DNA of 30,204 bases, from IMG/VR virus record IMGVR_UViG_3300037248_000234, positions 1 to 30,204 of that record; one strand, written 5' to 3'. This stretch comes from a virus. Position numbers and translations under genes: made by a program. Under the pieces are notes generated by a model. The model was not told the DNA's origin, did not search any database, and worked only from the letters and a program-made list of their open reading frames with translations. Below, piece by piece: positions 1 to 30,204 of the stretch (within the stretch, counting starts at the first letter, position 1; the number at the start of each line of letters is the position of its first letter).

Positions 1-43
1 GCACCGCGCGCGGGCTCATGCGCAGCCAGATGATGTCTTTCAC
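1..43 (-). CDS. Start of a leftward gene cut by the window edge
   Basis: On the minus strand a GTG at 43-41 overlaps the TGA (42-40) of the preceding gene in a GTGA junction and opens a frame that stays open to the left edge. It reads MKDIIWLRMSPRAV, only 14 residues, so nothing can be said about function. The four-base overlap is the translational-coupling arrangement seen repeatedly elsewhere in this window, which is the main reason to believe it. An ATG at 19-17 is an alternative start. Confidence 0.45.
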   Translation of the reverse strand, partial: MKDIIWLRMSPRAV

Positions 44-288
44 GGACTGGCCTCCAGCTCCTCCAGGATGTCCTCGATCTTGCCTGCGTCCCAGGTCCGC
101 AGCCAGCGGGGGTGATTGCGGATCGTGCCGGGCCCGTCGTGCTCGTACTCGTGCTGATCGATGTTCCCGGTGACCGGGCGCTCGATGGCCAGCCCGTCGC
201 AGTGCATGCTGATCAGGTGGAAGGCCAGCTGCTGCGGGTCCTCCCGGTACGGGGTCGGCTTCAGGACGAAGCCGGCGGGCTTGCACAT
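40..288 (-). CDS. Hypothetical protein, 82 aa, leaderless start
   Basis: Small leftward gene of 82 residues with no family I recognise. It is hydrophilic and mixed in charge, with no membrane segment or cysteine pair. It ends in an acidic helix-like stretch (KIEDILEELEASP). A TANNNT box (TAGCCT, 300-295 on the minus strand) lies exactly 6 nt upstream of the ATG, so the transcript probably begins at the start codon. The stop overlaps the start of the next leftward gene. It is separated by 22 bp from the zinc-finger gene upstream. Codon use fits the neighbours. Confidence 0.72.
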   Translation of the reverse strand: MCKPAGFVLKPTPYREDPQQLAFHLISMHCDGLAIERPVTGNIDQHEYEHDGPGTIRNHPRWLRTWDAGKIEDILEELEASP

Positions 289-294
289 GCCGCC

Positions 295-300
295 AGGCTA
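295..300 (-). promoter_or_regulatory. -10 box of a leaderless promoter
   Basis: TAGCCT read on the minus strand, followed by six bases and then the ATG at 288. The spacing puts the transcription start at or next to the ATG. No convincing -35 hexamer is visible 16-18 bp upstream, so support comes mostly from the identical geometry at four other genes in the window. Confidence 0.45.
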
Positions 301-310
301 GCAGGTTGGC

Positions 311-715
311 TCAGCTTCCTGTGCCGCCCGTGCGCGAAGATGCCTGCAGCGCGCCGTGGTTCAGCCACAGGACGCAGGACTCGTGAGTGCGCCAGCCCCG
401 CCATCTCACGACTCTGTGCACGCCCAGCCGGATGGCTGCCAGGTCAAAGTCCATCCCGCAGACCGGGCAGGTCTTCTGCAGCCGGTACCCCTCCCGGCTC
501 CGCAGGACGATGCCGGCGCGCGGGTCCAGCGGCATCCTGGCCGGCAGGGTCTCAGGCCCGGGTTCTGGCTCCGGCCCGGCGGTACGCCGTTTTGCCCGGT
601 CAGCCATGAGCGGGGCGCGGAAGGCGAGGACAAGAGAGAAGAGGCAGCCCAGGAGGATGCCGCACCACTGAGCGATGGCTGCGGTTATCTGGAGCCAGAT
701 CACTGCCGCCACCAT
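311..715 (-). CDS. Membrane-anchored zinc-finger-like protein, 134 aa
   Basis: I take the ATG at 715 as start because it overlaps the end of the upstream gene (stop 702-700) by 16 bp; an ATG at 787 would overlap it by 88 bp. The first 32 residues form one long hydrophobic stretch with small and aromatic residues (probable single membrane span), followed by a basic/Pro-Glu linker. The C-terminal half carries CPVC followed by further His and Cys residues, a plausible zinc site. This suggests a small membrane-tethered zinc-binding protein; function unknown. It is probably in one operon with the 700-1194 and 1206-1673 genes. Confidence 0.65.
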   Translation of the reverse strand: MVAAVIWLQITAAIAQWCGILLGCLFSLVLAFRAPLMADRAKRRTAGPEPEPGPETLPARMPLDPRAGIVLRSREGYRLQKTCPVCGMDFDLAAIRLGVHRVVRWRGWRTHESCVLWLNHGALQASSRTGGTGS

Positions 716-1194
716 CGGTCGGCTTTCGCCGGCGTCTCGCCCGGCAGGGCAACTTTGCGCGAGTGCGCCTCCAGTGCGTCTGCCCACAGCTCCCGCTGCT
801 CAGCCGTCAGCCGCCGGGTGACCGAGCGCCAGTCGACATACAGCCAGATCATGGCCAGCAGGTGCTCGGCGGGCTCGGCGGGCATCACCCGCACTGCCGG
901 GCCCGGCCGGGGCGGGATCACTGCGGAGCCCGGTACGTACTCTGACTCGGCTCCGCAGTCCGGGCAGAGCCAGCCGCCGCAGCCGTCAGCCCGGATCGAG
1001 TCGCCCTCGGTGATCTTCTCCCCGCAGCCGCCGCACCCGCCGTCGTACTGGGCCGGGAACCATGGCCCGAGGCCGCTGCCGGCCGCGCGCGAGCGCAGCC
1101 GGGCCTGCCGGGGAATTCCCGGCGAAGCCCCCGGCGCGCAGTCAGCGCAGCCAGTCAGCTCGTGCTTCTCGCAGGGGATCAGCGTGTCGGGCAT
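700..1194 (-). CDS. Zinc-ribbon protein, 164 aa
   Basis: Hydrophilic 164-residue protein with a string of cysteine pairs: C-x2-H and C-x2-C near the N terminus (CEKH, CADC), then CGGCG and, after a loop, CPDC, which together look like a treble-clef or ribbon zinc module at about residues 53-80. The C-terminal half is helical and charged, ending KADRWWRQ. Proteins of this sort are common among small accessory genes of actinophages, usually without known function. Its start lies 11 bp after the stop of the 1206-1673 gene, with a GAAGG ribosome-binding sequence upstream, consistent with one leftward operon. Confidence 0.7.
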   Translation of the reverse strand: MPDTLIPCEKHELTGCADCAPGASPGIPRQARLRSRAAGSGLGPWFPAQYDGGCGGCGEKITEGDSIRADGCGGWLCPDCGAESEYVPGSAVIPPRPGPAVRVMPAEPAEHLLAMIWLYVDWRSVTRRLTAEQRELWADALEAHSRKVALPGETPAKADRWWRQ

Positions 1195-1205
1195 CTCGTC
1201 CGCCT

Positions 1206-1673
1206 TCAGTTGGCTGAGGACATGATGGCATACAGCACTGCGTGCAGGCTGTGGCTGACCTCAGGGTCAAGATGCGGCTCGCGGGCCGGGACCGGGTCGC
1301 CGTGCTCGTCCAGGATCGCGATCAGGTCGCCGTGCTCCTCCCGGCGGCTGACAACGGCGGCCAGCCGGACCGGCTGCCAGCGGGGCTGCGTGATGTCCGG
1401 GTCGCCGGCCGCCATCGTCCACAGCAGCAGGCCGACGCCGTAGAAGCCCTCGGTGGGCTGGACCTGCCGCCCGGCCGTGATCGCCTGGCTGGCATGCACG
1501 AGCACGCTGGAGATCGGCTCGTGCTGGCTCTCGCCCTCGATCAGGGAGCCCGGCGCCAGGACGTAGGCGTCCCCGGCCGGCATCCCGTTGTCGAAGACGA
1601 GGACGAGCTGCGGCGGGCTGGTCGTGCTGAATTCAGCGAGCCGCGCGGCGACGGCCTCTTCGAGATCAGGCAT
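1206..1673 (-). CDS. Hypothetical protein, 155 aa, leaderless start
   Basis: A 155-residue soluble protein without recognised motif. It starts with an acidic helix (MPDLEEAVAARLAEF), then alternates beta-like hydrophobic stretches (QLVLVFDNG, GFYGVGLLLW, RLAAVVSR) with turns, suggesting a compact alpha/beta fold. It heads the leftward operon: a promoter with its -10 hexamer exactly 6 nt from the ATG implies a leaderless message. It is divergent from the Zeta-like gene, with 93 bp between the two start codons. Confidence 0.72.
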   Translation of the reverse strand: MPDLEEAVAARLAEFSTTSPPQLVLVFDNGMPAGDAYVLAPGSLIEGESQHEPISSVLVHASQAITAGRQVQPTEGFYGVGLLLWTMAAGDPDITQPRWQPVRLAAVVSRREEHGDLIAILDEHGDPVPAREPHLDPEVSHSLHAVLYAIMSSAN

Positions 1674-1679
1674 GCAGCA

Positions 1680-1709
1680 ACACTACCCTCAGCTTCCTGG
1701 GAGAGGCAA
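1680..1709 (-). promoter_or_regulatory. Leaderless promoter of the leftward operon
   Basis: On the minus strand TTGCCT (1709-1704), an 18-bp spacer, then TAGTGT (1685-1680), six bases, and the ATG at 1673. The -35 matches TTGACA at four positions and the -10 fits TANNNT. The start of transcription would coincide with the ATG. Confidence 0.55.
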
Positions 1710-1766
1710 GCCGCCCTCCGCCTGTTCATCGCCGGCCGCCGGATATGAAGAGGCGAGGAGGCCCGC

Positions 1767-4046
1767 ATGCGCCCTGACCGGCTGTTCGGCGATGTGCTGA
1801 CGATGAGAGTGCCGTCGGCTCTTCCGGCCCGGACCGCGCATGACTCGGGTGACGGGGCGGAGATACTGCACTGCCTGGAAGGTGCGACAAGATACCTTAC
1901 GCGCGATGGAGTCCGCACTCTGGCAGAGACTGCGGGCACGGCTCAGCTGGTCCTGTCGGGAGACCCGGCTGCTTCTCACGCCGGCCGGTGGACCGAGGCG
2001 GAGATCCGGGATTTCGGGATCCAGCCGCTGCGGGAAGTCGTCCTGAAGCGGAACAGGAAGCGCAAGGTAATCCGGGCTACGTCCGGGCATCGCTGGCTTG
2101 TGCGGCGGCCGGACCGGGTCCTGACGACTGATCAGCTGATCCCGGGGCACCGGCTGGCATCATTGCGCGCGCCTGCCGTCGAGCCCGCCCCCGATCATGA
2201 CGGCATCCGGATGGGCTTCGTCTTTGGCGACGGCGAGATCATGCGCCGTTCTTACGGCTCCTACGGGGCCGTGACCCTCTGGGGAAATAAGCGGGACCTG
2301 GCTAAGTACTTTGACGAGATCGGCGGCACCCCGCATGAGCGGGAGGCGCCGTCAGGGCTTCCCGGCCTGAATTATTCCGCCGGGATGCTCGGGTACTCGA
2401 AAGAGCTGCCCCCGCTGACATCATCGCCGGAATACCTGCGCGGCTGGCTGATGGGCTACTTTGCCGCTGACGGAGAGATGAGTACCACGAATGCCGGCAT
2501 CTCATCCGCTTCCCTGGAAACGCTGCTGCATGTCCGGGATATTGCGACGCTCCTGGGGATCGGGACTTACGAGCCGCTGTCACGGACGAGAACCGGGTTC
2601 GGCAGGGAATCGGCTATTCATATCGTCGGCTTTTCCCGGGCGGATCTAACGCCGGGATTCTTCCTCCGTGATGACCAGCGGGCCGAGTTTGAGCGGCACG
2701 GAGCCGGTCCTGCTCGCGAGCGGTTCGGCTGGACGGTCGAGAGCATCGGCGCTCCCGGGGAGCCTGAGACTGTCTACTGTGCTGTTGTGCCAGGATTTGA
2801 GTCCTTTACGCTTGAGGACAATATTCATACTGGTAACTGCCCGTTTTGCGGAGCTGGTCAGGTTATAGGACGATCTGACGGGACTGCGGAGTGCGAGTTC
2901 GACGGCATGTGCTTCACCGTCCAGGTCCAGCCCCGCTACCCCGGATTCCCGCAGTCGGTGAACGGCCAGCCGGTCCCGGTGCCGGGCATGCCGGGGCAGC
3001 CCGGCGGCGTGCCGGGCATCCCGCCCGCTGGCCCGGCGGCAGGCGGCGTCCCGCTGCCCGGTGAGGAGGACGGGGCGGTACCGGGGGCCGAGCCAGGCAA
3101 TGAGGGCGACGAGGGTGCAGCTCCCCCCGTAGACGGCCAGGACGCTGAAGACGATGAAAGTGATGACAAGCCGGATTTCCTGAAGAAAAGCACGCGCGGC
3201 TACCGGACAGCAGCCGGTGACATTCTTCCAGAAGATGCATATCTGCGCCACCTGGCTCTGGAAGTGGCCCCGGACCGCCAGGCCATGCTGGAAAGGCTGC
3301 GGGCGGCCAGCCGGATCACCAGGACGGCTGACAGCCTGGAGGAGCATGCGCCCGGCGGGCAGCTGACGCCGGAGCGGCAGAAGCTGCACGACTCGATCGT
3401 GTCGGGGGCCCTGGAAGGTCACGGGCGGCACGCCCATCCGGTGGCCACGTTCCTCGGCGGCGGCCCGGCCAGCGGCAAGTCCACGATCGCCGGCAACCAG
3501 CAGGACAGCGTGCACATCGACGCGGACGCGGTCAAGAAGCAGCTGCCCGATTATCATCAGAAAATAGCGGCCGGAGACAAGACCGCTGCCGCGCACGTGC
3601 ACGAGGAATCCTCGCACCTGACCCGGCGCATCATGGACGAGGCAGTGAAAGGCGGCCGCAACTTTACCCTGGACGGCACTGGCGACAGTGATTTCGCCAA
3701 GCTGAACGGGAAGATCTCCCAGGCGAAAAAGGCCGGTCATATGGTGGCGGGAAAGTACGTCACCGTTGATACCGATGAGGCGGTACGCCGGGCGAAGGCC
3801 AGGGCGGAGCGGCCGGGATCAGGATCGCACGGCCGGATGGTGCCCGAGAGCGTGATCCGGCAGACCCACAAGAACGTCAGCGGCACATTCCGGCAGGCCG
3901 TCGATCATGACGTCTTCGATTCCCTGGAACTGTGGGACAACAACGATAAAGAGCCGAGGCTCGTCGGCAGCAAGCCGCTGGGCGGCAAGTGGGCCGTGCA
4001 TGACCACCCGGCCTACCAGCGCTTCCTGGCCAAGGAGCACGAATGA
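1767..4046 (+). CDS. Zinc-ribbon / Zeta-toxin-like P-loop kinase, with intein
   Basis: Precursor of 759 residues. GAGGAGG at 1755-1761 is a strong ribosome-binding site 5 nt before the ATG. An intein occupies residues 36-357; the spliced product would be 437 residues. The joined N-terminal part makes a zinc ribbon whose first cysteine pair is CPFC (358, 361), followed by ECEF and MCF. Then comes a Pro/Gly-rich and acidic linker (about 400-470), and a C-terminal kinase domain (about 530-759) with a Walker A motif GGPASGKST (K571), an IDAD segment (D585, D587) and DGTGD (636-640). This layout matches the Zeta toxin family, whose known members phosphorylate UDP-N-acetylglucosamine. No Epsilon antitoxin is seen. 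Position just before the portal gene suggests a head-module protein. The kinase assignment is fairly sure; substrate and role are inferred. Confidence 0.85.
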   Translation: MRPDRLFGDVLTMRVPSALPARTAHDSGDGAEILHCLEGATRYLTRDGVRTLAETAGTAQLVLSGDPAASHAGRWTEAEIRDFGIQPLREVVLKRNRKRKVIRATSGHRWLVRRPDRVLTTDQLIPGHRLASLRAPAVEPAPDHDGIRMGFVFGDGEIMRRSYGSYGAVTLWGNKRDLAKYFDEIGGTPHEREAPSGLPGLNYSAGMLGYSKELPPLTSSPEYLRGWLMGYFAADGEMSTTNAGISSASLETLLHVRDIATLLGIGTYEPLSRTRTGFGRESAIHIVGFSRADLTPGFFLRDDQRAEFERHGAGPARERFGWTVESIGAPGEPETVYCAVVPGFESFTLEDNIHTGNCPFCGAGQVIGRSDGTAECEFDGMCFTVQVQPRYPGFPQSVNGQPVPVPGMPGQPGGVPGIPPAGPAAGGVPLPGEEDGAVPGAEPGNEGDEGAAPPVDGQDAEDDESDDKPDFLKKSTRGYRTAAGDILPEDAYLRHLALEVAPDRQAMLERLRAASRITRTADSLEEHAPGGQLTPERQKLHDSIVSGALEGHGRHAHPVATFLGGGPASGKSTIAGNQQDSVHIDADAVKKQLPDYHQKIAAGDKTAAAHVHEESSHLTRRIMDEAVKGGRNFTLDGTGDSDFAKLNGKISQAKKAGHMVAGKYVTVDTDEAVRRAKARAERPGSGSHGRMVPESVIRQTHKNVSGTFRQAVDHDVFDSLELWDNNDKEPRLVGSKPLGGKWAVHDHPAYQRFLAKEHE
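1872..2837 (+). mobile_element. Intein with LAGLIDADG endonuclease in the Zeta-like gene
   Basis: In-frame insertion of 322 residues (36-357). The N-terminal splice block begins CLEGATRYLTRDG; the block B Thr and His are T105 and H108 (TSGH). Two LAGLIDADG motifs, GFVFGDGE (acid D155) and LMGYFAADGE (acid D235), mark a homing endonuclease. The C-terminal block runs VYCAVVPGFESFTLEDNIHTGN, broken by Cys358 of the host protein. The final Asn357 is present, but the residue before it is Gly rather than the usual His; a His is found three residues before the Asn. Both splice junctions are Cys, as in class 1 inteins. It splits the host protein exactly before the first zinc-binding cysteine. Confidence 0.88.
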
Positions 4047-4282
4047 GCCTGGCCGTCGATCTGGAGATCGCCATCCTGTCCGGGGCCGTGGAGCTGCCGG
4101 CAAGAGTCCCGCAGACGCCGGAGAACAGGGAGCTGTTCACCCGGATCCAGAAGGAGATCGCCGACAGCCCGTACCTGCCGGATATCCCCTGGGAATATGC
4201 CGACGATAAGCCAGGGGCGCATCGCATTGGGCCTTCCGCAGGCGGACCTTCTTCAGCCCCTCCCGGCCAGGGTAGCCCGTGA
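4043..4282 (+). CDS. Small protein between Zeta-like kinase and portal, 79 aa
   Basis: Starts with an ATGA overlap on the stop of the kinase gene and ends with a GTGA overlap on the portal start, so all three are translationally coupled. The first 55 residues are well structured (helix, then TPENRELFTRIQKEIADSP, then a YLPDIPWEYADD motif); the tail is low-complexity Pro/Gly/Ser. I know similar short proteins next to actinophage portal genes but no function for them. Because it directly follows a Zeta-like kinase, a partner or antitoxin role is possible, but nothing in the sequence shows it. Confidence 0.75.
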   Translation: MSLAVDLEIAILSGAVELPARVPQTPENRELFTRIQKEIADSPYLPDIPWEYADDKPGAHRIGPSAGGPSSAPPGQGSP

Positions 4283-7200
4283 CGACGCCGGATGCCGACA
4301 AGGCCGCTTACGACCGGCACGTGATGAAGGTGCTCGGCAGCGCCGCCCGCCGTCATGGCGGGCACGCTGACGCGGTGCCGCGCCCCGGCTCGCCCGAGCC
4401 CGTGGATGACCCCTCGGTCGCCGAGGCCGTGCGGAACCGGCGGGTGAACGGAGGGCGCGCGAGCGCCATGCGCCGCGCTGCCTCCTCGGGCAACTGGAAC
4501 GGCCAGGGCGGCTCGGGCGGCACGGGCGGCTTCGATCTCCAGTTCGCTACCGGCCGCCCGCGCGACCCGCTGTTCTACTGGCGCCAGAATAACCTTCCGT
4601 ACGATTTTGCCGATAATGAGGAACTTACTAAGGTAAGAGCTTTTTGTCGTCTCCTGTACCAGACTGATCCGATCATCGGCTCGTGCGTCGACATTTTCAG
4701 CAAGCTCCCGATCGCGGGCATGGAGCTGGTCAGCAAGGACCCGAAGCTGAAGGAGTTCTACGACGAGCTGTTCTTCGGCGACGACGAGGGCCTCGACTAT
4801 GAGGAATTCTTCGTTGACATGGGCCGGGAGTACTACACCTGCGCCCTCCCTGGCGAGTTGATACAGTCGAGCATGGGAAGTGTGGCTGTTCAGGACATTC
4901 CAGTCGGAAGCGAGGTACTCACCCACAAGGGCCGCTGGCGCCGGGTAGTCCGCTCCATGGGCAGGCACTACGAGGGCCGGGTTTTCACAGTGCGCCCTCG
5001 TTACGGCATGCCCATCAGGTTCACCGAGGGACACCAGTTCCTCGTGCGGCGCTCCGGCGCCGAGTCCTGGATGAACATCGAGGACGTTGACCCGGGCACT
5101 GACGAGCTGTTCGTCCCGGTGGACAAGACGAGCCAGGACAAGCGCACTGCCTCAGTATGGGAGTCGCTTGACCCTGATGCCTGGGAGACGTTCGACCCGT
5201 ACCGGGATGATGACCCGGAGTGGACTCCGCGCTACGCCAAATTCCAGCGTGAGCGCCGTAAGCGGATGCTGCACCAGGGGATCGCCTCCGGTACGCTCCT
5301 GCGCCCGGCATCCGATAGCGGAGCACGGGGCCGCTACTCACCGCTGGCGCCCGCGCACGAGCTGACGGACGATCTGCTGCGCCTTTTCGGCCTTTACCTG
5401 GCAGAGGGGAGTGCGGACAGGAACGGCGCGCACTGGGCTTACAGCGACCAGGAACAGCATCTTGTAAACGAGACGATCCAGACCGTCAAGCAGGCGTTCG
5501 GGTTGGAAGCGAAGGTCTCTAAGGTCCAGGCGCACCGCGTCCGGGTAAGCGCCGGCAACCGGACCCTGGGAGCATGGTTCGAGTCGCTCTTCGGCAAGGG
5601 CGCCAAGAACAAGCGCATGCCAGGCTGGATGCTCCGCCTTCCGCCGGGGCGCGCTGCGTTCGTGCTCGACGGCCTGTTCGAGGGGGACGGGCACGCGGCG
5701 CACCCGGAGGGCTCGACGTTCCGGGCCTCCTACAAGCTGACCACCTCCTCCCCAGGGCTTCGCGACGGGGCCGCCCTCCTGATCCGGCGCGCTGGTCTCG
5801 TCTCGGTGATCAGTGAGATGAGTTCCAGCACCGGGCCGTGGTGGCTCGTCTCCCCGGCGCAGGCCCAGACCCGGAAGTTCGCCCGTTACCTCGGCTGGGA
5901 CAGCGCGAGGGTGACCGCCGTATTCGGGCACGGCCGGGACACGGAACCGGTCTACGCCAGGTACGCCGAGAACGGCTACTGGGTCCGGGTGCACCGGCTG
6001 CTGCCCGAGCACTATGAGGGGCAGGTCTACGACCTGACAGTCGAGGAGGACTCCTCGTTCACCTGCCAGGTAGCCGTGCACAATTGCGGCGAGGCGTGGC
6101 CTTTCGCGACATTCAATGAGGACCTCGGCATCTGGGATGATGAGGAGCTGCTGGCCCCCGAGGACATCAAGGCCGAGCGCAGTCCTTTCCTGCGGGAGCC
6201 CCGGTATTTCATAAAACTCCCGCAGGCAATCCGCGAGGTCCTGCGCACCCGGCGCCCGGTGTGGGAATACGAGAAGCTGGTCAGCGCCTATCCCGAGCTG
6301 ATCGCCTATGTCTCCGACAATTCTTTCATGCCGGTGTCCTCTGTTCTCCTGCGGCAGCTGAAATTCAAGGGAGACACATTCAATATCCGGGGGATCCCGC
6401 TGCTGACCCGGGCCATGCGCTCGGTGCTCCAGCAGGAGATGCTGAACAGCGCGCTCGACTCGATCGCCGACCGCATGTACACCCCGCTGGTCCTCTTCAA
6501 GCTCGGCGCCTCGGCCAGCGACCTCGGCACCGAGGTCCCCTGGATCCCGACCGAGGACGACCTGGGCGACTTCCAGGAGGCCACCGACGCCGCCCTGGCC
6601 GCCGACTTCCGGGCGATCTTCTACAACTTCGCCGTCGAGACCGAGCTGGTGTTCGGCCGCGAGCAGATGCCGGACCTGACCGCTGACTTCGAGCGGATCG
6701 AGGACCGGATACTGCAGACGTTCGGGCTAAGCCGTACATTCCTGACCGGGGCGGGCGCCGGAGAGACGTATGCCGCAGATGCCCTGAACAAGGAGCTAAT
6801 CAGTCAGCTCATGACAAGGTACCAGAAGATCCTGCGCCGGCACTACCGGCAGCGGGCCCTGATCGTCGCCGAGGCGCAGGAGCACTACGACTACGATCTG
6901 CGCAACGGCCAGCGGTACGTGCGGATCGAGGAGGTCCTGGAGACCGACGAGGAGACCGGCGAGCAGAAGATCGTCGAGCAGCCCAAGCTGCTGATCCCCG
7001 AGCTGAACTTCCCGGTCATGGACTTCCGCAACGAGGACAGCGTGCGGGCGCTGATCGAGGGGCTGCACATGTCCGGCGTCGCCATCTCGCGGCGCACCCG
7101 GATGCGCGGGCTGCCGGTCGACCTGGACGAGGAAGCCGAGGCCTGCCAGGCCGAGGCCATCCAGATGGCGGTCATGGAGCAGGAGACCCGCAAGGGCATC

Positions 7201-7761
7201 TACCGGGCGCTGCGTGACCAGGGCCTGCCGGTGCCCGACGACCTGAAGCAGGACTTTACCGCGCTGCCCGTGCAGAACCAGGACCCGTCGGCGGCCGTGA
7301 TGGCGCGCACCCCGCAGCTGGGCCAGGACCCGACGCTGGGAGACCTTCTCCCCAACATGGCACCGACGCCGGAGGACCTGGCGATGGTGCCGCCCGACCA
7401 GGACCCGCCGGGCATGCCGCCGCCGCCGGAGGGCGGGGCCCCGGGCGGGGTCCCGCAGCCCCCCGGCCAGGGCATCCCGCAGGTGCCGCCCGAGAGCAAT
7501 GAGCAGAGGCCGGGCATGCCGACAGCAGCAGCACTGTTCCGCCGGTCCGCCGCCGCGCGCGCGTACGCGCGGCAGCACCCGGTCCCGCACCTGCCCTCGA
7601 TCGAGGGGGAGGGCGGCACCCGCGTCTTCGATACCGACAGCGCCGAGCCGTTCGGTGCCTGGGCGGCGCCCCGCCATGTGGGCCGCCGCCGTCACTTCAC
7701 CACGGCCGGCCCGGGCAGTCTCCTGCCGGAGTACGACAAGGTCCCGGAGGATCCGGAGTAG
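4279..7761 (+). CDS. Portal protein with intein
   Basis: Precursor of 1160 residues starting at GTG 4279. An intein covers residues 188-602, leaving a 745-residue portal after splicing. The extein contains the typical actinophage portal text: DPLFYWRQNNLPYDF near residue 96, an alpha/beta core with QTDPIIGSCVDIF, GEAWPFATFNEDLG just after the intein, then GIPLLTRAMRSVLQQEML and FGLSRTFLTG. The portal forms the dodecameric ring through which DNA is packaged and to which the tail attaches. The last 200 residues are Pro/Gly/Gln-rich and probably disordered, ending in a basic-aromatic segment. It sits upstream of the protease and capsid genes, as expected. The assignment is strong from the overall pattern, although no single catalytic motif exists for this family. 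Confidence 0.9.
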   Translation: MTTPDADKAAYDRHVMKVLGSAARRHGGHADAVPRPGSPEPVDDPSVAEAVRNRRVNGGRASAMRRAASSGNWNGQGGSGGTGGFDLQFATGRPRDPLFYWRQNNLPYDFADNEELTKVRAFCRLLYQTDPIIGSCVDIFSKLPIAGMELVSKDPKLKEFYDELFFGDDEGLDYEEFFVDMGREYYTCALPGELIQSSMGSVAVQDIPVGSEVLTHKGRWRRVVRSMGRHYEGRVFTVRPRYGMPIRFTEGHQFLVRRSGAESWMNIEDVDPGTDELFVPVDKTSQDKRTASVWESLDPDAWETFDPYRDDDPEWTPRYAKFQRERRKRMLHQGIASGTLLRPASDSGARGRYSPLAPAHELTDDLLRLFGLYLAEGSADRNGAHWAYSDQEQHLVNETIQTVKQAFGLEAKVSKVQAHRVRVSAGNRTLGAWFESLFGKGAKNKRMPGWMLRLPPGRAAFVLDGLFEGDGHAAHPEGSTFRASYKLTTSSPGLRDGAALLIRRAGLVSVISEMSSSTGPWWLVSPAQAQTRKFARYLGWDSARVTAVFGHGRDTEPVYARYAENGYWVRVHRLLPEHYEGQVYDLTVEEDSSFTCQVAVHNCGEAWPFATFNEDLGIWDDEELLAPEDIKAERSPFLREPRYFIKLPQAIREVLRTRRPVWEYEKLVSAYPELIAYVSDNSFMPVSSVLLRQLKFKGDTFNIRGIPLLTRAMRSVLQQEMLNSALDSIADRMYTPLVLFKLGASASDLGTEVPWIPTEDDLGDFQEATDAALAADFRAIFYNFAVETELVFGREQMPDLTADFERIEDRILQTFGLSRTFLTGAGAGETYAADALNKELISQLMTRYQKILRRHYRQRALIVAEAQEHYDYDLRNGQRYVRIEEVLETDEETGEQKIVEQPKLLIPELNFPVMDFRNEDSVRALIEGLHMSGVAISRRTRMRGLPVDLDEEAEACQAEAIQMAVMEQETRKGIYRALRDQGLPVPDDLKQDFTALPVQNQDPSAAVMARTPQLGQDPTLGDLLPNMAPTPEDLAMVPPDQDPPGMPPPPEGGAPGGVPQPPGQGIPQVPPESNEQRPGMPTAAALFRRSAAARAYARQHPVPHLPSIEGEGGTRVFDTDSAEPFGAWAAPRHVGRRRHFTTAGPGSLLPEYDKVPEDPE
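4840..6084 (+). mobile_element. Intein with LAGLIDADG endonuclease in the portal gene
   Basis: Insertion of 415 residues (188-602) between YYT and CGEAWPF. Block A begins CALPGELIQSSMG; block B has T249 and H252 (TEGH). Two LAGLIDADG motifs, LFGLYLAEG (E376) and LDGLFEGDG (D470), indicate a probably active homing endonuclease. The C-terminal end is VYDLTVEEDSSFTCQVAVHN with the canonical His-Asn pair followed by Cys603. It does not resemble the intein in the Zeta-like gene apart from the family motifs, so the two were probably acquired independently. Both splice junctions and the DOD motifs look intact. Confidence 0.92.
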
Positions 7762-7772
7762 GCTGGGCCTGT

Positions 7773-7841
7773 GCAGGAGGTCGCGGGGCACAAACCCGCT
7801 CCGGTGCTCATACCACCGGGTAGCTCAGGAAGAGCACCTGC
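7773..7841 (+). ncRNA. tRNA-like cloverleaf in circularly permuted order (candidate)
   Basis: Read in order: GCAGG (3' strand of an anticodon stem, 7773-7777), variable loop AGGTC (7778-7782), a 5-bp stem with 7-nt loop like a T arm (7783-7799), TCCGGTG (7800-7806), a 7-nt linker (7807-7813), CACCGGG (7814-7820) pairing fully with TCCGGTG as an acceptor stem with one G-T pair, TA, a D arm GCTC/GAGC with 5-nt loop (7823-7835), A, and CCTGC (7837-7841), which pairs perfectly with the opening GCAGG. All helix lengths and spacings equal those of a tRNA, but the 3' half precedes the 5' half. Weak points: the T loop is GCACAAA without the TTC signature, the D loop is short, and position 33 would not be T. 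The linker CTCATAC itself looks like a Met anticodon loop, so a degenerate normal-order fold is the rival reading. Confidence 0.5.
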
Positions 7842-7891
7842 GGGCAGCCGTCCCTGGCCGGGCGTGCACCCTGGCTAAGGCGGCTGCGCAG

Positions 7892-7965
7892 CGCGGGGTG
7901 GAGCAGTTCGGCAGCTCGCCGGGCTCATAACCCGGAGGTCACGAGTTCAAATCTCGTCCCCGCTA
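7892..7965 (+). tRNA. Initiator tRNA, anticodon CAT (tRNA-fMet)
   Basis: Complete cloverleaf of 74 nt without encoded CCA. Acceptor strands CGCGGGG (7892-7898) and CCCCGCT (7958-7964) leave the first pair (C1 with T72) unpaired, a hallmark of bacterial initiator tRNA. The D stem is GAGC/GCTC. The anticodon arm CCGGG-CTCATAA-CCCGG carries the three consecutive G-C pairs typical of initiators. The variable loop is AGGTC and the T arm is ACGAG-TTCAAAT-CTCGT. It closely resembles the actinobacterial initiator tRNA. It lies 130 bp after the portal gene with no other tRNA of standard order near it. Confidence 0.93.
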
Positions 7966-8029
7966 CGAGGGCCGGCCGTCTCCCTCACCCCAAGACGGCA
8001 AGTACGGGGCTGATCATCCCGTGCGGCGG

Positions 8030-8066
8030 GAGGCCGGGAGCGGGATCGGGTGCTGCTCCCGGCCTC
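8030..8066. terminator. Bidirectional terminator hairpin
   Basis: Perfect 12-bp inverted repeat GAGGCCGGGAGC (8030-8041) and GCTCCCGGCCTC (8055-8066) with a 13-nt loop, followed by a pyrimidine-rich TTCCTGTCT on the plus strand. It lies between the rightward tRNA gene and the convergent end of the BldC-like gene, so it can end both transcripts. Confidence 0.75.
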
Positions 8067-8073
8067 TTCCTGT

Positions 8074-8268
8074 CTAGTGCGGCAGCGGCACGCCGTTCAG
8101 GATGGCGCGGACCTCGGATTCCCGGTAGCGGCGGTGGCCGCCGAGCGTCCGGATCGAGGTGAGCTTGCCGGCTTTCGCCCACCGGGTGACCGTTTTCGGG
8201 TCAACCCTGAACATGGCGGCGACCTCTGCCGGCGTGAGCAGAGCCTCGGACTCGACTGTGCGTGGCAT
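8074..8268 (-). CDS. bldC: BldC-like MerR-family DNA-binding regulator, 64 aa
   Basis: A 64-residue protein that is almost a single winged-helix domain: LLTPAEVAAMFRVDPKTVT, then RWAKAGKLTSIRTLGGHRRY, then a short C-terminal helix. Through this core it is nearly the same as the host regulator BldC (about 68 residues), which binds promoter DNA as head-to-tail repeats and controls development in Streptomyces. I chose the ATG at 8268 because AAAGGA lies just upstream and the protein then begins like BldC; an upstream in-frame ATG at 8319 would add 17 unlike residues. It is transcribed leftward, divergent from the 8409 gene, with a 140-bp shared regulatory gap, and ends against the terminator hairpin. 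It may control phage or host promoters; targets are unknown. Excisionases have a related fold, but the match is to BldC. Confidence 0.9.
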   Translation of the reverse strand: MPRTVESEALLTPAEVAAMFRVDPKTVTRWAKAGKLTSIRTLGGHRRYRESEVRAILNGVPLPH

Positions 8269-8371
8269 GAGCTGTCCTTTCCTCGTCCCGATGGTGACTC
8301 TAACGGCACAGCCTGCCACGGCAGTACTGATTCGGAAAAGGCGTCCGTGGTACTACATGATGGCCGGGACC

Positions 8372-8400
8372 TTTGCACCCGGTAATGGTTGTGCTAGCTT
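8372..8400 (+). promoter_or_regulatory. Promoter of the 8409 gene, divergent from the BldC-like gene
   Basis: TTTGCA (8372-8377), a 17-bp spacer and TAGCTT (8395-8400), eight bases before an ATG at 8409. The -35 matches four of six consensus bases. The resulting transcript would have almost no leader before 8409, or a 35-nt leader before the ATG at 8442. Confidence 0.4.
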
Positions 8401-8408
8401 CCTGGGTC

Positions 8409-8687
8409 ATGAGGAGAATCTGCCCGGAGGAGCCGTCCTCCATGGTCCGGATCCTGGCGCCCGGCGAGGCCCCCTCGCAGGAGCTGCTGCCGCTGACACT
8501 GCGCCGGGGCGGCAGCACGCTCTGCTGGCGCCCCGAGCAGCGCGGGATGAAAGTCCACGTCAGCGTCTGGCCGGCCGAGTCCGGCCCGGGCCCGGCGCTG
8601 GGCCGCCTGGTGATGACCCTGGCCCAGTGGCTCGACCTGGCCGCGCTGCTGCACGACAATGGCGGGCATGGAGTTCCTGGCCCGTAA
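8409..8687 (+). CDS. Hypothetical protein, 92 aa (81 aa from a second start)
   Basis: Small soluble protein: beta-rich N-terminal half (LLPLTLRRGGSTLCWRP, MKVHVSVWPAE), then an amphipathic helix (LVMTLAQWLDLAALLHDN). No family recognised. Two starts are possible. ATG 8409 lies directly downstream of a promoter and would be nearly leaderless. ATG 8442 has GGAGGAG (8426-8432) upstream, but this purine run is locked in a perfect hairpin GGAGGA-GCCG-TCCTCC (8426-8441) that ends at the ATG. The gene overlaps the next one by 29 bp. Confidence 0.65.
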   Translation: MRRICPEEPSSMVRILAPGEAPSQELLPLTLRRGGSTLCWRPEQRGMKVHVSVWPAESGPGPALGRLVMTLAQWLDLAALLHDNGGHGVPGP

Positions 8688-8904
8688 CTTCCGGTACACC
8701 CTGTGCCAGGGCCCGGACGCCCCGGTGTACTACCATGGCCACGCCGACATCATGGAGACGGCGCCGGATGAGGCGCACTGGTCGGATGTGCACTGCGCGC
8801 ACGAGCACGAGACGCCGGAGCGGGCGGTCGCCTGCATCCGCGTCCTGGCCGGCGAGGAGGTGGCGCGCCTGCGGCGTACCCGGAGCCTGCACAGCAGCGC
8901 CTGA
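8659..8904 (+). CDS. Hypothetical protein, 81 aa
   Basis: Short protein rich in His, Asp and Glu (VYYHGHADIMETAPDEAHWSDVHCAHEHETPE), followed by a helix RAVACIRVLAGEEVARLRR. The His/Cys content suggests possible metal binding, which is only a guess. It overlaps the preceding gene by 29 bp; an ATG at 8668 is an alternative start. Its TGA stop (8902-8904) lies inside the first unit of the 43-nt repeat array, so the repeat has supplied or replaced the end of the gene. Confidence 0.65.
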   Translation: MAGMEFLARNFRYTLCQGPDAPVYYHGHADIMETAPDEAHWSDVHCAHEHETPERAVACIRVLAGEEVARLRRTRSLHSSA

Positions 8905-9160
8905 CCAGGCCTAAGGACTGACGCCCCGGCCCGAGAATCATCGCCTGACCAGGCCTGAGGACGGACGCCGGGCTCTTAAACGAGCGCCACGCAGGCTCTG
9001 CGATCTGCGCCCCGGCTCTGGTGCCATCGCCCGGGAAGGCCTATGAGGAGACGCCGGGGCTCAGTATGGAGCGCCCGGGAGGGCCTGAGGTCGTGCGCCC
9101 CGGCTGCTCTGCCGGGTTCGCCCTGCCAGGCTCTGTCCGGCGACGCAGCCGGGGCGCGCC
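8897..9160 (+). repeat. Array of six degenerate 43-47 nt tandem repeats
   Basis: Units start at 8897, 8941, 8984, 9027, 9071 and 9118. Each begins (T/G)CGCC, usually followed by AGGCCT or GGGCCT, then GAGGA or similar, then GACGCC or TGCGCC, a GGCTC-like block and a short A-containing tail. Units 1 and 2 share CGCCTGACCAGGCCT followed by AAGGAC or GAGGAC. The array fills nearly the whole gap between the 8659 gene and the 9179 gene. There are no unique spacers of constant length, so it is not a CRISPR array. A second array of the family is at 16940-17132. Confidence 0.75.
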
Positions 9161-9178
9161 CGGCAGCGATGAAAGGCT

Positions 9179-12100
9179 ATGCAGCGCCAGGCAGCCCGGC
9201 ACCAGACAGCGCGGACCGCTGGTGTCCGCTCCGAGGATTACTGGGACCATCAGCCCGGCCAGCGGGTGATGACCTGCGACGGGTACCCGGGACGGGTCTC
9301 AGCGGTCCGGGACGGGCCGTTCCCCGGCTCGGAGGACTACGAGGTCGTCCTGGACGGCGGCCTCGGCGGCGGCATCTACAGCTCCGGCCAGCTGCGGCCT
9401 GTCAGTGCCTCCCCGGCCACTGCCGCCGCGCACGAGTCATCCGAGGTCCATACAGCGGACCTGGATTACCCGGAGCTGGGCTCGGTCCTCTTCGACCGCC
9501 CGGATCCGGCCACGCACCCCGGGCACCCGTTCGCAAAATCGGCTACGACGATCAACGGCGAGCAGATCGATCATCACGGTGATGCGCCCGACGAGGTCCG
9601 GGCCGCAGGCCCCAACGACTACGACAGCCGCTCGACCGAGGGCGACGGCGACGAGGAATTCAACTCGCCCCTGTCCAGGGCCGACCAGAAGCGCTACGAC
9701 GCCGCCCAGTCGATGACCTACCAGTCGGCTCCCGGCGGCATGCCCCCGGTCGCCGCAGCGCTCGGCCGGGTAGACGAGCGCATGGCCGAGCGGCACCTGC
9801 TGAACCAGCACGGCTGGACGCCGGGATCGGTCCACCGGGCGGCGGAGTCCGGCGACCTGCTGTCGGACCTGCACATCGCCCTGCACGATGCCGGGGCCGC
9901 GAACCATGATCACGATGGTCCTGACCTGCCGCATGAGGCAGCCTTTGAGGTGACGGCCCGCTGGTCGGACGTGCTGGCCAAGGCAAGGCGGATCCGGGCC
10001 GAGGGCCGCGTCCGCATCACGCTGGCCCGCCGGGACATGACGATCGGCGAGGTCAAGGGCGACCACCACGTCTATGAAACCGGCATCCAGCACACGGCCG
10101 GGCGCGCGGACATCGGCTACTGGAGTTGCGGCTGTAAATGGGCATCATGGCATCAAGCTGCAGTAAAACGGTACAGAGACTATTCAGGCAGGCCATGCAG
10201 CCACGTGATGGCGCTGCATCTTGAGGCGCAGTCGCGCGGGCGCCAGCGCGTGCTCGGCCCGGCCGGGGGAGAGAACAAGCCCCCGAAGCCGGAGTGGGTG
10301 CCGTCCAGGGTCGTCGTGAACTGGGACATCGATGACCAGCGCAATGAGTTCGCGAGGTCGTCCGGAGCCCGGCTGGGTCACTCGGACGACCCGGCTTTCG
10401 ACCATCCGGACGACTCTGATGATCTGGACTACTACGACACGCCGCAGGGCAACTCCTGGAAGGGCACAGGCGACTGGGCGCATCTGAGCGAGCCCGCCCC
10501 GGAGCCGTACGCCGCCCGGCACCGGGATGCTAGCCTGGATCCGGCCGGTTCTGATAACCCCGTCTCACCGGACCTGATAGCCCGCACCGGCCCTGCTGCC
10601 AGCGCCCTCACAGGCCGAACTATGCCCGCCGGCTTTCTTCCGAGCGCCTCACCAGGCCGAATGGCCAGTGCCGGTATATCCGCTCTCGGGTCAGCAAACG
10701 ACCCCTGGGGCGATTCGGGCCTCCACATCCAGGTCGAGAACAAGCCCTACGGCGCGACGTCTCCCCCGAACAAGTGGGAGTCGCCTGCCTCGGCCGGCTT
10801 CCTGTCGGCCGCTGACCCGGTGGGCTGGGGCGACATCGAGGCGTTCCCGGACGCGAATACCAGGGCCCCGAGGAACACCGGCTCCCGGCATGGCGTGGTG
10901 CTCGACAAGCCGGAGACGCCGTACGGCGGGGTCCCGGCCGAGCCGGAGAACAGCTCGCACGCGGGCCCGGCCGGGGGCGCGAACGGCCCGCTCTCGCCGA
11001 AAGACCCGGACGGCATGTCATCAACCTCGTCCCTGCACGAGGCCATGCTCTGCCTGGCCATGGAGATCGGCACCCAGGACGACGGCGGGACCGGCCACGA
11101 CCCGGCCGGCTACACCGGGGACACCGCCGAGCTGCACGGCCGTCCTGAGCCTGCGCTGCCCGAGACGACGGGCGGCCTGCCCGGGCAGAACCCGGCGTGG
11201 CCCGGCGATGACGGCGGGAAGAAAATGCCGCCGCCGCCCCCGGCGGAGCAGGCTGAGCAGGACCGGCTGCACGCGGCGTTCTGGGATGCCATGGATCACC
11301 CCCCGGCGAAGACCGCCGAGCGCACGATGTCCGACGAGCAGGCCCGTGCGGCCGACGCCGGGAAGTACGCCCACTGCGGCAACTGCGGCTACCGGGGCCC
11401 GGCTCACTCCGGGAATCAGTTCGTCTGCCCGTCCTGCGGCCAGAACGCGATCGACCAGCTGGGACCGTTCGAGCACGTGGGCGCATTGTGGGGCGATCAC
11501 CTGTGGACGACCGCCCAGGGCACCCCCGGGGACCAGGGCGATCAGATGGACAGCCAGATGGCTACCGGCAACCCGGTCGGTGCTCAGACGGCCAACCCGG
11601 CGATGAACCCGTCCGGCCCCGAGCCGATCGCGCCGACGCAGAACAGCTCCCCGGCCATGGCCGGCCCGATGCCGCCGATGCCGGCTGCCACCGCCCTGCC
11701 GCCGACGATCGCCCTCTGGCATCTGGCCGGTGACGACGACGGCGACCAGGAGCTGGGCCCGCTGGCCACGCCCGCCCAGAGCAGCTCGGGCTACCAGCCC
11801 GATGCCACCTCGGGCGAGGATGACGCGAAGCCCGACATGAGCGTGACCGGCGCCTGGTACGGCAGCATCATGGCCGGCACCGAGCGGGCCGGGGGTCCCG
11901 ACTACGCCTCGCCGGGCGGCGGCGATGACGCCCCGCCGGGGGGTCAGTACGGCGGCCCCGGCACGGGCCAGCATGACGAGGACCTGTCGCCGGAAGATAC
12001 TTCCATCCAGACCGTGGGCTATACGGCTCCGGGCGATCTATACAAGTTCTATAACTCATCCCGGTCCGCAGCAGTCCAGGAGTCGGGCGGCAATGACGAG

Positions 12101-12439
12101 ATCAGCGAGCCCCAGCTGCGCACCGATGACCTGCTCGGCGACCAGACCTCGGGCACGGGCGAGCAGCTGAGCCTCGGGTCGCTGCACGGCATCCCTTTCC
12201 GGGGCGAGGGCACCTCAGACGGCGACATCGCCAAGGCTGCCCGGATGGCCCTGCAGAAGCTCTCGATGGACACGTTCACCGATGCTGAGGCGCGCGAGCT
12301 GATCAATGAGGGCCGGGGGAAGCGGGCGTCTAATCTGGACCAGCTTGATCTGGAAGGGACGCATTTCAAGGAGCTGGAGGCTAAGTTCCTGGAAGCGGGC
12401 CTTGATCCTGATGACGATGTGATCTGGCTGTCTGCCTGA
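9179..12439 (+). CDS. SWIM zinc-finger virion-associated protein, 1086 aa
   Basis: Long, largely disordered protein. Residues 24-75 form a small beta-rich module (GQRVMTCDGYPGRVSAV ... YEVVLDGGLGGGIYSSGQL) that I know from actinophage head-region proteins. A SWIM motif is clear: C317-G-C319 and C340-S-H342. A zinc ribbon has pairs C733/C736 and C750/C753. Between them are Pro, Gly, Asp and Ser-rich segments, including 14-residue repeats at about 461-502. The last 60 residues are helical and charged and end VIWLSA. SWIM domains bind DNA or proteins; here the role is unknown. The start is the first ATG after an in-frame stop; its ribosome-binding site is poor (GAAAGG only 2 nt upstream). It lies between the portal and protease genes, so it is likely a head or ejected protein. 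Codon use fits its neighbours except for an AT-rich patch over the SWIM motif. Confidence 0.8.
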   Translation: MQRQAARHQTARTAGVRSEDYWDHQPGQRVMTCDGYPGRVSAVRDGPFPGSEDYEVVLDGGLGGGIYSSGQLRPVSASPATAAAHESSEVHTADLDYPELGSVLFDRPDPATHPGHPFAKSATTINGEQIDHHGDAPDEVRAAGPNDYDSRSTEGDGDEEFNSPLSRADQKRYDAAQSMTYQSAPGGMPPVAAALGRVDERMAERHLLNQHGWTPGSVHRAAESGDLLSDLHIALHDAGAANHDHDGPDLPHEAAFEVTARWSDVLAKARRIRAEGRVRITLARRDMTIGEVKGDHHVYETGIQHTAGRADIGYWSCGCKWASWHQAAVKRYRDYSGRPCSHVMALHLEAQSRGRQRVLGPAGGENKPPKPEWVPSRVVVNWDIDDQRNEFARSSGARLGHSDDPAFDHPDDSDDLDYYDTPQGNSWKGTGDWAHLSEPAPEPYAARHRDASLDPAGSDNPVSPDLIARTGPAASALTGRTMPAGFLPSASPGRMASAGISALGSANDPWGDSGLHIQVENKPYGATSPPNKWESPASAGFLSAADPVGWGDIEAFPDANTRAPRNTGSRHGVVLDKPETPYGGVPAEPENSSHAGPAGGANGPLSPKDPDGMSSTSSLHEAMLCLAMEIGTQDDGGTGHDPAGYTGDTAELHGRPEPALPETTGGLPGQNPAWPGDDGGKKMPPPPPAEQAEQDRLHAAFWDAMDHPPAKTAERTMSDEQARAADAGKYAHCGNCGYRGPAHSGNQFVCPSCGQNAIDQLGPFEHVGALWGDHLWTTAQGTPGDQGDQMDSQMATGNPVGAQTANPAMNPSGPEPIAPTQNSSPAMAGPMPPMPAATALPPTIALWHLAGDDDGDQELGPLATPAQSSSGYQPDATSGEDDAKPDMSVTGAWYGSIMAGTERAGGPDYASPGGGDDAPPGGQYGGPGTGQHDEDLSPEDTSIQTVGYTAPGDLYKFYNSSRSAAVQESGGNDEISEPQLRTDDLLGDQTSGTGEQLSLGSLHGIPFRGEGTSDGDIAKAARMALQKLSMDTFTDAEARELINEGRGKRASNLDQLDLEGTHFKELEAKFLEAGLDPDDDVIWLSA
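10560..10685 (+). repeat. Three 42-nt in-frame repeats inside the SWIM gene
   Basis: Units at 10560, 10602 and 10644, each exactly 42 nt. The last two open GCGCC, then CTCACAGGCCGAA or TCACCAGGCCGAA, then TGCC(C)GCCGG-like text, closely recalling the intergenic 43-nt family. They encode SALTGRTMPAGFLP and SASPGRMASAGISA. The 42-nt period preserves the frame. Confidence 0.55.
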
Positions 12440-12492
12440 CGCCCCTGCTGCTGTCCGGTGTCCTCCCCCGATGAACCTGGAGAGGGGGAGAC

Positions 12493-13224
12493 ATGAGCGG
12501 ACTGCTGCACGGGCCCTGGCCGCCGGGCAAGCGCAGTCTCCTGGTTATGTGCCTCGCCTTCACCATCTTCGGCCTCTCGCTGATCTTCCAGCCGCACCGC
12601 TGGGCATCCACCCCGGCCTACCACGTGCTGCTGGAGATCTTCCGGGCGCAGGTCTGGGGGGTCCTGTTCCTGGCGGCCGGCCTCAGCATGGGCGCCGCTG
12701 CCGGGCAGTGGGCGGCGCACCGCTGGGTGTCAAAGGCAGTGCTGCCGCTGAGCCTCGCGCTGACCATGGGCTGGGCACTGGCATTCGTCGTGCGCTACCT
12801 GACGAACACGAGTACCACGCCGGAGACCTGGGTCAGCTGGGGCGTCTTTGCCTACGTGCTCCTGACCGTCGCCTTCACGGCCGCTGAGCTGCCGGCCCCG
12901 CCGCCGCCTCCTCCCCGGCTGGAGATCGCCGAGACTCAGCATTTCCGGGAGGCCGTCAGCCGGGTGCTCGATGCGGCGGCCGGGGAGCAGACAGCCACCC
13001 TGATGCACATCCTGGAGCAGAGCTGGGTCCGCTACCACGATGCGATCAGCGATGCCTGCACGGATTACGGGCAGGCGCTGCAGGCCATCGTCCCGCCGGG
13101 CGCGATGCCAGCCGGGGAGGACCTGGCCGGGCAGGCGCTGGCCGAGGCCCGCAACGCGCTGCTGCGGGCCGAGGAGGCCTATGCCCGGGCGATGTCGGAG
13201 CCGCCGCCTGCCGCTCTCCCGTGA
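12493..13224 (+). CDS. Four-span membrane protein with cytoplasmic helical tail, 243 aa
   Basis: Four hydrophobic segments at about residues 15-33, 54-75, 82-103 and 113-133, then a proline run (PAPPPPPP, about 135-142) and a charged helical tail of 100 residues with Ala/Glu repeats. No recognised family. It opens a set of seven overlapping genes, several with membrane spans or coiled coils, which suggests a membrane complex. GGGGGAG (12484-12490) is a strong ribosome-binding site, but CTCCCCC at 12463-12469 can pair with it. Lysis (holin-like) or envelope-modifying roles are possible; the size is large for a holin. Confidence 0.8.
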   Translation: MSGLLHGPWPPGKRSLLVMCLAFTIFGLSLIFQPHRWASTPAYHVLLEIFRAQVWGVLFLAAGLSMGAAAGQWAAHRWVSKAVLPLSLALTMGWALAFVVRYLTNTSTTPETWVSWGVFAYVLLTVAFTAAELPAPPPPPPRLEIAETQHFREAVSRVLDAAAGEQTATLMHILEQSWVRYHDAISDACTDYGQALQAIVPPGAMPAGEDLAGQALAEARNALLRAEEAYARAMSEPPPAALP

Positions 13225-13571
13225 GCATGCTCGCGCTCGTGCTCGCGGCGGGCGGGACCCCGGTCTCGGTCACCGTCATCACCGAGATCGTCGGGGCGGC
13301 CGGCGTGATCGCCTCGGCGGTTGTTACCCCGCTGGTCATGGGCCGCCGCCGGGCGGCAAAGGAGAAGCTGTCCGCTGCGGTGTCCACGGCGGTGAACAGC
13401 AGTGACCTCACCCTGGCCGGCTGGACGGCCCTCAACGGCGCGCTGCAGGAGGAGATCCGGCGGCTGCAGGGCGTCCAGGAGAGGATGCAGCACCGCATCG
13501 ACCAGCTGGAAGGGGAGATCGAGTCTCTCCAGGGCCTGCTCCGCAGGCTGCCGGCGCAGGGGGGCTCCTGA
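13221..13571 (+). CDS. Single-span membrane protein with coiled coil, 116 aa
   Basis: GTG at 13221 overlaps the previous stop (GTGA); an ATG at 13227 is the alternative. Residues 15-40 form one hydrophobic span, followed by a basic stop-transfer (GRRRAAKEK) and from about 65 to 112 a coiled coil with repeated Leu/Ile/Gln (LQEEIRRLQGVQERM, IDQLEGEIESLQGLL). The layout suits a spanin-like or oligomeric membrane anchor, but no lipobox or family match supports a specific name. Confidence 0.75.
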   Translation: MSMLALVLAAGGTPVSVTVITEIVGAAGVIASAVVTPLVMGRRRAAKEKLSAAVSTAVNSSDLTLAGWTALNGALQEEIRRLQGVQERMQHRIDQLEGEIESLQGLLRRLPAQGGS

Positions 13572-13771
13572 TGATAGCGAACGGCTCGGGCCCGGAGGCT
13601 TTCCGGAAGCCGCTGAGCGTGAGCACATGGGCGGAGCTGAACCGGGACCTGCAGGCCGAGGTCGAGAAGCTGAAGGCCGACCAGGAGGCGATCGGGCTGC
13701 GGGTGGAGCAGCTGGAGGGCCGGGTCCGGCAGCTGGCCCTGGATATCCTGCTGGGAGGCGGCGGTGCCTAG
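13571..13771 (+). CDS. Coiled-coil protein, 66 aa
   Basis: The ATG at 13571 overlaps the last base of the preceding stop. After a 20-residue leader the protein is one continuous coiled coil (LNRDLQAEVEKLKADQEAI, then LRVEQLEGRVRQLALDI) with a Gly-rich end. It resembles the C-terminal coil of the preceding protein, so the two may pair. No membrane segment. Function unknown. Confidence 0.7.
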   Translation: MIANGSGPEAFRKPLSVSTWAELNRDLQAEVEKLKADQEAIGLRVEQLEGRVRQLALDILLGGGGA

Positions 13772-14093
13772 CCTGGAGCTGGTGTTCCTGCTGGTGAGCT
13801 GCCTGTCCCTGATGCTGCAGGTACTGTCCTACGTCCGGCTGGTGGCGCAGCGGGCGCGCAATGATGCCGAGGAGATCGCCGGCGGCGGGTATACCCGGAC
13901 TGTTCTGTGCCGGGTGCTGGCGGCGACGGTGTACGTGGTGGTGGCCGCCGTTCAGCTGGCCGGCGACGGCTCGCTGACCCCGGAGGCGCTGATCGTGTTC
14001 AGTTCCATCCAGGTGCTGTGGCAGCTTAACTCGCTGCAGGACATCCGGGTGAAACGGCAGCTCGGGGAGCTGGGGGGAGATCATGTCCAGTGA
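13764..14093 (+). CDS. Small membrane protein, 109 aa
   Basis: GTG start overlapping the previous gene by 8 bp. Hydrophobic segments at about 4-27, 46-67 and 75-91 separated by a charged loop (AQRARNDAEEI), with a charged C terminus (DIRVKRQLGELGGDH). Size and topology would fit a holin-like protein, but no lysin gene is nearby and similarity is only in shape. It overlaps the next gene by 11 bp. Confidence 0.7.
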   Translation: MPSLELVFLLVSCLSLMLQVLSYVRLVAQRARNDAEEIAGGGYTRTVLCRVLAATVYVVVAAVQLAGDGSLTPEALIVFSSIQVLWQLNSLQDIRVKRQLGELGGDHVQ

Positions 14094-14274
14094 GGAGGCC
14101 CGGCGGCTGGCCAGGATCGCCGCCGTCAGCGAGGATCTCGACCGGACCCTGGACCGGCTGTTCGCCAGCGTCGGGGAGCTGAAGAAGCTGGCGGCCGGGA
14201 AGGAGACGCCCGATGGTCACGAGAGAGTCCCGGGACCTTGCCGAGGTGCAGAAAGTGACCGGGAGGATGGATGA
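14083..14274 (+). CDS. Small helical protein, 63 aa
   Basis: GGGGAGA upstream of an ATG within the end of the preceding gene. The first 40 residues are helical and contain DLDRTLDRLFASVGELKKL. The last 21 residues overlap the start of the following gene in another frame and look unstructured. The core is clearly related to that next protein (see 14213), so the two are neighbouring duplicates. Confidence 0.6.
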   Translation: MSSEEARRLARIAAVSEDLDRTLDRLFASVGELKKLAAGKETPDGHERVPGPCRGAESDREDG

Positions 14275-14362
14275 GACACTGGACCGGCTGTTCGCCCGGG
14301 TGGCGGACCTGCGGGTGCTGCTGGAGCAGATGGCCGCCGCCGGGAACGGGGGCAGCCCGTGA
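14213..14362 (+). CDS. Small helical protein, 49 aa, paralogue of the previous one
   Basis: Opens at ATG 14213 with AAGGAG upstream (about 7 nt spacing) and ends in a GTGA overlap with the next gene. It contains MDETLDRLFARVADLRVLLE, matching DLDRTLDRLFASVGELKKL of the preceding protein at the same place. It lies in a different frame from it, with a 62-bp overlap. No known family; probably a small coiled helix that associates with its neighbours. Confidence 0.65.
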   Translation: MVTRESRDLAEVQKVTGRMDETLDRLFARVADLRVLLEQMAAAGNGGSP

Positions 14363-14793
14363 CAGATGACCTGGCTCCGGCCGAGATCCTGAAGGTCTCG
14401 CGTGAGCTGACCGTGTCCGTCGCGGAGATGACGGAGGAGCTGAGGAAGGTCAACGAGCGCCAGGACGCTGCCGGGCGGTTCGGCCGGCGCAACCGGCTCC
14501 TGATCCAGGTGGCCCTCGGGGCCATCGTGGTCATCGTCGTCACGCTCCTGGCTGTGTTCGGGTACGAGCGGATCGGCAGTACTGCCGGGCAGCTCCGGGA
14601 CCAGCGCGCCACCCTGCTCAGCAGCTGCCGGAGCGGGAACCTGATGCGCACCCAGGAGATCGCCCTGTTCTACCGGCTGCTGGCGCCGTCCAATTCCTCC
14701 GCGCGGACCCCGGCCCAGCGGGCCTCGGCCGAGGCCTATGTGCGGCAGACATTCGTCCTGCGGGACTGCGCGAGGCTCTTCGGGAAGTCCTGA
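14359..14793 (+). CDS. Single-span membrane protein, 144 aa
   Basis: GTG start overlapping the previous stop. The N-terminal 45 residues are a cytoplasmic helix with coiled-coil character (VSRELTVSVAEMTEELRKVN), followed by a basic segment (RFGRRNR), a strong membrane span at about 48-70, and an outer domain of 75 residues with two cysteines (SSCRSGN, LRDCARL) that may form a disulphide. It is the last gene of the overlapping membrane set. Type II topology is inferred from the positive-inside rule. Confidence 0.75.
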   Translation: MTDDLAPAEILKVSRELTVSVAEMTEELRKVNERQDAAGRFGRRNRLLIQVALGAIVVIVVTLLAVFGYERIGSTAGQLRDQRATLLSSCRSGNLMRTQEIALFYRLLAPSNSSARTPAQRASAEAYVRQTFVLRDCARLFGKS

Positions 14794-14805
14794 CGCATCC
14801 CGGGG

Positions 14806-14811
14806 TAACCT
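14806..14811 (+). promoter_or_regulatory. -10 box of a leaderless promoter
   Basis: TAACCT followed by six bases (TTCGCC) and the ATG at 14818. No purine-rich ribosome-binding site precedes this ATG, which fits a leaderless message. No convincing -35 box. Confidence 0.45.
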
Positions 14812-14817
14812 TTCGCC

Positions 14818-15216
14818 ATGGTGATGGAGGCGCAGTTCCCGGACCCGGCGCAGCCGACTCCCGACCCGTTCCAGGGGCACGGGACGTCTTTCGGTGACTG
14901 CATTCAGGCCGCCCTGTCCCAGCTGGGCGAGGAGATCCGCCGGGCCTGCGGCCGGGACCTGCAGATGCTCAGGACAGCTCGCGGCGGGATTCTCTGGGTG
15001 GCGCCGGCGGTGTCGTCAGACGGCTGGGGCCCGGACCTGACCAGGACAGAGACGGCCCTCATCACAGAGGTGATCCGGCATCATGTGCCCCGGCTGCCCC
15101 GGCCGCACCCGTGGAAGGCCCGCTACGACGAGGCCGTGGCCCGGCTGCACCGGGGCGACCCGCTGCGGCAGTGCGAGACCGAGGACATCCTCCGGTGGCT
15201 GACCAGGGCACCCTGA
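14818..15216 (+). CDS. Hypothetical protein, 132 aa, leaderless start
   Basis: Soluble protein with a proline-rich N terminus, a helix (SFGDCIQAALSQLGEEIRRA), two hydrophobic strands (LQMLRTARGGILWVAP) and a helical C-terminal half with several Arg and His. No motif recognised. Codon use is the same as in the surrounding phage genes. It is separated by 24 bp from the membrane set and preceded by its own -10 box, so it is probably a separate unit. Confidence 0.72.
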   Translation: MVMEAQFPDPAQPTPDPFQGHGTSFGDCIQAALSQLGEEIRRACGRDLQMLRTARGGILWVAPAVSSDGWGPDLTRTETALITEVIRHHVPRLPRPHPWKARYDEAVARLHRGDPLRQCETEDILRWLTRAP

Positions 15217-15223
15217 CTCGTTC

Positions 15224-15252
15224 TTGTATCATGCTGGTGCCGTTTTTAGGAT
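15224..15252 (+). promoter_or_regulatory. Leaderless promoter of the secreted protein
   Basis: TTGTAT (15224-15229), 17-bp spacer, TAGGAT (15247-15252), six bases, ATG at 15259. TAGGAT is a common HrdB-type -10 box in Streptomyces. The region is visibly AT-richer than its surroundings. Confidence 0.65.
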
Positions 15253-15258
15253 GGCAGT

Positions 15259-15765
15259 ATGAGAAAACTTGCGGCAGCTGCCCTCGGCAGCATCCTGCTG
15301 GCCATGGGACTCATGGCCTCCCCGGCGCTGGCGGGCACGCCCCCGTCAGTGTCCCCCGCGCACACGGCCGGTGCTGCCGTGACGTGCTCCCCCTCTCAGG
15401 AAACCATCTTCAACAATATGGGCTATGACGCCTACGTGGTGAGTCTCAGCGACCCGCTGACCTTCGGCGGGGACTATACCTTGTTCTGCGGCTACGGATC
15501 GAACGGCGATGCCACGTTCTATGCCTCGGGCACGTCGTACTGCTGGGCTCTGAATAACACGGATGACGACGTAGATTTTGAGACGTCGTGCGATCACACT
15601 TATAACCAGTGGAATGAAGTAAATACTGGCGGCAATCTGTTTGAGCTGCGCAGTCATTTCAACGGAGACTGCATCTGGGGCTCGGGAGATGACTCGACGG
15701 CGGCCATCGACCCGTGCAACAGCGGGTCGGCCGGCGACAAGTTCACCATCTCTTCCGTGGGATAA
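15259..15765 (+). CDS. Secreted cysteine-rich protein, 168 aa
   Basis: A clear signal peptide: basic start MRKL, hydrophobic core AAAALGSILLAMGLM, and a cleavage site after ALA at residue 25. The mature part has six cysteines in a regular series (TCSP, FCGY, YCWA, SCDH, DCIW, PCNS), suggesting three disulphides outside the cell. The end, with DCIWGSGDDSTAAIDPCNS, loosely recalls ricin-type beta-trefoil repeats of actinobacterial lectins, but no QxW motif is seen. Base composition is lower in G+C than in the neighbours. Own promoter and downstream hairpin make it a self-contained cargo gene, possibly expressed in a lysogen or early. Confidence 0.82.
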   Translation: MRKLAAAALGSILLAMGLMASPALAGTPPSVSPAHTAGAAVTCSPSQETIFNNMGYDAYVVSLSDPLTFGGDYTLFCGYGSNGDATFYASGTSYCWALNNTDDDVDFETSCDHTYNQWNEVNTGGNLFELRSHFNGDCIWGSGDDSTAAIDPCNSGSAGDKFTISSVG

Positions 15766-15773
15766 GTGCGGGA

Positions 15774-15838
15774 CGGGACGCGCCGGGCTTTATGTGCGAC
15801 GCCAGGCCAGGCTCCGGGGTTTTCGCCGGCGCGTCCCG
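15774..15838 (+). terminator. Long-stem hairpin after the secreted-protein gene
   Basis: CGGGACGCGCCGG (15774-15786) pairs perfectly with CCGGCGCGTCCCG (15826-15838), 13 bp with a 39-nt loop. There is no T tract, as is usual in high-G+C actinobacteria. It lies 8 bp after the stop codon and ends 26 bp before the next -10 box, so it isolates the two units. Confidence 0.6.
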
Positions 15839-15863
15839 GCTAGTACTCACAGCATCCTGCGTG

Positions 15864-15869
15864 TATACT
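15864..15869 (+). promoter_or_regulatory. -10 box of a leaderless promoter
   Basis: TATACT, six bases (GATTCC), then the ATG at 15876. No purine run precedes the ATG. A -35 hexamer is not obvious. Confidence 0.5.
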
Positions 15870-15875
15870 GATTCC

Positions 15876-16331
15876 ATGAGCATCCGATGCGGAGGACCCC
15901 GTGGCTGCGGGGGAGCACATGAGGCGGTCGACCTGGTCCGGCGCTGCCAGCTGGAAGGCCTCGGCACTCTCACCGTCTTCGATCAGAAGACGCCCGTCCC
16001 GCCCGAAGTGCGTGAGGTCGTTGCAGGCGCACGGTCCAACCGCTTCGTGCCGGACGGCATCTACTACTGCGAGGGCCGCGTCTACAAGGTCCTTACCTCG
16101 CAGTACGGCCAGCATCACACCTCGGCCCGGATGCATGATCCGGAAACGGGCCGCTGGGAGTATGCAAAGGGCATGATGGGGAGGCTGCGCCCGCAGCACG
16201 CGATGACCCCGGAGGACTCGCGCCGGTACGAGGAGGAATGGGACTGTGCGATGTGCTGCAGATGCGGCGCGCCGCTGGAGAATCCTGACTCGGTCGAGCG
16301 CCGCATCGGCCCGGTATGCCTGACGAAGTGA
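15876..16331 (+). CDS. DUF6011-like zinc-finger protein, 151 aa
   Basis: The ATG at 15876 is chosen over an upstream in-frame ATG at 15714 because the latter would overlap the secreted-protein gene by 52 bp and span its terminator, and because a -10 box lies 6 nt upstream. The C terminus reads CCRCGAPLENPDSVERRIGP followed by VC, the pattern I know as DUF6011 (C-x2-C, PL, P-x-S, IGP-x-C), a short zinc-binding domain widespread in actinophages. The N terminus has another cysteine group (IRCGGPRGCGGAH). The middle (FVPDGIYYCEGRVYKVLTSQ) recalls a small beta domain often paired with DUF6011. Function unknown. Confidence 0.8.
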   Translation: MSIRCGGPRGCGGAHEAVDLVRRCQLEGLGTLTVFDQKTPVPPEVREVVAGARSNRFVPDGIYYCEGRVYKVLTSQYGQHHTSARMHDPETGRWEYAKGMMGRLRPQHAMTPEDSRRYEEEWDCAMCCRCGAPLENPDSVERRIGPVCLTK

Positions 16332-16338
16332 GCACCTG

Positions 16339-16653
16339 ATGGCTGTCTATGCCCGGCACTGCGCCAGCTGCGGCACGGAGGTGGCAGCCCGCCGGCCGCC
16401 GGGAGACGGCCAGGTTCTGTGCGCGGCCTGCGACCCGTCGGATCTGCCGCTCAGCGGGCCGCCGGTGATCCGCCCGCTGGCTGCGCCGCCCGGCATGACC
16501 GCGACGAAGCTGGAGGCCATCGCCGCGCTGGTCGACGACTACGATCTGGCCCTGCGGCGCCTGCGCCCGGGCGGCGGAGCCGGTGAGCATACCGAGATGC
16601 AGGATGAGCTGCGACAATGGGCTCAGAGCCTGCGCGAGAACGGAGCGCCTTGA
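16339..16653 (+). CDS. Zinc-ribbon protein, 104 aa
   Basis: Starts 7 bp after the preceding stop. An N-terminal ribbon with CASC (near residue 8) and CAAC (near residue 28) is followed by a proline-rich linker and a helical C-terminal half (ATKLEAIAALVDDYDLALRRL, broken by further residues, and LRQWAQSLREN). It probably shares the transcript of the DUF6011-like gene. No specific family identified. Confidence 0.72.
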   Translation: MAVYARHCASCGTEVAARRPPGDGQVLCAACDPSDLPLSGPPVIRPLAAPPGMTATKLEAIAALVDDYDLALRRLRPGGGAGEHTEMQDELRQWAQSLRENGAP

Positions 16654-16925
16654 ACATCGAGATCAGTGACTGCCCGGTCAGCTATGCCGTCGCCGCCGGC
16701 CTGAACCAGTCCCGGCACGGCGTGCAGCTGCGGAAGATGGCGCGCGGCTGGCAGGCCAGCTCCGGCGCGCTGTGCGGGGCCCGGCTGATCCTGTCCGCTG
16801 GCCGGCTCGCGTTTGCCAGCTGCGGCCTGGAGGGCATCACCTGCTGGCGCTGCTCGGCGTACCTGCGCGACAACGGCCTGGGCATGACCGTCGCCGATGG
16901 TATCGTCGTGCCCAGCTGGAGGTAA
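16650..16925 (+). CDS. Hypothetical cysteine-containing protein, 91 aa
   Basis: I prefer TTG 16650, which overlaps the previous stop (TTGA) and has GGAG five bases upstream; the ATG at 16617 is the alternative and would overlap the previous gene by 37 bp. The protein is compact: VSYAVAAGLNQSRHGVQL, then GALCGARLILSAGRLAFASC, then ITCWRCSAYLRDNGLG. The CWRC pair with earlier cysteines could bind zinc. No recognised family. It closes the small-gene run before the second repeat array. Confidence 0.6.
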   Translation: MNIEISDCPVSYAVAAGLNQSRHGVQLRKMARGWQASSGALCGARLILSAGRLAFASCGLEGITCWRCSAYLRDNGLGMTVADGIVVPSWR

Positions 16926-16939
16926 TGCTCAGGAAGGTC

Positions 16940-17132
16940 ACGCCCGCAGGGGCCTATGGATCCGCGCCCCCTCCGGGGCTGAAGCACAGCCGCCCGGCCG
17001 GGCTCATAAGCCAGCGCCCCGGGGCTCTTCGGTCAACGCCGTGCCAGGCTCAGGGAGGTCTGCCCCGGGGCAGCGGGCCCTGGACGATTCGCCTGCCCGG
17101 GCCTGAGGATCTGCGCCCCGCTGCCCCGCTCT
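16940..17132 (+). repeat. Second array of the 43-nt repeat family, four longer units
   Basis: Units start at about 16940, 16990, 17036 and 17089, each 44-53 nt. They share CGCC, then CCGGGCC or CAGGCT, then an A/G-rich stretch, then (T)GCGCCCC, then CGGGGCTC. The last unit GCCTGAGGATCTGCGCCCCG is close to units of the first array. The array again fills the gap directly before a very long head-module gene (start 17166). Confidence 0.65.
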
Positions 17133-17165
17133 CCCCGCTCCGGATGAAGGAGCAGGGAGGGCGCC

Positions 17166-20100
17166 GTGCTCCGCAAGTACGCTGTCACGCAGGTCATCGA
17201 GTCGTGGGAGATCCCGGTCCGGCCGGGCATCTCTGACAAGACCGCGCACCGGGCCGACTTCGAGTACATCCCGCGCCCGGGCTACCTGTACGTGCGCTCG
17301 CGCGCCATCTCCTCGCGCTGCAACGACAACTGGGACAGTTTCCCTGCCGGCGAGATCCGCAAGGGCTATAAGACTTTTCTCGGCAAGCCCGTTTTCGTGA
17401 ATCACTCGAATAACAACCACAGGCGCGCGCGCGGTGTCATTATCCAGGCTGCGCTGCACGAGGACCGCAATCCTGACGGCACTCCCGATACCTGGGTGGA
17501 GCTGCTGCAGGAAGTTGACGCCCGGAAGTTTCCCAAGCTGGCGAAGGCGATCCTGACCGGGCGCATCGACCGGACCAGCATGGGCGTCGATGTCGACTAC
17601 TCGCGCTGCAGTGCCTGCGGCAATATTGCCGCTGACATCGCCGATTACTGCGGGCATATTCCCGGCAAGAAGGGCAAGAAGTTCGTTCGCTTTGACCCGT
17701 CCGGGGACCGGCGCGAGGAATTCATTTTCGAGGAGTGCTTCGGGCTGCGCTTCTTCGAGAACTCCCTGCTGGTCGAGGAGCCGGCGGATCCGACTGCCTG
17801 TTTCACCGGGGTCGACGACAGGGGCCTGCAGATGACGGCCATCCGGAACGAGGCCCTGCGCAAGGGCGCGCCGTTCGCCGGCTATGAGGACTTTGACGAC
17901 TGCGTCGCGAAGAACGACGGGAAGCGCGATCCGGAGGCCTATTGCGCGACCATCATGCGGCAGGCCGAGGACCGGGACAGGCACGACTCGACCCCGCACG
18001 GGCACGAGGGCGCGCTGCAGGCTGAGGCGGCCGGGCCGAAGTACCCGGACCCGGCCGACCACCCGTGGTTCAAGGAGCACCCGGTCAGCTCGCAGAACGT
18101 GGTGAACGCCTGCCATGAGAGCACGCCGGGCGAGAAGACCTCCGGCCGCACCTGGTATCCCGACGCGCACCACGTGGCGAAGGCGCTCGCGCACTCCGGC
18201 CACGGGGACGCCGCCTGCCCGGGAGACAAGCAGGATGCGGCGGACGGCGCGGGCGTGCTGTCGGCCTACTCGCCCCGCACGCGCTGGCCGGCCAACATGT
18301 GGCATGCCTCGCGCTCGTTCCGGGAGGGCCGGGCGATCGGCCCGGGTGAGGGTGCCCAGGTGATGGGCATGCACCAGAAGCCTGCCCAGAAGATCATGAG
18401 CGGGGCACACTGGTCAGAGGCTCTCAAGGGGCCCAAAACGAGAGCTTTCGCGCACCTGATCGAGCACGGCGGCGAGTCGGACGAGGACAAGGCGAGTAAC
18501 GCCGGGCCCGTGGTGGTCGACCGCCATGCGATGTCGGTGGCCTGCGGCAGGCGGCTGTCTGATGACGAGATGGACGGCGCCCCGATCGACCACCCGCACT
18601 ACTACAACCACGTCGTCCGGCAGTATCAGGACGCCGCGCACGTGCTCAGCGCCGAGCGCGGTCATCATGTCGAGGCCAACCACGCGCAGGCGGAGAGCTG
18701 GCTCGTCCAGGTCCGCAAGAACCAGGAGGCAGACAAGGCCGGGGACAAGTGGGGCGGCGGCGGCCGGGCCAAGGGCCAGGAGAATATCCAGAAGAAGTGG
18801 GACGAGACGGCCCGCGAGCACCATCCGTCAGTCCAGCACCTGTTCCATGGCAGGCTGTGGCGGCTCGCCTACGGCGAAACCCGGGTCCCGCCCGAGGTCG
18901 ACACGCTGCGCGAGGAGGAATGTCCAGTATGCGGGGAGAAGGATGTATATACTGGGCAACGCTGCCCAGTCTGCGGGTTTGTTAGCCCGCCGCAATTGTT
19001 CAAGGACCCCGATCTGGACAAGGCCCGTCAGCAGGACCTGCGCCAGGACAAGGGCGACGACGCGGCCGGCCAGGTCATCGGCGAGGGCGCACCGGGTGCG
19101 CTCCCGCAGGACGGCCTGACCCAGCCCGGCCAGGAGATGTCCGGGCAGGAGCCGGACGCCCTGGCCCAGCAGGGGTCCTTCCCCGATGCCGACGATCAGC
19201 TGCAGCATCCCGACCAGCTGGCGCCCGACGGCGTGCCCGGGGCCATCGGCGGCGGCGCTGACGGTGCTGAGGGCGCTGTCCCCGGCGAGTCGCTGCCGGT
19301 CCTCACCTGCATGGTCTGCGGCTTCACCGCCCCGGCGGCGGGTGCGGTCACCACGACCACTGCGCCGGACCAGGCCCCGGGCGGCGGGGAGGGCTTCACC
19401 GAGGGCGAGCCGTGCCCGCAGTGCGGTCAGGGCGTGCTGATGTCTTCCGATGATGTGCAGGAGATGTCGGGCCAGGAGCCCGGCGAGCAGAACAACATGG
19501 GCCAGGCGGCCGTCCCGCCCGGGCAGATGCTCGGCGCGCCCGGCGGCGGCACTCTCCAGGTCCCGGCGGACGAGGGCGGCGGTCTCGGCCCCCCGCCCGG
19601 CGGCCCCGGCGAGGAGTTCCCCGAGGAGCAGGAAGAGGGCGAGCCCGGGGAGGGCGACGACGGCCAGCCGCTGGAGCGCAATGACGAGGCAGAGGACGGC
19701 CAGGACGCTCCCCCGCCGGACGATGACGAGGACGAGGAGGCCGGCACCACTCGAAAGGCCCGGACGGGCGCGGTCCCGAGAGCCGGCCGCCTGCATCGTA
19801 CTGCCTCCCGGCAGCCTCCGCAGATGAAGGGGCAGGCGAGCAGGGAGGACGGCCAGATGACGATCAGCCTCGAAGCGACGGTAGCGGCGCATGACCGGCT
19901 GATCCGTCAGCTGGCCGCCCAGAACCAGCAGCTGCGGGCACAGAACTCAGTCCTGCGCGGCCAGCTCCAGGTGGTGGGCTCGCTGGCCGGCATCGAGCCG
20001 GAGTTCGGCGCGATCGAGCAGAAGATGGCGGCCCGCCTCACGGGCGCGCGGCGGCACACCGCCGACATGGACAACCCGGCCAGCCCGGTGCCGGACCCGC

Positions 20101-20810
20101 CCGAGCAGCCCGCGCCGGAGTCGACCGAGCAGGCGCTGGCGCCGGAGACTGAGGACGACCCGCGCCGTCCCGGCATGACGCCGGGCTCGGTGACGAACGT
20201 CCCGGCCATGCAGACGACCACGCCGCTGAAGCCGGGCGTCGAGGATCAGACTCCCCCGGCCGCCAACCTGATCGATGTCACCGCCCCGGTCACCGGCACC
20301 AACCCGGCGCAGGACGGCGGCGTGCCACTGCAGCAGCGCCGGATCGAGACCGACGTGCGGGTCGGCGACCCGATGAGCCCGGAGATCGCTTTCCCGTGGA
20401 ACATGGGGCCCGACAGCGGCCAGGACTCGATGACCGGCTCCCAGTCCGGGACGCTCGGCGCCCCGGACGGGGCGAAGGCCGCCAGCCTGCGCACGATGGC
20501 CTCGGTACGGCTGGCCCGGCTGCGGCTGGCCACCGGCCAGGCACGCGGCGACGAGCTGGAGCTGGCCGGCCAGATCGAGACCAGCGCCGGGCTGAGCAAC
20601 CGGGACATCGAGCGGGAGATCGAGGTGCTCGGCGGCATCGCGCGCTCCCTGGAGACCGCCCGGCGGTCCGCAGCGCCCCTCCAGCGGACCGCAGCCGCGC
20701 GCCCGGTGCCGTCCATGGCCGGGCAGCCGCGCCCGCTGGCGGCCGTCACGGCGGGCTACGGAGGCGATTCCGGGGAGGACCTGGCTGGGGACGCAGACCT
20801 GTTCATGTGA
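17166..20810 (+). CDS. Head maturation protease / unknown domain / scaffold fusion, 1214 aa
   Basis: GTG start with GGGAGGG at 17155-17161. Residues 1-200 look like a prohead protease: KPVFVNHSNNNH (H80) and RTSMGVDV (S138), the His and Ser of the assemblin-like serine protease fold, with a zinc knuckle C148/C151/C162/H164. Residues 291-560 are a separate domain with WYPDAHH (330-336), SPRTRW (369-374) and VDRHAMSVACG (H454), resembling a phage family I recall as DUF7178 (name from memory). Two zinc ribbons follow (C586/C589/C600/C603 and C715/C718/C750/C753), then an acidic Pro/Gly-rich stretch (about 770-860), a coiled coil (about 905-945) and a helical C terminus, typical of scaffold. Proteases of this type trim scaffold and capsid during head maturation and are often fused to the scaffold; the middle domain is unusual. 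Confidence 0.82.
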   Translation: MLRKYAVTQVIESWEIPVRPGISDKTAHRADFEYIPRPGYLYVRSRAISSRCNDNWDSFPAGEIRKGYKTFLGKPVFVNHSNNNHRRARGVIIQAALHEDRNPDGTPDTWVELLQEVDARKFPKLAKAILTGRIDRTSMGVDVDYSRCSACGNIAADIADYCGHIPGKKGKKFVRFDPSGDRREEFIFEECFGLRFFENSLLVEEPADPTACFTGVDDRGLQMTAIRNEALRKGAPFAGYEDFDDCVAKNDGKRDPEAYCATIMRQAEDRDRHDSTPHGHEGALQAEAAGPKYPDPADHPWFKEHPVSSQNVVNACHESTPGEKTSGRTWYPDAHHVAKALAHSGHGDAACPGDKQDAADGAGVLSAYSPRTRWPANMWHASRSFREGRAIGPGEGAQVMGMHQKPAQKIMSGAHWSEALKGPKTRAFAHLIEHGGESDEDKASNAGPVVVDRHAMSVACGRRLSDDEMDGAPIDHPHYYNHVVRQYQDAAHVLSAERGHHVEANHAQAESWLVQVRKNQEADKAGDKWGGGGRAKGQENIQKKWDETAREHHPSVQHLFHGRLWRLAYGETRVPPEVDTLREEECPVCGEKDVYTGQRCPVCGFVSPPQLFKDPDLDKARQQDLRQDKGDDAAGQVIGEGAPGALPQDGLTQPGQEMSGQEPDALAQQGSFPDADDQLQHPDQLAPDGVPGAIGGGADGAEGAVPGESLPVLTCMVCGFTAPAAGAVTTTTAPDQAPGGGEGFTEGEPCPQCGQGVLMSSDDVQEMSGQEPGEQNNMGQAAVPPGQMLGAPGGGTLQVPADEGGGLGPPPGGPGEEFPEEQEEGEPGEGDDGQPLERNDEAEDGQDAPPPDDDEDEEAGTTRKARTGAVPRAGRLHRTASRQPPQMKGQASREDGQMTISLEATVAAHDRLIRQLAAQNQQLRAQNSVLRGQLQVVGSLAGIEPEFGAIEQKMAARLTGARRHTADMDNPASPVPDPPEQPAPESTEQALAPETEDDPRRPGMTPGSVTNVPAMQTTTPLKPGVEDQTPPAANLIDVTAPVTGTNPAQDGGVPLQQRRIETDVRVGDPMSPEIAFPWNMGPDSGQDSMTGSQSGTLGAPDGAKAASLRTMASVRLARLRLATGQARGDELELAGQIETSAGLSNRDIEREIEVLGGIARSLETARRSAAPLQRTAAARPVPSMAGQPRPLAAVTAGYGGDSGEDLAGDADLFM

Positions 20811-20872
20811 GCGCGCCGCCAGGAGAGCCCGTCAGGGGCGGAGTGGGCCGGGCGCCGGAGGGAGTATAGCAG

Positions 20873-21298
20873 ATGTCCGTCCTGGTCACGATTGCGGCGG
20901 CTTACTACAATGTAGTGCTTCCCGATGGCAACCGCTACCAGGCCGGGCAGACCGCTTTCCTGACTGACGAGCAGTACGGCCAGATCGACAGTGCATTCGC
21001 CACGGCTGCATTCACCGGGTATACCGCCGTCCCGCCGGGCACCGGCACGTCCTCCGACGATGACACCGCGCCGGACGCGGCCACGGCGGTCGTGAGCACC
21101 GGGGGTGCCTGCGTGCTCGGCGGCGTGATCGGCACCGGCTGGAATAACGTCACGGCCGCGACCGTGCCGGAGTACGTGCGCCTGCTGCAGGCCGAGTGCC
21201 AGACCGGCCACGATGCCCTGGCCGGCTCGGGCCTGATGTCGGGCGGGATCAGGGACACCACCTACACATCGCCCTGGGTCGCTGACCCCTACGACTGA
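20873..21298 (+). CDS. Small virion-type protein, 141 aa
   Basis: Good ribosome-binding site GGAGGGAG (20857-20864). The N terminus (SVLVTIAAAYYNVVLPDGNR, then YQAGQTAFLTDEQY) recalls short proteins found next to protease or capsid genes in actinophages, probably a small beta domain. An acidic linker (SSDDDTAPDA) and a Gly/Ala/Thr-rich C terminus follow. I do not know its function. It lies 62 bp after the protease gene and 11 bp before the first spike gene, so it probably shares their transcript. Confidence 0.7.
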   Translation: MSVLVTIAAAYYNVVLPDGNRYQAGQTAFLTDEQYGQIDSAFATAAFTGYTAVPPGTGTSSDDDTAPDAATAVVSTGGACVLGGVIGTGWNNVTAATVPEYVRLLQAECQTGHDALAGSGLMSGGIRDTTYTSPWVADPYD

Positions 21299-21309
21299 GC
21301 GGGGCGGCC

Positions 21310-23577
21310 TTGGGCAAGATCAGCACGTACACCGCCATCACCAGCGTCGAGGCTAATGACCTGCTCGTGACCGTGGACGTCAACGACACCACGATGGCGG
21401 CCACCGGCACGACGAAGAAAATGACGCTGGCCCAGATGGCCCAGCTGGGCAATCCGGGTGACTGGTACAACGCGAAAAACTACGGGGCTGCCGCGAATGG
21501 CAGTACTGACGACACGGCGGCTATCCAGGCGGCCATTACCGCCGCCCAGGCAAGCGGCGGCGGTGTTGTCTACCTGCCGCACGGCAATTACAAGGTCTCC
21601 TCCACTCTGACGGTCACGGCATCCGGGCTCGCGATCATCGGCGAGCCCACCGAGGATGTCGGCTCCGGCTCCATGATCAACCCGACTAATCTCGGCTTCA
21701 CCGTCCTGCAGAGCACGTCCCCCTGGCTTGTGCTGCGCGACTTCACGATCAAGTGGAACACCCTGACCGGCGCCTCGGGCGGAGCATCCGGGCCGATCGG
21801 CATCTCGGTTGCCGACGACACCCAGATTTCCAACGTCCAGGTGATCCACGCCTATAACGGCATCCTCGTCCAGGGCGGCGGGAACGTCTTCTGGGACGTC
21901 GCCGTCGAGCTGGCGAACGTGGCCGACACCGGCCGGTGGGGCATCTGCATCTCCGGGGCCTCAGGGAACCCGAACTCGTTCAACGCCTACAACACCAACG
22001 TCTCCACCGACCTTGACTATGTCGGCGACGGCTGGGTGGTGTGCGACGGGTTCTCCTCCATTGTCCTGAACAACTGCTACGCGGCCGGGGCCCGCTACGG
22101 GCTCTGGGCCACCCAGAACGGCGGCCCGGTCCTGTCCGGCGGCACGACGCCGCACGGCATCGTGCTCAACCAGTGGGCCTGCGAGCAGTGCGATACCGCG
22201 CTGAAGCTCGACTACGGGTCGTCGCTGCAGATCAACGGCTGCCAGATGGACTCGATGCAGTCGGTCACGGGCGGCGTCGAGGTTGCCTCCACCTGGTCGG
22301 CAGGCTGCTGGATCCAGATCAATGCCTTCAAGTACGGGCCCGGCCAGGGCGGCATCAATATCGCCGCCCCGTCCGGCGCGGTCATGCTGACCAACGTCCT
22401 GATGTCCGGCATCACCCAGCAGGCAGCCCTGGAGGTGACCGGCGGCTGCAACGTCACCGTCAGCAATTTCTACGCCAACATGTCCGGGAACGCCCCGGCC
22501 GGGAGCGGGGTCGTGCAGCTCGACGCGGGCTTCACCGGCACGTTCTCCATGTCGGCATTCACGCTGCTGAACGGCGTCTACGGGCTCCTTGTCGCCGCCG
22601 GGGCGACGGGCATCTACAGCATCAGCGCCGGCAGCATCGCCGGCATGTCGGCAGCTCCCGTATCCATCGGCGCGTCGCCGGCCGGGTCGTCGGTTACGGG
22701 CGTCAGCGGCATCAACAGCACGGGCCCGCTGACCACCACGAACCTGGGCGGCATCTTCGGGGACGGCTCCGACGGCGCGGCAGTTCTCAACGGCACGAAT
22801 ACCTACTCGTGGGCGTCCCTGGCCGGCTCGGTGTATACCCTGACCCGCGACATCTTCGTCACCAGCCTGACCATCTCCGGCGGCGTCACGCTGAGCACGA
22901 CCGCCTTCCGGACCTTCTGCGCGGGCCCTGTCGCTAACGCGGGCACGATCCAGGATAACGGGAACAGCGCGGTCAGCGCGGCCGGGGCCGGCGGCACGTT
23001 TTCTCACAGCTACCAGGGCGCGCAGAGCGGCGGCACCGGCACGACCGCGAACGGCGGCAACGGCGGCCAGGGGTCAGCCATTGCCGTGGTCGGCTCCGGC
23101 GGCGGCGGCGGGGCCGGGACGCCGGGCCTCGCCGGATCGGGCGGCGGTACCAGGGGCGGCTCCGGGACCTTCAACCTGCGCATCCCGGCCAATGCCATCA
23201 GCGGTGTCGACTGGGCGGCCACGACCAATGATGCCGTGGCGCTGTCGGGCGGCTCCGGCGGCGGCGGCGGCGGCGGGGACGGGACTAATCCCGGCGGCGG
23301 TGGCGGCGGCGGCGGCGGGGTCATCGCGCTGTTCGCCTGGTTCATCGTGAACACGGGAACGATCTCGGCGGCCGGCGGGAACGGCTTCACCCCGGCCGCC
23401 GGGAACACCGGGGGCGGCGGTGGCGGCGGCGGCGGGGCGATCCTCGCCTACACCCTGATGCCGTGGACTGCCGGGACAACCAGCGTGGCCGGGGGCCAGG
23501 GCGGCGGCCACGCCGGGACCGGCGTCAGCGGCAGCAGCGGCGGCAACGGCACTGTCCTCAATGTGGTGGTTCAGTGA
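21310..23577 (+). CDS. Beta-helix spike or fibre with glycine-rich end, 755 aa
   Basis: The start is TTG 21310; the homologous next gene begins with GTG at the same point, which supports it. Residues 1-54 form an adaptor (SYTAITSVEANDLL-like text, VDVNDTTMAATGTTKKMTLA) shared with the next gene. From residue 55 a pectate-lyase-like single-stranded beta-helix starts (YGAAANGSTDDTAAIQAAI, then GGGVVYLPHGNYKV) and runs to about 540. The last 190 residues are very Gly-rich with runs of up to nine Gly, like receptor-recognition tips of some phage fibres. Such proteins bind or degrade surface polysaccharide; no catalytic residues can be named by reading. The stop overlaps the next start (GTGA). Confidence 0.85.
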   Translation: MGKISTYTAITSVEANDLLVTVDVNDTTMAATGTTKKMTLAQMAQLGNPGDWYNAKNYGAAANGSTDDTAAIQAAITAAQASGGGVVYLPHGNYKVSSTLTVTASGLAIIGEPTEDVGSGSMINPTNLGFTVLQSTSPWLVLRDFTIKWNTLTGASGGASGPIGISVADDTQISNVQVIHAYNGILVQGGGNVFWDVAVELANVADTGRWGICISGASGNPNSFNAYNTNVSTDLDYVGDGWVVCDGFSSIVLNNCYAAGARYGLWATQNGGPVLSGGTTPHGIVLNQWACEQCDTALKLDYGSSLQINGCQMDSMQSVTGGVEVASTWSAGCWIQINAFKYGPGQGGINIAAPSGAVMLTNVLMSGITQQAALEVTGGCNVTVSNFYANMSGNAPAGSGVVQLDAGFTGTFSMSAFTLLNGVYGLLVAAGATGIYSISAGSIAGMSAAPVSIGASPAGSSVTGVSGINSTGPLTTTNLGGIFGDGSDGAAVLNGTNTYSWASLAGSVYTLTRDIFVTSLTISGGVTLSTTAFRTFCAGPVANAGTIQDNGNSAVSAAGAGGTFSHSYQGAQSGGTGTTANGGNGGQGSAIAVVGSGGGGGAGTPGLAGSGGGTRGGSGTFNLRIPANAISGVDWAATTNDAVALSGGSGGGGGGGDGTNPGGGGGGGGGVIALFAWFIVNTGTISAAGGNGFTPAAGNTGGGGGGGGGAILAYTLMPWTAGTTSVAGGQGGGHAGTGVSGSSGGNGTVLNVVVQ
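21372..21472 (+). repeat. 101-bp exact direct repeat, copy 1
   Basis: Identical to 23636-23736 over 101 bp, coding for the same stretch of the N-terminal adaptor in both spike genes. Flanking codons differ, so the identity is sharp on both sides. Exact identity indicates recent duplication or gene conversion. Confidence 0.9.
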
Positions 23578-26500
23578 GCAAGATCAGTTCGTATACCGCT
23601 ATCACCAGCGTCGAGGCTAATGACCTGCTGGCGGTCGTGGACGTCAACGACACCACGATGGCGGCCACCGGCACGACGAAGAAAATGACGCTGGCCCAGA
23701 TGGCCCAGCTGGGCAATCCGGGTGACTGGTACAACGTCAGCAGCTACGGCGCGACCGGGAACGGCACCACCGACGACACGACTGCCGTCCAGGCCGCGTT
23801 CACTGCCTGCCAGGGCAGCACCTACGGCGGCGTCATTTACTTCCCGGCCGGCAAGTACCTGATCTCATCCGGCATCACGTACTCGGGCTCGCCGCCGGTC
23901 AGCGTCCGGGGCACGGTCAACGGCTCGACGATCGGCTCGCTGATCGACTGGAACGGCGCGCCCGGCCCGATTGCCGTGCTGACGTTCTCAGCGGCTGCCA
24001 ATGTCACCATCAGTGACCTCGGGTTCGCCGGGGCGGCATCGATCACGCCGGGCACCGCCGGGTATACCGGCATCCTGCTGAACTCCTCCATCGGCGGCGC
24101 CACGATCGAGCGCGTGTTCATGCGCGCGGTCGGCAATGACATCCTCACCACCGGCATCGAGTCGTCCGCCCCCTGGACGCAGGTCCGGGACTGCTCGGTC
24201 GTCGCTTACACCCAGGCCGTCTGGATGAACGGCGGCCAGCTGTGCACCATCGCCGACAGTGTGCTCACGACCTCGGCCGGGTCCGGGCAGGGCGGCATCC
24301 GGATGGACGGCGGCGCCCAGACCCTGCGGATCATCAGCACCCAGACCCAGGGCGGCGACCGGGGCCTGTACGTGCCCGGCGGCTCCTTCGTGTTCATCCA
24401 GGACTTCGAGGTCAACAACCCGCACGTGGCCGGGGTCGAGCTGGTCACGGGATCTCAGTTCTGGGCCGACCAGCTGTGGCTGTCCGGTGCCGGGCTGGCG
24501 CACACCACGGACCTGGCCCACGGGCTGATGGCCGATTCCGGCTATACCGGCTGGCTGTACCTGTCCAACTCGGTCATCCAGCAGTTCTCCGGGCACGGGA
24601 TCTGGCTGGAGGGCGGCAAGGGCTACAGCATCGCCACCACGTCGTTCGGCAACATGGGGCAGTATGCGGCCAACACCTACGACGACCTGCACGTGGCCTC
24701 CGGTGTCTCCCAGGTCTCGGTGACCGGCTGCCATTTCGATACCGACCCGTACAACGGGCTGAACACCCCGGTCGCCCGCTCGGCGGTCTACCTGGAGTCC
24801 GGGTCCAGCGCCACGCAGATCACCGGCTGCGAGTTCATCGCCTCCGGCTACGGGACCGCGCAGGTGATCGACAATACCGGCGCGGTCGTGGCGGCCGGGA
24901 ACACCGGCTGGACGACTGGCGGCATCGTCGCCGGGTCTGCCCTGGGCGCGCCCGGCTATTACAACGTGAGGGCCTACGGCGCCGCCGGCAACGGCACCAC
25001 CGACGACACCGCTGCCATTCAGGCTGCGGTTAATGCCGCGAGCGCAGCCGGCGGGGGCCTGGTCTGGCTGCCCGCCGGGGATTACCTCGTTAACGGCTCG
25101 GGCAGCACGGGCGTGACCGTGCCCGCGTCGGTCGAGGTTCGCGGGGCCATTGACTGCGTGCATCTGTCTATGACAGTACCTGGCTGGACGAATGTCATTA
25201 TCGGGTCCAACAGCCTGACAGCCTTGTTCTCCGTCACCGGCAACTCGGTATCCATTGGCGGCTTCACCGTTACCGCGAAGAACTCCGGCTGTATCGTTCC
25301 TGCCATTTCCTCTTACGCGAATGCCAGTCAGCAGTTCTGGCACGACATGGTCATTCAGGGGGCCGGCGGCATCATCTGCAGCAGTCTCAACCGCTCCCGT
25401 ATCCAGCATGTCTTCGTTAGCTCCTGCAACAGTGGCTACGGATTCTGGCTGCCGGGATGCACCCTTGTCTATACTGACGATCTGAATGCCGGGCCGTCCG
25501 GCAATCCGGCTTACGAGACACTGTCGGGCGTTACCCTTACCGGGGCGCTTGTCTCGGGCACAGCTTATACCTCCGTCGCCGTGACCGCCCTGTCAGCAGC
25601 CCTGACTGCAGGGCAGGTCCTCCTTATCGGCGCCACGACCGGCACAGTCCAGCCGGTAATCGTGGCTGCGAATGCCGCCCCCGGCGCCACGTCGGTGACT
25701 ACGGTGTCCTTCACGGCGAACGCGAATTATGCGGCCGGTGCTGCCGTCCAGCAGTACACGATGGGCTATCTCGTCAGCGGTGCCACAGTCAAGATGAATA
25801 ACAGCAACTCCAGCGCTGGCTGGGCATGGCCGAAATTTCTTTACCTGGTCAGTAACAGCGAGTTTACTGATACTGAGACAAACGAGGGAGCCCAGAACGG
25901 CATCGATGCGCTGTACTGCAATGCTGTCAGCGCGACGTTTTTTTACGGGTTTAATAACAACACCGGGACCTTTACTGGTTATCAGTTCAATCTTGTCAAC
26001 GGCTGCCAGAAGCTGACTTTCAGCGGCGGTCTGGCTGGCGGCGGCCTGACTGGCGTGATCAATATCGACGGCACTGTCTCCGCCGCTTTCGATATCGTGA
26101 TCACTAACTTCTATATCCGGAGCAACAGTTCTCAGACCGGCCCGAGTGTTAATGTCAATGGCAATGTCCAGCGTGTCTGCTTTACCGGCAATTCCATCTA
26201 TCACAATAACTCTGCCCAGCCCGTTGTGGTCGACAATGGCAGCACGACGGCACGCGGCAGCGTCTATGCCTACAATTCGCTTACTGGCGTGCCCGCCTCA
26301 GTAACCAGCCCCTTCCAGATCACCGGCACCGCGCCCGCCGCAGCCACACCTGTTATCTTCGCCGGCAACCCCGGTTACGTCGGCAATGCTGACGGTCCCT
26401 CGGACTGGTACAACGTGAAGGCCTACGGCGCCACCGGGAACGGCACCACCGACGACACCGCCGCCATTCAGGCAGCGCTGAACGCCTGCTCATCGGTGAC

Positions 26501-28178
26501 CAACGGCGGGATCGTCTGGCTGCCGCCCGGGAATTACCTGGTCAACGGCTCTGCTGGTTTCGGGCTGACCATCCCCTCCAACGTCTGCCTCGCGGGCGGC
26601 GTCGACGACATCAACCTGTCGATGAACATCCCGTCGTTCACCAACCTGATCATCGGGTCCAACAGCCTTACCGGGTTCCTCGTCCCGACCGGCAAGTCTG
26701 TCACCATCGGCGGGTTTTCTGTCACCGCCGCCACCGCCGGGTGCACCGTCCCCGTGATCTACGCCCAGGCCGGCTACCCGGCCCAGCACTGGCATCACAT
26801 CTACGCCTCGTCAGTCGGCGGGGTGTACATGCCGGGAGTCAACAGGTCCCTGATCGAGTGGATATCGCTGAACGGCTGCACCACCGGCTACGGATTCTGG
26901 CAGGCCGGCGGCGACCTGAATACCTTCCGGGACTCCGGCACCGGGCCGTCCGCGCAGACCTACGGGAACCTGTCCGGCGTCACGCTGAATGCCGCACTGA
27001 CCTCGGGCACTGTCTACACCTCCCTGACGGTTACCGCCCTGAGCACCGGGCTGACGGCCGGGCAGGTCCTGGTGATCGGCGCGCTGAACAACAACGTGCA
27101 GCCGGTCGTTGTCGCCGCGACTGCATCATCGGGTGCCACCAGCGTGACCGTGCAGTCCTTCACCGCGAATAACAACTATGCCGCCGGCGCCACCGTCCAG
27201 CAGTACACGATGGGCTTCGTCTCCTCCGGCACCACCACGAAGATGATCGTGGCCGGAGTGGGCTCCGGCTATGCGTGGCCGTTCTTCTTCTATAACTCCG
27301 GTGACTGCACATATATTGACTGCGAGACCAACGAGAGCAGCCAGAACGGCATCGATGCCATGTTCATCAATGCCGTCAGCACAAGCCAGTTCTACGGGTT
27401 CAATAACAACACCGGCAGCTTCAACGGCTTCATGCTCAACATCTCCAACGCCAGCCACCAGCTGACTTTCACGGGCGGCTACATCGGCGGCGGCGGAACC
27501 GGCATCATCAATCTGGACGGCACGAATAACGGCCAGATCTATGATGTTGCTGTCACCGGGGCCATCCTGCGCCAGTCCGGCTCCCAGTCCGGGCCCGGCG
27601 TCGCCATTACCGGCAATGTCGCCCGGGTAGCGATCTGCGCTAACACCTGGTACGCGAACAGCGTGAGCCAGCCGCTGATCTCGGACGCGGGCACGAATGC
27701 GGCCCGGGGGAATGTCTATGCCGGCAATGCTGTCTCGGGCATCCCCGGCGGCCTGACCGTCCCGGTTGTAGTGTCCGGCACCGCGCCGCAGCTGGTCACG
27801 GCCACGGGCAATACCGGCTGCCCGGAGATCGGCCCCCGCACGCTGGCCGGCCCGCTGGCAGAGACCCCGGTGGCGCTTGCCGACGGGCCTGCGATCGCGG
27901 TGAACGCCGCGCTCGGGAACGTGTTCACCGTCACCCTCGGCGGCAACCGGACGCTGTCCAACCCGGTGAACCCGGTACCCGGCCAGCGGCTCACCTTCCG
28001 GGTGACCCAGGACGGCACCGGCTCGCGGACCCTGTCCTACGGCACCGCCTACAACTTCGGCAGCGGGATCCCGAGTCCCACCCTGACCACCACGGCCGGC
28101 GAGTGGGACTACCTCGGGTTCATCTACAATGAAGTCACTACGAACTGGGACTTCATCGCTTTTGCGAATGCGTTCTGA
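23574..28178 (+). CDS. Triple beta-helix tailspike-like protein, 1534 aa
   Basis: GTG 23574 overlaps the previous stop; an upstream in-frame ATG at 23463 would only add out-of-frame text from the previous gene. Residues 1-54 are the shared adaptor. Three pectate-lyase-like modules begin near residues 50 (SYGATGNGTTDDTTAVQ), 461 (YNVRAYGAAGNGTTDDTAAI) and 944 (YNVKAYGATGNGTTDDTAAI). Modules 2 and 3 are full-length duplicates (both contain QNGIDA and YGFNNNTG). The last 120 residues (LGNVFTVTLGGNRTL, then FRVTQDGTGSRTLSYG, then WDFIAFANAF) are a C-terminal domain common on phage fibres, probably for trimerisation. Module 2 is AT-richer than modules 1 and 3. Likely a receptor-binding or depolymerising spike. 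Confidence 0.87.
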   Translation: MSKISSYTAITSVEANDLLAVVDVNDTTMAATGTTKKMTLAQMAQLGNPGDWYNVSSYGATGNGTTDDTTAVQAAFTACQGSTYGGVIYFPAGKYLISSGITYSGSPPVSVRGTVNGSTIGSLIDWNGAPGPIAVLTFSAAANVTISDLGFAGAASITPGTAGYTGILLNSSIGGATIERVFMRAVGNDILTTGIESSAPWTQVRDCSVVAYTQAVWMNGGQLCTIADSVLTTSAGSGQGGIRMDGGAQTLRIISTQTQGGDRGLYVPGGSFVFIQDFEVNNPHVAGVELVTGSQFWADQLWLSGAGLAHTTDLAHGLMADSGYTGWLYLSNSVIQQFSGHGIWLEGGKGYSIATTSFGNMGQYAANTYDDLHVASGVSQVSVTGCHFDTDPYNGLNTPVARSAVYLESGSSATQITGCEFIASGYGTAQVIDNTGAVVAAGNTGWTTGGIVAGSALGAPGYYNVRAYGAAGNGTTDDTAAIQAAVNAASAAGGGLVWLPAGDYLVNGSGSTGVTVPASVEVRGAIDCVHLSMTVPGWTNVIIGSNSLTALFSVTGNSVSIGGFTVTAKNSGCIVPAISSYANASQQFWHDMVIQGAGGIICSSLNRSRIQHVFVSSCNSGYGFWLPGCTLVYTDDLNAGPSGNPAYETLSGVTLTGALVSGTAYTSVAVTALSAALTAGQVLLIGATTGTVQPVIVAANAAPGATSVTTVSFTANANYAAGAAVQQYTMGYLVSGATVKMNNSNSSAGWAWPKFLYLVSNSEFTDTETNEGAQNGIDALYCNAVSATFFYGFNNNTGTFTGYQFNLVNGCQKLTFSGGLAGGGLTGVINIDGTVSAAFDIVITNFYIRSNSSQTGPSVNVNGNVQRVCFTGNSIYHNNSAQPVVVDNGSTTARGSVYAYNSLTGVPASVTSPFQITGTAPAAATPVIFAGNPGYVGNADGPSDWYNVKAYGATGNGTTDDTAAIQAALNACSSVTNGGIVWLPPGNYLVNGSAGFGLTIPSNVCLAGGVDDINLSMNIPSFTNLIIGSNSLTGFLVPTGKSVTIGGFSVTAATAGCTVPVIYAQAGYPAQHWHHIYASSVGGVYMPGVNRSLIEWISLNGCTTGYGFWQAGGDLNTFRDSGTGPSAQTYGNLSGVTLNAALTSGTVYTSLTVTALSTGLTAGQVLVIGALNNNVQPVVVAATASSGATSVTVQSFTANNNYAAGATVQQYTMGFVSSGTTTKMIVAGVGSGYAWPFFFYNSGDCTYIDCETNESSQNGIDAMFINAVSTSQFYGFNNNTGSFNGFMLNISNASHQLTFTGGYIGGGGTGIINLDGTNNGQIYDVAVTGAILRQSGSQSGPGVAITGNVARVAICANTWYANSVSQPLISDAGTNAARGNVYAGNAVSGIPGGLTVPVVVSGTAPQLVTATGNTGCPEIGPRTLAGPLAETPVALADGPAIAVNAALGNVFTVTLGGNRTLSNPVNPVPGQRLTFRVTQDGTGSRTLSYGTAYNFGSGIPSPTLTTTAGEWDYLGFIYNEVTTNWDFIAFANAF
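23636..23736 (+). repeat. 101-bp exact direct repeat, copy 2
   Basis: Second copy of the repeat at 21372-21472, in the same codon frame of the downstream spike gene. Recombination between the copies would delete 2264 bp and fuse the two spikes in frame. Confidence 0.9.
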
Positions 28179-28840
28179 TGGCCTCGTTCACCGGCCGGGT
28201 CGGCCAGAACAGCAATACGGCCTCGGCCACCCTGGCAGTTACCGCGCTCCGGGCCTGCCCGGCCGGCGGCGTCGTCCTGGCTGTCCTGCGCGGCTTCAAT
28301 AACGCCACGCCCACCGGGGTTACCGACAGCAAGGGCAATACCTACACGGTCGAGGACGGCAGCCTGCTGGCTACTCTCGGCGCCGGCGTCTACAAGTCGG
28401 TGCTCGCCACCGCGCTGGTCACCACGCCCGTGGCGGACACGATCACCGTGACCTTCCCGTCGGCGCAGGCGGCGGGCATCTGCATGATTGCTGACCTGCT
28501 GGCCGGCCTGGGCAGCTGCGATGCCTCCGCCTCGTCCAGCCCGGCCGGCGCGAGCCCGCAGACCCAGGCCATTACCGTTCACCCCGATGACCAGGTGGTC
28601 TGGGGCGCGGAGATCTTCAACGGCAGCGGCGCGACCATTACCGCCGGCGGCGGCCTGACGGCGGCCGGGACGGCGATCACCACTCCGTTCTCGCTGCAGA
28701 CCGGCTATGACGCCGCGCCGTCGCCGGGGACTTTCACGGCCTCGTGGACGATCAGCAGCACGGGGCATTCCAGCATCCTGTTCACCCGGGCTTATGCCGG
28801 CCCCTCGCATCCGGCCGGCGGCTTTCTCACGTACGCCTGA
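28178..28840 (+). CDS. Beta-sandwich surface protein, 220 aa
   Basis: The ATG overlaps the final base of the spike stop (TGATG), so it is coupled to it. The text is rich in Thr, Ala, Gly and Ser with alternating strands. TGVTDSKGNTYTVEDG and ADTITVTFPSAQ are characteristic of beta-sandwich domains found in phage and actinobacterial surface proteins. It has no signal peptide. Likely a spike-associated or decoration protein; exact partner unknown. Confidence 0.75.
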   Translation: MASFTGRVGQNSNTASATLAVTALRACPAGGVVLAVLRGFNNATPTGVTDSKGNTYTVEDGSLLATLGAGVYKSVLATALVTTPVADTITVTFPSAQAAGICMIADLLAGLGSCDASASSSPAGASPQTQAITVHPDDQVVWGAEIFNGSGATITAGGGLTAAGTAITTPFSLQTGYDAAPSPGTFTASWTISSTGHSSILFTRAYAGPSHPAGGFLTYA

Positions 28841-28864
28841 CAGAAATTCCGGGATCTCCTGCTG

Positions 28865-28916
28865 TCTTTTCCGGCCCGCTCCCGGATGAACAGGCAGAAG
28901 ATCAGGCCGGAAGAGA
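28865..28916 (+). terminator. Hairpin before the decoration-like gene
   Basis: TCTTTTCCGGCC (28865-28876) pairs with GGCCGGAAGAGA (28905-28916), 12 bp with one G-T pair and a 28-nt loop, in an AT-richer 100-bp gap. It ends ten bases before the ribosome-binding site AAGGAG (28926-28931) of the next gene. It could be a terminator of the spike transcript, or a leader structure or processing site. Confidence 0.4.
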
Positions 28917-28940
28917 TTCGGGCATAAGGAGCGGAAAACC

Positions 28941-29579
28941 GTGCTTCGTCTGCAGATCAATCAGACTTATCTCAAGCGGACCATCCGCCCCAACTACGCC
29001 TGGACGCAGGCGACCCCGGCCTCGTGCTTCCTGGACCCGGCCTGGAACCGGCTCACGCCGTTCTGGCCGGGCATGGTCTACGTCAAGACCTCCGGCGAGA
29101 ACGTGATGCCGCTGTCGGGCCAGACCGGCTCGGGCCTGCAGGGCCTCGGCAACGCGGCGGCCACCACGGTGGTGCCCTACGGCCTCGGCGCGCTGTACGT
29201 CGGCGGCGACGGCATCGACGAGCCGCTGCAGGTCGGCATCAACACTTTCGCGGTGTGGAAGCTGACGCCGGATGCCGAGTTCGAGATCCTCGCCCCGGCC
29301 TTCGACACCAACTCGACGTGGGTCGACCCGGGCGACGGCACCGAGACGCTGGTCTACGGGATCTGGACGACCACGGTCTCCGGCTCGTATCCCGGCCAGC
29401 TGATCCCCGCCGCTGCCTCCGGCGTGAACGTCCCCTCGGGCACGGTCGGCACGAGCTTCCCGGTGGCCCGGCTGCTCAAGGTCGCCTCCCCGACCAAGAT
29501 CGTCATCGGCGGCCTCCTGCCGCACATGTACAACCTGACCCCGACCGGCGCTGCGACCGTCAGCAACGGCTGGTACTAG
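28941..29579 (+). CDS. Capsid decoration-like protein, 212 aa
   Basis: GTG start with AAGGAG nine bases upstream. Beta-rich protein: PFWPGMVYVKTSGENVMPLS, then GLGALYVGGDGIDEPLQ, then DAEFEILAPAFD, ending with strands (SFPVARLLKVASPTKIVI). Proteins of this look and size lie directly before the major capsid gene in many actinophages and are regarded as head decoration proteins that cement the capsid surface. The position immediately before the capsid gene supports this. It has no catalytic motif. A structural minor head protein of other kind is the alternative. Confidence 0.72.
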   Translation: MLRLQINQTYLKRTIRPNYAWTQATPASCFLDPAWNRLTPFWPGMVYVKTSGENVMPLSGQTGSGLQGLGNAAATTVVPYGLGALYVGGDGIDEPLQVGINTFAVWKLTPDAEFEILAPAFDTNSTWVDPGDGTETLVYGIWTTTVSGSYPGQLIPAAASGVNVPSGTVGTSFPVARLLKVASPTKIVIGGLLPHMYNLTPTGAATVSNGWY

Positions 29580-29588
29580 CGGTACCCC

Positions 29589-29612
29589 GGGGGCGCGCGT
29601 CCGCGCGCCCCC
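29589..29612 (+). terminator. GC hairpin between decoration and capsid genes
   Basis: GGGGGCGCGCG (29589-29599) and CGCGCGCCCCC (29602-29612) are perfect inverted complements separated by only two bases (effectively a 10-bp stem with a 4-nt loop). No T tract follows. It may reduce read-through or act as an RNA-stabilising or processing structure that sets the ratio of the two abundant head proteins. Confidence 0.6.
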
Positions 29613-29651
29613 GCAGCACGACAGCTCAGGCAGCCCTGAGGAGGGCCTCAG

Positions 29652-30204
29652 ATGTCACAGATGGTGCTGGCCAGCAATGGCTCGCTCAGGGCGAAGGCGG
29701 CACGGCGGTCCGATGACTACGTGCAGCAGATCGAGCAGAAGCTGGCGTCGGGCCCGGGCCCGCTGTCGACCGAGGCCAAGGTCCGGAAGATGGCCCTCAT
29801 CCTGTCGGATGAGGCGCACGGCTTCCGCCGGCTGGGCGTCGGCATGGTCGGCCCCATCCAGCTGAAGCTGCGCTATCAGGGCATCGTGCGGAACGTGCTG
29901 GTCGAGGACCCCGTGACCCCGGGTACCCCGGTCGAGTACGACGTGTGGGACGACCTCGGCCAGGCCTACCTCATGAGCGGCACCGAGGGCGAAGTCCGCG
30001 TCACGCCGTTTGAGGGCAAGCGCGTGCCGGTGCGGTTCTTCCGGATCGCCTCGCGCCCGGCCATCCGCAAGGAGGACCTGTTCTACCTGCGGATCAACGC
30101 GGTCGAGCAGGCCCAGGACGAGACCAAGCAGGCCATCCTCAAGCAGGAGGATGCCCGGCTGCTGCTGCTCATCCAGGCGGCGATCACTGACTACGCCACC
30201 CGGC
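29652..30204 (+). CDS. Major capsid protein, N-terminal part, cut by window end
   Basis: The ATG at 29652 has GAGGAGGG (29638-29645) six bases upstream, the strongest ribosome-binding site in the window apart from the Zeta-like gene; the ATG at 29661 is less likely. The 184 visible residues read LSDEAHGFRRLGVGMVGPIQ, LRYQGIVRNVLVEDPVTPG, YDVWDDLGQAYLMSGTEGEV, FEGKRVPVRFFRIASRPAI and AILKQEDARLLLLIQAAITD, the pattern of actinophage major capsid proteins. It would form the icosahedral shell after processing by the protease. The C-terminal part is missing. Confidence 0.87.
   Translation, partial: MSQMVLASNGSLRAKAARRSDDYVQQIEQKLASGPGPLSTEAKVRKMALILSDEAHGFRRLGVGMVGPIQLKLRYQGIVRNVLVEDPVTPGTPVEYDVWDDLGQAYLMSGTEGEVRVTPFEGKRVPVRFFRIASRPAIRKEDLFYLRINAVEQAQDETKQAILKQEDARLLLLIQAAITDYATR

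What the first reader, a model, noticed from the sequence alone, without database searches (positions are those of the whole stretch)
7761..7887. Candidate circularly permuted tRNA gene next to the initiator tRNA
Seen in sequence: from 7773 to 7841 four helices occur with exactly tRNA lengths and spacings, but the 3' half (anticodon-stem strand GCAGG, variable AGGTC, 5-bp T-like arm, acceptor strand TCCGGTG) precedes the 5' half (acceptor CACCGGG, TA, D arm, A, anticodon-stem strand CCTGC). Acceptor strands pair 7 of 7, anticodon strands 5 of 5, T stem 5 of 5, D stem 4 of 4. GGCTG (7761-7765) can also pair with CAGCC (7845-7849), an outer helix joining leader and trailer; alternatively GCAGCCG (7844-7850) pairs with CGGCTGC (7881-7887). 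Permuted tRNA genes are known in some archaea and algae; I know of none established in phages. Against it: T loop lacks TTC, the D loop has 5 nt, and position 33 is not T. The 7-nt linker CTCATAC resembles a Met anticodon loop, so a degenerate normal-order cloverleaf using the same helices is the main rival.
Basis: partly seen in the sequence, partly recalled or inferred. Interest (0 to 1): 0.85.

Follow-up and report, generated by a model that had tools for sequence, protein, structure and literature searches.

The report
Y RNA-like tRNA mimic in phage
A soil phage carries, next to its initiator tRNA gene, a small RNA that folds like a tRNA with its two halves swapped; it is very probably not a permuted tRNA gene but a divergent copy of a known class of tRNA-imitating RNAs (bacterial Y RNA, YrlA type).

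Summary
The four helices (7/7, 5/5, 5/5, 4/4) sit exactly where stated, and no other place in the window shows them all. Shuffled windows give 0.018 such sites per strand, and 0 in 400 shuffles when T8, R9, A14 and R26 are also required. 3' half first, acceptor stem closed by a short loop, 5' half last is the known architecture of the tRNA-like domain of bacterial Y RNA (Rfam YrlA, RF02553), whose crystal structure matches tRNA by circular permutation. Rfam's best match here is YrlA. Phages with related portal genes carry isolated YrlA-like RNAs, several beside a Ro (TROVE) gene. A covariance model built from them, without the window, hits 7773-7841 at 39.9 bits (E 7e-11), and their helices covary strongly. 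The window copy is unusual: no TTC in the T loop, a 5-nt D loop, no Ro-side motif, only an 8-bp bulged extension stem, and no TROVE gene in the 30-kb fragment. It resembles Ro-less modules of other soil phages. There is no anticodon loop and no bulge-helix-bulge. Verdict: a divergent variant of a known kind.

The parts
7761..7772 (+). 5' strand of the outer stem, GGCT-gg-GCCT-gt; pairs with 7842-7849 (8 bp, two 2-nt bulges on this strand)
   Evidence: MFE and centroid fold of 7761-7849; the whole 89-nt fold has z only -1.7, and the 3' strand competes with the hairpin 7844-7887
7773..7841 (+). YrlA-type permuted tRNA-like module (whole)
   Evidence: helices; Rfam YrlA 20.3 bits, E 0.03 in a 156-base search; phage YrlA model R1 39.9 bits, E 6.6e-11
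7773..7777 (+). anticodon-stem-like 3' strand GCAGG, pairs with 7837-7841
7783..7799 (+). T-like arm, 5 bp, loop GCACAAA (no TTC)
   Evidence: stem 100% paired in 13 aligned modules
7800..7820 (+). closed acceptor-like hairpin TCCGGTG-CTCATAC-CACCGGG
   Evidence: helix 97.8% paired with both-side changes at 6 of 7 pairs
7821..7836 (+). TA, D-like arm GCTC-AGGAA-GAGC (5-nt loop), A26
7837..7841 (+). anticodon-stem-like 5' strand CCTGC
7842..7849 (+). 3' strand of the outer stem, GGGCAGCC
7844..7887 (+). strong imperfect hairpin between module and tRNA; alternative to the outer stem
   Evidence: -31.6 kcal/mol, z -3.3, 0 of 200 shuffles as good for 7843-7888
7892..7966 (+). initiator-type tRNA-Met (CAT)
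   Evidence: ARAGORN; Rfam tRNA 60.8 bits

Best explanation
The element is a noncoding RNA whose core is the tRNA-like module of the YrlA class of bacterial Y RNAs: a T-like arm, a closed acceptor-like hairpin and a D-like arm, held together by an anticodon-like stem that opens into an outer stem instead of an anticodon loop. Shown: sequence, predicted fold, kinship with covarying YrlA-like RNAs of related phages. Inferred: it is made in the transcript that also carries the initiator tRNA (RNase P cleavage at 7892 would free its 3' side), stays a linear RNA of about 90-130 nt, and works by looking like a tRNA to proteins. In known YrlA the stem holds Ro/Rsr and the tRNA-like domain contacts PNPase. 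Here neither the Ro-side motif nor a Ro gene is seen, so it most likely acts as a bare tRNA mimic, or is a decaying copy; the data do not decide between these two.
For: Rfam's best family for 7740-7895 is YrlA, aligned over its tRNA-like domain. A covariance model of 12 YrlA-like modules from portal-related phages, window excluded, hits 7773-7841 at 39.9 bits, E 6.6e-11; next best in the window 17.7 bits. About 1.1 Mb of related phage records give no match at E 0.01. With the window, 17 of 21 pairs change on both sides, covariation 0.726 against 0.226 for shuffles and at most 0.216 slid. Relatives lie next to TROVE genes in G016, G021, G029, G031 and Erdmann, and Rfam calls them YrlA too. YrlA is described as a tRNA mimic with circular permutation (PMC11472068; PMC8394870). 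Myrna and Erdmann also carry a module directly after tRNA-fMet. Ro-less modules with a 5-nt D loop exist in G007, G012, G013, G020 and G028.
Against: Rfam score 20.3 is far below the gathering cut-off of 69, though the Ro-linked relatives also miss it. T loop GCACAAA and D loop AGGAA lack U, so the elbow and the TruB/Dus sites of YrlA cannot form. No Ro-side motif. No TROVE or RtcB in the 30-kb fragment. The outer stem rests on one sequence and competes with a strong hairpin. R1 also scores tRNA-tRNA junctions. No close homologue was found, so covariation is shown for the family, not for close kin of this copy. No expression data.
Confidence: 0.78

Rival explanations
1. Circularly permuted tRNA gene: the termini are cut and joined at the anticodon loop to give a circle, then RNase P and tRNase Z open the acceptor end.
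For: Helix lengths and spacings are exactly those of tRNA, with T8, A9, A14, A26; it lies beside a tRNA gene.
Against: No bulge-helix-bulge: the two bulges are on the same strand and 2 nt long. No T33, no TTC, no encoded anticodon loop. Known permuted tRNA genes (34 in six algae and one archaeon in the 2014 review) rely on the BHB splicing system (PMC3978253). No RtcB in the fragment. The YrlA class explains the same order without splicing.
Confidence: 0.05
2. Decayed remnant of tandemly duplicated tRNAs: the 3' half of one copy followed by the 5' half of the next, outer halves lost. No function.
For: Tandem tRNA junctions in related phages do match YrlA-type models; the T loop has lost TTC.
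Against: No trace of the missing halves: no tRNA match in 7740-7895 at E 10. All 21 pairs are intact, and the same unit occurs as stand-alone modules with compensatory changes in relatives.
Confidence: 0.09
3. Chance fold in GC-rich DNA, or a leader and processing signal of the initiator tRNA with no tRNA mimicry.
For: GC-rich sequence gives stable helices; module and hairpin lie directly upstream of the tRNA.
Against: 0.0175 full helix sets per shuffled strand and 0 in 400 shuffles with tRNA-specific bases; model score far above the rest of the window.
Confidence: 0.06

Closest known systems
YrlA bacterial Y RNA (Rfam RF02553; Salmonella YrlA, PDB 6CU1)
   Same: Order T-arm, closed acceptor-like hairpin, TA, D-arm inside an anticodon-like stem; same lengths; Rfam's best match
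   Different: No TTC, 5-nt D loop, no U in either loop, short bulged outer stem, no Ro-side motif, score below cut-off, no TROVE gene in the fragment
YrlA-like RNAs of related soil phages and of mycobacteriophages Myrna and Erdmann
   Same: Same module; 39.9 bits with their model; Myrna and Erdmann also have one beside tRNA-fMet
   Different: Ro-linked copies carry TTC and mostly a GG-TAC-type motif on the 5' arm; the window does not
Ro-less tandem modules of G007, G012, G013, G020, G028
   Same: 5-nt D loop (AGGGA, AAGGA), T loop off consensus in two of them, no TROVE detected, bulges mainly on the 5' strand of the outer stem
   Different: They come in pairs about 80 nt apart and have longer outer arms; the window has one module followed by tRNA-fMet
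Circularly permuted tRNA genes of algae and archaea
   Same: 3' half before 5' half
   Different: No bulge-helix-bulge, no anticodon loop, no T33, no TTC, not a splicing substrate as far as seen

Membership tests
YrlA / bacterial Y RNA | tRNA-like domain in permuted order with T, acceptor-like, D and anticodon-like helices | tested here: met
YrlA / bacterial Y RNA | Rfam gathering score (69 bits) | tested here: not met
   20.3 bits; the Ro-linked relatives reach only 33-40
YrlA / bacterial Y RNA | T loop with TTC and D loop with U (TruB and Dus sites) | tested here: not met
   GCACAAA and AGGAA
YrlA / bacterial Y RNA | basal stem formed by the 5' and 3' ends, with Ro/Rsr-binding element | tested here: inconclusive
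   8-bp bulged extension possible but it competes with hairpin 7844-7887; the motif seen at most Ro-linked copies is absent
YrlA / bacterial Y RNA | Ro/Rsr (TROVE) gene in the genome | tested here: inconclusive
   none in the 30-kb fragment; most of the genome is missing
YrlA / bacterial Y RNA | binds Ro/Rsr and PNPase | not testable with these tools
   needs binding assays
Circularly permuted tRNA gene | bulge-helix-bulge at the half junction | tested here: not met
   bulges 2 nt and both on the 5' strand
Circularly permuted tRNA gene | anticodon loop with T33 after joining of the halves | tested here: not met
   flanks GGCCTGT and GGGCAGC give no 7-nt loop with T at position 33 (sequence)
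Circularly permuted tRNA gene | circular intermediate and mature tRNA | not testable with these tools
   needs RNA sequencing
Normal-order tRNA | match to the tRNA covariance model | tested here: not met
   no RF00005 match in 7740-7895 at E 10; ARAGORN finds only 7892-7966

The most novel reading that the evidence does not exclude
The window belongs to a group of Ro-independent, YrlA-shaped tRNA mimics that large soil phages carry in or beside their tRNA genes, sometimes as two back-to-back modules packed between tRNAs with 1-3 nt spacers, acting as bare decoys or adaptors for tRNA-binding or tRNA-cutting proteins rather than as Ro-bound Y RNAs.
Probability: 0.3. Interest if true: 0.6.

Novelty: new variant of a known kind. 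Interest (0 to 1): 0.38.

Why it matters
It replaces a would-be first phage permuted tRNA gene by a known explanation and gives a practical rule: in tRNA-rich phages a 'permuted tRNA' should first be checked against YrlA. The Ro-less copies beside tRNA genes raise a testable question: can the tRNA-like half of a Y RNA work without Ro, for instance as a competitive inhibitor of an anticodon nuclease, an idea raised for YrlA in PMC7790460.

Tried and rejected
Exact-pattern scans of IMG/VR for close copies: none for the acceptor-linker-D-arm string; the 5-nt D-loop pattern gave three YrlA-like loci already known and one genuine tRNA-Gly. BLAST of 7750-7891 against phages: only chance matches. Relatives of the downstream 1086-aa ORF: none confirmed. 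Portal in genome contigs: one MAG contig at 34% identity. Un-permuted versions with various anticodon loops fed to ARAGORN: called in the intended orientation only after TTC was restored (the slices there were shifted by one base at the acceptor, so indicative only). Portal-nearest phages G001 and G002: the weak Rfam hit at G002 2246-2304 did not parse as a module. ORFs called beside the Ro-less pairs matched no Pfam family and did not resemble each other. A first pair count on A2 used a structure off by one column and was redone. Chen 2014, Wang 2018 and Sim & Wolin 2018 are not held, so YrlA facts come from papers citing them.

Full report
OBSERVATION. A search for the complete set (T 5/5, acceptor 7/7, D 4/4, anticodon 5/5, tRNA spacings) finds one site on the two strands of the window. 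Shuffled windows give 0.0175 sites per strand, and none in 400 shuffles once T8, R9, A14 and R26 are required. The isolated segment folds as this cloverleaf (z -3.1).

SETTING. The window is a 30,204-base virus fragment from IMG/VR. The element starts at the stop codon of a portal gene (4279-7761) and its module ends 50 nt upstream of an initiator-type tRNA-Met (7892-7966). No sigma-70-like promoter or intrinsic terminator was found at 7500-8420, so joint transcription with the tRNA is likely but inferred.

WHAT IT IS. In a relaxed Rfam scan of 7740-7895 the best family is RF02553 YrlA, aligned over model positions 23-85, the tRNA-like domain; the tRNA family does not appear at all. YrlA is a bacterial Y RNA with a basal stem that binds Ro/Rsr and a domain that copies the D, T and acceptor arms of tRNA and contacts PNPase (PMC8394870). 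Its crystal structure superposes on tRNA by circular permutation (PMC11472068).

RELATIVES. The portal protein led to 80 loci of phages in IMG/VR. YrlA searches of many of their full records and of three actinophages gave many weak hits at junctions of tandem tRNAs, and a set of stand-alone modules in stretches with no tRNA gene. In G016, G021, G029 and G031 two such modules precede a TROVE gene; in Erdmann one lies just upstream of a CDS annotated as Ro-like RNA binding protein. Rfam's best match for them is again YrlA. A covariance model from 12 modules, without the window, scores 7773-7841 at 39.9 bits, E 6.6e-11, while about 1.1 Mb of related phage records give nothing at E 0.01. Aligned with the window, 17 of 21 pairs change on both sides, and the covariation score is 0.73 against 0.23 for shuffles and 0.22 for the best slid register. 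The alignment without the window gives the same picture.

A SUBGROUP. In G007, G008, G012, G013, G020 and G028 two modules lie about 80 nt apart, with no TROVE detected in the record. The first module usually has a 5-nt D loop (AGGGA, AAGGA; G008 has 6 nt), and in two phages a T loop off consensus (CTCGATA, TCCGACT). The window (AGGAA, GCACAAA) looks most like these. A motif on the 5' arm seen at most Ro-linked copies is missing at the window and at nearly all of the paired Ro-less copies. So the tRNA-like module is shared, but the Ro half may not be.

MECHANISM. Shown: predicted fold, kinship, covariation in kin. Inferred: the RNA is freed from the tRNA transcript by RNase P cleavage at 7892, remains linear, and presents a tRNA-like surface. 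With no U in either loop, the usual T-D elbow and its modifications cannot form as in YrlA, so this copy is either a specialised variant or one that is decaying; the evidence does not decide. A permuted tRNA is unlikely: no anticodon loop, no T33, no bulge-helix-bulge, no RtcB in the fragment.

MEMBERSHIP. It works like, and is kin to, the tRNA-like module of YrlA. It is not filed as a full Y RNA, because the loop features were tested and not met and the Ro stem and Ro gene remain open.

LIMITS. E-values of the model are rough, and it also scores tRNA-tRNA junctions (up to about 44 bits); the decisive points are the complete pairing and the absence of flanking tRNA halves. Related records reach about 166 kb, so a Ro gene elsewhere in this phage is possible. 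Chen et al. 2014, which PMC12282133 cites for mycobacteriophage Y RNAs, could not be read; a YrlA in one Mycolicibacterium prophage is reported in PMC8190616.

Noticed in passing
L096 1453-1523 and 1525-1597 (minus; G004); L102 1425-1494 and 1497-1562 (minus; G006): Two YrlA-shaped permuted modules packed back to back between tRNA-Pro genes of phage tRNA arrays, with spacers of only 1-3 nt, no room for a Ro stem and no TROVE in the record. Rfam calls them YrlA, not tRNA.
   Followed up: partly
L085 12108-12177 (Myrna) and L087 12096-12175 (Erdmann): A YrlA-like module lies directly downstream of the initiator tRNA in both mycobacteriophages, unannotated in the records.
   Followed up: partly
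NC_011273.1 95152-95223 (L085 14548-14619): The annotated tRNA-Asp of phage Myrna is not found by ARAGORN and overlaps a YrlA-like module at 95187-95255; probably a mis-annotated Y RNA.
   Followed up: partly
L140, L141, L146, L147 and L145 around the modules: The Ro-less module pairs sit on long imperfect arms made of repeats such as AAGCTGAGGTTCAGGCTGAGG and AAGCTCAAGTTCAAGCTC; their role is unknown.
   Followed up: no
window 4279-7761: The portal gene seems to carry an intein: intein-splicing and LAGLIDADG matches at residues 223-602 and 462-536, with the portal homology continuing after residue 601.
   Followed up: no
window 1767-4046: ORF with a zeta-toxin/polynucleotide-kinase-like domain (residues 555-727) and a LAGLIDADG match (222-269), perhaps another intein.
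   Followed up: no
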